From assembly GCF_900182585.1 (NCBI RefSeq), contig NZ_FXTM01000003.1, forward strand, positions 1 through 64,000: a DNA stretch of 64,000 nucleotides, given 5' to 3'. The notes under the pieces were generated by a model that saw only the letters and a program-made list of their open reading frames with translations, did no database searches and had not been told where the DNA came from. A program made the translations under genes and the position numbers. Source of the DNA: Balnearium lithotrophicum (GTDB taxonomy: Bacteria; Aquificota; Aquificia; Desulfurobacteriales; Desulfurobacteriaceae). This document shows, piece after piece, positions 1 through 64,000 of the stretch; position 1 is the stretch's first letter; the number at the start of each line of letters is the position of its first letter.

Positions 1-702
1 CTTTTCAAGTTCTTGGAAAAATCGTTTCCCACTCCTGCTGCTTTTTGTAGAATAAACCTTTGCAAAGCCTATTCTGGTGAATTTATCTATTGCTGAAAAC
101 TGGTAGAAGGTTTTTCCGCACCAGTAGAGGTATTTGACATCTATGAGGACTGTTCCGGGTTTATCGGCTCTAAGTCCTCTTCTGGTGCGGTTCTTTTTCC
201 CTATTTGTTTTCTTTTCTTAAAGTTCCATGTGAGTTTTCTGGTTCTTTCTATCAGATTGTTTCTCTTTAAAACTCTGTAGATGGTTGAAGGAGAGACTTT
301 TATGTCGAGGTATTTTTCTATAAAGACTGATATTTTTTCTTTGCTCCAGGTAGGGAATTTTTCTCTTACTGTGATTATGAGGAATTCAAGTTCTGGTTCT
401 ATCTGAGGTTGTCTTACTCTGTGAGGTCTTTTGTTTCTGTCTTTGAGGCCTTCTAAACCGTACTTTTTGTATCTATTTTTCCACTTGTAGAAGGTAGTTG
501 GACTTATTCCGAAGTATCTGCAGGTTAGTCTTGCATTTTGGTGTTTTTCGTAGTGTTGAATCCATTTAAGTCTTTTTCTCACGTTTGGGTCTTTTGTTAG
601 GTCGAGTTTGGTTTTGATTTTCGTTCCTCTTTTGATTGTTTTTTTGAAGGGTGTATTTGATATGTGCAGGGATGCACCTTTGAATTTCTTTAATTGTTTC
701 AT
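1..702 (-). mobile_element. IS481-like transposase (DDE integrase fold), 5' part only
   Basis: An open frame runs from an ATG at 702 down to the window edge (234 codons, no stop), so the C-terminus lies outside. The N-terminal part (about residues 45-100) is a helix-turn-helix region containing FGISPTTFYKWKNRY and GLEGLKDRNKRPHR. Next comes an integrase-like core with DKPGTVLIDVKYLYW and then FSAIDKFTRIGFAKV, which look like the first two acidic residues of a DDE triad; the glutamate would be beyond the edge. The layout fits IS481-type transposases. A strong ribosome binding site, AGGAGGTG, precedes the ATG but overlaps an inverted repeat. No frameshift is seen in the visible part, so the element may be intact. 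The far end and target-site duplication cannot be checked here. Confidence 0.85.
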
Positions 703-888
703 TGGTGGACACCTCCTTTTGTTGGAGTTTAAATCTTATTTTAGGGTGTCCACCTTTTTTCTGAACTTCAGTAACACCTTTTTCGAGTTTAGTAGGTAGT
801 AACTACTATATTTCTCTAATCCTACTTGGTTTCTAAACGTTGTTTTATTAAAGATATCTGCATCTTTTTATGATAGTTAAAATATTTT
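703..888. other. Noncoding stretch at the IS edge
   Basis: Apart from the inverted repeat over the transposase leader, this stretch has no convincing reading frame on either strand. It is AT-rich and should contain the junction between the insertion sequence and host DNA, somewhere after about 755. I could not fix the boundary without the other end of the element. Confidence 0.4.
704..754 (-). promoter_or_regulatory. Inverted repeat over the transposase leader and ribosome binding site
   Basis: GGTGGACACC (704-713) and GGTGTCCACC (745-754) are exact reverse complements, 10 bp each, separated by 31 bases. The inner arm overlaps the Shine-Dalgarno bases of the transposase (AGGAGG, complement of 712-717). 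In RNA the stem would partly hide the ribosome binding site. The outer arm may also belong to the end of the insertion sequence. The regulatory role is inference by analogy with IS elements whose leaders fold only in transcripts that read in from outside. Confidence 0.55.
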
Positions 889-1254
889 TCAGAGTTTTAC
901 TTTGATTGTTATAAATGCAACAAGAGCAACTTCAATAATTGAAGTTGCTGTGGACGATGTACACAGGGGCATCAGTAGAGGATTACCAGAATATAGATAA
1001 CCCAGGGAAGTTAATACTCCAAAAGAAGGAAATATGGTAAGCTTTTTGAATTTACCACCTTTAAAAAACAGAAAAAGAAGAAAAGAAAGGCTGTTAAGAA
1101 TTAGACACCTTAAACTTAAGAGATTTAACTGAAAGTTGGGAAAATATTTGAGATAAAAGAACGGAACTTGAGCAGAAAGGAGAAAAAAGAAGGAGAAGAT
1201 ACCAATTTGCAGTTTATACTTTTCAATCAGTTGCGAAAGCTCCCTCTTTTCCAA
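889..1254 (-). CDS. Possible small multi-pass membrane protein, unknown
   Basis: The frame gives about 121 residues if it starts at TTG 1254, eight bases after GAGG; the only in-frame ATG (1305) lies deeper inside lpxC. Either way it overlaps the 3' end of lpxC by about 30 bases or more. Three to four hydrophobic segments are visible: IGIFSFFFLLSAQVPFFYL, LNLLSLRCLILNSLSFLLFL, LTIFPSFGVLTSLGYLY and TSIIEVALVAFITI. I do not recognise a family. The regular hydrophobic pattern and lysine-rich loops suggest a real protein, but AT-rich DNA can produce such frames by chance, and the start is uncertain. If real it is translated with lpxC and may be an envelope protein. Confidence 0.4.
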   Translation of the reverse strand: MEKRELSQLIEKYKLQIGIFSFFFLLSAQVPFFYLKYFPNFQLNLLSLRCLILNSLSFLLFLFFKGGKFKKLTIFPSFGVLTSLGYLYSGNPLLMPLCTSSTATSIIEVALVAFITIKVKL

Positions 1255-2143
1255 GTAGAAAACCTCTATTTTTAAGAGTTTCCTCCTCAAGCTCAACGAG
1301 TTCATAGAGTTTCTCGCTATAAATTCTCTTTACTAGGGAGGCATTTAGAGCATGTCCCGTTTTATAGGCTGTTATTTTTGCAAGTAGGGGATAACCTAAA
1401 ATGTATAAATCCCCTATTAAATCAAGAGTTTTGTGGGCAACGAATTCGTTTTCTATTCTTAATCCCCCTTCATTAATAATCCCATTGTTGTCTATTACAA
1501 TAGCATTCTCTAAACTACCTCCCTTAGCCAAACCCGCAGCCCTAAGTTTTTCTACCTCATTGTAAAAACAGAACGTCCTTGCTTTTGCAATCTTTTTGAA
1601 GTTCTCAATGCTGTGGGTATATGTAATTCTTTGATACTGTACCTTCTTATAGGAGTGGTTAAAGGAAATTGTATTGTCTATTACGAGTTTATTGTTCGGT
1701 TCTGCGTAAATTCTCTTGTTCTCAAATTCAATTAAAACTTCCTTTCTTAGGAAAGCATACTTTCTCTTCTTTTTAAGCTCCCTAATTCCAGTTTCCTCAA
1801 AGAGGAGAATGTAAGGTGCGGAGCTCCCATCCAAAATTGGAATTTCCTCAGAATCCAAAAACACAAATAGGTTGTCTATTCCAAAGGCAGAAAGTGCAGC
1901 CATAAGGTGCTCAACGGTTTGAACACTAATCTCCCCGTTTGATAAGTTTGTGGCATAGAAGAGTTTTGAGAGGTACACAGGCGATGCTTTAATAGAGGGA
2001 GAACCTTTTATATCTGTTCTAATAAAAACAATTCCTGTATCTGCTGGAGCAGGTGAGAGTTTTACGTTTACTTTCCTTCCCGTATGAAGACCAATTCCGC
2101 TGAACTTGACCTCTTTAGAAATCGTCCTCTGATAAACCTGCAT
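1223..2143 (-). CDS. lpxC: UDP-3-O-acyl-N-acetylglucosamine deacetylase
   Basis: This zinc enzyme makes the committed step of lipid A synthesis, removing the acetyl group from UDP-3-O-acyl-GlcNAc in the cytoplasm. At 306 residues it matches the usual length. Visible hallmarks are FSGIGLHTGRKV near the N-terminus, VEHLMAALSAFGIDN (first zinc histidine), HKTLDLIGDLYILG (second zinc histidine and the aspartate ligand) and GHALN near the C-terminus with the general-acid histidine. ATG 2143 follows GGAGAG. The gene shows that the organism builds an LPS outer membrane. It lies downstream of a radical SAM gene with an 88-base gap and overlaps a possible small membrane ORF at its 3' end. Confidence 0.95.
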   Translation of the reverse strand: MQVYQRTISKEVKFSGIGLHTGRKVNVKLSPAPADTGIVFIRTDIKGSPSIKASPVYLSKLFYATNLSNGEISVQTVEHLMAALSAFGIDNLFVFLDSEEIPILDGSSAPYILLFEETGIRELKKKRKYAFLRKEVLIEFENKRIYAEPNNKLVIDNTISFNHSYKKVQYQRITYTHSIENFKKIAKARTFCFYNEVEKLRAAGLAKGGSLENAIVIDNNGIINEGGLRIENEFVAHKTLDLIGDLYILGYPLLAKITAYKTGHALNASLVKRIYSEKLYELVELEEETLKNRGFLLGKEGAFATD

Positions 2144-2231
2144 TTAACTCTCCAAAGAATTTGGGAAATTATACGGAGAAATAGCCCAATTTCGCTTCCT
2201 AAATCTATTTCTGATTTGCAAAATTGCATTT

Positions 2232-3860
2232 CTACTTACAGAGACCGCACACTTTACAACCGGGGAAACAGGCTGGAGTTGCTTTTCTTTCATAAGTATT
2301 TCGATACTCCCTCCAGAGATACTCTTTGTCAATTCCACTCTCTATGAAGTCCCAGGGAAATACTTCTTCCTTTTCCCTTTCCCTGGTGTAGAGCTCCTCA
2401 AACGGCAGCCCCATTTCCTTTATTACTCTTCTAAAGGGAGCTCTCTCCTTTACGCTCTTAACTGCTGCCTTACCAATTCTTGTATCTCCCCTTGAAATAA
2501 TTGCTTGGAGAACTACTTCCTTTGGTTTCTCGTAAGTCAGTGAAACTCCAGGTAGTTTTCTAACCAACTTTGAAATCTTCTTTAACTTCTTTTCTATAGT
2601 TCCCTTACTGTTCAATCCGTACCACTGAAAGGGGGTGAAGGGCTTTGCAATTACTGGATTAATACTTAGATGAACCTCTCCCCTTTTTCCTTTTTCCTTC
2701 CAAAAGGGAGTAGCTATTTTCACAAACTTCCCTGCCATTTCGGGAATTTTTTCGATATCCTCATCCGTTTCTCCTGGAAGACCTATTAAAAAGTAGAGCT
2801 TTAAATTCTCAGCCCCGCTCTCCAAGCACTTTTCCGCAAACTCAAAGTACCTCTCATCCTTAACCTTTTTATTAATTGAAAATCGAAGTTCCTCAGAACC
2901 GGCCTCAGGAGCAAGGGTTACTGTCTTTTGTCCCGATTCCTTGAGTATTTCAAATATAAATGGAGATGTTGATGAGGCTTTCATAGATGAAAAAGAGGCT
3001 CTCATACTGCACTTTTTCAGTACCTTATAGAGCTCCTCCATTCTTGAATAGTCTGTAACTCCAGCACCTATTAAACCAACTCTACTAACGTATTTTGAAG
3101 CAATCTCTATTTCCCTCTCAACAACACTAATATCCTTTTCCCTGTAGGGAAGTCCCATATAGGAGGCAACACAGAATCTGCACTTTTCTACGCATCCCCT
3201 GTTGAGCTCTATCAGAAACATCTCGTTGAATGTTGTACTTTCTGATATAAAACACGAGTGGGAAGGTGTAATCCTAAAAATTGGAGAACGATAAATTTTT
3301 CTCCTCTCTCCTGAAATTGAAACAACCTTTAGGCCATCGTAGCTGAACGTATAATTCTCACTCAATACTACATTATCAAATTTCTCTAAACTCTCAATAG
3401 AAGGTTTTTCTACTAAAGATTGAAAAACTTCCTCTATACGTCCCTCAGCTTCTCCCAAGTAAACTGCGTCTAAAATGGGCAAGAAGGGGACTGGGTTGTA
3501 GTAAAGGCCTATTCCTCCACCTATTATCAAAGGGGAATTTTTTCTTTTTTCCCTTAATGGCTCAATTTCCCAGTTTAAGAGGAGCTCCACAATCTTAAAA
3601 AGGTGATTTTCATACGTTACTGTAAAGGCAATTACGTCAAACTCTTTAGGATTAAGTTCTAAAAAGTAGGAACTTTCCATTTCTTCAAAAATAAGGTCGC
3701 AGCTTATACCCTCTATTGAATTTAAGAGGGAATAGATTCTGTGGAGGGAAAGGCTTGAAAATCCAACGTTTTCAGCTCCTGGATATACAAGTAAAATCTT
3801 TAAATTTCCCTTTTTGTAGACAAGGTGTTGACATTCACGGACAAGGGTTAACTCTGACAT
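2232..3860 (-). CDS. B12-binding-type radical SAM protein with extra C-terminal cysteines
   Basis: I place the start at ATG 3860 (MSELT), preceded by TTTAGGAG, rather than the ATG 15 bases upstream; this gives 542 residues. The N-terminal part (about 20-170) resembles a cobalamin-binding Rossmann domain (LLVYPGAENVGFSSLSLHR, then IIGGGIGLYYNPVP). The radical SAM core has RGCVEKCRFCVASY, a CX3CX2C iron-sulfur motif, followed by TLAPEAGSEELRFSINKKV and LYFLIGLPGETDED. The last residues, CFPGCKVCGLCK, carry four more cysteines that could bind a second cluster. The whole looks like the YgiQ/TIGR03960-like broad class, whose substrates are mostly unknown. No neighbour suggests a pathway. Confidence 0.8.
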   Translation of the reverse strand: MSELTLVRECQHLVYKKGNLKILLVYPGAENVGFSSLSLHRIYSLLNSIEGISCDLIFEEMESSYFLELNPKEFDVIAFTVTYENHLFKIVELLLNWEIEPLREKRKNSPLIIGGGIGLYYNPVPFLPILDAVYLGEAEGRIEEVFQSLVEKPSIESLEKFDNVVLSENYTFSYDGLKVVSISGERRKIYRSPIFRITPSHSCFISESTTFNEMFLIELNRGCVEKCRFCVASYMGLPYREKDISVVEREIEIASKYVSRVGLIGAGVTDYSRMEELYKVLKKCSMRASFSSMKASSTSPFIFEILKESGQKTVTLAPEAGSEELRFSINKKVKDERYFEFAEKCLESGAENLKLYFLIGLPGETDEDIEKIPEMAGKFVKIATPFWKEKGKRGEVHLSINPVIAKPFTPFQWYGLNSKGTIEKKLKKISKLVRKLPGVSLTYEKPKEVVLQAIISRGDTRIGKAAVKSVKERAPFRRVIKEMGLPFEELYTREREKEEVFPWDFIESGIDKEYLWREYRNTYERKATPACFPGCKVCGLCK

Positions 3861-3910
3861 TAAACTCCTAAACAAGAACTGTTTTCAACAAAAATACTTC
3901 GGAATAAATG

Positions 3911-3935
3911 AAAAAGCCACCCTTTCGGGTGGCCT
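3911..3935 (-). terminator. Rho-independent terminator of hsp20
   Basis: GCCACCC-TTTC-GGGTGGC (3916-3933) forms a perfect 7-bp stem, followed on the minus strand by five U residues (complement of 3911-3915). It sits about 30 bases after the hsp20 stop and upstream of the radical SAM gene, so it separates the two. Confidence 0.85.
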
Positions 3936-3963
3936 ATATTGGAAATTTTAGAGAAAATTCTAA

Positions 3964-4488
3964 TTACTTCTCCTTATTTTCATCTCCTTTATCCTCTTTC
4001 TTCTTCTCTTCCGGCTCTTTAACGATAATCTTAACTTCCTTCCTTGCTGCTTCAGCCTTTGGAAGCCTTATTTCAAGAACTCCCTTATCGTAGTAGGCCT
4101 CAATTCCTTCCTCTTTTACCTCAACAGGTAACGGAATTACTCTTTGGAACTCTCCATAGAAAGTTTCACTGAAGAACACGTTGTCCTTTTCTTCCTTCTG
4201 CTCCTGCTTTTTGACACCACGGATAATTAAGTAGTTCCCTCTAACCTTTACATCAATGCTGTCTTTATCAAGGCCGGGCATTTCAGCCTTTACTACTAAC
4301 TCATCCGGCGTTTCGTACATTTCAATTTTTGGTTCAAAACCTGCTTCAAATCCGGGAAACTCCCTTCCGAATCCTCCAAATCCCCTCATCATTTCAGACA
4401 TCATTCTCTCAATCTCTTGGAAGTGTCTGAACATATCCTCAAAGGGGTCAAACCCTCTCCTACCTCTTCCAAAGAATCCTCCAAACAT
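3964..4488 (-). CDS. hsp20: Small heat shock protein, Hsp20/alpha-crystallin family
   Basis: An ATP-independent holdase that keeps unfolding proteins soluble in the cytoplasm. The start at ATG 4488 is supported by GGAGGGAG just upstream; an upstream TTG has no such site. The N-terminal 55 residues are rich in Gly, Phe, Arg and Met (FGGFFGRGRRGFDPFEDMF), as expected for the flexible oligomerisation arm. The alpha-crystallin domain follows (MYETPDELVVKAEMPGLDK to GVLEIRLPKAEAARKEV), with the conserved A-x-x-x-x-G-V-L-x-I-x-L type ending as Y-DKGVLEIRLPK. The tail is a run of Lys/Glu. It has its own promoter at 4535-4563 and its own terminator, so it is monocistronic. Confidence 0.95.
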   Translation of the reverse strand: MFGGFFGRGRRGFDPFEDMFRHFQEIERMMSEMMRGFGGFGREFPGFEAGFEPKIEMYETPDELVVKAEMPGLDKDSIDVKVRGNYLIIRGVKKQEQKEEKDNVFFSETFYGEFQRVIPLPVEVKEEGIEAYYDKGVLEIRLPKAEAARKEVKIIVKEPEEKKKEDKGDENKEK

Positions 4489-4534
4489 CTCTCCCTCCTT
4501 CAATTAGGTTTTAGTTTAGTTTAAATCTAACTTT

Positions 4535-4563
4535 AAATTAAGTAAAAGTTTTTTATAAGTCAA
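4535..4563 (-). promoter_or_regulatory. Promoter of hsp20
   Basis: Reading the minus strand, TTGACT (4563-4558) is followed after 17 bases by TAATTT (4540-4535), close to a sigma-70 consensus. It starts right after the polX stop codon and gives a leader of roughly 40 bases. No HAIR- or CIRCE-type repeat is evident. Confidence 0.6.
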
Positions 4564-6288
4564 CTATTTGACTCCAAACTTTTTCCTCTTTTCTTTTACA
4601 AATTTTTTGATTTCTCTCAATCCCCCTGCATTGACAACGTCCTTTTTCTCAACCCATCCCCTCCTTGCAGTTCCAACTCCCAACTTTATCATCCACATGT
4701 GGTCTGTATGGTGGGAGTCTGTGCTTATTACAAGTTTTGCTCCAAACTTTACGGCCAACCTACAGTGAGCATCCCTTAAGTCAAGTCTGTTGTAGTAGGA
4801 GTTAACTTCAAGAGCAGTTCCCGTTTCTGCCGCCGTTTTCATTATTTTCTCAATGTCTAAGGGATAGCCGTCCCTCTGGCCTATTATCCTACCCGTAGGA
4901 TGGGCTATCGCATTGACGTAAGGGTTGTTCATTGCCCTTATTATTCTCTCTGTATTATCCTGAGAGAACCTTGAGTGGATGGCTGCAACTACAAAATCCA
5001 ATTCCTTTAAAATCTCGTTGGGATAGTCCAACGAACCGTCGGGGAGTATATCAACCTCTGCACCCTTTAAAACTCTTATCTTTCCCTTGTACTTCTCGTT
5101 TATTTTGTCTATCTCGTAGTTCCTCCTCTCCAAATCCTCCTCTGAAAGCCCGTTGGCAACCTTTAGACTCTTTGAGTGGTCCGTTATTGCTATGTATCTG
5201 TATCCCATCTCAATTGCCTTTTTAACGTAGTCCTCAATGGTTGATGCACCATCAGACCAGTTTGAGTGAATGTGAAGGTCTCCCTTTATCTCACTGTAAT
5301 CAACAAGTTTTGGGAGTCTGTGCTCTAAGGCTGCTTCAATTTCTCCGGTATCCTCCCTTATTTCAGGTGGTGGAGTATCCATTCCTAAAGCGCTGTATAT
5401 TTCCTCTTCCGTCCTTCCAGCAATCTTTTCATTCCCTTTAAAAAGACCATACTCGTTCAGTTTCAACCCCAACTTTAAACAAATTGTCCTTAAGTGAATG
5501 TTGTGAGCTTTTGAGCCTGTAAAGTACTGGAGTGCTGCTCCGTACGATTCGGGTTCTATCACCCTTAAATCAACCTGCTCTCCCTCCTCAACAATAACCG
5601 TGGCCTTCTTTGTTCCCTTCCAGAGAATCTCTTTAACATTTGGAAGGTTAACGAAGGCATCTATTATTTCTAAGTTCTTTCCCGTCGCAAGAATGTCTAT
5701 ATCACCTACCGTCTCCTTCATTCTCCTTGTTGAACCACAGACCGAAATCCTCTCAACGGCCGAATGCTCCTTTAACTGGTCTATGATTTTGTCTGCAATG
5801 AATACTGCAACCCCTAAGAGAATTCTTCCACCACTACTTTCAAGGAGCTCTATTCCCTTTTTAATCTTCTCAACCTTTTTCACTCCAAAACCGGGAAGTT
5901 TCAGTAAATCCCCCCTTTCTATTGCCCTCTTTAAATCCTCAATACTCCTAATTCCCAATTTATCGTAGAGAAGCTTAACCGTTTTAGGACCAACTCCAGG
6001 AATATCCAGTAGTGTGAATACGGTATCCGGAACCTGCTGTTTTAACTTTTCAAATTCCTCTATCTTTCCTGTCCTGAGAAACTCAAGGATTTTTGCCTGT
6101 AACCTCTGGCCTATTCCCGGAAGCTGAGAGAGCTTTCCTTCCTTTGCAAGTACTTCAATATCCTCTGATAAGTCCCTAATTAGCCTTGCTGCATTCCTGT
6201 AAGCCCTTATATGGTAAGGATTATCCCCCATAAATTCAAGAATGTCGGCCCACTTATCAAAAATGTCTGCTAATTCCTTGTTCTTCAC
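4564..6288 (-). CDS. polX: DNA polymerase X / PHP-domain protein
   Basis: A family X polymerase fused to a PHP phosphoesterase, used in base-excision or end repair. At 574 residues it matches bacterial PolX. Helix-hairpin-helix motifs appear early (LPGIGQRLQAKI, IPGVGPKTVKLL, LPGFGVKKVEKI). The nucleotidyltransferase core has GSTRRMKETVGDIDIL with the paired catalytic aspartates, and VDLRVIEPESYGAALQYFTG holds the third. The C-terminal PHP domain shows the metal ligands: GDLHIHSNWSDG, ITDHSKS, GAEVDILPDG, AAIHSR, AHPTGR, EVNSYYNRLD and STDSHHTDHM. Its exonuclease site therefore looks complete. The start is GTG 6288, behind GGAGGGGGG. It is transcribed divergently from the thioesterase gene. 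Confidence 0.95.
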   Translation of the reverse strand: MKNKELADIFDKWADILEFMGDNPYHIRAYRNAARLIRDLSEDIEVLAKEGKLSQLPGIGQRLQAKILEFLRTGKIEEFEKLKQQVPDTVFTLLDIPGVGPKTVKLLYDKLGIRSIEDLKRAIERGDLLKLPGFGVKKVEKIKKGIELLESSGGRILLGVAVFIADKIIDQLKEHSAVERISVCGSTRRMKETVGDIDILATGKNLEIIDAFVNLPNVKEILWKGTKKATVIVEEGEQVDLRVIEPESYGAALQYFTGSKAHNIHLRTICLKLGLKLNEYGLFKGNEKIAGRTEEEIYSALGMDTPPPEIREDTGEIEAALEHRLPKLVDYSEIKGDLHIHSNWSDGASTIEDYVKKAIEMGYRYIAITDHSKSLKVANGLSEEDLERRNYEIDKINEKYKGKIRVLKGAEVDILPDGSLDYPNEILKELDFVVAAIHSRFSQDNTERIIRAMNNPYVNAIAHPTGRIIGQRDGYPLDIEKIMKTAAETGTALEVNSYYNRLDLRDAHCRLAVKFGAKLVISTDSHHTDHMWMIKLGVGTARRGWVEKKDVVNAGGLREIKKFVKEKRKKFGVK

Positions 6289-6319
6289 CTTACCCCCCTC
6301 CTAACACATTTAACTTTAA

Positions 6320-6327
6320 ATTATAAT
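6320..6327. promoter_or_regulatory. Symmetric -10 region between polX and the thioesterase gene
   Basis: ATTATAAT reads as TATAAT on both strands (6322-6327 plus, 6320-6325 minus). On the plus strand the -10 box ends nine bases before the thioesterase ATG, and no Shine-Dalgarno sequence lies between them, which suggests a nearly leaderless message. No good -35 box is visible on either side. Confidence 0.45.
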
Positions 6328-6336
6328 TTTCCCATT

Positions 6337-6747
6337 ATGAGTGAAGGGAAATTAAAAAGGGACAACTTTTGTTTTGTCTGTGGAAAGGAAAATCCAAGGG
6401 GAATGCATCTCTCCTTTGAAAAGAAAGAAGACTGCGTAACTGCAAGATTTTCCCTTCCCAACTACTATCAGGGTTACGAAAACGTTATCCACGGTGGCAT
6501 AATCTCACTCATTCTTGACGAGGCTATGGCCTACCTTCAATCCCTCGAAGAAAGGTTTTTAACGGGAAAAATAACTGTTAAATTCCACTCTCCCCTCTAT
6601 GCGGATGAAGAGGTTGAGGTAAAAGCCTGGATTGAGTCGGACAGGAGGAAATACAAGATAACTAAGGCAGTTATGAAGAAATTGAACGGCAAAACCGTTG
6701 CAGAGGCAGAAGCCCTCATGTTTGTTTTGAAGGAGAGTAAGGAATGA
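6337..6747 (+). CDS. PaaI-type hotdog-fold thioesterase
   Basis: A 136-residue hotdog protein of the PaaI/YiiD-like acyl-CoA thioesterase group. The signature region is NYYQGYENVIHGGIISLILDE, with the His-Gly-Gly turn and the following helix carrying the likely catalytic Asp/Glu. It begins with FCFVCGKENPRGMHLSFE, a two-cysteine motif typical of this subfamily. The acyl-CoA substrate cannot be read from sequence. It opens a plus-strand operon and its stop overlaps the next start by 4 bases. The ATG at 6337 has no ribosome binding site. Confidence 0.85.
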   Translation: MSEGKLKRDNFCFVCGKENPRGMHLSFEKKEDCVTARFSLPNYYQGYENVIHGGIISLILDEAMAYLQSLEERFLTGKITVKFHSPLYADEEVEVKAWIESDRRKYKITKAVMKKLNGKTVAEAEALMFVLKESKE

Positions 6748-7814
6748 GAACAAAGCTCCTGATTTTTCTCGTTTTACTAATACCTGGAATTCTCCATTCT
6801 CAGGAAGTAACCGTTCTTACAGACTCTGCCTCTGTAAGGGAAGTTCCATTCGGAAAAATAGAGAAGACGTTAGATAGGGGAAGTGAGAGGGAACTTGGAA
6901 ATGTACTCCAGTTTTGGGGGAAAATGGAGGACGGTTGGATTAACCTTGACTACTGTAACTATACACTACCCCTTTTAAAAAAAACGGGAGAAATTCAGTT
7001 AGAGTACTCAATAATTTCTGAACCCATAAAGATTGACGGCATTAACTTAAACAGAGGAGATGTTGTCTATTTCTCAGGAAAAGGCGTTTTTTTCATCTTT
7101 AATAATAGAATTTTTCCAATAGGACAGTTTAGATTTAACATTAATAGGGAGGTCTATTCCATTTCTGTTTTAAACAGGAATTCAATCCTGTCCGATGGGG
7201 AAAAGTCTGTTAAAGTTAAGGCAGGTTCGGTTATTTTAAAGGGAGATTCAGGATTTATCTACAAAAACCATTTCTATACTCAATTAATCCCTGTAAAGCC
7301 AAAGGATAATATTGATAAAAGTCAGGTTTTAAAAGAGATAAACAAAGTTATTGATGTTTTTAACAGTGCAAAGCTCTCCTCGCCTTTAGCAGAGAGGTTA
7401 GGCTACTATGCAAAGACTCTTCCGATTAAGAGCTCCGACTTAGAGTTCTTCAACTCCCCAAACGGTTTAGGTGTGAGGGTAAAGATAAAGTATGAGTTCT
7501 TTACGAAGGATGGTTCTCCCATTCTTGGAAGGAAAACGAGGCTCTTTCTCAAAAAGAGTAACTATGAGTTCTGGCGCCACATCTCTGAATCTCTCTTTCA
7601 TTCTGGTGTAAGGAGTTTTGTTGACTTGGAGATTTTTAGGTTTGACGGAAAAAACTCCTTTGAAGACTCTGGATTTGTTGTCTCGAGTTATCATATGTAC
7701 AAGTACGGATACCTGAAGAACTGGAAGTCCTTTTTGGAAAACTCTGAATCAAATCTTAGCGATGATTTGTGGTTCTTTGCAGACGAGGTTTACGAGAGGT
7801 TGGAAAATGATTAG
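6744..7814 (+). CDS. Secreted/periplasmic protein of unknown function
   Basis: A 356-residue protein that starts with a clear signal peptide (MRTKLLIFLVLLIPGILHSQ), likely cleaved after residue 19 or so. The first mature segment, VTVLTDSASVREVPFGKIE, followed by GWINLDYCNY, resembles a bacterial SH3-like repeat (the 'SASVRE...' pattern), suggesting cell-wall or surface attachment. The rest is mostly beta-strand-like without motifs I recognise. Its stop overlaps the yggS start by 8 bases and it shares an operon with metabolic genes, so context gives no clear role. Confidence 0.7.
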   Translation: MRTKLLIFLVLLIPGILHSQEVTVLTDSASVREVPFGKIEKTLDRGSERELGNVLQFWGKMEDGWINLDYCNYTLPLLKKTGEIQLEYSIISEPIKIDGINLNRGDVVYFSGKGVFFIFNNRIFPIGQFRFNINREVYSISVLNRNSILSDGEKSVKVKAGSVILKGDSGFIYKNHFYTQLIPVKPKDNIDKSQVLKEINKVIDVFNSAKLSSPLAERLGYYAKTLPIKSSDLEFFNSPNGLGVRVKIKYEFFTKDGSPILGRKTRLFLKKSNYEFWRHISESLFHSGVRSFVDLEIFRFDGKNSFEDSGFVVSSYHMYKYGYLKNWKSFLENSESNLSDDLWFFADEVYERLEND

Positions 7815-8496
7815 GGAAAATTTTGAAAAAATTAAGGAAAAAATTGAAAAAAGCTGTTTGAGAGTAGGAAGGAGTCCTGAGGAAGTTAAGATTCTTGCTG
7901 CTACAAAGACAAGAACCCCCGACGAAATTAGAGAGGCTTACGAAGCAGGAGTTAGACTTTTTGGGGAAAACAGAGTTCAGGAGGCAAGGGAGAAGATTCC
8001 TGAACTTAAGGACTTAAGAGATGCAGAGTGGCACATGATAGGCCATCTTCAAACAAACAAGGTAAAGTATGCAGTAGAGCTCTTTAACTGGATTGAAACG
8101 ATAGATAGAAGGGAGCTTGTTGACGAAATCGTTAAAAGATTGGAGAAAAAGGGATTAGAGAGGATAAAGGGACTAATTGAAGTAAAACTCTCTCCTGAGG
8201 AGTCAAAGCACGGCTGTTCTCCAGAGAAGGTTGAGGAGCTCCTTTCCTACACTTTAGAGTTTCCACAGATAGAAATTTTAGGTTTTATGACAGTTCCTCC
8301 CTACCTTGAAAATTTGGAGGAGGTTAGACCTTACTTTAGGAAGTTAAGGGAAATTAGGGATAAGATGGAAGAAGTGTTTGGCAGGAAATTTCCGGAGCTC
8401 TCCATGGGAATGTCCCACGACTTTACAGTCGCAGTTGAAGAGGGAGCAACAATTGTTAGGATAGGAACGGCACTATTTGGAGAAAGGAAATACTAA
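7807..8496 (+). CDS. yggS: PLP homeostasis protein, YggS/PROSC family
   Basis: A single-domain PLP-binding TIM barrel, related to the N-terminal half of alanine racemase, that buffers pyridoxal phosphate rather than acting as a known enzyme. ILAATKTRTPDEI carries the Schiff-base lysine, followed by FGENRVQEAREKIPEL, EWHMIGHLQTNKVKY, and GMSHDFTVAVEEGATIVRIG near the end, all family signatures. I choose ATG 7807 (MIRENFEKI), overlapping the previous stop; an upstream in-frame ATG would add 15 untypical residues. Length is 229 residues, as usual. Confidence 0.92.
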   Translation: MIRENFEKIKEKIEKSCLRVGRSPEEVKILAATKTRTPDEIREAYEAGVRLFGENRVQEAREKIPELKDLRDAEWHMIGHLQTNKVKYAVELFNWIETIDRRELVDEIVKRLEKKGLERIKGLIEVKLSPEESKHGCSPEKVEELLSYTLEFPQIEILGFMTVPPYLENLEEVRPYFRKLREIRDKMEEVFGRKFPELSMGMSHDFTVAVEEGATIVRIGTALFGERKY

Positions 8497-8508
8497 TTGG
8501 AGGATAGT

Positions 8509-9513
8509 ATGAAGAAAGAGTTAATAGTTTACGTTAAAAGTCCTGAGAATAAAAAGGTTGTAACCGCTGCACTTGAATCTGGAGTCAGTGCAATTCTCCT
8601 TGATAAGCCTGAAAGTAAGAAGGTTAAATCCCTTGCAAAAGTTAAAACGATTGCTCCAGATGGGGACTACAAGTTGGGAGAGGAGTTTGTAATTGTTGAG
8701 ATAAGGGGAAAGGAGGATGAAGAGAGGGCTGCAGAGCTCCTTAAAAAGGGAAAGAAGGTTATAGTTAAGACTACGGACTGGACGATTATTCCCCTTGAAA
8801 ACCTCTTAGCCCAGGGAGATGAGGTTTACGCCTGGGTTAGAAATTCTAAAGAGGCTGAAACTGCAATAACGATTTTGGAGAAGGGGGTTAAAGGAGTAGT
8901 CCTTGACACAGAGGATGTAAATGAAATTAAGGCTACCGGAGAAGCAATAAGTTTAGTAGGGGAGAACGTTAAGTTAGAAGTTGCAAGGATAAAGAGGGTT
9001 AAACCGATAGGAATGTGCGACAGGGTCTGTATAGACACCTGTTCAAACATGAAGAGGGGTGAGGGAGCTCTTGTTGGAAATTCCTCTGCAGGAATGTTCT
9101 TAGTTCACGCAGAAACGGAGTCAAATCCTTACGTTGCTGCAAGGCCTTTCAGGGTTAACGCAGGCGCAGTTCACATGTACGTAAGGCTTCCGGGAGGAAG
9201 AACCAAGTACTTGGCCGAAATAGAGAGCGGTGATGAAATTATGATTTACAACTACAAGGGAGAGGGAAGGATTGCCTATGTAGGTAGAGCAAAGGTTGAA
9301 AGGAGACCTATGCTCCTCATTGAGGCTGAAACTGAGGATGGAAAGAAAGTAAGTGGAATACTCCAAAATGCGGAAACCATAAGATTAACCTCCCCTAAAG
9401 GTGAACCGATTTCCGTTGTTGACCTAAAGGAGGGGGATGAAGTTTTGGTTTACACTGAGGAGCCGGGAAGACACTTTGGAATGAAGGTTAAGGAAACGAT
9501 TGTTGAAAAGTAG
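8509..9513 (+). CDS. 3-dehydroquinate synthase II (archaeal-type)
   Basis: This family makes 3-dehydroquinate from 2-amino-3,7-dideoxy-D-threo-hept-6-ulosonate in the archaeal entry to aromatic amino acids. Family signatures include GMCDRVCIDTCSNMKRGEG, LVGNSSAGMFLVHAE, YVAARPFRVNAGAVHMYV and RRPMLLIEAE. Length is 334 residues from ATG 8509, chosen over an upstream TTG because GGAGG (8499-8503) sits five bases before it. Most bacteria use the unrelated AroB. Whether this strain also has AroB, or an ADH synthase, cannot be told here. It is embedded between yggS and a small unknown in one operon. Confidence 0.88.
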   Translation: MKKELIVYVKSPENKKVVTAALESGVSAILLDKPESKKVKSLAKVKTIAPDGDYKLGEEFVIVEIRGKEDEERAAELLKKGKKVIVKTTDWTIIPLENLLAQGDEVYAWVRNSKEAETAITILEKGVKGVVLDTEDVNEIKATGEAISLVGENVKLEVARIKRVKPIGMCDRVCIDTCSNMKRGEGALVGNSSAGMFLVHAETESNPYVAARPFRVNAGAVHMYVRLPGGRTKYLAEIESGDEIMIYNYKGEGRIAYVGRAKVERRPMLLIEAETEDGKKVSGILQNAETIRLTSPKGEPISVVDLKEGDEVLVYTEEPGRHFGMKVKETIVEK

Positions 9514-9521
9514 GGGGAATT

Positions 9522-9833
9522 ATGGGAGATGAGTTCTTTAGGGAGTTGATGGCGGATGCCCTTGGAAAGTCGCCTGAGGAGCTATCTGAACTTTTAGGAG
9601 AAAATCCAAAAGTTTGCGACGTTTTTGTCCAGAGAGTTTACTTGGACGACTCCCTTCAAAAGTTTGAGTGGGGAGTTTCGGTTGTAAGGTTAAACGGAGA
9701 TGATATTGAGGAGGCCTCGACCTACGGGGTCTTCCACAGGTGGAGTTTGGCAAGGAAGTACGGAAGGGCTCTAAAGGAGTTCTTTGAAAGTAAAGGTTAC
9801 GAAACTCACTTAAAAGGGGAGCTTGGAGAATGA
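9522..9833 (+). CDS. Conserved-looking small protein, unknown
   Basis: 103 residues, acidic, predicted soluble. The start ATG 9522 follows GGGGGA, 8 bases after the previous stop, and its stop overlaps the hldD start, so translation is likely coupled. The central part (VFVQRVYLDDSLQKFEWGV) looks like beta strands and the end (YGVFHRWSLARKYGRALKE) like an amphipathic helix. I recognise no domain. Codon use and tight spacing argue that it is real. Confidence 0.7.
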   Translation: MGDEFFRELMADALGKSPEELSELLGENPKVCDVFVQRVYLDDSLQKFEWGVSVVRLNGDDIEEASTYGVFHRWSLARKYGRALKEFFESKGYETHLKGELGE

Positions 9834-10774
9834 GGGTTCTTGTTACGGGAGGAGCCGGCTTTGTAGGTTCAAACTTGGTTTTGGAGCTCCAAAAAAGATT
9901 CCCTGACTGGGAAGTTTTTGTCCTTGACGACTTCTCTTCCGGTTACTTTAAAAACTTGGTTGACTTTAGAGGGGAAACGATAACAGGTTCAATAACTGAG
10001 AGGGAAACTGTAGAAAGGTTGAAGAAGTACAGGTTTGATGTAATCTTCCATCAGGCTGCAAACGTCGATACAACAGATACAAACCAGAGAAGAATGATGG
10101 AAGTTAACTGTGAGGCCTTTAAGGAGCTCCTCGAAGTTGTAAGGGAGTCCAAGGGGAGGATAGTCTACGCCTCATCAGCTGCCGTTTACGGAAATACTCC
10201 TCCTCCCATGAAGGTAAATGAGGGACTAAAGCCTGAAAACGTCTACGGTTTTTCAAAGCTCTCTATGGACATGTACTCTTACAGGTTTATGAGGGAAAAC
10301 CCAACCGTTCCCGTTGTAGGGCTCAGATACTTCAACGTTTACGGTCCAAGGGAAACCCATAAGGGGAAAATGGCAAGTATGGTTCTCCAGCTTACAGTCC
10401 AGATACTAAAGGGGAAAAGACCGAGGCTGTTTAAGTGGGGAGAACAGAAGAGGGATTTTGTTTACGTTATGGACTGCGTTGAGGCAAACATAAGGGGAGC
10501 ATTTTCTGAAAGGAGTGGAATTGTTAACGTTGGAACGGGAAGGGCAAGAAGTTTTAACGAAGTAGTAGAAATAATAAAGAAAACATTAGGCGTTGATGCT
10601 GAGACTGAGTACTTTGATAACCCCTACGACTTCTATCAAAACTATACAGAGGCCGATTTAACAGAGACGAAGGAGATATTGGGCTGGTATCCTCAAACTC
10701 AGATAGAGGAGGGAATTCCCCTCTACGTTCAGTGGATAAAGGAAAACGTCAATTGGGAAAAGCTCCCATACTGA
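9830..10774 (+). CDS. hldD: ADP-L-glycero-D-manno-heptose-6-epimerase
   Basis: An extended short-chain dehydrogenase that epimerises ADP-heptose for the LPS inner core, using NADP(H). The dinucleotide site is MRVLVTGGAGFVGSNL, the active site has SSAAVYG and the YGFSK tyrosine-lysine pair, and LRYFNVYGPRETHKGKMASM is the signature that separates HldD from UDP-glucose epimerases. 314 residues, normal length. It ends the operon; together with lpxC it indicates a heptose-containing LPS. A UDP-sugar epimerase is the alternative, but the GPRETHKGKMASM motif favours HldD. Confidence 0.88.
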   Translation: MRVLVTGGAGFVGSNLVLELQKRFPDWEVFVLDDFSSGYFKNLVDFRGETITGSITERETVERLKKYRFDVIFHQAANVDTTDTNQRRMMEVNCEAFKELLEVVRESKGRIVYASSAAVYGNTPPPMKVNEGLKPENVYGFSKLSMDMYSYRFMRENPTVPVVGLRYFNVYGPRETHKGKMASMVLQLTVQILKGKRPRLFKWGEQKRDFVYVMDCVEANIRGAFSERSGIVNVGTGRARSFNEVVEIIKKTLGVDAETEYFDNPYDFYQNYTEADLTETKEILGWYPQTQIEEGIPLYVQWIKENVNWEKLPY

Positions 10775-10860
10775 GGGAGCTCCCCTTCTCTTTCTACAAG
10801 AGTTAAATCTTAAGTAAGAATACTTTATATCAAAAAGATTAAAAAGAAATTTTAGAAAAG

Positions 10861-10907
10861 TTGACAAAATTCTGAAACAGAATTAACTTCATTTTTAGAA
10901 GTTAATT
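10861..10907 (+). promoter_or_regulatory. hspR-clp promoter with two palindromes
   Basis: TTGACA (10861-10866) is followed 17 bases on by TAACTT (10884-10889). Between them lies a perfect palindrome, AATTCTG-AAA-CAGAATT (10868-10884). Directly after it is a second, larger perfect repeat, AATTAACTTC-N7-GAAGTTAATT (10881-10907), ending at the ribosome binding site. The arms and 7-base spacer recall the geometry of the HspR HAIR element, but the arm sequence differs from the published CTTGAGT-N7-ACTCAAG. Autoregulation by HspR is inference. Confidence 0.6.
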
Positions 10908-10920
10908 GGAGGGTGGAACT

Positions 10921-11292
10921 GTGATTGATAAGGATACTCCCGTTTACATGATAAGTGTTGTTGCAAAAATTGCTGGTGTCCACCCCCAGACTCTCAGGTT
11001 TTACGAAAACGAAGGTCTCATAAAACCCTCAAGAACCGAGGGAAAAACGAGACTCTACTCTGAAAGGGACCTGTTAAGGATAAAGAGAATTGTTTCTCTT
11101 ACCCGTAAAAAGGGCGTTAACGTTGCAGGAACCCATCTAATACTAAATCTTGAGGACGATTTAGAAAACCTATTTAACGAAATTTCCAAGAGGATTGATG
11201 AGGAAACAAAAAAGCTCCTCATATCAATCTTAGAGGAGCTCAACTTCAGTGAGCTTGATAAGGAGAGAATTTTAGAAATCCTAAAAAAATAG
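10921..11292 (+). CDS. hspR: MerR-family heat shock regulator, HspR-like
   Basis: A MerR-type helix-turn-helix repressor of chaperone genes. [21 protein letters not shown] and then [20 protein letters not shown] are the HspR/MerR DNA-binding signature; the C-terminal half is a helical dimerisation region ([19 protein letters not shown]). I choose GTG 10921, eight bases after GGAGG, over the upstream TTG; this gives 123 residues. It lies 13 bases upstream of the Clp gene with two palindromes before it, the usual arrangement for an autoregulated hspR-chaperone operon. Confidence 0.9.
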
Positions 11293-11305
11293 AAGGAGGG
11301 AAGAG

Positions 11306-13849
11306 ATGAACATCTGGGACGTTTTAAGTGGAAGGGCAAAGGATGCAGTTTTGCTCTCCCAGGAGATTGCAAGGCAGTTAGGCGATAGGTACGTAGATAC
11401 TGAGCACCTCTTACTTGCAATGGTTGAACTTCCAGGTTCACCTATACTTGACATTTTCACACTTGCAGGATTTGACCCTGTAAGGGCTAAAAAGTTCATC
11501 AGGGAGCAGGTAGACAGGGTTGGAAGACTCGGAATCCCAAGTTCCAGATACATGGAACATGAGGAAATTTACATAACTCCTACCCTCAAAAAGGTCTTTG
11601 ATGCTTCGTTAGACATTGCCCGTCAGATGAAGGCAAGGAGTATTGACTTAGAACACCTGTTCTTGGCATTCTACGAAGTTCCTGAAGGAATGGCCTACAG
11701 AATTCTCATCAAATTTGGACTTGAAAAGGACGAGGCCGTTAGAGCTGTTAAGAAGTACAGGGAAGGAAGAGCAAAAGTATCCCGTGAGATTGGAGCAAAG
11801 GCTAAGGGAGGAGGAAGGCAGGTTCCAGAGGTTCTCAGGAAGTACGGAATCGACCTTACAGGTTTAGCAGAGGAAGGGAAGTTAGACCCAGTTATCGATA
11901 GGGAAAATGAAATCAAGAGGGTTATCCAGATTCTCTCCCGTAGAACAAAGAACAACCCTGTCTTAGTTGGTCCTGCAGGTGTTGGTAAAACCGCAATTGT
12001 TGAGGGTGTTGCTCAGAAGATTGCAAACGGTGAGGTTCCGGAAAACTTAAAGGATAAGAGGATAGTTGCCCTTGATATGGCAGCCCTTGTTGCTGGAACG
12101 AAGTACAGAGGTGAGTTTGAGGAAAGACTAAAACAGGTTCTTGATGCCGTTAAGGAGGAAGGAAACATCATTCTCTTCATTGATGAGCTCCATACCGTTG
12201 TTGGAGCTGGAGCAGCTGAAGGTTCAATGGATGCTGCCAACATCATGAAACCTGCACTTGCCCGTGGAGAGTTTAGAGTTATTGGAGCTACAACTGCAGA
12301 CGAGTATAGAAAGTACATTGAGAAGGATCCGGCACTTGAGAGGCGTTTTGCTCCTGTTTGGGTAGGCGAGCCCGACATTGATACCGCAATACTCATGCTT
12401 AAAGGTCTAAGGCCAAAGCTCGAGGAGCACCACAGGGTAAAAATTACTGATGAAGCTATAGAGGCAGCAGTTAAACTCTCCAAAAAGTACATTCAGGGAA
12501 GATACCTACCCGACAAGGCAATTGATGTCCTTGACGAAGCTTGTGCAAGGAAAAAGATTGAGGCTACTTACAGCTCTCCAGAGCTCTCCGAGTTAAAGGA
12601 TAAGCTCCACGCTTTAAGGGCTGAGCTCGATGAAGCCGTTAAGAACGAGGAGTTTGACAAGGCTGCCAAGCTCAAGAAGGAGATTAAGGACATTGAGGAA
12701 AAAATTAAGGAGCTTGAGAAGAAGATAGAAAAGAGAAGTGAAGAGGGAGAAGTTCCCGTTGTAACGGCTGAGGACGTTGCTGAAGTTATATCTGAAATGA
12801 CAGGAATTCCGACCTCCAAGCTTCAGGAGGAGGAAGTTCAGAAACTCCTCAGAATGGAGGAGGAGCTCCACAAGAGGGTAATTGGTCAGGAGAGGGCTAT
12901 CAAAGCAGTTTCTGAGGCAATTAGGAGGGCAAGGGCAGGACTTCAGCCTGCACACAGACCACTTGGAAGCTTCCTCTTTCTTGGACCTACCGGGGTAGGT
13001 AAGACAGAACTTGCAAAGGCCCTTGCAGAGTACCTATTCGGTGATGAGAGTGCAATCATCAGGCTTGATATGTCTGAATACATGGAGAAACATGCCGTTT
13101 CCAAACTCATAGGAGCTCCTCCAGGATACGTAGGATACGAGGAGGGAGGTCAGCTAACAGAGGCCGTTAGGAGGAAGCCTTACAGCGTAATTCTCCTTGA
13201 CGAGATTGAAAAGGCACATCCTGACGTATTCAACATTCTACTCCAGATTCTTGACGATGGAAGGCTTACAGATGCCAAGGGTAGGACTGTTGACTTCAGC
13301 AACACTGTGATAATCATGACGAGTAACGTGGGTTCTGAGTACCTCATGAACCTCTCCAAGGAGGAGTTTGAGAAGAACTACGATAAGATTAAAGAGCAGA
13401 TAATGAACCAGCTGAAGGCAAGGTTCAGGCCCGAATTCCTCAACAGGATTGACGAGATTATCATCTTCCATCCGTTAAGTGAAGAGGAGATTAAGAAGAT
13501 TGTTGATATTCTCATTGATAGGCTCAACAAAAGACTTGAGGAGAGGGGAATTAAGGTTGAGCTTACAGAAGCTGCTAAGAGCGAACTTGCTAAAAGAGGT
13601 TACGTTCCTGAGTTTGGTGCAAGGCCTTTGAGGAGGACAATTCAGAGGGAGATTGAAACTCCGTTGTCCGTGAAGATTCTTGAGGGAAGCGTTAAGGAGG
13701 GAGATACAGTAGTAGTTGACTACGACAAGGATAAGGGTGAGTTTACCTTTGAGGTTAGGAAAGAGGAGCTCCCTCCAAAGAGTGCCGAAATCAAGACTGC
13801 CGAAGAGGAGAAAAAGGAAGAAACTAAGGAAGAAAACAAAGAGGAGTAA
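11306..13849 (+). CDS. Clp/Hsp100 AAA+ unfoldase (ClpB/ClpC-type)
   Basis: 847 residues with an N-terminal double Clp-N repeat (1-150), first AAA+ module with Walker A GPAGVGKT (222-229) and Walker [10 protein letters not shown], a short coiled middle region (about 418-478), and a second AAA+ module with GPTGVGKTE (about 559) and [15 protein letters not shown]. The pore loop GYVGYEEGG is present. The short middle domain resembles ClpC, but the hydrophobic ClpP-docking tripeptide expected near residues 675-695 is not seen, as in ClpB. So it may act as a disaggregase. The C-terminus is a Lys/Glu-rich tail. Cotranscribed with hspR and ended by a strong terminator. Confidence 0.9.
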
Positions 13850-13852
13850 TTC

Positions 13853-13882
13853 AGGGGGCTTCTGCCCCCTTTAATAATTTTT
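13853..13882 (+). terminator. Terminator of the hspR-clp operon
   Basis: AGGGGGC-TTCT-GCCCCCT (13853-13870) is a perfect 7-bp stem beginning three bases after the clp stop codon, followed by TTAATAATTTTT. It is one of several very similar G5C/GC5 hairpins in the window. Confidence 0.85.
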
Positions 13883-13884
13883 AA

Positions 13885-14088
13885 AAAAAGAAGGATAGAA
13901 AAGAGCTTATAAGAAAGGTTGCCTACAAAATCTGGGAGATTACAGGAAAGGGTGATGAAAGAACTCTTCAAAACTGGCTCGATGCTGAGGATATTGTAAA
14001 CATGGTACTGTCATACTACAAGGAAGATGAAGAGGAAGCAGAATTTGGATGTGGATACCGCCACAGACACCGTTTTAGAGGATATTAG
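13885..14088 (+). pseudogene. DUF2934-like small protein lacking a start codon
   Basis: Codons from 13885 to the TAG at 14086-14088 encode a clear small domain: KELIRKVAYKIWEITGKGDE then RTLQNWLDAEDIVNMVLSYY, then an acidic stretch and a His/Arg tail (GYRHRHRFRGY). The A-Y-x-x-W...G...E-R...NW-L-A-E pattern matches DUF2934 proteins, and the domain is nearly complete. An in-frame TAA lies at 13882-13884 and no ATG, GTG or TTG follows in the first codons, which begin AAA AAG AAG GAT. Either the start was lost, an A-run (7 A) hides an indel, or a rare start such as ATA is used. The 3' end overlaps the convergent Nramp gene by 14 bases. Confidence 0.65.
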
Positions 14089-15286
14089 AGAGCAAGTAAA
14101 CTGTTGCAGAGAAACTTGTTATCAGGGTTAAAAGCAAAAGGACGTTTGTAGGAAGTTTATTTTTTTGTTCACCTAAAATTTTTCTATTATTTCCCAAAAT
14201 TAAGAGGAGAAAGCTCATAACAGGAAGAAGTATTCCATCCAAAACCTGACTGTAGAAGAGAGCATCTACTGCTGATATTGGGGAAAAGTCAATAAAGTCG
14301 CCGATTAAAAGAGAAGATAGGAAAACAAAATAAAATCCCCTTGCATCACTAACTCTGTTTTCAAGACCTTCCCTCCAACCAAATGTATCTGCTACTGCAT
14401 AGGCTGTTGACCCAGCCAAAACAGGCACTGCAAGGAATCCAGATACTAAAACGCCAAGACTGAAAATTAAAAAAGCATACTCTCCAGCTACAGGTTTGAG
14501 GGCAAGAGCAGCATCTGAAATCTCCTCTATGTTCTTCTGGTTGTGGAGCATGACTGCAGATGAGACTATTATTGCATAGGCAATAATATTTGAATATACC
14601 ATTCCTAAGATAGTATCCCACTCTGCCACCTTTGCCTGAGCTACCGTTGCATGTTCTTCCTTTTCCTCCGATGCCTGCCAGAAAATCATGTACGGAGAAA
14701 TTGTCGTCCCTAAAAGACCTAAGGCAGAGAGAAGAAAGGCTATTTTGAAATCTATATGGGGAATAAATGTACTTAGTAAAAGGCTCTTTACATGAGGTTT
14801 TGACATAATCGCTGATAGAATGTAAAGGCTTAAAATACTGGTTAACCCAATGAGAACTTTCTTAACAGTTCTATAACGTTTAAACGTTACTAAATAGGCA
14901 ATCAGAGCTGTTATTGGGACCAAGTAGTAAATGCTTTTAACACCTGTTAGAATCTGAAAAATAGATGCAACTGCCTCTAGATCGGCTCCAATTGTTAATA
15001 TGTTAGCAACCGAGAGTAGAAGAACAATTCCGTACGTAAATTTTTTAGGATAGAACTTACTGAGGATTTCAGGAAGGCTCTTTCCAGTTACTAATGCCAA
15101 CTTTGCTGCAGTATTTTGAACTGCTATCATCATTGGTGTTGAAAGAAGTAAAAGCCATAGCTGAGAAAATCCTGTTGTAGCACCAACTATCGTATAGGTG
15201 AGTATTCCTGCAGGGTCATCTCCTGCCCCACCTGTTATTATCCCAGGCCCTAATTTTTTTAGCCTCTCCTTTACTCTTTCTTTCAA
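14075..15286 (-). CDS. Nramp-family divalent cation transporter, DPAG variant
   Basis: A 403-residue inner-membrane carrier with about eleven hydrophobic segments. The first helix has GPGIITGGAGDDPAGILTY, where classical Nramp proteins have DPGN; the sixth-helix region is LGTTISPYMIFWQASEE, without the usual Met-Pro-His. It therefore belongs to the large DDP(S/A)G branch, whose metal specificity I cannot state (Mn, Fe and Mg are all possible). Start is TTG 15286 after AGGAGA. It is transcribed divergently from the aldolase gene across a 45-base gap with a palindrome. Confidence 0.85.
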   Translation of the reverse strand: MKERVKERLKKLGPGIITGGAGDDPAGILTYTIVGATTGFSQLWLLLLSTPMMIAVQNTAAKLALVTGKSLPEILSKFYPKKFTYGIVLLLSVANILTIGADLEAVASIFQILTGVKSIYYLVPITALIAYLVTFKRYRTVKKVLIGLTSILSLYILSAIMSKPHVKSLLLSTFIPHIDFKIAFLLSALGLLGTTISPYMIFWQASEEKEEHATVAQAKVAEWDTILGMVYSNIIAYAIIVSSAVMLHNQKNIEEISDAALALKPVAGEYAFLIFSLGVLVSGFLAVPVLAGSTAYAVADTFGWREGLENRVSDARGFYFVFLSSLLIGDFIDFSPISAVDALFYSQVLDGILLPVMSFLLLILGNNRKILGEQKNKLPTNVLLLLTLITSFSATVYLLSNIL

Positions 15287-15300
15287 TTATTTTCTCCTAT

Positions 15301-15324
15301 TTGGTATAGTTGTAAATATACAAC
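15301..15324 (+). promoter_or_regulatory. Extended -10 promoter and palindrome before the aldolase gene
   Basis: TTTGGTATAGT (15300-15310) fits an extended -10 box (TGnTATAAT). The perfect palindrome GTTGTA-AATA-TACAAC (15309-15324) overlaps its end and the expected transcription start, a good place for a repressor. It lies between two divergent genes, so either could be the target. The regulator is unknown. Confidence 0.5.
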
Positions 15325-15331
15325 GAAATTC

Positions 15332-16264
15332 ATGGGGGAAGCTGTGGAAAATTTGAGTTTTTCAGTGCCATTAGATGTCCCTGAAGAAAGAAAAGAAGAT
15401 TTCATTAAAAACATGAATGAAATCACAAAAGGAACGGGAAGATTAATGCTGTTTGCAGGAGACCAAAAAGTTGAACACCTAAACGATGACTTCTACGGAG
15501 AGAACATTCCTATTGATGACTCACAGCCGGAGCACCTTTTTAGAGTAGCCTCCATCGCTAAAATTGGAGTTTTTGCAACCCAGCTTGGACTAATAGCAAG
15601 GTATGGGGAAAAGTACCCTAATGTTCCCTATTTGGTGAAAATAAATTCAAAAACAAACTTAACACCTTACGAAATAAGGGACCCTGTAAGCTTAGCCTGG
15701 TACTCCTTTGAGGATGTTGTTGATTTTAAGGAAAAGAGCGGTCTCAAAATCTACGGAATTGGATACACCGTTTATTTAGGAAGCGAGTTTGAACACTTAA
15801 TGTTAAAGGAAGCTGCATCTTTAGTTCATGCAGCTCACAGTGAAGGAATGGTTGCAGTTTTGTGGATGTACCCAAAGGGAAAGGCTATAAAGAACGAACA
15901 CGATCCTCACTTAATAGCAGGTGCGGCCGGCGTTGCAAACTGCCTTGGAGCCGACTTTGTTAAGGTGAAGGTTCCGATTATAAACGGAAAAAAATCTGCA
16001 GAGGCTTTGAGAGAAGCAGTTTTAGCAGCAGGAAATACAGGTGTTCTGTGCGAGGGAGGAAAGAAGGAGAATCCTGAGGAGTTTCTAAGGGAGCTCTACG
16101 AGCAAATTCACATTGGTGGAACCAGAGGAAACGGAACGGGAAGAAACATTCACCAGAATACGATAGAAGATGCCGTTAGAATGGCAAATGCGATATACGC
16201 CATAACCATCGAGAATAAAACAGTTGATGAAGCTTTAACTATTCTTAGAGAATCTCCTGTTTAG
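15332..16264 (+). CDS. Class I aldolase, DhnA/FbaB-like (fructose-bisphosphate aldolase)
   Basis: A Schiff-base TIM-barrel aldolase of the DeoC/DhnA superfamily, most likely fructose-1,6-bisphosphate aldolase for gluconeogenesis. LMLFAGDQKVEHLNDDF matches the 'DQGVEH' block of FbaB, followed by PYLVKINSKTNLTP, TVYLGSEFEHLMLKEA and LGADFVKVKVP, where the central lysine should form the Schiff base; GGTRGNGTGRNIHQ is the phosphate loop region. 310 residues from ATG 15332, which lacks a ribosome binding site; GTG 15344 behind GGGGGA is an alternative start. A related aldolase role in the archaeal shikimate entry is possible but less likely. Confidence 0.82.
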   Translation: MGEAVENLSFSVPLDVPEERKEDFIKNMNEITKGTGRLMLFAGDQKVEHLNDDFYGENIPIDDSQPEHLFRVASIAKIGVFATQLGLIARYGEKYPNVPYLVKINSKTNLTPYEIRDPVSLAWYSFEDVVDFKEKSGLKIYGIGYTVYLGSEFEHLMLKEAASLVHAAHSEGMVAVLWMYPKGKAIKNEHDPHLIAGAAGVANCLGADFVKVKVPIINGKKSAEALREAVLAAGNTGVLCEGGKKENPEEFLRELYEQIHIGGTRGNGTGRNIHQNTIEDAVRMANAIYAITIENKTVDEALTILRESPV

Positions 16265-16863
16265 AACCTTTTAGAGAGGATTTTCCCGTTTCTGTCAATA
16301 TCGTACACGTACGGAATTCCCGTTGGGATTTCAACGTTCATAATTTCCTCAGGAGAGTACTTTTCCAAGTACATAACTATTGAACGAAGGGAATTCCCGT
16401 GGGCAACAACTAAAACGTTTCTCCCATCGGTTACGTCCTGAAGAATTGCTCTTTTTAAAAATGGTACAGTTCTATTTGCCGTATCCTCCAGTGACTCACC
16501 ATGAGGAGGAATGTGGTAACTTCTCCTCCAAAGGTGGACAATCTCCTTTCCGTAAATCTCCCTCGTTCTGTCCTTGTTAAGACCTTGAAGATCTCCGTAG
16601 AACCTCTCGTTAAGGGCAGCATCCCTTATAACAGGGATTTCTGTATCCAAAACCTGAAGAATAATCTCAAGAGTCTCTATAGCCCTTATCAGAACAGACG
16701 TGTATGCCACATCAAAGGCTATACCCGAGTACTTTAATACCTCTCCTGCAAATTTTGCTTCCTCTCGTCCTTTTTCTGTTAAGGGAACATCAGTCCAGCC
16801 TGTAAATCTGTTCTGTAGGTTCCACAACGATTGACCATGTCTAACAAGAACCAACTTTGCCAT
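16261..16863 (-). CDS. gpmA: 2,3-bisphosphoglycerate-dependent phosphoglycerate mutase
   Basis: Interconverts 3- and 2-phosphoglycerate in gluconeogenesis/glycolysis through a phosphohistidine. LVLVRHGQSLWNLQNRFTGW carries the catalytic RHG histidine, LNERFYGDLQGLNK the conserved Glu, and VLVVAHGNSLRSIVMYLE the second histidine. At 200 residues it is shorter than the ~230-250 of typical GpmA, as in other compact forms. It overlaps the convergent aldolase stop by 4 bases and follows the CDF gene with no gap. A broad histidine phosphatase is less likely because the LNERFYGDLQG block is specific to mutases. Confidence 0.92.
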   Translation of the reverse strand: MAKLVLVRHGQSLWNLQNRFTGWTDVPLTEKGREEAKFAGEVLKYSGIAFDVAYTSVLIRAIETLEIILQVLDTEIPVIRDAALNERFYGDLQGLNKDRTREIYGKEIVHLWRRSYHIPPHGESLEDTANRTVPFLKRAILQDVTDGRNVLVVAHGNSLRSIVMYLEKYSPEEIMNVEIPTGIPYVYDIDRNGKILSKRF

Positions 16864-17766
16864 TTAATCCTCTCTGTAGATTAATTCTTTTCTATCCCTT
16901 CTGTTAAACTCCGGTTGAAGGGTAACGTGGTTTATCCCAAACTTCTCCTTGAGGAATTTTTCAATTTCTCCTATAGTTTCCGTTGCTTTGCTGAGGTTTA
17001 AATCCTCATCAAAATCAACGTGAGCCTCAAAATGAACTGTCTTTTCGTCCAACCTCCAGAGGTGGATGTGGTGGAGGTTCTCAACCTCGTTAAATTTTGA
17101 TTCTATGCTCCTCTTTATATCCTCAATGTTTATATTCGGAGGAGCTCCCTGCATAAGAATATCGATTGATTCCCTGATAAGAGGATACGAGGACTTCATT
17201 AAATAAACTGCAATTAAAATTGATACTAAACTATCAATCCAGAGTACGTGAAAGTACTTTATTAAAATGCCACCGAGAACGACTGCAAAGCTCGTCATAA
17301 CATCCGTAAGAAGATGAAGGTAAGCCGCCCTTATGTTTAGATTTTCATGTTCATGCTCCTTTAATAGAAAAACGCTTAGGCCGTTAAGTAAAATGCTTAA
17401 AACTCCAAGCCAGATGACCAAGTCGGCAGTTACACTTTGAGGGTGGATTAATCTGTCCAAAGATTCCACAATCAGGAAGACAGCAATTCCAAAAAGAAAA
17501 GTTGAATTAAAGAGAGCTGCTATGGTTTCTGCCCTCTTGTATCCAAACGTCTTTTCCTCAGTTCTCGGTTTTTTTGAAATTCTATTTGCCCACCATGCAA
17601 TTACCAAGGATAAAACGTCACTGAGATTGTGGACGGCATCACTGAGGAGTGCTAAACTTCCAGACCAGATGCCACCAACTATCTGAGTTAATGTTATTAC
17701 AACATTGAGAATAACAGCCGTTAAAAGGGCTCTTCCCTCTAAACTGTGATGGTGGTGATGTCCCAA
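16864..17766 (-). CDS. CDF-family cation efflux transporter (ZitB-like)
   Basis: A 300-residue proton-coupled exporter of Zn or similar cations. Six hydrophobic helices precede a cytoplasmic ferredoxin-like domain (about 210-290: NLHHIHLWRLDEKTVHFEAH). The transport-site ligands are visible as ALLSDAVHNLSDV and AYLHLLTDVMTS, the HxxxD pairs that favour zinc. The first residues are a natural histidine cluster, GHHHHHS, probably metal-collecting. The start is TTG 17766 after AGGAAAAG. It sits between bioF and gpmA in a continuous minus-strand run. Confidence 0.92.
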   Translation of the reverse strand: MGHHHHHSLEGRALLTAVILNVVITLTQIVGGIWSGSLALLSDAVHNLSDVLSLVIAWWANRISKKPRTEEKTFGYKRAETIAALFNSTFLFGIAVFLIVESLDRLIHPQSVTADLVIWLGVLSILLNGLSVFLLKEHEHENLNIRAAYLHLLTDVMTSFAVVLGGILIKYFHVLWIDSLVSILIAVYLMKSSYPLIRESIDILMQGAPPNINIEDIKRSIESKFNEVENLHHIHLWRLDEKTVHFEAHVDFDEDLNLSKATETIGEIEKFLKEKFGINHVTLQPEFNRRDRKELIYRED

Positions 17767-17775
17767 TTTCTTTTC

Positions 17776-18873
17776 CTAAAGTAGATTATGAATAGCATTC
17801 CAAAGTAATTCTATCTCCTTTTTTGTATGTTCTGAAGTTACAGTTATTCTCAATCTACTTTCCTTAACAGTAGGTGGTCTTATTGCAGGTACAAAAAAGC
17901 CTTCCTTGTAGAGTTCCTCCGAAATTTTCAAAGCCTTCTCCTCACTTCCAACAATGAGAGGAAATATCGCAGACTGCGATTGAATTTGGGAAATTTCCCT
18001 GAAAAAAGAGATTTTTTCCTGAAGTTTTTCCATTCTATCTGGAACTTCTTTTAAATTTTCAAGTGTCTGACATGCAATAGAGGGAGGTAGAGCCGTTGTA
18101 AATATAAACGTTCTACATTTGTTAATTAGGTATTCTCTCAGGAATTTTGTTCCGCAAACAAATGCTCCAAAGGTTCCTAATGCCTTTCCCAACGTTCCAA
18201 CAATTACAGTTCTCTCATCTGGCCTCAGTTCAAAAAGGTCTAAGCTCGACCATCCAACAACCCCCGTTCCGTGGGCATCGTCAAGTATGAGAGTGCAGTC
18301 GTACGTATCCTTAATTTGGAATAGACTCTTTAAATCGGCTAAATCCCCGTCCATACTGAAAACTGTGTCGGTAACTATGAAACACCTTCTGTAGTTTTTC
18401 CTTTCCTTAGATAGGATAAATTCAAGCGTATCTGTGTCGTTGTGAGGATAGACAATCTTTTTTGCCTTTGATAGCCTACATCCGTCAATGAGTGATGCAT
18501 GGTTAAGCTCATCTGAGAGAATCAAATCCCCTTCTCCGGCCAGCGTTGAAATTACTCCAACGTTTGCCATGTAACCGGAGGAGAAGAGGAGGGAGCTCTC
18601 TGTCTTTTTTAAGGTAGCAAGCCTTTCCTCCAATTCCTCATGGACGGAGAAATTCCCACAGACTAGTCTTGATGCTCCACTACCCCCTCCCCATTTTTTA
18701 AAGCACTCTAAATTAACCTTCCTTGAAAGCCCCAAATAGTCGTTTGATGAAAAGTTCAAGAGCTTCTTACCGTTTATTTCTATAGTTTTCCCTTGGAGAG
18801 AAGAAATCCTGAGTAGTTTTCTGTATAGGTGTCTCTTCTTTAAATCTATTAACTCCCCTTCAATCCAATCCAT
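17776..18873 (-). CDS. bioF: 8-amino-7-oxononanoate synthase
   Basis: A PLP enzyme condensing pimeloyl thioester with alanine in biotin synthesis. FSSNDYLGLS, GSGASRLVCGNFSVHEELE, LILSDELNHASLIDG, LILDDAHGTGVVG and GTLGKALGTFGAFVCG (PLP lysine) are in order as in the alpha-oxoamine synthase family; 365 residues is slightly short. Kbl or other family members are alternatives, but the block order and size fit BioF best. Its start overlaps the response regulator stop by 14 bases. No other biotin gene is nearby. Confidence 0.88.
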   Translation of the reverse strand: MDWIEGELIDLKKRHLYRKLLRISSLQGKTIEINGKKLLNFSSNDYLGLSRKVNLECFKKWGGGSGASRLVCGNFSVHEELEERLATLKKTESSLLFSSGYMANVGVISTLAGEGDLILSDELNHASLIDGCRLSKAKKIVYPHNDTDTLEFILSKERKNYRRCFIVTDTVFSMDGDLADLKSLFQIKDTYDCTLILDDAHGTGVVGWSSLDLFELRPDERTVIVGTLGKALGTFGAFVCGTKFLREYLINKCRTFIFTTALPPSIACQTLENLKEVPDRMEKLQEKISFFREISQIQSQSAIFPLIVGSEEKALKISEELYKEGFFVPAIRPPTVKESRLRITVTSEHTKKEIELLWNAIHNLL

Positions 18874-19432
18874 TTTCCTCGTGGTCTATTCCGTACTTGT
18901 TTAGTTTCCTATAGAGGTTTGATATGTCAATTTCCATAAAAGATGCCGTCTTCTTTAGGTCTCCGTTAAACCTTTTTAAAAGGGAAACTATGTAGTCCCT
19001 CTCAAACTTCTCCTTAGCCTGCCTCAATGGTAGGTTACTGTAGTCCTTATTTAAAGTTTTCTCCTGTTTTCTTCTACTAACTGCCGACTGTATGGCATTG
19101 AAAAATTTTTCGTACTTTATCGGTTTCTCTATAAAATCAAATGCACCTAACTTCATAGCCCTTACTGCAGTTTCCACAGTTCCGTGTCCTGAGACGATGA
19201 TAACCGAAACCCTATCTGTTAACCCCTCCTCGTTCATCTTCCTAAGAACTTCCGTTCCTGAGATTCCCGGTAAAAAAAGGTCTAAAATAAGAATGTCTGG
19301 GGATAGCTCTCTAACCCTTTCCAAAACTCTCGAGCCCAATTCTTCAGTAAAGACTTCGAATCCCTCATCCTCAAGGATTTCCTTTAACGTTTCTCTTATA
19401 GTTCTCTCATCATCAACGACTAAAACCCTCAT
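18860..19432 (-). CDS. Response regulator: receiver plus Fis-type DNA-binding domain
   Basis: 190 residues. The receiver (1-115) has the acidic pair VDDE, the phosphoacceptor in ILILDLFLPGISG, and the IEKPI lysine. The C-terminus (about 145-185) is a Fis-like helix-turn-helix, FNGDLKKTASFMEIDISNLY, of the NtrC/NtrX kind. The AAA+ sigma-54 activation domain usually found between them is absent, so it probably does not drive sigma-54 promoters directly. No histidine kinase is adjacent. It overlaps dnaX by 4 bases upstream and bioF by 14 downstream. Confidence 0.88.
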   Translation of the reverse strand: MRVLVVDDERTIRETLKEILEDEGFEVFTEELGSRVLERVRELSPDILILDLFLPGISGTEVLRKMNEEGLTDRVSVIIVSGHGTVETAVRAMKLGAFDFIEKPIKYEKFFNAIQSAVSRRKQEKTLNKDYSNLPLRQAKEKFERDYIVSLLKRFNGDLKKTASFMEIDISNLYRKLNKYGIDHEENGLD

Positions 19433-20799
19433 CCTTCACCTTTCGGTCTTATCTCTATTATTTTTGCACCGAGAATTTCTAAAGTTTTATCCAACTTTCT
19501 ATTTGTTTCATCTGAAATTTTAAACTGTTTTGTACCATTGGAAATCTTAGGCTTTAGAAGCTTAACAGGTTTTCCGTAGAGTTTTTCCAACTTATCCAAC
19601 TTTCTAACCAAAGTGTTATAGGCAGTTTCCCCCTTAGGTAAAACTTCTACGAAGTCCCCCTTCTCTTCCACCTTCTCTACAAAAGCCTTTAAAGGTTCAT
19701 TTTCAGTTTTTTTTTCCGTCTTCTTCGAAATTACCTTAAGGTCCAATCCAGACTCAAGAACCTCACTGAGTTTTTTGACCTCACTGAAGTAAGAGAGTTT
19801 AAAGAGAGTAAAAAAGAGAGCAGTAAAGGGATACGGGTGATTCAAAGCTTCCCTGTAGCCGTTTGAGAGAATCTGGTAGGCGGAGATAAGCTCCTCATCG
19901 CTAAAGTCGGAACCTCTGACAAACTCCCTCTCGACGGTCTCTATCAGCTGTTTAAAAACAAAGTTCGGGTTGTAACCTTCCCTCTCTAACCTTTTTATTC
20001 TCTCCCGGAGCTCCCCCTTTTTTCCCTCAAACCCTAAGTTGAGGAGCTCCAAAAGCTCCTTTCCAGTCAAAAGTCCTAAAAATTCAGAAACTGTTTTTGT
20101 TTCTACCTTTCCTTCACCCAAGGCTATTGCCTGGTCCAAGAGGCTCTCTGCATCCCTCATGCACCCTTCGGAGTAAACGGATATGAGCCTTAGAGCTTCC
20201 TCTTCGTAGTCCACATTTTCCTGACGGCATATATGTGAAAGGGTTTTAACCATAGTCTCTTCTGGAATTTTCCTGAAGATGAACTTCTGGCACCTTGAAA
20301 GAATAGTCTCCGGAATCTTGTCAAGCTCAGTTGTTGCAAGAATAAAGGCTACGTGTTCCGGAGGTTCCTCAAGAGTCTTAAGGAGAGCGTTAAAGGCCTC
20401 CTTTGTAAGCATGTGGAATTCATCAATTATGTAGACCTTCTTCCTACCCTTTGTTGGAGCGTAGTGAACGGACTCTCGGAGCTCCCTAATCTGGTCAACT
20501 CCCCTGTTTGATGCCGCATCAATCTCTATTACATCTGGGTGGGAACCTCTATTTATTTCAACACACTGACTGCACCTGTTGCAGGGTTCACCATCCTCTA
20601 AGTTTTCACAGTTGAGGGCCTTTGCAACGATTCTTGCAGTTGTTGTTTTTCCTACGCCCCTTGGACCTGCAAATATGTATGCGTGGGCAAACCTGTTGTT
20701 CTTTATGGCATTTTTAAGAGTTTCTGTTATAAACTCCTGACCTGTAACCTCGCTGAACTTCTGAGGTCTGTACTTTCTCGGTATTGCCGTGTAGGACAT
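19429..20799 (-). CDS. dnaX: DNA polymerase III subunits tau/gamma
   Basis: The clamp-loader ATPase. Walker A is FAGPRGVGKTTTARIVAK, the zinc module is CENLEDGEPCNRCSQC, and KVYIIDEFHMLTKEAFNALL is Walker B; SRCQKFIFRKI is the arginine-finger (SRC) motif. The full-length form (tau) has 456 residues. At codons 362-365 the message contains nine consecutive A (complement of 19707-19715) read as GAA AAA AAA ACT; slipping back one base gives AAA AAA AAC TGA, an immediate stop, so a gamma-like form of about 365 residues could be made. The start is ATG 20799 behind AGGAGAGGAG. A -10 box TATAAT lies at 20828-20833. Confidence 0.95.
   Translation of the reverse strand: MSYTAIPRKYRPQKFSEVTGQEFITETLKNAIKNNRFAHAYIFAGPRGVGKTTTARIVAKALNCENLEDGEPCNRCSQCVEINRGSHPDVIEIDAASNRGVDQIRELRESVHYAPTKGRKKVYIIDEFHMLTKEAFNALLKTLEEPPEHVAFILATTELDKIPETILSRCQKFIFRKIPEETMVKTLSHICRQENVDYEEEALRLISVYSEGCMRDAESLLDQAIALGEGKVETKTVSEFLGLLTGKELLELLNLGFEGKKGELRERIKRLEREGYNPNFVFKQLIETVEREFVRGSDFSDEELISAYQILSNGYREALNHPYPFTALFFTLFKLSYFSEVKKLSEVLESGLDLKVISKKTEKKTENEPLKAFVEKVEEKGDFVEVLPKGETAYNTLVRKLDKLEKLYGKPVKLLKPKISNGTKQFKISDETNRKLDKTLEILGAKIIEIRPKGEG
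19707..19715 (-). promoter_or_regulatory. Slippery A9 run in dnaX (candidate frameshift/slippage site)
   Basis: Nine A residues in the coding strand, in phase G-AA AAA AAA A-CT. The -1 frame meets TGA immediately after (AAC TGA). This is the arrangement known from Thermus dnaX, where polymerase slippage on an A-run produces gamma. No clear pseudoknot or strong internal ribosome-binding stimulator was seen around it, which would favour transcriptional slippage over ribosomal frameshifting. Confidence 0.6.
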
Positions 20800-20860
20800 C
20801 TCCTCTCCTGCTTCTTAGGTAGGATTAATTATATTCCTGAAACAGGAGAGGAGGGAAAAA

Positions 20861-23512
20861 CTAAGCAGAGAAAACCTTCTTCAAGAATTTAAAGTGGCCT
20901 GGAGCAAACATGAACTTCTTCTCCTTGTACATTCTCCAGACCCAGAGTTTCACAGAGTCGTTTATAAAGAGCCAGACCATTGCGTATCCCCACATAAACA
21001 GTGCCCATCCCCATCCTGCCGGAGTCATGAGTCCAAATCCGTAAACTCCAATTATTGTTCCTATAATCCTTGTCCAGTATGTAGCAGCCCAGAGAATGGG
21101 AGCCGGCCAGGGCTTTTTCCATAAGTGATCCATAATCCTTGTGTTGTAGAGGGTTCCATGTCCCTTTATGGCAAGTTTTAAAAAGACAACTGTTTGAATC
21201 AAGTCAATCGGAAGGTGAAAGTACTTGAAAAGTAAGAAAACAGCAACGAACGATTCAACGACACCTGCAAGACCAAGGTAGGTTGCCATAACGTTTATTT
21301 CGTACATGTCCCATCTAACGGGTTTTGGAGATATCCTTACCCTGTCGTAGGCAATTGCAAGAATTGGAATGTCGTTAAGGAGAGCTAATAGAATAATCAT
21401 TATCGCAGTGATAGGATAAAAGTGGAAGAAGATAATTGAAAGAGCAATAAATCCTATTATTCTTATCGTTTCTGCTATCCTATAGATCGTATAGGCCTCC
21501 ATCCTTCCAAAAATCTGCCTTGCAATTTCAAAGGCCTTTATGATTACCATGAGACCCGGTTTTAGGAGAACCAAGTCTGCAGCTGCCCTTGCAGCATCTG
21601 TTGCATTTGAAACTGCAATTCCACAGTCTGCCTTCCTCAAGGCAGGGGCATCGTTAACGCCGTCTCCCGTCATTCCTACTATGTGGCCTGCCTTTTGGAG
21701 TTTATCAACGATAAAGTACTTGTCCTCGGGAAATACCTCTGCAAATCCGTTTGCTTCCTCAATGATTTTTATTATTTCAGACTCGTGCCTCTTAACAGTT
21801 CCGACTTTAAGTTTTGTATGTTCGAGCTCCTTCTCAACTAACTTTACGACCTCCTTAGCCTTCTTCTCAGCTTCCTCCTCACTCAGTCCCTCAACCCTCA
21901 TAATTGCCTTTGCAATAATTCCTGCAAGCTCGGCATACTCCTCGTTCGTTGCCTCCCTTAATTCCCTTGCACTAATTATGTTTTCACCGATTCCTAAAAT
22001 CCTTGCTATGTACTTTGCAATTGCTATGTTGTCACCAGTTACCATCTTAACTTCAACACCAAACTTCTTAGCCTCCTCAATTGCAGCTTTTGAATCTTCC
22101 CTTGGCGGATCAAAGAGCGGAATTAGACCAACAAAGTGGAAGAGCTTTTCATCTGGCTTTTTGACAGCGACTCCTAACGTTCTAAATCCGTTTTCTGCAA
22201 ATTCCTCAACTTTCTTGTAGGCTTCTTTAACGTCAAATTCATGTGGGTTAGAGAGGGATAGAATTACCTGTGGAGCTCCCTTTGTAACGTAGAGTTTCTC
22301 TCCCCTACAGTTTACAAGGGCTTCGGTCCTCTTTCTCACAGGGTCAAAGGGGATGAACTTCTCCTGAGTACACTCCTTTACCTTTTCGTAGATTCCCTTC
22401 TCCTTTAACCAGTCAAAAATCGGTATTTCAATTGGGTCTCTGTTCTCCTCCTTTGAGGCAAGTGCTGCGTAGAACATTAAGTCCTCTGGTTTGTAGTCCC
22501 TTACAGTGTAAGGCGTTGATACCGTCATCTGGTTTTTAGTTAACGTTCCCGTTTTGTCCGAGCATAGAACATCAACACCTGCAAGCTCCTCAATTGCTGC
22601 AAGTCTGCTAACTATTACCTGTCTCCTTGCCAAGTCAAGAGCTCCTATTGCCATTGTAACCGTTAAAACTGCTGGGAGGGCAACAGGAATTGACGCCACA
22701 GTTAGAACAAGGGCATATCGAAGGAGCTCTATCTTGTTCGTTCCCCTCATAAGTTCAATAATAACTAAGATAGTGACTATTATCACGGCTACAATTATCA
22801 GGAAGTTCCCGACCTTTATAACCATTTCTTGGAAGTGGCTTCTCTGTTCCCTCTCGGCCTTTGCAACTAAGGAAACAGTCCTTCCAAAGTAGGTGTTGAG
22901 CCCCGTTGCAACTACAACACCTATCATCTCTCCCTTTTTAACTATTGAGTTACCGTAAACAACGTCACCGGGCTTTTTTGTAACGGGAAGGGACTCCCCT
23001 GTAAGTGCAGACTGGTCAACCAAGAGGTAATCCCCTCCACCTATCAATTTCATATCTGCAGGGACAATGTCCCCTATCTTTAGCTTAACGATGTCTCCCG
23101 GGACGATTTCCCTTGCATCAACCTCCTGCCACTTCCCATCCCTTAAAACGAGGGCCTTCCTTGCAAGCTTCTCCTTTAAAACCTTTAGAGCTGAGAGGGC
23201 CTTGTGTTCCTGCCAGAAGTCAACAAAGGCGTTTACAAAGAGGAGAATGAGAATAATCGTGAAGTCTTCCCACTTTTTAACAAGGGCAGAGAGAACGGCT
23301 GCAATCTCTATCATCCAGGGGATTGGCCCCCAGAATCTCCTGAATATTCTGTGCCATAGAGGTTCTTCCTTTTCAGGAATTTCGTTAAAGCCAAATTCTT
23401 TAAGTCTTTTTTTAACTTCTTCAGATGAAAATCCTTTATGAGGGTCTGTTTTAAGCTCTCTTATTGTTTCCTCAACCGTTTTTTCTTTGAAATCATCTAT
23501 TGTCAGAGCCAT
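20861..23512 (-). CDS. P-type H+-ATPase, plasma-membrane (P3A) type
   Basis: 883 residues, ten predicted helices. The phosphorylated aspartate is D319 in CSDKTGTLTKN; the actuator loop is DQSALTGESLPV; ATP site KGAPQ; hinge TGDGVNDAPALRKAD. Membrane helix 4 has VASIPVALPAVL and helix 5/6 includes LALLNDIPILAIAYD, typical of H+-ATPases. Residues about 532-588 form a highly charged helical insertion (GLSEEEAEKKAKEVVK) between the TGDN motif and the EVFPEDK motif that I do not expect in short archaeal members. It probably pumps protons using ATP or supports pH homeostasis. A 56-residue membrane protein gene overlaps its start by 20 bases. Confidence 0.92.
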   Translation of the reverse strand: MALTIDDFKEKTVEETIRELKTDPHKGFSSEEVKKRLKEFGFNEIPEKEEPLWHRIFRRFWGPIPWMIEIAAVLSALVKKWEDFTIILILLFVNAFVDFWQEHKALSALKVLKEKLARKALVLRDGKWQEVDAREIVPGDIVKLKIGDIVPADMKLIGGGDYLLVDQSALTGESLPVTKKPGDVVYGNSIVKKGEMIGVVVATGLNTYFGRTVSLVAKAEREQRSHFQEMVIKVGNFLIIVAVIIVTILVIIELMRGTNKIELLRYALVLTVASIPVALPAVLTVTMAIGALDLARRQVIVSRLAAIEELAGVDVLCSDKTGTLTKNQMTVSTPYTVRDYKPEDLMFYAALASKEENRDPIEIPIFDWLKEKGIYEKVKECTQEKFIPFDPVRKRTEALVNCRGEKLYVTKGAPQVILSLSNPHEFDVKEAYKKVEEFAENGFRTLGVAVKKPDEKLFHFVGLIPLFDPPREDSKAAIEEAKKFGVEVKMVTGDNIAIAKYIARILGIGENIISARELREATNEEYAELAGIIAKAIMRVEGLSEEEAEKKAKEVVKLVEKELEHTKLKVGTVKRHESEIIKIIEEANGFAEVFPEDKYFIVDKLQKAGHIVGMTGDGVNDAPALRKADCGIAVSNATDAARAAADLVLLKPGLMVIIKAFEIARQIFGRMEAYTIYRIAETIRIIGFIALSIIFFHFYPITAIMIILLALLNDIPILAIAYDRVRISPKPVRWDMYEINVMATYLGLAGVVESFVAVFLLFKYFHLPIDLIQTVVFLKLAIKGHGTLYNTRIMDHLWKKPWPAPILWAATYWTRIIGTIIGVYGFGLMTPAGWGWALFMWGYAMVWLFINDSVKLWVWRMYKEKKFMFAPGHFKFLKKVFSA

Positions 23513-23663
23513 TGTTTCCCTCCCCTTTCTTTTTCTTCTCCTTCCACCAATCGTAAGTTATGTAAAGACCTGCGAGGAGAGCCCCCAACATGTACACATA
23601 ACCTAAGATGTAAAAGACAGTAAATATTGGGTCTTTCATAAATAGTTCTTTTCCTGCGCCCAT
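23493..23663 (-). CDS. Small membrane protein preceding the H+-ATPase
   Basis: A 56-residue frame from ATG 23663, behind GGAGGGAAG, to TGA at 23493. It has a single hydrophobic segment, FTVFYILGYVYMLGALLAGL, then YITYDWWKEKKKKGEG, a positive cytoplasmic tail. Its last 20 bases overlap the start of the ATPase gene in another frame, so the two are likely translated together. I do not recognise a named family; the DP...GY...G/L...Y.W pattern recalls small accessory proteins of transporters. A role as an accessory subunit of the pump is inference from position only. Confidence 0.75.
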   Translation of the reverse strand: MGAGKELFMKDPIFTVFYILGYVYMLGALLAGLYITYDWWKEKKKKGEGNNGSDNR

Positions 23664-23692
23664 CTTCCCTCCAGAATCCTAACTTAAAAAAC

Positions 23693-23722
23693 ATTATAAC
23701 TCATTTATTTATTTGGTATAAT
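23693..23722. promoter_or_regulatory. Overlapping divergent promoters for the H+-ATPase and ClC genes
   Basis: TGGTATAAT (23714-23722, plus) is an extended -10 box for the ClC gene, and TATAAT (minus, 23698-23693) a -10 box for the small membrane protein/ATPase pair. Each lies where the other's -35 region would be, so polymerase binding may be mutually exclusive. -35 boxes are poor. Confidence 0.5.
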
Positions 23723-23758
23723 TTTTCTAAATTTTAGCACTTTGGAATTATGTAACAT

Positions 23759-25399
23759 ATGAAATTTTTAAAGCAAGTCTTATACCTTTTTATAATACCT
23801 ACAATAATTGGTATCTTAGGTGGTTTTTCAGCTATACTGTTCAGAAAATTAATAAAGCTTAGCAATGTAATTTTTAATCTCTTCTCAGGAAACAACAGTA
23901 TATATTACGTTATTCTTATGCCCTTTGTATTTCTTTTTACCTACACCGTGTCCAGAAAACTCTTAGTTTCTCCAGAGAATGTAACTATTGATGAGATTGC
24001 TAAAAAGATATCCGTCGAGAAAGGCGGATTCAACATCAAAAAAGGACTGTTGGTTTTAGGATTGACCTCCTTTAATATCGGTTTTGGCGTTCCTGTAGGA
24101 CGTGAAGGTCCGATTGCCAAGTTGGGGGGAGTTCTCTCAGAGCTCTTTTCAAAGGTATTTAAAATCGACAGAATCCACCTTCCAATATACCTAACCTGCG
24201 GTGTTTCATCGGCTCTATCTGCAACATTTAATGCACCAATAGCTGCAGTCTTATTTGGAATTGAAATTGTTTTAGGAAAGATAAACAGCTATATAATTAT
24301 TCCACTTGTTATCTCTTCAAGTGTTGCAACCCTTATTTCAAGGAAATTTTTAGGAAATTTCACAGCTTTCTACGTTCCAAAACTTTCTTTTCAGGACTCT
24401 GAAATCCCGCTATTTTTAGTAATTAGTTTTCTCTCAGCATTAATGTCTATTTTATTCTTCTTCCTCCTTGAATTTTTCTCATTCTTTCGCATCAGATACA
24501 GAAAACTTTGGGGAAAAATCTCGTTTATATTTGGATTTTTGGTTGGTCTTCTCATATACATCTACCCTGAAATTGCCGGAGTCGGTTATAGTTCTGTAAC
24601 TAAACTCTTTCAGAATGGTTTTTCCCCAGATAGGGCTCTTGAAGTTTTCATTTCAAAATTTTTAGCCGTTGTTCTCTCCTTTGGAAGTGGAGTGTTTGGA
24701 GGTCTTCTTGCTCCCTCTATATTCATGGGTTCATTCTTGGGCTATTTTATCGGAGATTTTTCCCAGTTTGACCCAAGGGTATTTGCTCTCGTCGGCTCGG
24801 CTGCCTTTCTAAGTGGAATTTCAAGGGCCCCTTTTCGTTCTACTCTCATAATAGTTGAACTAACTCACAACTATCAGCTTGTAATTCCAACCCTTCTTAC
24901 TTCTGTCCTGACAAACTACTTCATTGGAAGTTTTAACGAAACGTCCCTTCTAAAGAGAGCTCTCCTTCACAGGGGAGTGAAGATTGATGAGCTATTGAAA
25001 TCGAGATTAAGGAGTTTAAACGTTAAAGAATTTATAAAACCTGTAAAACCTGTTTATGAGACATCCCATATAAGTTACGTTCTCAAGAGATTTTTAAACG
25101 ATGAAGTTAGATATCTGCCCGTTGTCAAATCACCTAAGGATAGAACTTTAGTTGGAATAGTTTCTGTTAGAGACTTAGAACTTGCAGCAATAGAGGAACA
25201 AACAAACCTTTATGTAAAAGAAATAATGACACCAGAACCTTTTGTCCTAACCCTTAACTCCCCGCCGGAAGAAATCCTAAAAGTGGTTGCTCTATTCGAA
25301 GTTGGCCAGATACCAGTAGTCGATAGTTCTGAAAGGTACGTTGGAATGTTTGATGTAAATAAATTTCTAAAAAAGATAATAATTCAAACCAATTTTTAG
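23759..25399 (+). CDS. ClC-family chloride channel/transporter with CBS pair
   Basis: 546 residues: about ten membrane helices (1-420) and two CBS domains at the C-terminus (VKEFIKPVKPVYETSHISYV; VKEIMTPEPFVLTLNSPPEE). The selectivity-filter block VPVGREGPIAKLGG contains the gating glutamate, and GVFGGLLAPSIFMGSFLG is the GxFxP region; the N-terminal GSGIP block is not recognisable. CBS domains suggest control by adenine nucleotides. Whether it is a channel or a H+/Cl- (or fluoride) antiporter is not clear. A second, only distantly similar ClC lies at 47759. Confidence 0.88.
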   Translation: MKFLKQVLYLFIIPTIIGILGGFSAILFRKLIKLSNVIFNLFSGNNSIYYVILMPFVFLFTYTVSRKLLVSPENVTIDEIAKKISVEKGGFNIKKGLLVLGLTSFNIGFGVPVGREGPIAKLGGVLSELFSKVFKIDRIHLPIYLTCGVSSALSATFNAPIAAVLFGIEIVLGKINSYIIIPLVISSSVATLISRKFLGNFTAFYVPKLSFQDSEIPLFLVISFLSALMSILFFFLLEFFSFFRIRYRKLWGKISFIFGFLVGLLIYIYPEIAGVGYSSVTKLFQNGFSPDRALEVFISKFLAVVLSFGSGVFGGLLAPSIFMGSFLGYFIGDFSQFDPRVFALVGSAAFLSGISRAPFRSTLIIVELTHNYQLVIPTLLTSVLTNYFIGSFNETSLLKRALLHRGVKIDELLKSRLRSLNVKEFIKPVKPVYETSHISYVLKRFLNDEVRYLPVVKSPKDRTLVGIVSVRDLELAAIEEQTNLYVKEIMTPEPFVLTLNSPPEEILKVVALFEVGQIPVVDSSERYVGMFDVNKFLKKIIIQTNF

Positions 25400-25434
25400 T
25401 AAAATCTCCTTTACTCACTTTGGGGGTGAAAAAG

Positions 25435-26952
25435 ATGCTCTTTAAGAAACCTCAGGTTGCATTCTATCCTTTCATGGTATTAAGGGACGACTATAGGTGC
25501 GTAAGGTGTAAATCATGTGTTGACCAGTGCTCCTTTGATGCAACTTACTACGATGAAGACCTTGATATGATAATGAACCACCACGAAAACTGCGTAAATT
25601 GTAAAAGGTGTGAGGCATTCTGTCCTACTGATGCTATTAAAGTTGTCAAAAATCCTTCGACATTTCACCCTGATGCCAACTGGACTCCCGAAGCTATAAG
25701 GGATGTTCACGTTCAGATGTTAACGGGAGCAGTGATTCTCACCTCAACAGGAAACGATAAGCCGATTAAAAACTACTTTGACCACCTCCTCCTTGATGCC
25801 TGTCAAGTTACAAACCCACCAATTGATCCTCTAAGGGAACCTATGGAACTTAAAACGTTTGTAGGAAGAAAAACTGACCAGTTAGAGTTTGACAAGGATG
25901 GAGTTTCAATCAAGACAACGATAGGTAAACAGCTTGAGCTTGAAATTCCCGTTATGTTTTCTGCAATGTCCTACGGGTCAATTAACTTAAACCTTCAAAA
26001 GGCCATGGCAATGGCATGCAGGGAGTTTGGAACGTACTGGAATACGGGGGAAGGAGGACTCCATAAATCCCTTAGGGAGTTCAAGGACCACACAATTGTT
26101 CAGGTAGCTTCAGGTAGATTCGGAGTTGACCTTGAGTACCTTGAAACCTCAGCTGCAATTGAAATTAAAATTGGTCAGGGGGCAAAGCCCGGAATCGGTG
26201 GGCACCTTCCGGGGGAGAAGGTTAACGAGGGAATTGCAGAGACGAGGATGATTCCCGTTGGTTCAGACGCCATATCTCCTGCTCCACACCACGACATTTA
26301 CTCCATTGAGGATTTGAGGCAGCTCATATATGCATTGAAGGAGGCAACAAACTACGAAAAGCCTGTTTTTGTAAAGATAGCTGCAGTCCATAACGTTGCT
26401 GCAATTGCCTGCGGTATTGCCCATGCTGGGGCTGATGCTATAGCAATAGACGGGGTTAGGGGAGGAACTGGAGCTACACCTAAATCCCTCAGGGATCACG
26501 TCGGAATTCCAATAGAGTTAGCCATTGCAGCTGTTGACGATAGATTGAGAAAGGAGGGACTCAGAAATCAAGTTTCCCTCATAGCGGCAGGGGGATTTAG
26601 GAGCGCAGTCGATGTCTTAAAGGCAATTGCCCTCGGAGCTGATGCAGTTTATGCCGGAACACTTGCAAAGATTGCTGCCGGATGTACCCAGTGCCAACAG
26701 TGCCATACAGGAAGGTGTGCTTGGGGAATAACTACGAACAATCCAAAGCTTGCAAAGAGGTTAAATCCTGAAATAGTTGCTGAAAATCTCTACAACCTCT
26801 TGAGGGCTTGGGCTCACGATATTAAGGAGCTCTTAGGAGCGATGGGAATAAACGCCATTGAGTCAATTAAGGGAAACAGACTGAGACTTCGCAGCTGGGG
26901 ACTTACAGAGCAGGAGAATAAAATTTTAGGTGTTTTACCAGCAGGAATGTAG
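25435..26952 (+). CDS. Glutamate synthase, FMN/3Fe-4S catalytic module (archaeal-type)
   Basis: 505 residues from ATG 25435 (GGGGGTG just upstream). Two 4Fe-4S ferredoxin motifs lead (CVRCKSCVDQCSF; CVNCKRCEAFCPT), followed by the FMN-binding glutamate synthase barrel (MFSAMSYGSINLN, GEGGLHKSL, GQGAKPGIGGHLPGEKV, GVRGGTGATP) and the 3Fe-4S loop CTQCQQCHTGRCAWG. It forms glutamate from 2-oxoglutarate and ammonia released by the separate amidotransferase subunit. In typical bacteria this module is the middle of a single ~1500-residue GltB; here it is split as in archaea. The next four genes supply its partners. Confidence 0.92.
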   Translation: MLFKKPQVAFYPFMVLRDDYRCVRCKSCVDQCSFDATYYDEDLDMIMNHHENCVNCKRCEAFCPTDAIKVVKNPSTFHPDANWTPEAIRDVHVQMLTGAVILTSTGNDKPIKNYFDHLLLDACQVTNPPIDPLREPMELKTFVGRKTDQLEFDKDGVSIKTTIGKQLELEIPVMFSAMSYGSINLNLQKAMAMACREFGTYWNTGEGGLHKSLREFKDHTIVQVASGRFGVDLEYLETSAAIEIKIGQGAKPGIGGHLPGEKVNEGIAETRMIPVGSDAISPAPHHDIYSIEDLRQLIYALKEATNYEKPVFVKIAAVHNVAAIACGIAHAGADAIAIDGVRGGTGATPKSLRDHVGIPIELAIAAVDDRLRKEGLRNQVSLIAAGGFRSAVDVLKAIALGADAVYAGTLAKIAAGCTQCQQCHTGRCAWGITTNNPKLAKRLNPEIVAENLYNLLRAWAHDIKELLGAMGINAIESIKGNRLRLRSWGLTEQENKILGVLPAGM

Positions 26953-26957
26953 GAGAG

Positions 26958-27419
26958 GTGAAAATGTCTAAGAAGAGAAAGTTGATGAAGGTTTATCCAA
27001 TAGAGGAAAACTGCATCTCCTGTAGGTACTGTGAGGTTGCCTGTACTATGGTTCACAGTGAAAGCAAGGACCCTGTAAAGGCTTACAAATTGGAGAATCT
27101 ACTTCCAAGGGCCACCGTTGAAGTAAAGGAAGAAGTTTCTCTATCACTCATGTGTCGCCACTGTAAGCATCCTTTCTGTTTTGATGCCTGTATCTCTGGG
27201 GCAATAACGGTTGATAAAAGTGGCAAAGTAAAATTAGATGAAGAAAAGTGTGTTGGTTGTTGGAACTGCGTTCTGGTCTGTCCGTTTGGAGCAGCCCATC
27301 CAATAATTAAAGAGGAGAAGAGGCACTCGTTCAAGTGTGACCTCTGTGAAGATAGGGGATTTCCAGCCTGTGTGGAAGCCTGTCCAAACAGAGCTCTCAT
27401 CTACGACTTTGAGAGGTGA
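26958..27419 (+). CDS. Polyferredoxin-like electron-transfer subunit (four 4Fe-4S)
   Basis: 153 residues with four cysteine groups: CISCRYCEVACTM, CRHCKHPFCFDACIS, CVGCWNCVLVCPFG and CDLCEDRGFPACVEACPN, the pattern of HydN/DmsB-type iron-sulfur subunits. Placed five bases after the catalytic glutamate synthase module and overlapping the FAD oxidoreductase, it probably passes electrons between them. The redox source (NADH, ferredoxin or hydrogen-derived) cannot be read from sequence. Confidence 0.88.
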   Translation: MKMSKKRKLMKVYPIEENCISCRYCEVACTMVHSESKDPVKAYKLENLLPRATVEVKEEVSLSLMCRHCKHPFCFDACISGAITVDKSGKVKLDEEKCVGCWNCVLVCPFGAAHPIIKEEKRHSFKCDLCEDRGFPACVEACPNRALIYDFER

Positions 27420-27424
27420 TTGAG

Positions 27425-28714
27425 ATGAAGTACGTCATTGTTGGAAACAGTGCAGCTGCTATTGGATGTATAACTGGAATAAGAAAGGTGGATAAGGATG
27501 GAGAGATAGTTGTTATCTCCTACGAGGATAAGTGCTACTCAAAGCCTATGATAGCGGACATTTTGGTCGATATCCCTGAGGAAAAGCTTACTTACAGGGA
27601 TAGCTCCTTCTTCGAGGAGAATGGAGTTACCCAAATCTTAGGACACAGAGCGATTAACATAAACACAGAGAGTAAGGTCGTTACTCTGGATTCGAACGAG
27701 ATTGTTCCCTACGATAAACTCCTCATAGCTACTGGAGGAAAGCCCTTTGTTCCTCCAATAAAGGGGAGTAACTTGGAGGGAGTTTTTACGTTTACGGAGC
27801 TCTCCTCAGCAAAGAGATTTAAGGAGTACATAAAGGAAAATAGCGTTGAGAACGTTGTTGTAATAGGTTCAGGATTTATAGGTCTTGAAGTTGCCTACTT
27901 TTTGAGGGAGTTAGGTATAAACGTTAAGGTTGTGGAGCTCCTTGATAGGGTTTTAGCAAGGGCCTTGGATAGGAGGGCTTCTCAGATAGTAGAGAACATG
28001 CTGAGGGAAAAGGGAGTTGAGTTTATTTTCAACAACACGGTTGAAGAGATTATGGGGGATGGAAAAGTAAGCAGTGTAAAGCTTAAGTCGGGGGATGTTC
28101 TGAAAGCTGGTGCTGTTGTTGTTGCAATAGGAGTTAGACCGAACACAGAACTTGCTCAAACTGCCGGAGTTAAAGTAAACAGGGGAATAGAGACTAACGA
28201 TAAAATGGAAACATCTGTTAAGGATATATTCGCAGCCGGTGACTGTATTGAGTGTTTAGACACAGTTGACAATACAAAAAAACTGATTCCGCTCTTTCCT
28301 TTAGCCTTTGAACAGGGATTTATTGCAGGATTAAATATGGCCGGGAAAGGTATGGGATATCTTGGAGGTTTTGTCCTCAACTCCTTGAAGTTCCTGCCAG
28401 TTCCGGTTCTCAATGCTGGTGCAGTTGAACCTACAGATGATTCCTGTGAAGTATTTATTAACGATAAGTTTGAAAAGAAAGGTTTCTACAGAAAGGCTAT
28501 TGTGAGAAACGGCAAGCTCATAGGCTTTATTGCGATAGGAGAAATTGATAGAGTGGGAATTCTTACAAACCTGATTAGACAAAAAGTTGATGTAAGTGAC
28601 TTTAAGGAAAGGTTGGTTGAACTTGATTTTGGACTCGTTGACCTTCCCAAATGGTGGAGAGAGGAAAAACTTAAAAATGATAAAACCGCCTATAAGGATT
28701 GGAGGGCTGTCTAA
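27425..28714 (+). CDS. FAD-dependent pyridine nucleotide-disulfide-type oxidoreductase
   Basis: 429 residues from ATG 27425, preceded by GAGGTGAT. The FAD site is YVIVGNSAAAIGCI, the NAD(P)H site VVVIGSGFIGLEVA, and the FAD-ribityl motif IFAAGDCIE. It lacks a redox-active disulfide, resembling NADH oxidase, NADH:rubredoxin or nitrite reductase FAD subunits. It lies inside the glutamate synthase operon in the place where GltD would be expected, so it most likely reduces the ferredoxin subunit with NAD(P)H. Its stop overlaps the next start (TAATG). Confidence 0.88.
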   Translation: MKYVIVGNSAAAIGCITGIRKVDKDGEIVVISYEDKCYSKPMIADILVDIPEEKLTYRDSSFFEENGVTQILGHRAININTESKVVTLDSNEIVPYDKLLIATGGKPFVPPIKGSNLEGVFTFTELSSAKRFKEYIKENSVENVVVIGSGFIGLEVAYFLRELGINVKVVELLDRVLARALDRRASQIVENMLREKGVEFIFNNTVEEIMGDGKVSSVKLKSGDVLKAGAVVVAIGVRPNTELAQTAGVKVNRGIETNDKMETSVKDIFAAGDCIECLDTVDNTKKLIPLFPLAFEQGFIAGLNMAGKGMGYLGGFVLNSLKFLPVPVLNAGAVEPTDDSCEVFINDKFEKKGFYRKAIVRNGKLIGFIAIGEIDRVGILTNLIRQKVDVSDFKERLVELDFGLVDLPKWWREEKLKNDKTAYKDWRAV

Positions 28715-29838
28715 TGTCTCCTTACTACAGTGAAATGTCGGGATGCGGTTTGGCCGGAATTGTTAACAGAAACGGTGAAAAAATAAGCGGTAAGTTTATC
28801 TACGATTCGATAACCTCTATGAAAGAGCGTGGAAATGGAATGGGGGCAGGTTTTGCCGCCTACGGTATATATCCTGAAATGGCAGACTACTATGCGTTTC
28901 ACGTAATGTTGGACGATTTGGACTACGAAAGTGAAGTAAATACCGTTCTCAACAGGAGTTTTAAAATTGTAAAGAGCGAGATAATACCGACAAAAGAGGT
29001 TCCTTCACTCTACAAGAAAACAAAACCTCCCGTTTTCTATAGGTACTTTGTTGAACCGAGGGATGATGCCCGCTTACCTATGGAGTCTGAGGAGGACTTG
29101 GTAGTAAGAACTGTTATGACAATTAACGAAAAGGTTAAGGGAGCTTACGTAATTTCAAGTGGAAAAAACATGGGAGCCTTTAAGGGTGTAGGACATCCTG
29201 ACGAGATAGGAGACTTTTTTGAAATAAAAGAGTACAAGGGTTACATCTGGCTTGCCCATACCCGATTTCCAACAAACACCCCTGGCTGGTGGGGAGGAGC
29301 TCACCCGTTTACTCTCCTTGATTGGGCAATAGTTCACAACGGTGAGATTACATCTTACGGTACGAACAAAAGGTACGTTGAGATGTACGGTTACAGATGT
29401 ACGCTCTTAACCGATACAGAGGTTGCAGCCTACCTCTTCGATTTACTCTTTAGAAAACATAGACTCCCAATAAGGGCTGTCTTTATGGCTATGGCATCTC
29501 CATTCTGGAAGGACATAGAACACTATAGAGAAACAGGACTTGAAAAGACCTATGAAATGGCAAGGATGATTAGAACTGTTTACTCTTCAGCAATGCTCAA
29601 CGGTCCGTTTGCAATGCTCTTTGCCTTTAAGGATGGGGTTATTGGATTTAACGATAGAATAAAGCTCAGACCCTTTGTTGCTGCAGAAAAGGGAGATACT
29701 GTTTACATGGCTAGTGAAGAATCTGCCATTAGAGTGGTATGCGAGGAACCTGATAGAGTTTGGATGCCAAAGGCCGGGGAGCCTGTTATTGCTCTTTTAA
29801 ACCACTGTAAGGAAGAGGACGTTTGCTACCCTGCTTAA
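28714..29838 (+). CDS. Glutamate synthase amidotransferase module (class II, GltB1-like)
   Basis: 374 residues from ATG 28714, with GGAGG eight bases before. Releases ammonia from glutamine. MSGCGLAGIVNRNGEK holds the nucleophile cysteine at residue 11, so a short propeptide must be removed to expose it. WLAHTRFPTNTPGWWGGAHPF and IVHNGEITSYGTNKRYVE are class II signatures. It is one of three separate glutamate synthase subunits in this operon; the catalytic and GXGXG modules are also split. Confidence 0.92.
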   Translation: MSPYYSEMSGCGLAGIVNRNGEKISGKFIYDSITSMKERGNGMGAGFAAYGIYPEMADYYAFHVMLDDLDYESEVNTVLNRSFKIVKSEIIPTKEVPSLYKKTKPPVFYRYFVEPRDDARLPMESEEDLVVRTVMTINEKVKGAYVISSGKNMGAFKGVGHPDEIGDFFEIKEYKGYIWLAHTRFPTNTPGWWGGAHPFTLLDWAIVHNGEITSYGTNKRYVEMYGYRCTLLTDTEVAAYLFDLLFRKHRLPIRAVFMAMASPFWKDIEHYRETGLEKTYEMARMIRTVYSSAMLNGPFAMLFAFKDGVIGFNDRIKLRPFVAAEKGDTVYMASEESAIRVVCEEPDRVWMPKAGEPVIALLNHCKEEDVCYPA

Positions 29839-29848
29839 GGAGTGAACC

Positions 29849-30643
29849 ATGAAGGTAAAGGCTATTTCAGATGGGATTTACGAAATAGAGTGTGGAAATG
29901 TTCACTACAGAGAGGTGAATAAAAAGGTAAAGGAGCTCGTTAACAAAGGAGCAAAGAAGGTCATTCTTAAGGAAGTCTACGGTCAGAGGTACATAGGAAC
30001 TGGAATAAAGGAGAACGTAAAGATAGAAGTTTACGGAACTGCCGGAAACGACCTTGGAATTTTCCTATACGGTCCTGAAATTGAGGTTTTTGGAAATGCC
30101 CAAGACGGTGTTGGAAATACTATGAGGACAGGGAAGATTGTTGTTCGTGGCCATGCAGGGGACGTCTGCGGTTACGGTATGAGGGGAGGTAAGGTCTACA
30201 TAGAGGGAGATGTCGGTTACAGGGTTGGAATACACATGAAGGGATACAAGAACCTTGTTCCAACTTTTATAGTAGGTGGAAAGGCTGGAAACTTCTTCGG
30301 TGAGTACATGGCCGGTGGAATACTGATACTTCTTGGTCTTAACAGAAAACCAGGAGAGGATATAGTGGGAGATTACTGTGCAACAGGAATGCACGGTGGG
30401 GTTATATTTGTTAGGGGAGAAGTTCCAAAGAGATTTTTGGGAAGGGAAGTAAAGGTTTTTGAACCGGACGTAAAGGACTTAAAACTCCTTACTGATGAGT
30501 TAAAGGGATTTTCAGAGGCCTTTAACATACCAGTAGAGGAAATACTATCAGAGCCCTTTACAAAGATAGTTCCCGTCAGTGCAAGGCCTTACGGAAGGAT
30601 GTACGCCCACAGGTGGGGGATTGCAACGGGAATAATTAAGTAG
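29849..30643 (+). CDS. Glutamate synthase GXGXG structural module (GltB3-like)
   Basis: 264 residues built of repeated G-x-x-G-x-x-x-G beta-helix turns, for example [44 protein letters not shown] and [15 protein letters not shown]. This matches the C-terminal domain of bacterial GltB, which scaffolds the catalytic domains, and the separate archaeal subunit. It follows the amidotransferase gene by ten bases. Formylmethanofuran dehydrogenase subunit C has similar repeats, but context settles the assignment. Confidence 0.92.
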
Positions 30644-30657
30644 TTTGGAGGTTAAGT

Positions 30658-31863
30658 TTGTACAGTTATCCTGATGTTAGAGGTAAATTTGGAGAATTTG
30701 GGGGAAAGTACGTTCCTGAAACTTTAATGGCTGCCCTATCTGAATTAGAGGAGGGGTACAGGAGAATTAAGGATGACCCTGAATTTCAGGAAGAGTTTCA
30801 AAATCTACTAAAAGTTTACGTTGGAAGACCTACTCCCCTTCAGTTTGCAAAGGGATTTTCAGAGTACTTAGGAAATGGTATTAAGGTTTATCTAAAGAGA
30901 GAGGACTTAAACCATACAGGAGCACATAAGATAAACAATGCCTTAGGCCAGGCTCTCCTTGCAAAGAGGTTGGGAAAGAGAAGGATAATTGCAGAAACTG
31001 GAGCTGGACAACACGGGGTTGCAACTGCAACGGCCTGCGCATTTTTGGGACTCGAGTGCATTGTATACATGGGAGAGGAGGACGTTCGCAGGCAGGCGCT
31101 GAATGTTTTCAGGATGGAACTCCTTGGAGCAAAAGTTGAGGTCGTTAAAAGCGGAAGCAGGACGCTTAAAGATGCAGTTAACGAGGCCATAAGGGATTGG
31201 GTTACAAACGTTAGAACAACTCACTACATAATAGGTTCAGCTGTAGGTCCCCACCCCTACCCAATGATGGTGAGGGACTTTCAGTCTGTTATTGGAAAGG
31301 AGGCAAAGTCTCAGATTTTAGAGGCTGAGGGAAGGTATCCTGACTTGATAGTTGCCTGTGTTGGTGGTGGTAGTAATGCAATTGGAATATTTTATCCATT
31401 CGTTGAGAATGAGGATGTTGAGCTTGTAGGTGTTGAAGCGGGAGGATACGGCTTGGACACTGACAAGCACGCTGCAACTCTATGTAGGGGTAAAGTTGGA
31501 GTTTTCCACGGGGCAAAGTCCTACCTTCTTCAAACAGAGGATGGTCAGGTAACACCAACTCACTCAGTTTCGGCAGGACTTGACTATCCCGGTGTAGGTC
31601 CAGAACACTCTCTACTAAAGGAGATTGGTAGGGCAACGTACGATGCGGTAACTGACGATGAGGCTTTAAAGGCCTTTCAAATTCTTTCAAAGACTGAGGG
31701 AATTATTCCTGCCCTTGAGAGTTCCCATGCGGTTGCATGGGTAATAAAGAACAAGGATAAACTAAGGGACAAGTTGATTATTATCAACCTTTCAGGAAGG
31801 GGAGACAAGGACGTATCCCAGGTAAAGGATATTCTTGAAGAGAGAAAAGAGCTAAGAATATGA
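30658..31863 (+). CDS. trpB: Tryptophan synthase beta chain
   Basis: 401 residues; joins indole and serine using [22 protein letters not shown] carries the PLP lysine, [18 protein letters not shown] and [16 protein letters not shown] the phosphate-binding glycine loop, [17 protein letters not shown] the serine/indole region. It is the classical TrpB1 form. The start is TTG 30658 after GGAGG. It stands downstream of the glutamate synthase genes without trpA or other trp genes, and its stop overlaps the next start by 4 bases. Confidence 0.95.
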
Positions 31864-33077
31864 GGGATGATTTAACAGGTCTTCCTTCCAGAAAGGCATT
31901 CTTCTCCAAGCTCCTTTCTATAGAAGAGGGGACTTCTGTCACAGTTCTCCTTATAGATATCGATAATTTTCGTTTTGTTAACTTCACTTACGGTTATAGA
32001 ATAGGTGACCTTATTTTAAAATCTGCATCCTCTTACTTTAAGAAAATTTTAGGTTATCACTTTAAAAATGTATATGTAGCAAGGACTGGAGCCAACCAAT
32101 TTGGAGTACTGATATTTAATGATGTTCCTGTGGTTAGAATAGAGGAAGTTTTTAAAAGGTATCTTCACTTTGTTGAATTTAGATTAAACGCAGATTCTGT
32201 AAGAATTACTAACAGTGTAGGTGTTAGTAGTGGTAACGTTAACTATGAAAAAGTGTTTCTTGAGGCAGAAGAGGCACTTTTTGAGGCCAAAAACCTAAAA
32301 AATACATTAGTAACCCATGAAAACTTTAAGTTTAAGGACTTTGAAAAATTCAAAAGAACGAGGGAGAAGTTAATCAAGGCTATTAGGGATTCGGGAGTAG
32401 TTCCGTACTTTCAACCGATAGTATCCCTCAGAACAGGAGAAATTTTCGGTTATGAAGTGCTGTCAAGAATTTTTGTGGATGGAGAACTATTAAGGGGGGA
32501 TTACGTTTTTGCAGTAGCAGATTCTTTAGCTTTAACTCCAGATATCGATAAGCAGCTTTTTTTAAAAGCAATAAATTTCTTTAGCGATTACAAACTCTTC
32601 TTTAACTTATCTATGAAATACTTTTTCCGTGAATTAAACAACATATTCCAAATTACAAAACAACACTCTCTCGACCTATCAAATGTGATTTTTGAAATCA
32701 CAGAGTCTCAAAGAATTGTTCAGGAAGGAACTGCTGTAACACTATTCAAGATGTTTAAGGAGTTTAACGCTAAAGTAGCAGTTGATGACTTTGGAGCCGG
32801 ATATTCAAACTTTATGTATCTAAAAAAGTTTCCTGCAGATGTTCTTAAAATAGATGGAGCATTCATTAGAAATTCAAAGAACGATATAAGGGATTTAACA
32901 ATTGTCAAGTCGATAGTTCAAGTTGCCAGAGCTTTTAAACTTCGTAGTTTGGCCGAATTTATTGAAGATGAGGAAACTTATAGACTTATGAAGGAAGTAG
33001 GAGTTTCTTTAGGACAAGGTTACTTTATAGGTAAGCCTGAACCTGAACCTAAAAAAATAAAAATAGAGTTAAATTAG
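31860..33077 (+). CDS. GGDEF-EAL protein with degenerate cyclase site, probable c-di-GMP phosphodiesterase
   Basis: 405 residues. The N-terminal GGDEF-like domain begins [17 protein letters not shown] and has [12 protein letters not shown], but the active loop reads [10 protein letters not shown], so cyclase activity is unlikely. The EAL domain keeps most catalytic residues: GYEVLSRI (EVL for EAL), [47 protein letters not shown] and [10 protein letters not shown]. No sensor or membrane segment is visible. It overlaps the trpB stop (4 bases), so translation is coupled to a biosynthetic gene. A hairpin terminator starts at its stop codon. Confidence 0.85.
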
Positions 33078-33096
33078 GGGGCAAAGCCCCCTCAAT
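33077..33096. terminator. Terminator shared by the glt-trpB operon and aclBA
   Basis: GGGGGC-AAA-GCCCCC (33077-33091) begins at the last base of the EAL stop codon and ends six bases before the convergent aclA stop. T-rich flanks exist on both sides but are short (TCAATTT on plus, TAATTT on minus), so it may end transcription in both directions. Confidence 0.65.
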
Positions 33097-34947
33097 TTAG
33101 GTTCCTTCCGGTCTTTTAACGTCGTAAAGGATGTCATCCCAAGGATGTCTGTAGAGGGGCATTGCAAGGCGCTTTTCATCTAAGATGTGGCCGATAAATC
33201 CAATTGAACGTCCTAAGACAAAGAATGCGTTAAATGCTCCGGCTTCAATAAGCTCGTCAATTTCCTCCTCTGAGAAGCCCAAGCTCCTGAACATATCAAC
33301 TAAGAGAACACCAATAGTTCCATCAACGTTGAGAATCAGGTTCTCTTTCTTGGATGTCGTTACTTTCTCAACTTCAAGGGCATAGTTAAGGAGCTCTGTT
33401 GATGGAAAGTTCTCCTTGGCGAAGTTCTTGAGGAGCTCCACCCTCTTATCCGGGTTCTTTGTTGACTTAATTCTGTGTCCGATTCCTGGAATTGGTTTCT
33501 TTTCAACCTTTTTCATGTACTCGACAAACTCAAAGGGGTCCATCCCCTTCTCTTTTGCCATCTTGAAGTACTTGGCAGCTCCGTCAATAGCACCACCGAA
33601 CCTCGGGCCAATCGTTAAAAGTCCTGTTACGAGGGATGAAATTAGGTCCTTTCCAGCTCTTGCAGTTACCTTAGCATTGTGGGCTCCAGAGACTGCAGGT
33701 CCGTGGTCAGCAACAATCTTTAGGACCATATCGATAAACTGTGATGCCCAGCTTGGAAACTTCCTCTTAAACCATAGAAGTCCAATAACGTCTGCAATAG
33801 AGTATCCCTTCTCTACAACCTCGGAGATGGGAACTCCACAGTAAGTGGCCTCTTCTCCCCTGTCGTCCGAGATTGTACAGATGAAGTGAGTTGGTCTTCT
33901 AACCTTTCCGGCCTTTCTTGCCTTATCGTAGTCCTCAGGAATCGGTGGAACTTCAGGTTCTTCAATTTCTCCGATTTCTCCCTTGGCTTTCAAGTCCTCG
34001 TAAACAGAGCGTATAACCTCTGGAAAGTCGTTGAACGATTCGGGAACTATCGCACCTGCCTCTTTCAGAGCTCTGTTCTTAGCATCGGCAGTTTCCCTGT
34101 CTGCTCCAGCCTTTGCTCCAGCGTGGCCGAACTGAACCTCTCCTCCAAAGTGCTTGGCTATCGTTCCTATACACCAAGCAATTACAGGCTTTGTTATGTC
34201 TCCCCTCTTGATTGCCTCAGCAACCCTGTACTCTAACTCTCCACCTACTTCTCCCAACATTATCATGTACTTGACTGCCGGGTTCTTCTGGAATCTCATT
34301 AGGTGGTCTAAGAAGTCAGAACCTGGGAACCTGTCTCCACCGATTGCAATTCCCTCAACTATTCCATCTGCATTCCTTGCGATGATGTTTGAAAGCTCGT
34401 TAAAGAGACCTCCAGACCTTGTAACGAGTCCACAGGAACCGGGTCTGTGAAGCTTTGACTTGACAATGTTTTCAAGGGTTCCACCTGCGTTTCCAATCCT
34501 GAAGGCACCAGCTGCAATTCCACCGACTGTAGCTGGACCTATAATCCACTTTCCAGAGGCTTTTGCCCTTGCAGCCATATCCCTTGCAAGCCTCTCAGGA
34601 ATTCCCTCGGCAGTAATAGCAATAGTCCTTATTGTAGGGAGATTGATGGCCTCAATTGTTACGTCGTAAGCTGTTCTAAAGGAGGCAAAGTTAACTAAGA
34701 CATCGGCATCTGGGTGTTCCTCTGCAGCCTCTGTAGTTGATCTGTATATAGGAATCATAATCTCTTCAGTTCCGTAGAAGAACTTCTCAAATTTCCTGCT
34801 CTGTGTAGGAGCTACAATAGCAACGATTGATGGAGAACGACCTACAAGGTAGTCGTAGTCAAGCATTCTCTGAATAGCGTTTCTGTTCAAGTTCCAGAAA
34901 ATTGCCTTTGTATTTCTATCAAAAAGTATGTAGTCAGGCCTTGCCAT
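33097..34947 (-). CDS. aclA: ATP-citrate lyase, large catalytic subunit
   Basis: 617 residues from ATG 34947, behind GGAGGGG; an upstream start would run into aclB. With AclB it cleaves citrate to acetyl-CoA and oxaloacetate with ATP, the key step of the reductive TCA cycle. The succinyl-CoA-synthetase-like part has the phosphohistidine loop FGHAGAKAG (His275). The C-terminal third is citrate-synthase-like (citryl-CoA lyase), with GLLTIGPRFGGAIDGAAKYF and KPIPGIGHRIKSTKNPDKRV. It lies 10 bases downstream of aclB. Citryl-CoA synthetase plus separate lyase is ruled out by the fused lyase domain. Confidence 0.95.
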   Translation of the reverse strand: MARPDYILFDRNTKAIFWNLNRNAIQRMLDYDYLVGRSPSIVAIVAPTQSRKFEKFFYGTEEIMIPIYRSTTEAAEEHPDADVLVNFASFRTAYDVTIEAINLPTIRTIAITAEGIPERLARDMAARAKASGKWIIGPATVGGIAAGAFRIGNAGGTLENIVKSKLHRPGSCGLVTRSGGLFNELSNIIARNADGIVEGIAIGGDRFPGSDFLDHLMRFQKNPAVKYMIMLGEVGGELEYRVAEAIKRGDITKPVIAWCIGTIAKHFGGEVQFGHAGAKAGADRETADAKNRALKEAGAIVPESFNDFPEVIRSVYEDLKAKGEIGEIEEPEVPPIPEDYDKARKAGKVRRPTHFICTISDDRGEEATYCGVPISEVVEKGYSIADVIGLLWFKRKFPSWASQFIDMVLKIVADHGPAVSGAHNAKVTARAGKDLISSLVTGLLTIGPRFGGAIDGAAKYFKMAKEKGMDPFEFVEYMKKVEKKPIPGIGHRIKSTKNPDKRVELLKNFAKENFPSTELLNYALEVEKVTTSKKENLILNVDGTIGVLLVDMFRSLGFSEEEIDELIEAGAFNAFFVLGRSIGFIGHILDEKRLAMPLYRHPWDDILYDVKRPEGT

Positions 34948-34957
34948 TTTCCCCTCC

Positions 34958-36259
34958 TTATGGATTCTCCTTAAGAGCTTTTTCAACAATTGCCGTTATA
35001 TGGGTTTCAGGACCGTAAACCTCAATTGGAAGCCCGAGCTCCTCGGCAGCCTTCTTAATCTTTGCAAGTCCTACCTCGTAGTTTGGACCTCCGCGGCGAA
35101 CGTAAATCTTAACCCCAACTTCCTTCAGCTTATCTGCGTACTCCTTAAGGGCGTCAATGATACCGTCAAATGTCTTTGCTACGTCTGTGAAGTTTGCAAT
35201 TGCCCCACCTATGATGAGAATCTTTGGCCTTCCCTGAGGGTCCTTGTGACGTGTCATTAGGTCAAGAACTGTCTTAACATACTCCCTCGTTTCAGCCCTT
35301 GACGGGTTACCGGAGTACTCACCGTAGTTTGCAAGCTCCTTAACGTATCCCAAGTCTGCAACTGTGTCTGCATAAACAACAGAAGCTCCACCACCAGCGA
35401 CCAACGTCCAGATTCTTCCTTCAGGATTAAGAATTGTAAGTTTAAGGGAAGCTCCGGACTTTTCATCCATCTCCTTGATGTATTTCTCTTCAGGTGAGAG
35501 CTCCCCACCAAATCCTGCAGGAAACTCTAACTCTCCCCACTTCCTTCCAACTAAAAACTGGGCTGTATCATCAACCCTTCCAACAAAGTCAAGAGGATAG
35601 ACCTTATTACCAACCATTACAAGTGGGTTAATTTCAAGGTATGCAAAGTGCATATCCCTAAAGAACCTGTAGAGTCTCTTAACAAAGTCTGCGTACTTTT
35701 CCTTATCCTTTATTTCAGGTGGAACATTCTCCTCTATAAGCCTGTCAATCTCTTCTTCCGTTGCAAGAGGAGGAATGACAACTTCCTTCACCTTGTCCCA
35801 ATTCTCCTCAACATCAATTCCACCAAATGCAGACATGTAGATGTGGTCTCCGTCGTAACCAAGTGTCATTGCAACGTAGTACTCATCCTCCGGAGAGTGG
35901 GGAATACAGGGCTCAATGAGAAAGTGTGTCAACTTTCCCTTTTTACCCTTAATCTCAACCTCTTCCTCCATCTTCTTCTTAATCCACTCCTTGACAGTCT
36001 CGTAATCAACGTCACAGGGCTTTTCCTTCTTAAAGAGAATGAGCCCCAACTTTCCCCTCTTTCCAAAGAGCATGTCAGGTTTTGCAACGAGTGGGACTTC
36101 CTTCAGCCATGGGTACTTTTCAGGAAGTTTGTTGAGGTCCGTTTCTGGAGTTACGAGTACAGATTTGAAATCGTACTCAAATTCCGGTGAGAAATACTCG
36201 TTCCAGTGCTGGGCAAGAATTCTCTTGCCGTCGTACTCCCTAATTCCTCTCTGAGCCAT
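34958..36259 (-). CDS. aclB: ATP-citrate lyase, ATP-grasp subunit
   Basis: 433 residues; binds ATP and, with AclA, forms citryl-phosphate. The N-terminal ATP-grasp fold resembles succinyl-CoA synthetase beta (LVAKPDMLFGKRGKLGLI, HFLIEPCIPHSPEDEYYV, AYLEINPLVMVGNKVYPLDF), followed by a CoA-ligase-like domain (IWTLVAGGGASVVYADTVAD, KILIIGGAIANFTDVAKTFD). ATG 36259 follows GGAGGAG. It is first in the aclBA pair, only 33 bases after a hairpin that follows idh, so it depends either on read-through or on a promoter inside that gap. Confidence 0.95.
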   Translation of the reverse strand: MAQRGIREYDGKRILAQHWNEYFSPEFEYDFKSVLVTPETDLNKLPEKYPWLKEVPLVAKPDMLFGKRGKLGLILFKKEKPCDVDYETVKEWIKKKMEEEVEIKGKKGKLTHFLIEPCIPHSPEDEYYVAMTLGYDGDHIYMSAFGGIDVEENWDKVKEVVIPPLATEEEIDRLIEENVPPEIKDKEKYADFVKRLYRFFRDMHFAYLEINPLVMVGNKVYPLDFVGRVDDTAQFLVGRKWGELEFPAGFGGELSPEEKYIKEMDEKSGASLKLTILNPEGRIWTLVAGGGASVVYADTVADLGYVKELANYGEYSGNPSRAETREYVKTVLDLMTRHKDPQGRPKILIIGGAIANFTDVAKTFDGIIDALKEYADKLKEVGVKIYVRRGGPNYEVGLAKIKKAAEELGLPIEVYGPETHITAIVEKALKENP

Positions 36260-36287
36260 CTATCTCCTCCTAAATTAGTTACATACT

Positions 36288-36311
36288 AAAAAGGGGGGCA
36301 CAATGCCCCCC
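36288..36311 (-). terminator. Terminator-like hairpin between idh and aclB
   Basis: Minus strand: GGGGGGCA-TTG-TGCCCCCC (complement of 36293-36311) followed by TTTTT. It is the strongest of the hairpins in the reductive TCA cluster and lies 28 bases after the idh stop and 33 before aclB. Read-through would be needed for idh-aclBA cotranscription. Confidence 0.75.
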
Positions 36312-36339
36312 TAATTTTAACAACTTTTTAACAGTTTGT

Positions 36340-38547
36340 TTACAGGTTATCAATAATTTCGTTTAAGGTCTTTGAAGGCCTCATTGCTGCCGTTGTCTTA
36401 TCATCGTCAGGGTGGTAGTAACCTCCGATGTCCTTGGGAGTTCCCTCAGTCTGGGCAATTTCTGAAAGAATTTTCTCCTCGTTTTCTACCAATTTTGCAG
36501 CAACAGGTTCAAATATCTTGGCAAGTTCAGCATCCTCACTTTGAGCAGCCAACTCCTCAGCCCAGAACCTTGCAAGCCAATAGTGGCTTCCCCTCGTATC
36601 GAGCTGACCAACCTTTCTCTTGGGGGTCTTATCCTCGTCCAAGTACCTTTCAACGGCCTTTGATAGAGCTTCTGCCATAACTAAGATTTTCTTATTCTCA
36701 CTTCCACCCTGCTTGTAGGCAAGCTTCAGGGCCTCAACGAATGCTAAGTACTCACCCAAGGAATCCCACCTTAGGTGTCCTTCCTTAACAAACTGTTGAA
36801 CGTGCTTTGGAGCAGAGCCACCAGCTCCAGTTTCAAAGAGACCTCCTCCAGCAAGGAGGGGAACTATTGAGAGAGCCCTTGCAGATGTCCCAACCTCTAT
36901 GATTGGGAAGAGGTCTGTCAGATAGTCCCTCAGAACGTTTCCTGTTACGGAAATCGTGTCAAGTCCCTTTCTGAACCTCTCAAGTGTAAACTTCATTGCT
37001 TCCCTTGGAGGCTTGATGTACCACTCTACTCCTTCAAGGTCGTACTTCTGGAGCTCCTCCTTCACCTTCTCAATGAGCTCCCTGTCGTGGGCCCTCAAGG
37101 AGTCGAGCCAGAATACGATTGGAAGTCCAGTTTCCTTGGCCCTGTTAACTGCAAGCTTTACCCAGTCGCGAATTGCTATATCCTTTGCATGGCAGCTTCT
37201 GTAGATGTCCCCTTCTTCAACCTCATGCTCCATCAAGACATTTCCATCCTCATCAACAATCCTAAACTTACCGTTGCTTGGAGCAAAAAATGTTTTATCG
37301 TGGGAACCGTACTCCTCTGCCTTCATCGCCATAAGGCCGATGTTTTGAACGGTACCAACCTTTGTTGGGTCAAACTGTCCGCGAACTTTAACGTCCTCAA
37401 CAATTTCTGAGTACATTGTTGCATAACACCTATCTGGAACTGTTATTACACAGTCATCCGTCTCTCCACTTGGACCCCAACCCTGAAGTCCGTTTTTAAG
37501 AACTGCAGGAATTGATGCATCGATAATTACATCGTTCGGCCTGTGGAGGTTTGTTATTCCCCTATCAGAGTCAACCATGTAGAGCCTTGGTTGCTCCTTG
37601 TATATCTCCTCTAAGGTCTTCTTTATCTCCTCCTGCTTTTCTGGAGGTAGCTTTGAGAGTTTATTTTCAAGGTCGATAAGTCCCTTGTTAGGGTCAAATC
37701 CGATTTCCTCAAGTTCCTTTCCGTGTCTCTCAAAGAGTTTTTTATAGTAAACCCTTATTGCATCACCAAAAATAGCAGGGTCAGAGACCTTCATCATTGT
37801 AGCCTTAACGTGAAGGGAGAAGAGGATGTCCTTGAACTTGGCATCGTTTATGACTTCCTCAAAGAACTCCTTGAGCTTTCTCCTGCTCATAAACGTTCCA
37901 TCAACTACGTCCCCCATCCCCATATCAAACTCTTTTAGAACCTGAACGTTTCCATTCTCATCTACAAATTCATACCTGATTTTTGTATCCTTCTTCAGAG
38001 TTACAGACTTTTCATTCTCGTAGAAGTCTCCACTCTTCATGTAGGCAACGTAACTTTCACTCTTTGGAGACACCTCCTTCATTCTGTGTGGGTGTTTCTT
38101 TGCGTAGTTTTTCACAGGTGGAGCAATTCTCCTGTCGGAGTTACCCTGCCTTAGAACGGGGTTAACTACACTACCCACACACCTATCGTACTTGGCCTTT
38201 ATCTCCTTCTCTTCCTCGGTTTGAGGGTTTTCAGGGTAGTCTGGTAGGTCAAAGCCCTGTGACTGGAGCTCCTTTATAGCCTCAACAAGCTGTGGTACGG
38301 AGGCTGAGATGTTTGGAAGCTTAACTATGTTGGCCTCTGGCTTGTGAACCAATTCACCCAAGTATGCAAGGTCATCGGGAGCATAACCAAATTGAGCAAG
38401 TATTCTTCCGGCAAGTGAAATATCCTTTAGGTCAACGTTAACACCTGCATGTTTTACAAACTGTCTTACTATTGGAAGAAGTGAATAGGTTGCAAGTAAA
38501 GGTGCCTCATCGGTCTTCGTCCAGACAATAGTTGGCCTTTTTGCCAT
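36340..38547 (-). CDS. icd: Isocitrate dehydrogenase, monomeric NADP type
   Basis: 735 residues, the length of the monomeric ~80-kDa class. Start [20 protein letters not shown], then [57 protein letters not shown] and [17 protein letters not shown] are class signatures. In this context it likely carboxylates 2-oxoglutarate to isocitrate, the reductive direction. Monomeric IDH is also known from other reductive-TCA bacteria such as Chlorobium. It lies between acn and aclBA, each separated by a hairpin. Confidence 0.95.
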
Positions 38548-38575
38548 ACTTTCCTCCTCCTTTAAGATATTTTAA

Positions 38576-38590
38576 GGGGGCAGAGCCCCC
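38576..38590 (-). terminator. Hairpin between acn and idh (weak terminator or processing site)
   Basis: GGGGGC-TCT-GCCCCC on the minus strand starts six bases after the acn stop; it is followed by TTAAAATATC rather than a clear U-run, and the idh start is 28 bases further on. It may be an attenuator or a stabilising 3' end rather than a full terminator. Confidence 0.6.
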
Positions 38591-38596
38591 TATTGT

Positions 38597-40549
38597 TTAG
38601 TTGTTCTGTCCTTCAAACTTCTGCTTAACGTAGGCCAATACGCCACCAGCCTTAATGATTTCAACCTGACGCTTGTTTAGTCCATGCTTTGTAGGTATTG
38701 ATATACCTTTCGTTCTGTTTATTACTGTTATGATGTTGTCCTCTCCAGGTGCAAAGTTTGAAAGGTCAATCTCCAACCAGTCCCCCTGGTCAATCTTGTC
38801 GTAGTCCTCCTTGTTTACAAATACAAGCGGAAGAATTCCAAAGTTGATTAGGTTCGCATGGTGAATACGGGCAAAGGACTTGGCAATAACTGCCTTAATT
38901 CCAAGGTACATTGGTCCTATCGCCGCGTGTTCCCTTGAAGAACCCTGACCGTAGTTTTCTCCACCTACGATAAATCCACCTCCTTTCTCCTTAGCCCTTT
39001 GAGCAAACGTTTCGTCTACAACGGAGTAAACGTATTCAGAGATTGCAGGAATGTTTGAACGCAGTGGGAGAATCTTTGCCCCACCCGGTATGATGTGGTC
39101 CGTTGTTATGTTATCGCCAACCTTAAGGAGAACCTCTCCCTCAAGCTTATCTCCAAGAGGTTCCTTGTATCCTACATAGTTGATTGTTGGACCCTTGTAG
39201 ATTTCAACCTCATCCGGGTCTGCAGCTGGGGCAAAAATCATTGAGTCGTCAATCTCAAATTTTTCGGGAAGGAATACCTTAATTTCCTCAAGTCCCAAAT
39301 CCCTCGGGTCTGTTATTACACCCTTCATGGCCGTTGCTGCAGCCGTTTCTGGAGATGCAAGGTAAACCTGAGCATCCTTTGTTCCTGAACGTCCGTAGAA
39401 GTTCCTGTTGAACGTCCTTACGGAAACGCCTCCTGAAGGTGGTGCAAATCCCATTCCAATACAGGGACCGCAGGCATTTTCGAGAATTCTGAATCCTGCC
39501 CTTAGGAAAACATCGTAGTAACCTTCCTTGTCCATCATTCTGAGTACCTGCTTCGAACCGGGAGAGATGGCTGCCGATACGAGAGGGTGAACCATCTTTC
39601 CTGTTCTCTTAAACATTTCCCCTACAGTTTTAAGATCCCTGTAGGATGAGTTTGTACATGAACCGATTGCAACTTGGTGAACTCTCAATCCTTCAACTTC
39701 TTTAACCTTTTTGACGTTGTCCGGCATGTGGGGGCAGGCAATGAGGGGTTCAAGTTCGGAGAGGTCTATATCTATAACCTCATCGTAGGTCGCATCAGGG
39801 TCAGCCTGTAGAGGTCTCCACTGGGCTTCCCTTCCCTGAGCTTTCATAAAGAGGTATGTCTGCTCATCACTTGGGAATATTGATGTTGTTGCACCTAATT
39901 CTGCTCCCATGTTAGTAATTGTTGCCCTCTCGGGAACTGTTAAATACTTAACACCCTCTCCACCGTACTCAAATATCCTTCCAAGTCCACCTTTAACTGT
40001 TAATCTCCTGAGGAGCTCCAGGATAATGTCCTTAGCAGAAACAAAAGGTCTCAGCTTGCCGTATAGGTTTACCCTTACAACCTTTGGCATTGTAAGGTAG
40101 AATGGCTCTCCCGCCATTGCGAGGGCTACGTCCATTCCACCGGCACCTATTGCAAGCATTCCGATTCCACCGGAGGTAGGTGTATGGGAGTCTGAACCTA
40201 AGAGGGTCTTTCCGGGAACTGCAAACCTTTCAAGGTGAACCTGGTGGCATATGCCATTTCCGGCCTTGCTGAAGAAAACTCCAAACTTTGCAGCTGCTGT
40301 TTGGAGGAAGAGGTGGTCGTTTGCGTTTTCAGGTCCTCCTGCCTGGAGTGTGTTGTGGTCAACGTAGGAAACAGAGAGCTCCGTTTGAACCTTCGGAAGC
40401 CCCATAGCCTCAAAGTGGAGGTACGCCATCGTTCCAGTAGCATCCTGAGTGAGGGTCTGGTCAATCCTTATGGCTATAGGCTTTCCCGGGGTCATGTCCC
40501 CCTCAACTAAGTGGGTCTTGATGATTTTTTGTACAATGTTTAGTCCCAT
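38597..40549 (-). CDS. acn: Aconitate hydratase
   Basis: 650 residues; interconverts isocitrate and citrate through a 4Fe-4S cluster. Cluster cysteines appear in AIGSCTNSSYRDLK and ENACGPCIGMGFAPPSGG. Other blocks: IRIDQTLTQDATGTMAYLHF, GSDSHTPTSGGIGMLAIGAG, and the swivelling domain's GGENYGQGSSREHAA. The size is between AcnA (~890) and isopropylmalate isomerase, as in the short 'putative aconitase' clade (mitochondrial-like order). It starts the acn-idh-aclBA series and has its own promoter. Confidence 0.93.
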   Translation of the reverse strand: MGLNIVQKIIKTHLVEGDMTPGKPIAIRIDQTLTQDATGTMAYLHFEAMGLPKVQTELSVSYVDHNTLQAGGPENANDHLFLQTAAAKFGVFFSKAGNGICHQVHLERFAVPGKTLLGSDSHTPTSGGIGMLAIGAGGMDVALAMAGEPFYLTMPKVVRVNLYGKLRPFVSAKDIILELLRRLTVKGGLGRIFEYGGEGVKYLTVPERATITNMGAELGATTSIFPSDEQTYLFMKAQGREAQWRPLQADPDATYDEVIDIDLSELEPLIACPHMPDNVKKVKEVEGLRVHQVAIGSCTNSSYRDLKTVGEMFKRTGKMVHPLVSAAISPGSKQVLRMMDKEGYYDVFLRAGFRILENACGPCIGMGFAPPSGGVSVRTFNRNFYGRSGTKDAQVYLASPETAAATAMKGVITDPRDLGLEEIKVFLPEKFEIDDSMIFAPAADPDEVEIYKGPTINYVGYKEPLGDKLEGEVLLKVGDNITTDHIIPGGAKILPLRSNIPAISEYVYSVVDETFAQRAKEKGGGFIVGGENYGQGSSREHAAIGPMYLGIKAVIAKSFARIHHANLINFGILPLVFVNKEDYDKIDQGDWLEIDLSNFAPGEDNIITVINRTKGISIPTKHGLNKRQVEIIKAGGVLAYVKQKFEGQNN

Positions 40550-40593
40550 CTTTCCTCCCTATATTTAAATTCTCCATTGCTTTCGAAAAGTTA

Positions 40594-40628
40594 GTAAAAA
40601 TTATGTAAAAATTTTGTAAAAATTTCAA
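40594..40628. promoter_or_regulatory. acn promoter over three 11-bp direct repeats
   Basis: Minus strand: TTGAAA (40628-40623), 17 bases, CATAAT (40605-40600) forms a good promoter for acn. The same bases contain three tandem 11-bp units beginning at 40594, 40605 and 40616: GTAAAAATTAT, GTAAAAATTTT, GTAAAAATTTC. The A-tracts are spaced one helical turn apart, which should bend the DNA. The rtcB gene starts 17 bases further on in the other direction. Confidence 0.6.
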
Positions 40629-40644
40629 TAGAAGGGGAAAATCT

Positions 40645-41820
40645 ATGGAACCAGTTGTAATAGAGGGAAGGGTTCCGATATACGTCTATGCAAAAGACTT
40701 GGAACCAGGAGTTTTAAACCAGATAGAGAGAATAAGGGACTTACCCCTTTTTAGGGAAAGAATTGTAATTATGCCTGACTGCCATGCAGGAAAGGGATGT
40801 GTTATAGGTTTTACAGGTTACTTCGACGACGTAGTAATTCCAAACATAGTTGGAGTTGACATAGGCTGTGGTGTTTACACGTATCCACTCAACATAAAGG
40901 TTAACAGGGAAAATCCGAGAGAAGAAATAGACCTTAGAAAGTTTGATGCTTTTGTAAAGGGTAAAATTCCAATAGGACTTACATCCAGAACAAAGTCAAA
41001 TGCTAAGAAACTCCCCCTTTCTAAGGAGGATAGGGAGCTCCTCTCAGAGATTCGCTTCGTCCTTATAAATACCTACGGGATAGACCTTCAGGAGCCACTA
41101 CTCCAAGTTGGAACCTTAGGAAGTGGAAATCACTTTTTGGAGTTGGGAGTAGATGATGAAGGTCAGCTTTACCTAACTGTTCATACAGGCTCAAGAAACT
41201 TGGGTTTAAGGGTTTGTAACTTTTTCTACAACAAAGCAAAGGAGTACACGAAAAAAGTTATGCCAAACCTACCGAAGGAGCTTTCAATCCTTCCTATTAA
41301 TAAGGGAGGAAAGGAGTACATAAGGGCTATGAGGTTAGCCCAAAGATATGCCGACCTTAACAGGAGGGTAATTTTAAAAATCATTGTTGAGGAATTCTTC
41401 AAGGAAGAATTTCAGGAGGAGAGAATTATAAGGAGCGTTCACAACTATATAGATGTTGATAGGGACATGTGCGTTAGGAAAGGGGCTATCTCTGCCCACT
41501 TGGGGGAAAGGGTAGTTATCCCCTTTAATCTTACAACTGGATTAATTGTAGGAAAGGGAAAGGGAGTTAGGGAACTTAACTTTTCTGCTCCCCATGGGGC
41601 TGGAAGAAAGGTTAGCAGAAAAAAGGCAAAAGAACTCTTTTCTGTCAGTGAATTTAGAAAGGCTGTTGAGGAAGCGGGCGTTTACTCTTCTACAGTTTCA
41701 AGGGAAACCCTTGATGAGGCCCCCTTTGCATACAAGGACCCTAAAGAGATTTTGGAGTTTCTTCCAAAGACCGTTGAAATAGAAAAGTTTATAAAACCAA
41801 TATATAACCTGAAGGGATAA
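40645..41820 (+). CDS. rtcB: RtcB-family RNA ligase, short form
   Basis: 391 residues; GTP/Mn-dependent ligase joining 2',3'-cyclic phosphate or 3'-phosphate RNA to 5'-OH ends, for tRNA or stress RNA repair. MPDCHAGKGCVIGFTGYF, VGVDIGCGVYTY, VGTLGSGNHFLELG, HTGSRNLG and APHGAGRKVSRKKAKE (guanylylated histidine) are present. It is the short bacterial type rather than the ~480-residue archaeal form. No archease or RtcA gene is adjacent. Terminated by a hairpin that touches its stop codon, and divergent from acn. Confidence 0.92.
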   Translation: MEPVVIEGRVPIYVYAKDLEPGVLNQIERIRDLPLFRERIVIMPDCHAGKGCVIGFTGYFDDVVIPNIVGVDIGCGVYTYPLNIKVNRENPREEIDLRKFDAFVKGKIPIGLTSRTKSNAKKLPLSKEDRELLSEIRFVLINTYGIDLQEPLLQVGTLGSGNHFLELGVDDEGQLYLTVHTGSRNLGLRVCNFFYNKAKEYTKKVMPNLPKELSILPINKGGKEYIRAMRLAQRYADLNRRVILKIIVEEFFKEEFQEERIIRSVHNYIDVDRDMCVRKGAISAHLGERVVIPFNLTTGLIVGKGKGVRELNFSAPHGAGRKVSRKKAKELFSVSEFRKAVEEAGVYSSTVSRETLDEAPFAYKDPKEILEFLPKTVEIEKFIKPIYNLKG

Positions 41821-41845
41821 GCCGGCCATTTAGCCGGCAAATTTT
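41821..41845 (+). terminator. Terminator of rtcB
   Basis: GCCGGC-CATTTA-GCCGGC (41821-41838) followed by AAATTTTT starts directly after the stop codon. It also lies just past the convergent stop of the 357-residue gene and could serve it, though the minus-strand U-run is poor. Confidence 0.7.
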
Positions 41846-42918
41846 TAAGCAACAGGATATGCAAATGGTGGCCTTTCCTCAACTAACTTGATGTCCTTGG
41901 CCTCCTTCGGTAGGGGAACAACTTTAGTCCTTTCCACCCACCTCTCAGGAAGGTGGATTCTCCTTTTACCTATTCTTATTACGGCAGGTGCAACCTTTGC
42001 CTTGTACTTAATCCTTACCCCCCAAACCTTTCTTCCGAATTTGTTCTCAAACTCGCCAGGCCCCTCTAACTCTATATCCTTAGCAGAACCTGGGAAGTAG
42101 ATTCTCTTTGCGTAGTGTCTATCCCTACCCTCGTGATAGTAAACAAGCCACAAAACCTTTCCTTCCTTGTACTTAGCCTCTGTTGGTATGTACTTCTCGG
42201 CTTTCTCCTCCTCCTCTAAGAGCCTCTGGACGTACTGCTCAATCGTTTCATCTTCCCTTATCTCGTTCTCAGTCCAAACTTCAAACTCGACTTTCCACCC
42301 CTTAACAGTAGCAATTATGTTTGCAAGCTTAACGTTTCTCTCCTCTTCTCTCTCAACAAGCTCGTCTATCCTATCTAAAATATCCTCAAACCTCTCCCTG
42401 AAATCGGGAAGCTTTGTAACTGCAACTATTATGTCTCCCTGTTTCTTCAGCCTTTCGAGCGTCTCCTCGCTCTCTGCCAAAACCATTGCCTTTCTTATTT
42501 CACAGAAGTTTCTCCTTAACTCCTCAAGGATTTCTGGAGAAAGCTTTAAGTCAACAACGCTCTCAAGGATTTCCTTGAGAATCTTCTCAGGAATCTCCTT
42601 TAACCTCTCATCTATCGTTTTATTTTCGCTTCCCCAGGGGGAGTACTCCTTATCCCAGTTTTTGTACCTTGCTATGTAGTTTGCCAGTCTGACCGTTACC
42701 CTGTTCTCCTCAAGGGCAACCTCCCTCAACTCCTCAACCATTGAGCCAAACTTCTTCTTCCAGAAGGGTGAATAGGTTAGCGTGCAGAGGTAATCTGAGC
42801 GTTTCTTGAGGTCTGTAAGCTGCTCAGGTGTTTCAACCTCCAACATCTCATCTCTGATTATGCAGTTTATTCTCCTTATGTCATCCGGTCCTTCTACTCT
42901 TCCGTAGATGTGTGCCAT
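41845..42918 (-). CDS. Uncharacterised protein with an internal 81-residue duplication
   Basis: 357 residues, soluble, very charged. I recognise no family. Residues 15-95 and 135-215 align without a gap with 28 of 81 identities, each ending in a block like LANYIARYKNW or LANIIATVKGW, so the N-terminal two-thirds is a tandem duplication. The remainder (about 250-357) appears beta-rich: VLWLVYYHEGRDRHYAKRIY, AKDIELEGPGEFENKFGRKV, RIGKRRIHLPERW. It follows the 647-residue unknown across a 46-base gap with a hairpin. ATG 42918 lies behind GGGAGGGAG. A regulatory or structural role is more likely than an enzymatic one, but this is a guess. Confidence 0.8.
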   Translation of the reverse strand: MAHIYGRVEGPDDIRRINCIIRDEMLEVETPEQLTDLKKRSDYLCTLTYSPFWKKKFGSMVEELREVALEENRVTVRLANYIARYKNWDKEYSPWGSENKTIDERLKEIPEKILKEILESVVDLKLSPEILEELRRNFCEIRKAMVLAESEETLERLKKQGDIIVAVTKLPDFRERFEDILDRIDELVEREEERNVKLANIIATVKGWKVEFEVWTENEIREDETIEQYVQRLLEEEEKAEKYIPTEAKYKEGKVLWLVYYHEGRDRHYAKRIYFPGSAKDIELEGPGEFENKFGRKVWGVRIKYKAKVAPAVIRIGKRRIHLPERWVERTKVVPLPKEAKDIKLVEERPPFAYPVA

Positions 42919-42943
42919 CTCTCCCTCCCAATATTTAGTTTAA

Positions 42944-42960
42944 GGGCGGCTAAACCGCCC
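42944..42960 (-). terminator. Intercistronic hairpin between the two uncharacterised genes
   Basis: GGGCGG-TTTAG-CCGCCC on the minus strand, four bases after the 647-residue gene's stop and 25 before the next start, followed by TTAAACTAAAT instead of a U-run. The layout is the same as between acn and idh. It is more likely a leaky or stabilising hairpin than a full terminator. Confidence 0.55.
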
Positions 42961-42964
42961 AGAA

Positions 42965-44908
42965 TTAGTTGAGTTTTTCAAGAGCTTCAAGTATCAAAAG
43001 ACCTGCCTCGTTTATGGAGCTCTTACCTATGAGGTTTGAAGCCCTAAGAATTACAAGCTCTCTTTCAAAAGACTCAGGGTCAAGCCCTGAAAGCTTCATA
43101 GCTTCCTTAAAGTTCTTTGGAAGGACCCTTACCTTCCTTTCCTTCTCATAGAGCGTTCCGACCTTCCTTAAGGCTTCAAGAACTCTCACTGCAAGAGGTG
43201 TTATAGGATTTCCGAAACCTTCAGGTGTTCCGGAGAGAGCTCTCTTGATTAGCTTTCCTGGCTCTGTGAGGATTATTGCCTCGTTCTGGAGGATATCTAT
43301 GTAACCGCGAGCTTCCAATTTGTTGAGTGCGTACTCAACCTCCTCCTTCCACGTCTCGTCAAACTGTTCGTAAACATCCTTAACAAAGAATCCCTTTTCA
43401 GGAATCTTGTGGAGAACCTGGAGTTCAAACCTTGTAATGTGCGGAAGCCTCCTTATTTCGTAGGCCATTTGAGCATACATCTTTCCTGCTTCCGTTGCCT
43501 CCCCTCCGCCTATAAGCTGAGCCTCAACACCCTTTTGATACCACTCAACGTTTGGAGCTGCAAACTCTTTGTTTGTAACAGTTATCGCTTTAACTCCAAC
43601 TGCCGGTATTTCCCTAATTCCCCTCGTCTTCATGTCCTCAAGGACCTTTTTACCGAACTCTGTTAGGTAGTGAACCTTCTTCCCCTCTTTTTCCTCTGCC
43701 CTTATCAGGTTGAACGATTCAAGGGTATAGAGGGACTCCTGAACCAAGTCGTACATCTTCTCGTACCACTGGTTACCCTTCTCGTAGAAGGACTTGAAGA
43801 GCTCCTCAACAGTCTTAACCTCACCAAACTTCTTCTGAATTTCTTCCTTCTTCTGATAACCTAAGTCCTGATAGAGTCTCCTTCCGTAGTACTCAAGGAG
43901 ATGCTTGTACTCCTTAAGTGGTTTGTAGAACAGGTAGTGGACAAGCTCATCTACAGTAGGAAGCGTTGATGGGTCGCTTTCGTTGTGCTTCCAAACCTCT
44001 TCGATTCCCCTTAGGAGCTCTGCATCAATCACCTCAACGTTTATCGACTTAACGGGTTTAAAGCTCCTCTCCTTCCAAATCCTGTAGGCCTCAAGTAGGT
44101 GTTCCCCAGCAGGTAATGGATTGCCCTCATCATCAATCAGCGCAAGCTGGAATAGAACCTCCTTCTCCTCGTCTGTAACGGCCTCAAATCCCTCGTAAAC
44201 GGCCCTCTCCAATGAGTCCATTATGTCTTCAGAGATAACAGTTTCCAACGTTGGAGCTATCGTTTCGCACGCAGCCTTTATCTCCCTTCCAAGTGGAGTT
44301 AATGAGTAGATGTCAGACGTTGGAACTGAAAATGCCAGTAACCTCATTGCTCCCATTAGAATAGGGAACCTTCCCCCTGCAGGAAGCATTGAGGACTCGG
44401 CAGGTCCTGCCGGCATCTCCTTTATGTACTGACAGAGTTCCCTGTCTATAATCAACCTTGGATGGGCATTCTTAAATATCTCGTAGATATCCTTTGCGTA
44501 CTGGTTAACTGTCCTGAATACTCCCTTCTTCTCTACCTTCCTCTCCTCAATGAAGCCCCTCTTTTCAAGCTCCTTCTCGGTTAGCTCTCCTGGAATATCA
44601 TCGTTCTCAATTGCTGTTTCAATCATCATCAAAACTTCTGAACCGAGCCACCTAAACTCCTCATCCCACTTTGACGGATGGAGAATAAACTTCTTCTCAA
44701 CCATGTCATCTAAGATGTTGGCTAAAGCCCTTCCCCAGTATGTAAGGGCATACTCTAAAGGCCTTACCTGTCTAAGAAGGTTCATTCTCTCAAGCTCTAA
44801 GTAGGGCGGCTCCTCAGACTTTAAGAAGAGCTGACACGTCGGAGCTTGATTCTTCTCCTCCTCCCTAACTCTCATAAGTGCTAAGGCGTGTTCTTTTCTG
44901 ATTACCAT
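42965..44908 (-). CDS. Uncharacterised protein with repeated winged-helix-like motifs
   Basis: 647 residues, no membrane segments. A motif of the form (L/I)-T-x-x-G-x-x-(L/I), typical of the last strand and helix of winged-helix domains, recurs: ALTYWGRAL (54-62), SLTPLGREI (202-210), YLTEFGKKV (414-422), ILTEPGKLI (547-555) and SINEAGLLI (631-639), with a sixth weaker one at ATEAGKMYAQM (470-480). So it may be an array of winged-helix folds, possibly binding DNA or RNA. It may correspond to the DUF505 family; I recall this only vaguely. It has a strong promoter of its own and precedes the 357-residue unknown. Confidence 0.82.
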   Translation of the reverse strand: MVIRKEHALALMRVREEEKNQAPTCQLFLKSEEPPYLELERMNLLRQVRPLEYALTYWGRALANILDDMVEKKFILHPSKWDEEFRWLGSEVLMMIETAIENDDIPGELTEKELEKRGFIEERKVEKKGVFRTVNQYAKDIYEIFKNAHPRLIIDRELCQYIKEMPAGPAESSMLPAGGRFPILMGAMRLLAFSVPTSDIYSLTPLGREIKAACETIAPTLETVISEDIMDSLERAVYEGFEAVTDEEKEVLFQLALIDDEGNPLPAGEHLLEAYRIWKERSFKPVKSINVEVIDAELLRGIEEVWKHNESDPSTLPTVDELVHYLFYKPLKEYKHLLEYYGRRLYQDLGYQKKEEIQKKFGEVKTVEELFKSFYEKGNQWYEKMYDLVQESLYTLESFNLIRAEEKEGKKVHYLTEFGKKVLEDMKTRGIREIPAVGVKAITVTNKEFAAPNVEWYQKGVEAQLIGGGEATEAGKMYAQMAYEIRRLPHITRFELQVLHKIPEKGFFVKDVYEQFDETWKEEVEYALNKLEARGYIDILQNEAIILTEPGKLIKRALSGTPEGFGNPITPLAVRVLEALRKVGTLYEKERKVRVLPKNFKEAMKLSGLDPESFERELVILRASNLIGKSSINEAGLLILEALEKLN

Positions 44909-44927
44909 CTGTCTCCCTCCTCTTTAG

Positions 44928-44955
44928 TTTATATCTGTTATTTAAATTATGTCAA
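44928..44955 (-). promoter_or_regulatory. Promoter of the 647-residue unknown
   Basis: On the minus strand TTGACA (44955-44950) and TATAAA (44933-44928) are separated by 16 bases, the best consensus promoter seen in the window. The leader would be about 15 bases and includes GAGGAGGGAG. This suggests strong, constitutive expression of the two uncharacterised proteins. Confidence 0.7.
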
Positions 44956-45010
44956 ACATTTTTTTAGGGCAATAGAGTATCTACAGGATTACCTGCAAAT
45001 TTGTTAAATT

Positions 45011-45280
45011 TTAACTTGCACTTCCCCACTCTTCTAAAACCCTCTCCTTGTATCCAAGTTCATTGAGGACCTCCAACTCCTCTGCTAAGAGAAGAGCGAA
45101 ATTCTCTAAATCCTCTTCAGAAAATTTAGAAAAGTCCAAGTTTACGGGATTCTCAGGAATTTCCATATTCTCCTTTCCTAACTGATAGAGAACTTTTTCC
45201 AAAATCTCCCTCAGAGTTTTATCACCCAATTCAACTGAAAGTTCAATTAAAAGTCTCTTAAGCTTTTTTCTTTTATTCAC
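45011..45280 (-). CDS. Small acidic protein, unknown
   Basis: 89 residues from GTG 45280, five bases after AAAGGAG; overlaps the PAS-EAL stop by 8 bases. Predicted helical: KKLKRLLIELSVELGDKTLR and SEEDLENFALLLAEELEVL. No domain recognised. Tight coupling to a c-di-GMP-type gene hints at a partner, but this is inference. Confidence 0.6.
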   Translation of the reverse strand: MNKRKKLKRLLIELSVELGDKTLREILEKVLYQLGKENMEIPENPVNLDFSKFSEEDLENFALLLAEELEVLNELGYKERVLEEWGSAS

Positions 45281-47636
45281 AGTAACTCCTTTCTACAACT
45301 TCCTTGATTCTTTCAAAAGGAACTGGAGGCATAAAGTAGAACCCCTGTCCCTCTTCACACCCCATTTCTCTCAGCTCCTTTAATGTCTCTTCGTTTTCTA
45401 TACCTTCTGCTAAAGCAGTTGCTCCAACGGAATGTGCCAGGTCTATAACTGTCCTCACAACGCTCCTTGCCCTTTTCGTCTCTAACATTTTGAGAACAAA
45501 ATCCTTATCTATTTTCAATTTATCAATATCAAAGTCTATCAGATATTCCATATTTGAATATCCTTTACCAAAGTCATCTAAGGCTATTTTTATCCTCTTC
45601 TTCCTCAACTCCTCCAATAGTTTAGATGTATACTCTGGATTCTCCATTGCAGTCCTTTCTGTAATTTCCACAACAAGGAGTTCAGGATTGAACCTGTAAT
45701 ACTCAAGGGCATCCATAATATCGTTTAAAAAATTTTCTGAGGAAAACTGCTTTGATGAGAAGTTAACAGAAACAAAGCAACTTTTACCCAAATTTTTCAT
45801 ATCCTCCAGGCTCTTTCGTAGAGCAAACCTTCCAATTTCTAAAATTAGGTCCGTTTCTTCTGCTATCGGTATAAATTTATCAGGTGGAACTGCCCCTAAA
45901 TCCTTTGAAAACCACCTTATAAGGGCTTCAAACCCTACAATTCTATTGTCCTTCAGTGAGTAGATTGGTTGATAGTACACTGTTAACTCTCTATTTTTTA
46001 GAGCCTCTGATAATTTTGCCCTTATCATCTGCTTTTCTAACAACTCTTTTTCCAACTCTGAGCTGTACAGGGATATTGTGTTAATGCCTAATTCCGTAGC
46101 TTTTTTAAGAGCTAAAAGTGACTTTTTCAGTAGCTCCGTTTCATTTTCAGCATCTGTAGGAAAAACTGCTATTCCAACGTTATAAAGAGGAACAAACTGT
46201 CCAAGTATGGGTTTTTCAAAAATCTCCTTTAAGGTCTTTATAAAGTTGTCTAAACTTTGATTTATTTTAGTATAAACAGAAATAATAAATTCGTCGAATG
46301 ATATTCTAGCTACATAGACTGTAGGAAATGCACTTTCCATTCTTTTGACAATTTCTAATATCACATTCTTTACCGTTACTTTATTTGAATAGGACAGAAA
46401 CAGTAAATCTCTCAAGTTTACGATTTTTATTGAAGCTATTATAAAATTCTCATTTCTCGATTTAGCGATTCTAATGATTGGTCTTAAGTACTTTTTGAAC
46501 ATAAGAATATTTGCTAGTCCAGTTTCTAAATCGTAGAAAATGGCCCTTTTTAGTTTTGTTTCTATAATTTTTCTGTCAGATATATTCCTTCCTATTAAAA
46601 TAAATTTTTTAAGTTTTTTGGAAAATACCATATGTCCTTCAAACCAGACAGGAATTCCGTTCCTTGTTAAGAACTTATATTCAACTTTAATTGTTTTATC
46701 TGGATTTTCTAATGCTTGATTGAGAACGTATATGAACTTCTCTCTATCGTCGGCAGAAATAAAATCAAAAATACTCTTTCCTACTGTCTCTTTGTCGTAA
46801 TAACCCAGTTTGGTTAAGGACTCACTTTGATAAAGTATTTTCCCTTTCCTATCCAATAGGAATAGGATATCGGGAGAGTACTTCATTAAATTTTCAAGAG
46901 TCGATAAAGTTTTCTCTAATTTTTTCTGCAAGCGCTTCTCTTTTGTTATATCAATCAAAATTAGTAAGAATTTTATTGTATGACTTTCCTCTCTTATATT
47001 ATTTTTAATAGCTTTTATCCAGAGATATCTGCCAGTTTTCTTCTTAAATCTGAAAATTACTGTAATTTTCTTCTTATTTTTATAGTTTTGATTTATAAGG
47101 TTTAAAAAATTTTCTCTATCATCTGAATGGACTTTTTCTATAAAAGACTCAAAGTCTCCTAAATCACTCTTATCGTATCCTGTTAATTCAAAGATTGCAC
47201 TGTTGAGGTAAATAATTTTAACGGCCTTTGTTTTCCTGTTTACTTCTACTTCTTGAATTGGAATGGTTATAGTCTTTATTTTATTTTCTAAATCGACTTT
47301 ACTTGTTATATCAATTCCTATAATTAGTCCATAATATTGATTTCCTATTTTAATAGTTTTTTTCAACGATTTAAGATAGACAAACTTACTATCTTTCTTT
47401 AATAAAGCCAGGATATAAAAATTCTCTTGTGATTTATCCTCGGAGATTCCAGTTTTACTTTTCTTAAATGATGGAAATAACTCTTGAATTGTTCTACTTT
47501 TTATCTCCTTTTCACTATAATTTGTCAATTTTAACGTATACTTATTGAACCATACGGGCTTATCCTTCTCATATATAATAACAATAGCCGGAATTTCATC
47601 TATAATCTGCCTTAAAATCACACTGCTTAATTTCAT
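45273..47636 (-). CDS. PAS-PAS-PAS-GGDEF-EAL signalling protein
   Basis: 787 residues from ATG 47636, with GGGGAGGAG upstream. Three PAS-like regions are visible (start; KAVKIIYLNSAIFELTGYDK; NLMKYSPDILFLLDRKGKIL), each with the usual follow-on strands. The GGDEF loop is degenerate, ARISFDEFII, so cyclase activity is doubtful. The EAL domain looks complete: GFEALIRWFSKD, FVSVNFSSKQF, LVVEITERTAM, ALDDFGKGYSNM, LKIDKDFV, ALAEGIENEETL and GCEEGQGFYF. No membrane segment is seen, so it probably senses a cytoplasmic cue, such as redox or gas, and degrades c-di-GMP. Confidence 0.9.
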   Translation of the reverse strand: MKLSSVILRQIIDEIPAIVIIYEKDKPVWFNKYTLKLTNYSEKEIKSRTIQELFPSFKKSKTGISEDKSQENFYILALLKKDSKFVYLKSLKKTIKIGNQYYGLIIGIDITSKVDLENKIKTITIPIQEVEVNRKTKAVKIIYLNSAIFELTGYDKSDLGDFESFIEKVHSDDRENFLNLINQNYKNKKKITVIFRFKKKTGRYLWIKAIKNNIREESHTIKFLLILIDITKEKRLQKKLEKTLSTLENLMKYSPDILFLLDRKGKILYQSESLTKLGYYDKETVGKSIFDFISADDREKFIYVLNQALENPDKTIKVEYKFLTRNGIPVWFEGHMVFSKKLKKFILIGRNISDRKIIETKLKRAIFYDLETGLANILMFKKYLRPIIRIAKSRNENFIIASIKIVNLRDLLFLSYSNKVTVKNVILEIVKRMESAFPTVYVARISFDEFIISVYTKINQSLDNFIKTLKEIFEKPILGQFVPLYNVGIAVFPTDAENETELLKKSLLALKKATELGINTISLYSSELEKELLEKQMIRAKLSEALKNRELTVYYQPIYSLKDNRIVGFEALIRWFSKDLGAVPPDKFIPIAEETDLILEIGRFALRKSLEDMKNLGKSCFVSVNFSSKQFSSENFLNDIMDALEYYRFNPELLVVEITERTAMENPEYTSKLLEELRKKRIKIALDDFGKGYSNMEYLIDFDIDKLKIDKDFVLKMLETKRARSVVRTVIDLAHSVGATALAEGIENEETLKELREMGCEEGQGFYFMPPVPFERIKEVVERSYCE

Positions 47637-47758
47637 ATTCTCCTCCCCAAACTTTTTACTTTTAAGATTATTGGAATCTCTTCTTAAAATCAACTGATAT
47701 TATTCTTATTGTCCTAACAACTTTTTCCAATTAAGAAAAAGAGTTATTATTTTGAATC

Positions 47759-49504
47759 ATGATAAAGGAAATCTACGAAATAAGAAAGCTCTTACTTCTA
47801 TCTATTCCAGTAGGGATTCTTTCTGGACTTCTGGCAGTTGGATTTCTCTATTCACTGGATTTCTCTACAAACCTCTTCTTGGGAAATATCGTAGGCTATC
47901 ATCCTCCAAAGCCCTTCGGAGAGGGAGGAGGAGAAACGTACGTTTTCTTCATCTCTCACAGGTTTCTCCTTCCACTTGTAACCGCCATTGGAGGATTAAT
48001 TGTAGGAATACTGGTCTATCTTTTTGCACCTGAGGCAGCAGGCGTAGGTACGGACGTTGCAATAAAGGCCTTCCACTACGGTCTTCCGATAGGTTTAAAG
48101 AGCTCCATCTTAAAACTCATTACCTCGGCTATAACCATTGGAAGTGGTGGCTCATCAGGTAGAGAAGGTCCTATGGCACTTATAGGTGCCGGTATTGGAA
48201 GGTGGTTTGGGGAAGCTCTAAAACTGACTCAGGAGGAGAAGAACATTCTCCTTGCAGCAGGCTTAGGAGCCGGAATTGGAGCCGTTTTTAGAGCTCCCTT
48301 TGCAGGGGGAATTTTAAGCGCTGAGGTCTTCTACAAGGAGGACTTTGAAGTAGAGGCACTGATTCCAGGATTTGTCTCCTCCATTGTAGCCTACATCGTT
48401 GCTGGATTCTTTGTAGGATACGAACCCCTGTTTAAAACGGAGGTCGTTTTTCCAAAATTTACAACCGAGGAGATTGCAGGGTACATCGTTTTAGGCATCG
48501 TTTCAGCATTTATTGCAAAGTTCATGATTTTCACCTTTTACAGTGTAAAGAACCTGTTTAAAAACTTAAAAATCCATCCAATCCTGAAACCTGCAGTTGG
48601 TGGCTTCTTAGCTGGAATCTGTGGAATCCTCACTCCCCTTGCTGTGGGAAACTCTTACGGCTGGATTCAGATGTTTATGAAAGGAGAATTCTTGTACTTA
48701 TCATTTCCACTAATCCTCCTTAGTATTCCTGTTGTTATTCTTTCACTCTCATTCACGTTGGGTTCTGGTGGGTCTGGTGGTGTTTTTGGTCCATCCTTGG
48801 TTGTAGGTGGAATTACGGGAGCTTCACTCTCAATTCTATTTAACGATTTACTTGGAGGTCCCGTTTTTAATCCTGGAATGATGACAATTGTAGGAATGAT
48901 TTCCGTATTTACTGCAGCTGCAAGCGCTCCTCTTTCCACAATTATCCTGGTATCTGAAATGACAAGAGGGTACGACATTCTTCCGTACGCCCTCCTATCA
49001 CTGGTAATTGCCCATAATCTTGCAGGATTTGAGAAAACGCTCTTTGAGTACCAACTCTTAAACAGACTTGAGTCTCCATTCCACAGAGATGAACTAAAGG
49101 CCTTCATTTTGAAAACTGCAAGGGTGAAGGAGGTTATGACCAGGAATGTAATAGCCCTCCATCCAAATGCTTCCGTTCTTGAAGCAAAGGAGATAATGGC
49201 TAAAAAGTTTATTGCGGGAATACCTATTGTTAATGAGAAGAATCAGGTAATTGGAATAGTTACAACGTCGGATGTTTTAAAGGTTGAGCCGGAAAAAATG
49301 AAGACTACAAAGGTCTTTGAAATAATGACTCCCAAACCTGCATGTGTCCTTCCGGATTGGAACTTATTAGAGGTTATGAAGCTCTTTGCAAACTACGGTT
49401 ACGGCAGAGCTCCCGTTGTCTCAGATTTTGAATCTATGAAGTTAGTTGGAATTATTTCCCGTTCAGATATAGCCAGATACCTGATAAAGAAAAACGTTAT
49501 TTAA
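47759..49504 (+). CDS. ClC-family chloride channel/transporter with CBS pair
   Basis: 581 residues with about eleven membrane segments and a C-terminal CBS pair (RVKEVMTRNVIALHPNASV; VFEIMTPKPACVLPDWNLLE). Filter motifs GSGGSSGREGPMALIGAGIG and GSGGSGGVFGPSLVVGG are both well preserved, closer to the classical family than the ClC at 23759. The ATG lacks a ribosome binding site; TATTAT (47745-47750) lies eight bases before it, suggesting a leaderless message. The 3' end overlaps a small minus-strand ORF by 8 bases. Confidence 0.9.
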   Translation: MIKEIYEIRKLLLLSIPVGILSGLLAVGFLYSLDFSTNLFLGNIVGYHPPKPFGEGGGETYVFFISHRFLLPLVTAIGGLIVGILVYLFAPEAAGVGTDVAIKAFHYGLPIGLKSSILKLITSAITIGSGGSSGREGPMALIGAGIGRWFGEALKLTQEEKNILLAAGLGAGIGAVFRAPFAGGILSAEVFYKEDFEVEALIPGFVSSIVAYIVAGFFVGYEPLFKTEVVFPKFTTEEIAGYIVLGIVSAFIAKFMIFTFYSVKNLFKNLKIHPILKPAVGGFLAGICGILTPLAVGNSYGWIQMFMKGEFLYLSFPLILLSIPVVILSLSFTLGSGGSGGVFGPSLVVGGITGASLSILFNDLLGGPVFNPGMMTIVGMISVFTAAASAPLSTIILVSEMTRGYDILPYALLSLVIAHNLAGFEKTLFEYQLLNRLESPFHRDELKAFILKTARVKEVMTRNVIALHPNASVLEAKEIMAKKFIAGIPIVNEKNQVIGIVTTSDVLKVEPEKMKTTKVFEIMTPKPACVLPDWNLLEVMKLFANYGYGRAPVVSDFESMKLVGIISRSDIARYLIKKNVI

Positions 49505-49613
49505 CCTTCCTCTTTTCCTCCAACGTGTGTTTCCATGCAAGCACTGCAAAGGAGAGAGGAAGGGCAATTGCAATTATTGTACATATTATCCCTAAAATCG
49601 TGTTCTCACTCAT
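49497..49613 (-). CDS. Very small single-pass membrane protein
   Basis: 38 residues: MSENTILGIICTIIAIALPL, SFAVLAWKHTLEEKRKVK. ATG 49613 follows the previous gene's TAG directly and has GGGAGGTG in the right place. One transmembrane helix and a positive tail. No family recognised. The good ribosome binding site and tight junction to the MqnE-like gene support it; the small size keeps confidence modest. Confidence 0.5.
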   Translation of the reverse strand: MSENTILGIICTIIAIALPLSFAVLAWKHTLEEKRKVK

Positions 49614-50720
49614 CTACACCTCCCTGTAAACTTCAATCACGTTGTAGAGAGTATCCCTCTCTACAGGGATTTTTCCGGCTTCCCTTATGAGCCTAATGAG
49701 CCTCTTTTTTGGTATATACTGTCCTGCTCTTGCTCCTGCAGCCTGAGTAATATCCTCCTCTGTAACCGTTCCGTCAATGTCGTCTGCTCCAAACTGGAGT
49801 GCAAGCTGGGCTATCTTTTCGCCCAACATTACCCAGTAGGCCTTTACGTGTTGAAAGTTATCAAGGAGAAGCCTTGAAACTGCTATCGTCTTAATTTCAT
49901 CAAACCCTGTTGTGTAGTTGGCATTGGGAATTTCTGTATTGATAGGGTGGAATGCAAGGGGTATGAACGTTTGAAATCCTCCCGTTTCGTCCTGAGCCTC
50001 CCTCAACCTGATTAAGTGGTCAACCCTGTCCTCAAAGGATTCAATGTGTCCAAAGAGCATCGTTGCATTACTCTTCAAACCCAACCTGTGTGCCGTTTTG
50101 TGTATCTCTAAGTACTCCTCCCCTGAAATCTTATCGGGACATATCCTTTTTCTAACACCTTCGGAAAATATCTCTCCACCACCTCCTGGAATTGAACCGA
50201 GTCCTGCTTCTATTAGGTCCTTCAGAGTCTCCTCAATAGTTCTACTTCCCCTCTCGGATATGTACTTAATCTCCTCTGCAGTGTAGGCTTTAACGTGAAT
50301 GTCTGGAAACTCCTCTTTAACTTTCCTTACAATATCTAAGTAATCCTCGTATCCCCAGTCGGGATGAAGGCCTCCAACTATGTGAACCTCTGTAAGTCCC
50401 GGGTTCTGCTCCTTGTAGTTCCTCAGCTTTTCAAGGATTTCTCCAACTGTTAGTTCGTATGCTCCCTCTTCTCCCTTTTTCTTTCTAAAGGCACAGAACT
50501 TACACGTTCCAATGCAGATGTTTGTGGGAGTTATGTGAACGTTAACGTTAAAGTAGGCAAACTTTCCGTTCTTCCTCTCTGAAACCAAGTTTGCCAGATA
50601 TCCTATCGTGTGAATGTCGTTAGATTCAAAGAGGGTAAGTCCATCCTCAAAGGAGAGCCTCTCGCCGTTTAAAACCTTTTCAGCTATGGGAATTAACCTC
50701 TCATCTCTTATAAAGTTCAT
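49614..50720 (-). CDS. mqnE: Aminofutalosine synthase (radical SAM)
   Basis: 368 residues; radical SAM enzyme joining the enolpyruvyl chorismate derivative to adenosine in the futalosine route to menaquinone. NICIGTCKFCAFRKKKGEEG carries CX3CX2C; EVHIVGGLHPDWGYEDYLDI, SIPGGGGEIFSEGVRKRICP and FGADDIDGTVTEE are MqnE signatures. It overlaps the upstream paralogue by 4 bases. Menaquinone fits an anaerobic or microaerobic respirer. MqnC is the alternative, but the DDIDGTV block favours MqnE. Confidence 0.9.
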   Translation of the reverse strand: MNFIRDERLIPIAEKVLNGERLSFEDGLTLFESNDIHTIGYLANLVSERKNGKFAYFNVNVHITPTNICIGTCKFCAFRKKKGEEGAYELTVGEILEKLRNYKEQNPGLTEVHIVGGLHPDWGYEDYLDIVRKVKEEFPDIHVKAYTAEEIKYISERGSRTIEETLKDLIEAGLGSIPGGGGEIFSEGVRKRICPDKISGEEYLEIHKTAHRLGLKSNATMLFGHIESFEDRVDHLIRLREAQDETGGFQTFIPLAFHPINTEIPNANYTTGFDEIKTIAVSRLLLDNFQHVKAYWVMLGEKIAQLALQFGADDIDGTVTEEDITQAAGARAGQYIPKKRLIRLIREAGKIPVERDTLYNVIEVYREV

Positions 50721-51832
50721 CGGTAAACCCTCAAAACGTTGTAGTTTGTGTCCCTCTCAACTGGAATTTTTCCGGCCTCCTTTATGAGCTTTATAAGCCT
50801 CTCCTTTGGCATGAACGATGAACTTTCTGCCCCTGCAGACCTTGTTATCGTCTCCTCAACGACCGTTCCATCAAGGTCGTTTACTCCAAAGTGTAGGGAA
50901 ATCTGAGCCAACTTTTCGCCTAAGGTTATCCAGAAGGCCCTTACGTGCCTGAAGTTGTCAAGGAGGAGCCTTGCTGCCGAGAGCATCTTCAGGTCGTCAA
51001 ACCCCGTTGTAAAGTTTCCTCCAAGTTTGGTGTTCTTCGGCTGGTATGCAAACGAGATGAATGCCTGAAAACCTCCCGTTTCGTCTTGGAGCTCCCTCAG
51101 CCTCAAAAGGTGGTCAACCCTCTCCTCTACAGTTTCTATGTGACCGTAGAGAATTGATGTATTTGTTTTAAGTCCAAAGGAGTGAGCAACCTTGTGGATT
51201 TCAAGGTATCTCTCTGCAGAGAGTTTCTCAGGACAGAGTTTTTCCCTAACTCTACTACTGAAAACTTCGGCTCCCCCTCCTGGAAGAGCATCAACTCCGG
51301 CCTCAATTAGGTCTATTAGAACCTCCTCCAGACTCCTTCCCGAGATTCTACACAGGTGGTCTACTTCTTCGGCTGTGAACGCCTGAATCTTTGCATTCGG
51401 ATTCGCCCTCTTAATTTCACTAACGAACTCAATGTACTTTTCGTAGTTCCAGTCAGGATGAAGACCGCTAACTATGTGAATCTCACTTACTCCCTCAAAT
51501 TCCTTGGCCTTTTTAACTGCATCCTCAAGTGAGAGCTCGTAAGCACCTTCCTCTCCCCTCTCCTTCCTAAAGGCACAGAACTTACAAGACCCCTTACACA
51601 GGTTTGTTAGGTTTATGTGCCTATTAACTATGAAGTAAACCAACTTCCCGTTTTTTCCCTCATTTACAAAGTTTGCAATCCTCCCCAAGGTCAGGATATC
51701 GTTTGTTTTAAAGAGTTTTACTCCATCCTCAAAGGAGAGCCTCTCTCCGCTTAAAACCTTCTCAGCTATGGGAAGGAGCTCCCTGTCCTCAACAAGCTCA
51801 GGGTCTAAAATCTCCTTAATATCAACCATCAA
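50717..51832 (-). CDS. MqnE-like radical SAM paralogue
   Basis: 371 residues, clearly homologous throughout to the next gene (CKGSCKFCAFRKERGEEG, HIVSGLHPDWNYEKYIEFVS, ALPGGGAEVFSSRVREKLCP, FGVNDLDGTVVEETI), but more diverged from the MqnE consensus (ISFAYQP for the usual LAFHP). So this is a tandem duplication in which one copy has drifted. It may have another substrate or share the work. Translated after the DtxR regulator with a 4-base overlap (ATGATG start). Confidence 0.85.
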   Translation of the reverse strand: MMVDIKEILDPELVEDRELLPIAEKVLSGERLSFEDGVKLFKTNDILTLGRIANFVNEGKNGKLVYFIVNRHINLTNLCKGSCKFCAFRKERGEEGAYELSLEDAVKKAKEFEGVSEIHIVSGLHPDWNYEKYIEFVSEIKRANPNAKIQAFTAEEVDHLCRISGRSLEEVLIDLIEAGVDALPGGGAEVFSSRVREKLCPEKLSAERYLEIHKVAHSFGLKTNTSILYGHIETVEERVDHLLRLRELQDETGGFQAFISFAYQPKNTKLGGNFTTGFDDLKMLSAARLLLDNFRHVRAFWITLGEKLAQISLHFGVNDLDGTVVEETITRSAGAESSSFMPKERLIKLIKEAGKIPVERDTNYNVLRVYR

Positions 51833-52236
51833 TCTTCCCCTTCTACTCTTATGCCCTTCTCCTTTAACGTTTCAGTCAACTTCTGAATCCTCCTTATGGT
51901 ATCCTTTGAGAGATGGTGTTCCATAAGACAACCCTCTTCTTCAGCCCTCTCCTTTGAGAGTCCTAAAACGTCCATAAGAAATTCCCTTAAAACCTCGTGC
52001 TTTCTGTAGAGGGCTTCTGCATACTCCTTACCCTTTTTGGTTGTTCTCACGTAGCCGTAGGGTTCGTACTTGATGAACCCCCTTTCAGAGAGTCTCTTTA
52101 GAACCTCTGTTACCGTAGGCATCTTTACACTTCTTGCCTTGGCAATCTCCTTTACCCTTGCTACTCCGTTTTCCCTCTCAATCAGGTAGATTGTCTCAAG
52201 GTAGTCCTCTAACCTTGGGGCTAACTTATCTTCCAT
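51829..52236 (-). CDS. DtxR/MntR-family metalloregulator
   Basis: 135 residues from ATG 52236, behind AAGGGAAGAG (an ATG five codons upstream has no ribosome binding site). Winged helix: LEDYLETIYLIERENGVARV, then AKARSVKMPTVTEVLKRLSE; dimer and metal region: EEEGCLMEHHLSKDTIRRIQ, with the Cys/Glu/His ligands of Fe- or Mn-sensing members. No SH3 domain. It begins the menaquinone-enzyme operon, so it may tie iron-rich radical SAM enzymes to metal supply. Confidence 0.88.
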   Translation of the reverse strand: MEDKLAPRLEDYLETIYLIERENGVARVKEIAKARSVKMPTVTEVLKRLSERGFIKYEPYGYVRTTKKGKEYAEALYRKHEVLREFLMDVLGLSKERAEEEGCLMEHHLSKDTIRRIQKLTETLKEKGIRVEGED

Positions 52237-52294
52237 TTCTCTTCCCTTCATTGGTAGTTTAGAATAAATATAAACCTAACTCCGTTAAGTTCCA

Positions 52295-53743
52295 CTAACT
52301 TTTAACCTTTATTCCGCAGTGCTGACAGAGGGAGCTCTCAGATGCAACAAAGAGGTTTGAGCCGGAGCTCCTTTCAGGTTTAGGAAAGTAAAAGTCAACT
52401 GTAAACCAAGCCCTGTCCTTCAATCCTAACTTTTTTAAAATTTTGTATGCCGTTTCTTTTGCCTTAGCTGAGGCCTCAACAAATGTCGTCATTCCAGTTG
52501 CCGCATCTCCTGTGACGAAAATATTATCTCCCTCAAACCTTGACAACAACTCCCTATCAACGTCAAAACCTATCGCCGGAACGATGTAGTCTGGAGAGAA
52601 ACTACCACACGAAAATGAAACTACTCTACCCTTGGACCCTTTTAGTTCACACTCTGTATAAACTCTAACTCCCTCCTTTATAGCCTCCGTTAGCTCCCTC
52701 CTGTTTGCCCTTATCTGAGAGCTCTCCCCCCTGTAAATTACAACAACCTCTGCCCCCCTCCTTACAGCAAGCCTTGAAACGTCAAAAGCCGTATCACCTG
52801 CCCCTATAACGGCTAACTTCTTTCCCTTCAAGTGTGGCGGATTCTTCAAAAACTCCAGAGGGTAAATTACCCTTCCTGAGAAGTTCTTAATTAAGCTCTC
52901 GTCCAATTTCCTTTCTCTCTGAGCTCCAACGGATAGAACAACTGCATCGTAACCCTCAGGTCTTTCCCTAACTTCACGGTTTAAATGGATTTTCAAATTT
53001 TTAAACGAAGTGACAAAGGCTATCTCCTTCTTTGAGATTTTCCTATCAAGCTTGAAATCTGGAATAACGTTTAGAATTCCACCAAGCTCACCCTCTCTTT
53101 CAAATAAGTCGACCTGAACTCCGACGGACGATAAGTAGTAAGCAACAGTTATTCCAGCTACTCCACCTCCAACAACTGCAACCCTTTTTCCAACCTTTGG
53201 GAAGAATGGTTCCCTCTCTCTAACTTCTATCTTCTCAAGAACATTTCTTGCCATTTCCCTGTGTACTTCCTTTATCCTCAGAGGCCTTTCCGGAAGAACC
53301 CCACACTTTTCCTCACAGGGTGCTGGACAGAGCTCTCCCAGCGTAAACGGAAAGGGAGACGATAAAAAGAAAACTCCAAAAGCCTTTTCAAGCTCTCCTT
53401 TTTCACATAGAGACATAAAGGAGGGAACTTTTACACCTGCAGGGCAGAAGTCCTCACAGGGAGAGGTTTCCCTCTTCTTTCCCCTTCCTGCATCGTAGGC
53501 TTGAAGTGCATAAAGGAGAGCCTGTGAAATTAGAAGGGTCAGTGAACCGTAGTTAACCGGAAAGTTTAAAAGGTACCAGTAGTAAAATGGAAATGAAAAT
53601 ATTGAAAAAATAGAAACTCCTGTTAAATTCCTTCCCTCGTAAATCTGACCTAATCCTGGCAGAATGAGGGATAATTTTTGGGCTTTCCTCCTCCTTTTTA
53701 ATACTTCCGCTCCCTTCAGTGCAAATAGTCTGTCAGGTTCCAT
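52295..53743 (-). CDS. Membrane-anchored GltD-like NAD(P)H/FAD oxidoreductase
   Basis: 482 residues. The first ~90 contain LSLILPGLGQIYEGRNLTGV, a TM2/DUF5683-like turn, and two to three hydrophobic segments (FSIFSFPFYYWYLLNF; LTLLISQALLYALQ). Then a GltD-type unit: cysteine groups CEDFCPAGVKVPSFMSLCEK and CPAPCEEKC for 4Fe-4S clusters, FAD motif VAVVGGGVAGITVAYYLSS, NAD(P)H motif LAVIGAGDTAFDVSRLAV and FVTGDAATGMTTFVEA. The tail ends CQHCGIKVK. The fusion of a membrane anchor to a GltD-like domain is unusual. It may feed electrons to a membrane or cytosolic partner; glutamate synthase lies far away at 25-30 kb. Confidence 0.85.
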   Translation of the reverse strand: MEPDRLFALKGAEVLKRRRKAQKLSLILPGLGQIYEGRNLTGVSIFSIFSFPFYYWYLLNFPVNYGSLTLLISQALLYALQAYDAGRGKKRETSPCEDFCPAGVKVPSFMSLCEKGELEKAFGVFFLSSPFPFTLGELCPAPCEEKCGVLPERPLRIKEVHREMARNVLEKIEVREREPFFPKVGKRVAVVGGGVAGITVAYYLSSVGVQVDLFEREGELGGILNVIPDFKLDRKISKKEIAFVTSFKNLKIHLNREVRERPEGYDAVVLSVGAQRERKLDESLIKNFSGRVIYPLEFLKNPPHLKGKKLAVIGAGDTAFDVSRLAVRRGAEVVVIYRGESSQIRANRRELTEAIKEGVRVYTECELKGSKGRVVSFSCGSFSPDYIVPAIGFDVDRELLSRFEGDNIFVTGDAATGMTTFVEASAKAKETAYKILKKLGLKDRAWFTVDFYFPKPERSSGSNLFVASESSLCQHCGIKVKS

Positions 53744-53805
53744 TTTTCCCCTTTCCTTCGTTTAATGGGAATAGAATTATAAGACCAAGAATTTCCGGAG
53801 GTTGA

Positions 53806-54774
53806 ATGTTAGAGGAGAGAATAGAGGGAAGCGTTTTTGGTTCCGTTATAGGGGATGCGTTGGGAACGCTTGTTGAGGAGATGGACAGGGAAACTGTGAA
53901 GAAGGCCTACGGAGGCCCTATTATCGGATTTGTTGAGCCATCGCCACTTTCAGTTTGCCCTTTTCTTAAAAAGGGGCAGTACTCACACGAGTCGCAGGTT
54001 TTTCTAATGGCTTTGGAGGTCTACGCCGAAAAGGGATACTTTGATGAGATTCTCTACATAGAGAAGCTGATTGAGTGGGTTAAGGATGAGAGGTCTCACA
54101 GGTACCCTGCAGGTTCACACGTAAACGCTGCCCTTTCCTACGCTGCAGGTTTAGAACCTGACGAGGCAAGGGTAAAGAGCTGTGATATAGATGGAGCTCT
54201 CCCAGCGGTTGCTGCAGGTCTTTTCAGGTGGGACAGCAGTTACGATGCCTATTCAGAGGGTAGCTACATAGCCTCTTTAACCCACAACGATGAAGCCCTG
54301 ATAGATACTGCAGGTGTTATTGCCGTTGCAGTCTCAGAGCTTGTAGGAGGGAGAGTTTTGCTTTCCTCTCAGGAGGATAGATTGGGTTTTGTTGAAGTCT
54401 TAAGGGAGTTTTCCAAAACGGAGATGGTGAGAGCCTACTTAGACCTTTTGGTTCAAGCACTCAGAAAGGAAGTTTCTTCTTTAGATGATGCAATTCTCAT
54501 GCTTGGAAATGGAAGTTTTGCCCCGGAGGCCTTTTCACTTTCTTTGTTTATAACACTACAAAACCCTAACTCCTTCAGGAAGGGTCTCTTAACTGCCGTA
54601 AACTCCTACGGTGACTTTGGTGGGGATACAGACGCAGTTGCTTTTTTGGTCGGAGCTCTCCTTGGAGGGTACTTAGGAGTTGGTTCAATCCCTAAGGATT
54701 GGCTTTCCTGTATAGAATCAAGGGATTATATTAAGCTTATTATCAATAAACTTATTGATAAAATTAGACAATAA
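53806..54774 (+). CDS. ADP-ribosylglycohydrolase-family protein with altered metal motif
   Basis: 322 residues, all-helical DraG-type fold. VFGSVIGDALGTLVEEM is the N-terminal signature and SYGDFGGDTDAVAFLVGALL the C-terminal metal site. The first metal motif, usually TDDT, reads QYSHESQVFLM, so one magnesium site is probably lost. It could remove ADP-ribose from a protein, or bind a related ligand without catalysis. GGAGG lies just before ATG 53806. Divergent from the GltD-like gene. Confidence 0.82.
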   Translation: MLEERIEGSVFGSVIGDALGTLVEEMDRETVKKAYGGPIIGFVEPSPLSVCPFLKKGQYSHESQVFLMALEVYAEKGYFDEILYIEKLIEWVKDERSHRYPAGSHVNAALSYAAGLEPDEARVKSCDIDGALPAVAAGLFRWDSSYDAYSEGSYIASLTHNDEALIDTAGVIAVAVSELVGGRVLLSSQEDRLGFVEVLREFSKTEMVRAYLDLLVQALRKEVSSLDDAILMLGNGSFAPEAFSLSLFITLQNPNSFRKGLLTAVNSYGDFGGDTDAVAFLVGALLGGYLGVGSIPKDWLSCIESRDYIKLIINKLIDKIRQ

Positions 54775-54793
54775 CTAAACACTTGGAGGAAAA

Positions 54794-56035
54794 ATGAGAA
54801 CAGCTATCTCTTTAGCTTTAACCTTCTCTCTTCTTTCTCCACCTTCGCTTGGTTCTGAGTGCTCTCCTCAAACGCCGATTATCAAGGTTGATGGTAGGTA
54901 TGTTGACTGCTCATACTTTAACTACGTTGTTTCAAAAATCCCTGAATGGGTCATAAAGAAGTACTACGGTGGAGATGAGGGGTTAAAAAAACTTGAGGAT
55001 AAAATGGCTGAAAGGCAGCTTATTCTTGAGAAGTACGAAAAGGAGGGCCTTTTTAATAGACCTGACCTGAAGGAGAAATTAATCAGAGCTGAAATTAAGA
55101 ACTTGTCAGCACTGTACATGTCAAAAAAGCTTAGTAAGGTTAGTGTTTCTGAAAGGGAAATCGATGAGGAGATAAGGAAACACTACAGGAGTAAAAAGGT
55201 AACTCCGGAGCTCCGCCACTCTGTCAAGGTAAATCTTGAGGTGAGGAAGATTGTTTCTAATAGGGAAAAGATACTTAACAGTGTGAAATCAAAAATCCTC
55301 ATAAAGAATTCACATCCAAAATCTCTAAATGACGTTGTTGCAGTTTTCGACGGAAGAAAAATAACCTACGGCGACATAAAACCCTTACTTCCAAGGAAGT
55401 TCTCAAAGAGAGAGCTTGAAAGAGCTCTTACTTCCTATGCCATTTACCTTAAGGCCAAGGAAGAAGGCCTTGACAAATTTCCAGATTACAGAAACTCTAT
55501 CCTTTACATGAAGGAGAACCTTGCCGTTTCTGACTTTGAGAAAAAGCTGTTGAGCAGAGTTCACGTTAGCGACGATGAGATAAAGAGCTACTACAGAAAG
55601 CATAGAGAGGAGTTTAAAACGCCAGAGTCAGCGAGGGTTATGATAGTTGAGTTTGACTCTGAAGAAGAGGCAAAGGAAGCCCTCAATAATTTAAAATCTG
55701 GAAAAACGTTAAAAGAGGCTGTTCCAAGGAACTACCTTTCAACTGCAAGGGAATGGACCGTTCTCTCATCGGATAAGGAAAATCCAGTTTCACAACTCGT
55801 CTTTTCAACAAGGGAAAAGTACAACCTTCTGAACGTTCCTTCCGGAAAAACCCTACTCATAATTACTGAGAAAAGGAAGCCGTCGGAAATTCTTCCATTG
55901 GGAGATGTCTATAACGAAATAAAGGAAATGTTAAAGGAGAAGAGAGCGAAGAAGGAGAAGAATAGAATTGTTTCCGCGCTTAAGAAAAAGTACGGTTTGA
56001 AAATCCTAAGACCTGCCTCCTGCTGCAGGGACTAA
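54794..56035 (+). CDS. Exported SurA/PpiC-like folding factor
   Basis: 413 residues with a signal peptide (MRTAISLALTFSLLSPPSLG). The body resembles SurA/PrsA-type chaperones: helical N-domain (KMAERQLILEKYEKEGLFNR), repeated 'VSxxEIxxxYRxxxE' segments (VSEREIDEEIRKHY; VSDDEIKSYYRKHREEFKTP) and an ARVMIVEFDSEEEAKEAL region where a parvulin domain normally starts, although the isomerase core looks reduced. It probably helps periplasmic or outer-membrane protein folding. It overlaps the convergent protease gene by 30 bases. Confidence 0.75.
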   Translation: MRTAISLALTFSLLSPPSLGSECSPQTPIIKVDGRYVDCSYFNYVVSKIPEWVIKKYYGGDEGLKKLEDKMAERQLILEKYEKEGLFNRPDLKEKLIRAEIKNLSALYMSKKLSKVSVSEREIDEEIRKHYRSKKVTPELRHSVKVNLEVRKIVSNREKILNSVKSKILIKNSHPKSLNDVVAVFDGRKITYGDIKPLLPRKFSKRELERALTSYAIYLKAKEEGLDKFPDYRNSILYMKENLAVSDFEKKLLSRVHVSDDEIKSYYRKHREEFKTPESARVMIVEFDSEEEAKEALNNLKSGKTLKEAVPRNYLSTAREWTVLSSDKENPVSQLVFSTREKYNLLNVPSGKTLLIITEKRKPSEILPLGDVYNEIKEMLKEKRAKKEKNRIVSALKKKYGLKILRPASCCRD

Positions 56036-57226
56036 GACTCCAATTAGGGGCTCCTCTTTTAAAAACTGGATGGAGCTCCTAAACTCCTCAATCTTTAGTT
56101 TCTCTAAATCCGAAAGAGCTTCTGTATAGTAACCTAAGTCCTCCATTATTCCAAGTGCAAATCCTAAAGCTTCTGCCTCTGCGTGCCCATCCTCTCTTGA
56201 AAATATCTCGTTCTTAAAAAGCTTTCTCTTTCCTAAGAGAAACTCCTCCTCATCCAAATTTACTACCTCCTTTAGAACCTCTCTCGTTTGGGAGAGTGAC
56301 TCATCCACTCTTTCCGTTGAGATTCCTATCAAAAAGTTTGAGCCAAGGAGTAGGTTCTGGTAGTTTGAGGAGGCGGAAAAGGCAAATCCCTTTTCCCGGA
56401 GATTTCTGTAGAGAAGGGAGCTCCTTCCCGAGGAGAGAACTGAGTCCAAAACATCAAAGTTTATATCGGTTCTTCCGGCAGGTCCTAACTTCCATCCCAA
56501 CAGGACGTAGGGAATAGAAACTGCCGGGTGCTCCATCCTGAAAAACTTTGGGTTAAGTGGACTCCTCTCAAGAGGAGGTTCCTCAACTTTTCCGTCCCTT
56601 TTAAACTTTCCAAATAGCTTCTCGCACTCTTTTAAAACTTCATCTTCATCTACATTCCCGCACACAACAACAGTCAACCTCTCAGGAATGTAGAGCTCCT
56701 CGTAGAAATCCCTTACGGTCCTTGATGAAAATTTTGAAACGGTCTCCTTAAAACCCAAAATGGGAAAGCGGTAAGGAGCTTCAGTGTACATTTCACTTAA
56801 GAACCTCTCTGTAAAAACCTCGTGGGGGTTATCCTCACTCCTTGCTATTTCCTCTAAAACTATGGGAATTTCCTTCTCTACCATATCCTCGGAAAGAAGT
56901 GGATTTAAAACTAAGTCGGATAGAACGTAGAGGGCCGTTTTAAAGTGTTTGGCAGGAAGGTTTATGTAGTAGTACGTATAATCGTAGGATGTTGCTGCAT
57001 TTATTTCACCTCCAACCGATTCGACCAAAAGGTCTGCGCTTCCGGGAGGGAGATTTTGACTTCCGTTAAAAATCATGTGCTCCAAAAAGTGGGCAACTCC
57101 CCTGTTCTCCTCCTTTTCGTAGGAAGCTCCTGCCCTTACCCAAACCGAGACGGTAACCGAGTTTAGGTCACGTCTCGTTCTTACAGCAACCTTTACTCCG
57201 TTGTCTAACCTTTCTACCCTTACCAT
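56006..57226 (-). CDS. M16-family zinc peptidase
   Basis: 406 residues. The inverted zinc motif is HFLEHMIFNGS, with the downstream glutamates in IVLEEIARSEDNP. A second, non-catalytic M16 half follows (PYVLLGWKLGPAGRTDINFD, KGFAFSASSNYQNL). This is the single-chain ~45-kDa processing-peptidase-like type (PqqL/YmxG). No export signal is visible. The ATG lacks a ribosome binding site and TATAAT (57239-57234) is seven bases before it, suggesting a leaderless message. Confidence 0.9.
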   Translation of the reverse strand: MVRVERLDNGVKVAVRTRRDLNSVTVSVWVRAGASYEKEENRGVAHFLEHMIFNGSQNLPPGSADLLVESVGGEINAATSYDYTYYYINLPAKHFKTALYVLSDLVLNPLLSEDMVEKEIPIVLEEIARSEDNPHEVFTERFLSEMYTEAPYRFPILGFKETVSKFSSRTVRDFYEELYIPERLTVVVCGNVDEDEVLKECEKLFGKFKRDGKVEEPPLERSPLNPKFFRMEHPAVSIPYVLLGWKLGPAGRTDINFDVLDSVLSSGRSSLLYRNLREKGFAFSASSNYQNLLLGSNFLIGISTERVDESLSQTREVLKEVVNLDEEEFLLGKRKLFKNEIFSREDGHAEAEALGFALGIMEDLGYYTEALSDLEKLKIEEFRSSIQFLKEEPLIGVLVPAAGGRS

Positions 57227-57233
57227 GGCAAGA

Positions 57234-57239
57234 ATTATA
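57234..57239 (-). promoter_or_regulatory. -10 box of the M16 gene, probably leaderless
   Basis: TATAAT on the minus strand, seven bases before the start ATG. The expected transcription start would fall at or next to the A of ATG. The upstream -35 region is poor. Confidence 0.45.
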
Positions 57240-57269
57240 AATTAAACTTCACTTTAACCGGAGGTAATC

Positions 57270-58505
57270 TTGAAAGCTCTTGTTTTAGGAAAGGGGAAGA
57301 GCGGAACCTCTGCAGGAAAGTTACTCTCCCGTTTTGGAGTGAGCGTTACCTACTTTCAGGATGGAGATTCACTTGAGAAAATAGATTTTGACCTTGCCGT
57401 TAAGTCGCCGGGAATTCCCAATGAACACTGGTTAGTTCAAGAACTTAGGAATTTGGGAATTAAGGTTTACGGTGAAATTGAACTTGCCTATAGGTTCTCT
57501 AAAGGGGAGATTGTTGGGATAACCGGAACCAACGGAAAGAGCACAACAACTGCACTCGTTTACGAAACGTTAAAGAGGAATAACTACAGTGCCTTCATAG
57601 GGGGAAACTTCGGAATTCCCTTTTCCGACTTCTGCTTGGATACAGACGATAACTCCACTTCCGTTTTGGAGCTCTCCTCGTTCCAGATAGAGGACTTAAT
57701 TTCATTTAGAGCTAAAGTTTCTGCCGTTCTAAACGTTACTCCAGACCACCTTAACAGGTACTCCTCGTTTTCAGACTACCTTAAATCGAAGCTGAAAATT
57801 ACAGGGCTCTCAGATATCGTTGTCCTCAATGGGGATGATGAAAACCTAAGGAAATTAAAAGGAAATAAGTTTCTATTCTTCAGTAGAACTTCCCCAGCCG
57901 ATGCCTACTTTGACGGAACGTTTCTAATCTCAGACGGCGTTAAGATTCCCGTTTCGGAGCTCCCTCTAAAGGGGGTCCACAACGTTGAAAACTACCTTGC
58001 CTCCACTCTAATTTTGAGAGTCCTTGGTCTTAAGGAGGATGAGATACTAAAGGGATTCCTCAGTTTCAAGGGGCTTCCCCACAGGACGGAGGTTGTTTCG
58101 GTTGTTGATGGAGTAACCTTTGTGAACGATTCAAAATCGACGAACGTAGATTCCCTTAAAAAGGCACTCGAGAGCTTTAGTAGTGTAATTTTAATAGCAG
58201 GTGGGAGCGATAAGGGACTCGACTTTTCTTCCCTGAGGGAGCTCTTTAGGGAAAGGGTTAAACACCTAATAGCAATTGGAGAGACTGCCGATAGGTTCTT
58301 GGAGACCTTTGGAGACCTGATTCCCTCTGTAAAGGCCCCTTCAATGGAGGAAGCAGTTAGGGAGGCCTTCAATAGAGCAGAAAGGGGGGACACCGTTCTC
58401 CTATCTCCAGGATGTGCAAGTTTCGATATGTTTGAAAACTTTGAGGATAGGGGAGAGAAGTTCAAGGAGGTTGTCAAAAAACTGGAGGTAGAGATTGGTA
58501 AATAG
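57270..58505 (+). CDS. murD: UDP-N-acetylmuramoylalanine--D-glutamate ligase
   Basis: 411 residues; adds D-Glu in peptidoglycan precursor synthesis. ATP loop GITGTNGKSTTTALVYETLK, LSSFQIEDLISFRAKVSAVL, VTPDHLNRYSSF and FVNDSKSTNVDSLKKALESF are Mur-ligase signatures in order; the MurD-specific LGKGKSGTSAGKLLSRFGVS starts it. The start is TTG 57270, six bases after GGAGG. First gene of a murD-ftsW-murG-scpB run. Confidence 0.95.
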   Translation: MKALVLGKGKSGTSAGKLLSRFGVSVTYFQDGDSLEKIDFDLAVKSPGIPNEHWLVQELRNLGIKVYGEIELAYRFSKGEIVGITGTNGKSTTTALVYETLKRNNYSAFIGGNFGIPFSDFCLDTDDNSTSVLELSSFQIEDLISFRAKVSAVLNVTPDHLNRYSSFSDYLKSKLKITGLSDIVVLNGDDENLRKLKGNKFLFFSRTSPADAYFDGTFLISDGVKIPVSELPLKGVHNVENYLASTLILRVLGLKEDEILKGFLSFKGLPHRTEVVSVVDGVTFVNDSKSTNVDSLKKALESFSSVILIAGGSDKGLDFSSLRELFRERVKHLIAIGETADRFLETFGDLIPSVKAPSMEEAVREAFNRAERGDTVLLSPGCASFDMFENFEDRGEKFKEVVKKLEVEIGK

Positions 58506-59658
58506 GAGAGTTTACGGCTGGTCCATCTTCTTCACAGCCCTCTTTCTATCCCTCTTGGGCGTTGTCTTTGTCTATACGGGAAGTTACTTCTGGTGCTTGA
58601 GGCAGGGAGTTTCTCCTTACTCCTACGCCCTAAAGCAGGGAGTTGCTCTCTTTATAGGTGTTCTCGGAGCTCTCTCCATCTACAGATTTCTCAACTACAG
58701 GGATTTGGTTAACCGTAAAATTTTACGGTTAATTTATTTAACCGCCATCCTTCTACTGATATTGGTTCTGATATTCGGAAAGGAGATAAACAACTCAAAG
58801 AGCTGGCTGGTAATAGGGGGATTTTCTCTTCAACCCGCCGAGCTGTCAAAGGTTCTAATAATAGTCTTTGTTTCTACCTACCTTAAGTACAGGTGGTACG
58901 ACATCCAGAACAACTTTAGAATCTTTGTAGCATTTATGGTTTTTGGCCTCTTTCTACCGGATATTCTGATACTTGCCGAGGGAGATTTAGGCTCTGCGAT
59001 GATTTTATCCCTCTCAGTCTTTGCCGTTTTACTCGTGACGAGGCTAAACTACAGGTACACACTTCTTCCAATAGGTTTGGGATTCCTCCTATTCCTGTTT
59101 GCAGTTGTTACAACTCCCTACAGGCTGATGAGGATAAAGATTCTCCTCCACCCCGAAAACTACATTCAAACAACGGGAAAGTACAGCAGTTACCAGTTGG
59201 TTCAGGCATTCGTTGCCTTTGCAAAGGGAAAGTTGACAGGCCTTGGGATAGGAGAAGGAATTCAGGCAAAGTTTCAGTTTCTCACCTACGCTTACAGCGA
59301 CTTTATGTATGCTCACATTGCTGAGGAAGTAGGAGCTTTAGGAGCAATTTTCATTCTCTTGCTCTTTCTGTTTATCCTCTACTCGGGACTTTCGATAGCA
59401 GATAGAACCGATGAACAGATTGGAAAGTACCTTGCACTTGGATTGACTACGTACATCTTCCTACAGGCAGTTGTTCACATAGGGGTTAACATAGGACTCT
59501 TACCTACTACAGGAATAACCCTTCCCTTTATGAGTGCAGGAGGGAGCTCCCTAATTTCAAACTTCCTTGCAGTAGGGGTTCTTATGGCAGTTGCAAAGAG
59601 CCTTCCCTCAGAATCAAAGGTAAAGGCAAGGGTTGTTGGAAAGGGGAGGTACGCTTAG
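58495..59658 (+). CDS. ftsW: SEDS glycosyltransferase FtsW
   Basis: 387 residues, nine to ten membrane helices; polymerises septal glycan with a partner PBP. INNSKSWLVIGGFSLQPAEL, ILAEGDLGSAMILSLSVFAV, EEVGALGAIFILLLF and GLLPTTGITLPFMSAGGSS are SEDS motifs. Starts at TTG 58495 behind GGAGG, overlapping murD by 11 bases. Its position between murD and murG favours FtsW over RodA. Confidence 0.93.
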   Translation: MVNRRVYGWSIFFTALFLSLLGVVFVYTGSYFWCLRQGVSPYSYALKQGVALFIGVLGALSIYRFLNYRDLVNRKILRLIYLTAILLLILVLIFGKEINNSKSWLVIGGFSLQPAELSKVLIIVFVSTYLKYRWYDIQNNFRIFVAFMVFGLFLPDILILAEGDLGSAMILSLSVFAVLLVTRLNYRYTLLPIGLGFLLFLFAVVTTPYRLMRIKILLHPENYIQTTGKYSSYQLVQAFVAFAKGKLTGLGIGEGIQAKFQFLTYAYSDFMYAHIAEEVGALGAIFILLLFLFILYSGLSIADRTDEQIGKYLALGLTTYIFLQAVVHIGVNIGLLPTTGITLPFMSAGGSSLISNFLAVGVLMAVAKSLPSESKVKARVVGKGRYA

Positions 59659-60738
59659 TTGAGGCTCTTAGTAGCAGGAGGAGGAACGGGAGGCCACTTC
59701 TTCCCTGCACTTGCAGTATCGAAGGAGCTCTTGAGGAGGGGAAACGAGGTTCTCTACGTCGGCTCTTTTGGTGGAATAGAGGAGAGGGAGAAATTCCCTA
59801 CTAAAAAGGTCCTATTAAAAGTCTCTGGATTTATCGGAAGGGGAATCAGGGGATATTTAGAATCCTACAGGTTTGTAACCTCTACCTTTAAGGTTTTAAA
59901 GTTAATTGAAGAATTTAAACCAGATGCAGCAGTCGTTTTTGGAGGTTACTCGTCGCTACCGGTGGGCATCTCCTCTGTCATCAGGGGAGTTCCTCTGTTC
60001 GTTCAGGAGCAAAATTCCGTTCCCGGAAGGGTTAACAGACTACTTTCGAGGTTTTCTGAAAGGTGTTTCTTGGGGTTTCCCCCAGCTTCCTCCTATTTGT
60101 CAGAAACCGCTGAATTCACCGGGAATCCGGTAAGGAGAGGGGTTTTAGAGAAGAGGAAGTTGAAAAGGGAAGTGCTCCTTGAGGAGTTCGGACTCGATAG
60201 AGATAAAAAGGTCTTGGTTGTAATTGGAGGAAGTCAGGGAGCTCTATGGATAAACGAGTTAGTCTTAAAGTCCATTCCTCTGATTTCAAAACTCCCCCTT
60301 CAGGTTGTTCACATTACTGGAAGGTCAAAAAAGGAAGAGGAACTTAAGGAAAAGTACAGGGAGTTTAACGTTAAGGCCCTCGTTTTTCCATTTTACAGGG
60401 ACGTTGGAAAAATCTACAGGTTGGCCGATGCGGCCGTTTCAAGGGCTGGAGCTCTCGCGATATCGGAAATGTCCCTGTTTGGTGTTCCTTCTCTTCTCAT
60501 TCCATTTCCATTTGCAGCAGACAATCACCAGCTAAAAAATGCAGAGTACGTGGAGAAAATTGGAGGAGCTCTCTGTAAAACTCAAGGAGAACTAACTGAA
60601 AAAATATTCTCTGAAGAGGTTGAAAGACTCCTGTTTGATAGAATTTTAAGGAGTAAACTGAGGGAAAACTTCCTAAAGTTTTCAAGGCCTTATGCAACTG
60701 AAACGGTAGTGGAGAGGGTATGCAGCAGAAGAAATTGA
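59659..60738 (+). CDS. murG: Lipid II synthase (UDP-GlcNAc transferase) MurG
   Basis: 359 residues. VAGGGTGGHFFPALAVSKEL is the N-terminal nucleotide-sugar/lipid loop; VFGGYSSLPVGISS and EQNSVPGRVNRLLSR the lipid I side; VIGGSQGALWINELV and SRAGALAISEMSLFGVPSLL the UDP-GlcNAc site. Starts at TTG 59659, directly after the ftsW stop, behind GGGGAGG. Overlaps scpB by 19 bases. Confidence 0.95.
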   Translation: MRLLVAGGGTGGHFFPALAVSKELLRRGNEVLYVGSFGGIEEREKFPTKKVLLKVSGFIGRGIRGYLESYRFVTSTFKVLKLIEEFKPDAAVVFGGYSSLPVGISSVIRGVPLFVQEQNSVPGRVNRLLSRFSERCFLGFPPASSYLSETAEFTGNPVRRGVLEKRKLKREVLLEEFGLDRDKKVLVVIGGSQGALWINELVLKSIPLISKLPLQVVHITGRSKKEEELKEKYREFNVKALVFPFYRDVGKIYRLADAAVSRAGALAISEMSLFGVPSLLIPFPFAADNHQLKNAEYVEKIGGALCKTQGELTEKIFSEEVERLLFDRILRSKLRENFLKFSRPYATETVVERVCSRRN

Positions 60739-61250
60739 TAGAAGCTGCCATTTTTCTATCTCAGACTCCTGTAAAGGTTAGTGAACTATCTCAAAAGCTC
60801 AACATTCCCCTTGAGACCGTTGAAAAGCTGATAGAGGAGCTCCAGGAGGAGTACAGGAACAGGGGAATCCAGATAAAGAAGGTTGGAGGAGGTTACAGGT
60901 TTCAAACAGACCCTTCCATTTCTAAAGGCTTGAAACCGTTCGTTGAGGATAGGCCGGTTAAGCTGTCCAAAAACCTTTTAGAGGTTTTGGCAATAGTGGC
61001 CTACAACCAACCAATAACAAAAAGGGAGATTTTTCAGATAAGGGGACAGAATCCAGATGGAGCTCTAAAATCCCTCATTGAAAAGGGACTTATAGAGGTT
61101 GCTGGAAGAGCTCCAGTACCAGGGCGTCCAAAACTGTACCGGACAACAGAGGAGTTCTTGGTTCACTTTGGACTTAATTCCCTTGAGGATTTACCACCTG
61201 TTGACCTACTTATTGGAGAGAACGTTGGAGAGAATTCAGGAAGCAGTTGA
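60720..61250 (+). CDS. scpB: Segregation and condensation protein B
   Basis: 176 residues; with ScpA it forms the kleisin complex of SMC. Two winged-helix domains: LIEAAIFLSQTPVKVSELSQ and LEVLAIVAYNQPITKREIFQ with IRGQNPDGALKSLIEKGLIE and APVPGRPKLYRTTEEFLVHF, the ScpB signature. No scpA lies nearby. Confidence 0.92.
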   Translation: MQQKKLIEAAIFLSQTPVKVSELSQKLNIPLETVEKLIEELQEEYRNRGIQIKKVGGGYRFQTDPSISKGLKPFVEDRPVKLSKNLLEVLAIVAYNQPITKREIFQIRGQNPDGALKSLIEKGLIEVAGRAPVPGRPKLYRTTEEFLVHFGLNSLEDLPPVDLLIGENVGENSGSS

Positions 61251-62079
61251 GCTAATTTATGAGGACGAATCGTTAGCAGAGTGCTGTGAAGAGGCCCTGC
61301 CAAGAGTGGAGAAGTTTCTATTAGATTTGAATAGGACTCTCCCAGACTGGATTGATGGAGATTTCTTTGTTGAACTTGCCAACAGGATTAGGGTAAACTT
61401 ACTATCAAACCCGAGTTACAAAGAGAAATTTTTGGAGGGAAATATGGGAGTTATAACAGTTACCTATGAACTTGGTTCAGGAGGCCTTGAGATTGCAAAG
61501 AAGGTTGCAGAGAAGCTTGACTACAGAGTAGTCTTTTCAGAAATACTTACAGAAGTAGCAAAGAGGCTTGGGGTTCCTGAGTGGAAGATAGAGAACTTTG
61601 AGGAGTTTAAGTACGTACCATCAAAGCTTTCACTCTTTGACCTCTTTCAGTTGGAGAAGGATTTAATAGACTTTGGAGCTCTGTTTGGTGGAAAGAAGAA
61701 GGAGGTCACGTTTGAGGAGTTTAGAGAGGCCTTGGTTAAAGCAGTAACGGCCTTTGCAGTTTCAAACAACGTTGTAATTGTTGGCCACGGAGCTGCCTGT
61801 ATTCTTCAGGAGTATCCAAATTCACTCCACATAAAGGTAGAAGCTCCTTTTGAGGACAGGGTAAAGGCCTTTTCTGAAAACACGGGAAGGAGCTTTGAAG
61901 AAGCTGAGAGGGAGTTGAGAAAGATTGACGATAAGGAAGTCCTATTCTACAAGGACATATGTGGAGAGGACATTAACAGAATTGACCTATTCCACATGAA
62001 GATTAACTCATCAAAGGTTCCTGCTGAATCTGCTTCAGAAATAGTTGTTAACGCATTTAAACTTCTGATAGAGGCTTAG
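61225..62079 (+). CDS. Cytidylate-kinase-like protein
   Basis: About 284 residues. The start is uncertain: TTG 61225 with GGAG upstream fits, overlapping the scpB stop by 26 bases. The core is VITVTYELGSGGLEIAKKVA, the P-loop-like 'GSGG.eIA' motif of the cytidylate kinase-like (AAA_26) family, followed by LDYRVVFSEILTEVAKRLGV, VVIVGHGAACILQE and VEAPFEDRVKAF. The first ~75 residues are a helical extension. Substrate is unknown; it is not the standard Cmk. Confidence 0.82.
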   Translation: MERIQEAVELIYEDESLAECCEEALPRVEKFLLDLNRTLPDWIDGDFFVELANRIRVNLLSNPSYKEKFLEGNMGVITVTYELGSGGLEIAKKVAEKLDYRVVFSEILTEVAKRLGVPEWKIENFEEFKYVPSKLSLFDLFQLEKDLIDFGALFGGKKKEVTFEEFREALVKAVTAFAVSNNVVIVGHGAACILQEYPNSLHIKVEAPFEDRVKAFSENTGRSFEEAERELRKIDDKEVLFYKDICGEDINRIDLFHMKINSSKVPAESASEIVVNAFKLLIEA

Positions 62080-62080
62080 T

Positions 62081-62659
62081 ATGGTATCACTTACAGACAG
62101 AGATGCCCTTATCGTTGTTGACATGCAGAATGACTTCATGCCTTGGGGAAGTCTACCTGTCCCCGAGGCAGACAAAATCATTCCAAAGGTAAACAAGTAC
62201 ATTAAACTCTTTTTTGAAAGGGGACTTCCTATATTTGCAACGAGGGACTGGCATCCGGAAAACCACATCTCATTTAAGGTCAATGGAGGTAAGTGGCCAG
62301 TTCACTGTGTCCAGTGGAGCAGGGGAGCTGACTTTGCCGAAGGTCTTGAAATTCCACCTGAAACGTTCATAGTTAATAAGGGTGATAGACCCGAACTTGA
62401 GGCTTACTCGGGATTTCAGGGAACGGTTTTAAATGAGCTCCTGAAGGAAAGGGGCATTAAGAGACTATTTGTCTGCGGAGTTGCAACGGAGTTCTGCGTT
62501 AAGAATACCTGTATCGGCGGAATTAACTTAGGGTATACCGTTTTTCTCCTCAACGATGCCGTAAAGGGAATTGGAGAGGAGAGCTCCCAAAGAGCTGTTG
62601 AGGAGCTCCTCAGAGGAGGCTGCATAGTCTTAGAGAAAAGGGATTTAATCCTCGTTTAA
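62081..62659 (+). CDS. pncA: Nicotinamidase
   Basis: 192 residues; hydrolyses nicotinamide to nicotinate for NAD salvage. Catalytic triad: Asp in LIVVDMQNDFMPWGSLPV, Lys in IVNKGDRPELEAYSGF, Cys in VCGVATEFCVKNTC. Metal ligands are in FATRDWHPENHISF. Last in the cell-wall operon; overlaps the convergent ftsZ stop by 15 bases. Confidence 0.94.
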   Translation: MVSLTDRDALIVVDMQNDFMPWGSLPVPEADKIIPKVNKYIKLFFERGLPIFATRDWHPENHISFKVNGGKWPVHCVQWSRGADFAEGLEIPPETFIVNKGDRPELEAYSGFQGTVLNELLKERGIKRLFVCGVATEFCVKNTCIGGINLGYTVFLLNDAVKGIGEESSQRAVEELLRGGCIVLEKRDLILV

Positions 62660-63709
62660 GCTCTTTAGAATTTCATCAATATCAAAGGGTTTAAATTCTC
62701 CTTCCCTCTCCTCGTTTAAACTCTCCGAGAATGGCCTCATGATTCTCCCCTTTTCGTCAAATCCTGTGGCTATAACTGTAACTCTAATCGTTCCCTCCAA
62801 GTTCTCATCCAACGTCACACCAAAGAAGAAGTTTGTGTCGTCCCTCTTTGTCCTCTCCTTTATCAGACCGGCAGCAGCGTGGGCTTCGTCTAACGTTAAG
62901 TCACTACCTCCACTTATATTAACCAAAATTCTACTTGCTCCTTCAACTTGAACGTTTTCCAAGAGCGGATTATCTATGGCCTTGCGGGCAGCGGTGAGAG
63001 CTCTATCCTCTCCGTCAGCCTCTCCGGTTCCCATAAGAGCGTATCCTCCACTGTGCATTACAGACTTAACGTCTGCAAAGTCAAGGTTTATGAGGCCGGG
63101 CTTTGTTATAACTTCCGTTATGCCTTTGACTGCCTGGTACAGAACGTTATCTGCCATCTTAAATGCATCGACAATTCCTATCTTTTTAGGAGCTACAGTT
63201 ATCAACTTCTGGTTAGGTATCACCATCAGAGTATCGACGAACTCCCTCAATCTCTTTATTCCCTCCTCTGCATAGTTCAACCTCCTTTTCCCTTCAAAAT
63301 CAAAGGGTTTTGTAACAACGCCGACCGTAAGTATTCCCATGTCTTTAGCAATTTTTGCAACAATCGGAGCAGCTCCCGTTCCCGTTCCCCCTCCCATACC
63401 TGCAGTTATAAAGACCATGTCCGAACCTTCCAAAACCTCCCTGATTTTCGGTTCGTCCTCTAAAGCTGCCTGTTCCCCTATTTCGGGACGGCCACCGGCT
63501 CCCAGTCCCTTTGTTAGCTTTTCACCTATTTGAACCTTTATCGGTACCTTTGACTTCATAAGGACTTGAACGTCTGTATTTACAACTGCAAACTCGACTC
63601 CTTCTATTCCCTTCTCCATCATTCGGGAGACAGCATTTCCACCGCCACCGCCAACTCCGATAATTTTTATTACAGGTCCCTGAAAAGTCTCCTCAGATAT
63701 GTCAAACAT
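62645..63709 (-). CDS. ftsZ: Cell division GTPase FtsZ
   Basis: 354 residues; tubulin-like Z-ring protein. [16 protein letters not shown], the GTP signature [20 protein letters not shown], the T7 region [20 protein letters not shown], and a C-terminal tail [16 protein letters not shown]. The tail is short and lacks the usual variable linker and FtsA-binding peptide. Start ATG 63709 follows GGAGGAAAGG. No ftsA next to it. Confidence 0.96.
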
Positions 63710-63772
63710 TCCTTTCCTCCAAAATTTCTCACTGTTACGATAGAATAGTAAGTTCCAAGGAGGTACTTTGCA

Positions 63773-64000
63773 ATGGAATTTTTAGCCGTTGATGTTGGGA
63801 AAGGAACACAGGATTTAGTTTTTCCCTTAGATGGAGAGGTGGAAGAGAACTGGCCGAAGTTAATTCTCCCTTCTCCTACAGAGGTTTTATCTAAAAGAAT
63901 TCGAAATCTAAGAAGGGATATAACTGTCTGTGGCTGTACAATGGGAGGAGGACCTGTTAAAAAAGCACTTATAGAGCATATAAAGAGAGGATACAGAGTA
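63773..64000 (+). CDS. DUF1786-like protein, 5' part only
   Basis: Open from ATG 63773 (AAGGAGG upstream) to the window end, 76 residues. MEFLAVDVGKGTQDLVFPL, then ENWPKLILPSPTEVLSKRI and TVCGCTMGGGPVKKALIEH match the start of DUF1786 proteins, an actin/ASKHA-like nucleotide-binding group sometimes labelled pyruvate-formate-lyase-activating. Function unknown. Divergent from ftsZ. Confidence 0.75.
   Translation, partial: MEFLAVDVGKGTQDLVFPLDGEVEENWPKLILPSPTEVLSKRIRNLRRDITVCGCTMGGGPVKKALIEHIKRGYRV

Follow-up and report, generated by a model that had tools for sequence, protein, structure and literature searches.

What is the 647-residue protein encoded at 42965-44908 of the stretch of Balnearium lithotrophicum DNA analysed here (64,000 nucleotides, hereafter the window), and with what does it work? 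A sequence-only reading had proposed a tandem array of winged helices, driven by a strong promoter, serving as an abundant nucleic-acid-binding or scaffold protein rather than as a classical repressor. The open reading frame is present as claimed, and it lies on the minus strand, which that reading had left unsaid:

42965-44908, minus strand: DUF505 gene, 647 aa, predicted tandem winged-helix protein (PF04458 match and AlphaFold2 model m367ea7c42662).

A Pfam profile search places the product in DUF505 (PF04458) with E=2e-235 over residues 1-642; its score of 783.4 bits against a cut-off of 28.7, covering profile positions 1-621 of 622, makes it a full-length member. DUF505 is thus a conserved family already in Pfam, without an assigned function, and what is new here is its reading as an array of winged helices and its links to other genes. 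NCBIfam, PADLOC and a sequence search of solved structures gave no meaningful match to the protein, and a literature search on DUF505/PF04458 and UPF0128/PF03673 (a recurrent neighbour, see below) yielded no relevant paper. Profiles of known regulators matched no complete DNA-binding domain: the total score for HxlR (21.6) exceeds the cut-off of 20.8, yet no single stretch passes, the best covering 21 of 91 positions, and the Crp and HTH_45 profiles stay below their Pfam cut-offs; we therefore do not assign the protein to the HxlR, Crp or MarR-type regulators. The genome holds one copy of the gene, whose neighbours include reductive TCA cycle genes (ATP-citrate lyase, isocitrate dehydrogenase and aconitase); beside aconitase, on the opposite strand, lies an RtcB-family RNA ligase gene (window 40645-41820).

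The family is scattered, mostly among thermophiles. Isolates carrying it in our sample are Thermodesulfobacterium hydrogeniphilum and Thermopetrobacter sp., to which T. maritima and M. jannaschii are added as controls; the archaea sampled are control genomes only, and several phylum labels used below belong to vent MAGs, where misbinning may have made them wrong. Genomes G408-G418 of the Thermodesulfobacterium class carry a second, divergent DUF505 paralogue, with open frames of about 573-643 aa.

The proposed winged helices were said to be marked by recurring LTxxG-like motifs. A strict LTxxG occurs four times in the protein, where 0.18 occurrences are expected by chance and none of 2000 residue shuffles reached four. 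All of the motifs claimed are there, four of them strict (at about 54-55, 202-203, 414-415 and 547) and two looser (471 and 632), and two further degenerate copies had been missed (about 134-135 and about 264). Together they form eight wing-to-helix junctions: LTYWG at 55, VNQYA at 134, LTPLG at 203, LPAGE at ~264, LTEFG at 415, ATEAG at 471, LTEPG at 547 and INEAG at 632. T416, G419, T548 and G551 never vary among 48 sequences labelled from many phyla, and T56, G59 and L206 hardly do. The AlphaFold2 model, for which these 48 sequences formed the input alignment, is confident (mean pLDDT 90.8, pTM 0.88, no stretch below 50), and its helices and strands recur along the chain as helix-helix-helix-wing-helix units, the order of a winged helix. 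In the model, all eight motifs sit where the wing of a winged-helix-like unit passes into its last helix; the earlier count of five or six, right as to the type of domain, should therefore be raised to about eight. The wings of units 4 and 6 are degenerate, almost without strands, and 'eight' is therefore assigned by the order of elements and not from superposed coordinates. The model supports well a serial array of about eight winged-helix-type units, arranged as four, a variable helical spacer and four (residues in parentheses; H, helix; E, strand):

44681-44908, minus strand: winged-helix unit 1 (1-76), canonical wing, LTYWG; predicted H5-19, H34-41, E45-49, E52-55, H57-71.
44459-44680, minus strand: winged-helix unit 2 (77-150), canonical wing, degenerate VNQYA; predicted H90-101, H108-116, E120-125, E129-134, H136-147.
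44249-44458, minus strand: winged-helix unit 3 (151-220), LTPLG; predicted H156-164, H181-187, E191-193, E200-203, H205-216.
44045-44248, minus strand: winged-helix-like unit 4 (221-288), degenerate wing, LPAGE, net charge -10; predicted H227-239, H246-254, H266-280.
43784-44044, minus strand: helical spacer (289-375) between the four-unit halves; lowest model confidence, pLDDT 65-72 at ~331-380.
43616-43783, minus strand: winged-helix unit 5 (376-431), canonical wing, LTEFG; predicted H381-398, E402-407, E410-415, H417-429.
43448-43615, minus strand: winged-helix-like unit 6 (432-487), degenerate wing, ATEAG; predicted H436-446, H454-462, H473-484.
43223-43447, minus strand: winged-helix unit 7 (488-562), LTEPG; predicted H493-501, H509-514, H518-534, E537-539, E544-547, H549-557.
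42968-43219, minus strand: winged-helix unit 8 (564-647), INEAG; predicted H571-583, E585-587, E592-594, H597-607, H611-623, H634-646.

The sequence-only reading had named one contrary outcome, a single large enzyme fold without winged helices. Neither the model nor a Foldseek search with it against the PDB shows any single catalytic fold spanning the chain. The leading Foldseek matches are mostly winged-helix proteins, several of them multi-unit (a TFIIH subunit, RPC62, SelB, aRDF, IdeR/MntR), all of them weak and none below E=0.001.

Comparison of the units with one another bears out the tandem array in a second way. HHalign of the unit alignments gave 89% for unit 2 to unit 4, 84% for unit 2 to unit 5 and 32% for unit 6 to unit 8, and 12 of the 28 unit pairs outscore all 112 column-shuffled controls in profile-profile comparison, which indicates that many of the units are mutually homologous. 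Of the 35 possible partitions of the units into two groups of four, odd against even scores highest, odd units resembling odd ones best; this is modest support (1 in 35) for growth through duplication of a two-unit block. In the divergent paralogues of the Thermodesulfobacterium class, profile positions 1-296 and 362-620 are matched and the stretch between them is not, which fits a dispensable spacer linking two halves; the length of the spacer varies across the family.

The gene had also been credited with the best promoter in the window. The element in question, TTGACA-16-TATAAA, is indeed the sole 11-of-12 sigma-70 match in the window, but its downstream half is not conserved in 17 relatives, and an alignment of 18 upstream regions shows a different layout, TTGACtTAAAA...TTTGA[C/T]ATAAT:

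44946-44972, minus strand: conserved promoter, with its -35 at 44972-44967 (TTGCCC; TTGACT in relatives) and an extended -10, TGaCATAAT, at 44954-44946.

The -35 lies 15 bp upstream of the extended -10 (TGaYATAAT), and the pattern of conservation assigns the TTGACA (44955-44950) to the extended -10, not to a -35. As for abundance, the codon usage of the gene is the third closest, among 53 genes of the window, to that of the reductive TCA cycle enzymes, which lends that claim weak support; the main text of the published Desulfurobacterium and Thermovibrio proteomics papers makes no mention of the protein. A promoter element common to DUF505 and the UPF0128 operon was considered and rejected, as the two layouts differ.

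Which genes accompany DUF505? The candidate partner put forward earlier was the 357-residue protein encoded next to it:

41845-42918, minus strand: 357-aa gene, no Pfam family above cut-off, internal repeat.
42944-42960, minus strand: GC-rich intergenic hairpin, DUF505 to 357-aa gene; in most relatives a hairpin of another sequence occupies this place.

The repeat pairs residues 12-104 with about 132-228 at 32% identity. In a sample of 61 Aquificota genomes the 357-aa gene comes after DUF505 in most members of one family (f1) and is otherwise confined to the sister family (f2) of the same order, where it and DUF505 lie on different contigs; some DUF505-positive f1 genomes do without it. With its restriction to one order and its lack of linkage in f2, it counts as a neighbour specific to this lineage, and the proposal of a general partner falls. 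The intergenic hairpin forms a clear stem in 13 of 16 such regions, its sequence differing between relatives, and perhaps acts as an mRNA stabiliser or attenuator.

In a set of 80 loci spanning many lineages, DUF505 is frequently alone or among unrelated genes, but some neighbours recur. UPF0128 (PF03673) adjoins it in MAGs with labels from about five phyla: it lies 17-142 bp upstream in those labelled Chloroflexota, Thermaceae and Caldisericaceae, is divergent in a Kapaibacterium MAG, and in Aquifex-type genomes sits ~1 kb upstream within one operon. The order of that operon is prefoldin-alpha, two uncharacterised genes, UPF0128, a gene for a Csm5-like protein, prefoldin-beta (PF01920) and DUF505. 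Nearly all UPF0128-bearing Aquificota have the ~240-aa Csm5-like gene after UPF0128; an archaeal-type prefoldin alpha (PF02996, 9.7e-23) comes next in B. lithotrophicum and other genomes read, and in f2 DUF505 has prefoldin-alpha as its immediate upstream neighbour. In B. lithotrophicum, DUF505, with its own conserved promoter, lies apart from the partner operon, which is on contig C2:

L134:8116-8832 (G000:C2): stand-alone Csm5-like gene, ~240 aa, conserved after UPF0128 (relatives L112-L132).
L134:8858-9322 (G000:C2:67923-68261): prefoldin alpha (PF02996), archaeal-type, in a bacterial genome.

Side genes also cluster here: YfdX and DUF1931 genes near DUF505 at loci L071, L077 and L099 (labelled Campylobacterota), and in the prefoldin/UPF0128 operon at L139 (Hydrogenothermaceae).

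Co-occurrence follows the same lines. DUF505 is carried by 32 of the 61 Aquificota genomes; UPF0128 and prefoldin PF02996 each occur in 22 of these 32 and in none of the 29 others, in nearly identical sets of genomes, and in family f4 the sole genome with DUF505 is the sole one with UPF0128 or prefoldin. Among 298 Anaerolineae genomes DUF505 is above cut-off in three, all with UPF0128, which is found in two of the 295 others. The corresponding Fisher values, 3e-9 and 2e-6, are nominal, as they ignore shared descent and the counts are not phylogenetically independent. UPF0128 is likewise present in 32 of 50 DUF505-positive genomes of mixed lineages. It is absent from 10 of the 32 DUF505-positive Aquificota, from 12 of the 13 genomes (of 41) with DUF505 above cut-off in the Thermodesulfobacterium class, and from the control Thermotoga maritima. 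UPF0128 and prefoldin thus usually imply DUF505, not the reverse, and DUF505 must be able to work where the module is missing. By gene order and co-occurrence, its recurrent, putative partners are UPF0128, the Csm5-like protein and archaeal-type prefoldin.

The Csm5-like protein has weak profile matches to Csm5 (best 4.5e-07). Its AlphaFold2 model, built on five sequences only, reaches pLDDT 77.5, and the first 22 PDB matches of this model are chains of CRISPR Csm complexes, Csm5 where named (probability up to 1.00, TMq up to 0.61); the protein probably binds RNA. A CRISPR array lies ~4.5 kb from the gene in the B. lithotrophicum genome, and its repeat (ATCCCACTACGTTCAGATAAAAC core) occurs at three dispersed places, one with a one-base variant:

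L134:13319-14015 (G000:C2:72324-73011): CRISPR array.
G000:C1, ~41910-42195: CRISPR array.
G000:C7, ~41972-42576: CRISPR array.

The neighbours listed for the Csm5-like gene loci include no cas genes, and eight other module or DUF505 loci read contain no array. On this evidence, with the nearby array one of three dispersed ones, we reject membership of the gene in a type III CRISPR-Cas system.

The account that we prefer, tentatively and with somewhat less than even confidence, is that DUF505 is the tandem-winged-helix scaffold of a thermophile RNA/proteostasis module with the Csm5-like protein, UPF0128 and prefoldin. It builds on observations (family membership, predicted fold, repeat relationship, acidity and recurrent gene neighbourhood) and takes function, meaning everything beyond 'scaffold', from gene order and co-occurrence. 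DUF505 would be a rigid, heat-stable acidic protein scaffold, with most of its winged helices used in packing and protein-protein contact. In many lineages it may gather the Csm5-like protein, UPF0128 and archaeal-type prefoldin into an assembly acting in RNA/proteostasis (translation or stress) of thermophiles, and contact with RNA or the ribosome, if any, would most likely be made through a partner or the basic C-terminal unit.

Three other readings have to be weighed, and charge bears on two of them. The winged helices could sit on DNA, making DUF505 a regulator or an architectural chromatin protein: the nearest small-domain fold matches are the IdeR/MntR/DtxR repressors, there is weak profile similarity to HxlR, Crp and HTH_45, and some MAGs have genes near DUF505 for DUF1931, a family described elsewhere as histone-fold. 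Yet the protein has a pI of 5.3 (family median 5.33) and a net sequence charge of -21; its predicted H3 recognition helices are mainly acidic or hydrophobic, with few conserved Lys or Arg (R117, K530, R534, R622), so that the conserved basic recognition helix of a DNA-binding winged helix is lacking as far as the sequence tells; the model has no layout of a single DNA-binding domain with an effector domain, and no target operon recurs beside DUF505 in the 80 loci. The acidity and the scarcity of conserved Lys and Arg in these helices disfavour a repressor or chromatin role and favour a protein scaffold, and we consider DNA binding improbable. They also count against the earlier suggestion of an abundant nucleic-acid binder acting through its winged helices. 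The other part of that suggestion is supported: the protein is not a classical repressor and is probably a scaffold.

Alternatively, DUF505 could bind RNA or the ribosome directly through its winged helices, in the manner of the four-unit SelB arm or aRDF, with the array extended under stress over rRNA or one of the ribosomal subunits. This reading draws on the SelB C-terminal arm and aRDF among the weak fold matches, on the genetic link to the Csm5-like protein, and on unit 8, basic across the family (mean net charge +3.4), and unit 6, slightly so (+1.1). Set against it are the overall acidity, with units 1, 2, 4, 5 and 7 acidic on family average and unit 4 very acidic, and the aRDF match itself, with TM <=0.18 to a factor reported solely from the Pyrococcus group (PMC11724365); we think it unlikely, if still worth keeping in mind. 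A role as a stress-tolerance accessory of a mobile thermophile island (YfdX, DUF1931, a DUF308 membrane protein, peroxiredoxin), with no specific part in RNA, would suit the scattered, mostly thermophile distribution, which is compatible with lateral transfer, and the company of YfdX and DUF1931 in Campylobacterota-labelled MAGs, of YfdX in WOR-3, and of both in the Hydrogenothermaceae prefoldin operon. That company is seen in some lineages only, in MAGs whose labels may be wrong, and UPF0128 and prefoldin accompany DUF505 more generally; we give this role little credence.

The scaffold reading gives a well conserved unknown of hydrothermal-vent bacteria, common to Methanocaldococcus too, a confident fold and a recurrent partner set, which make the orphan family a testable complex. 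It would be a larger claim, and one that we rate as rather doubtful, that DUF505 is the backbone of a possibly archaeal-derived, undescribed thermophile complex carrying a RAMP-type Csm5-like protein, UPF0128 and prefoldin on eight winged helices, a chaperone-coupled use of the Csm5-like RNA-binding fold outside CRISPR. If the Csm5-like protein does work outside CRISPR, it bears on the origin of the CRISPR RAMP proteins; if prefoldin belongs to the complex, an archaeal chaperone part has been taken up by bacteria.

Among known systems, RPC62 of RNA polymerase III and the TFIIH subunit are tandem winged-helix scaffolds in large complexes. They are the top Foldseek matches and resemble DUF505 in their serial winged helices and mainly protein-protein scaffolding role, but DUF505 has about eight units, no sequence relation to them and a full-length TM of <=0.15. 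The C-terminal arm of SelB (1lva) is likewise a serial array, of four winged helices that bind mRNA hairpins; unlike SelB, DUF505 has no GTPase part, is acidic, has about twice the units and shows no sequence similarity. With aRDF, the Pyrococcus 30S dimerisation factor, it has in common a weak multi-domain fold match and a thermophile setting, but aRDF is half the length, forms a homodimer and is reported only from the Pyrococcus group (PMC11724365); given that restriction, TM <=0.18 and probability <=0.13, we reject homology. The linked ~240-aa protein, finally, is alike to CRISPR Csm5 in predicted fold and in its profile matches (to 4.5e-07), but it is shorter, has no cas genes seen near it, and stands instead beside UPF0128 and prefoldin.
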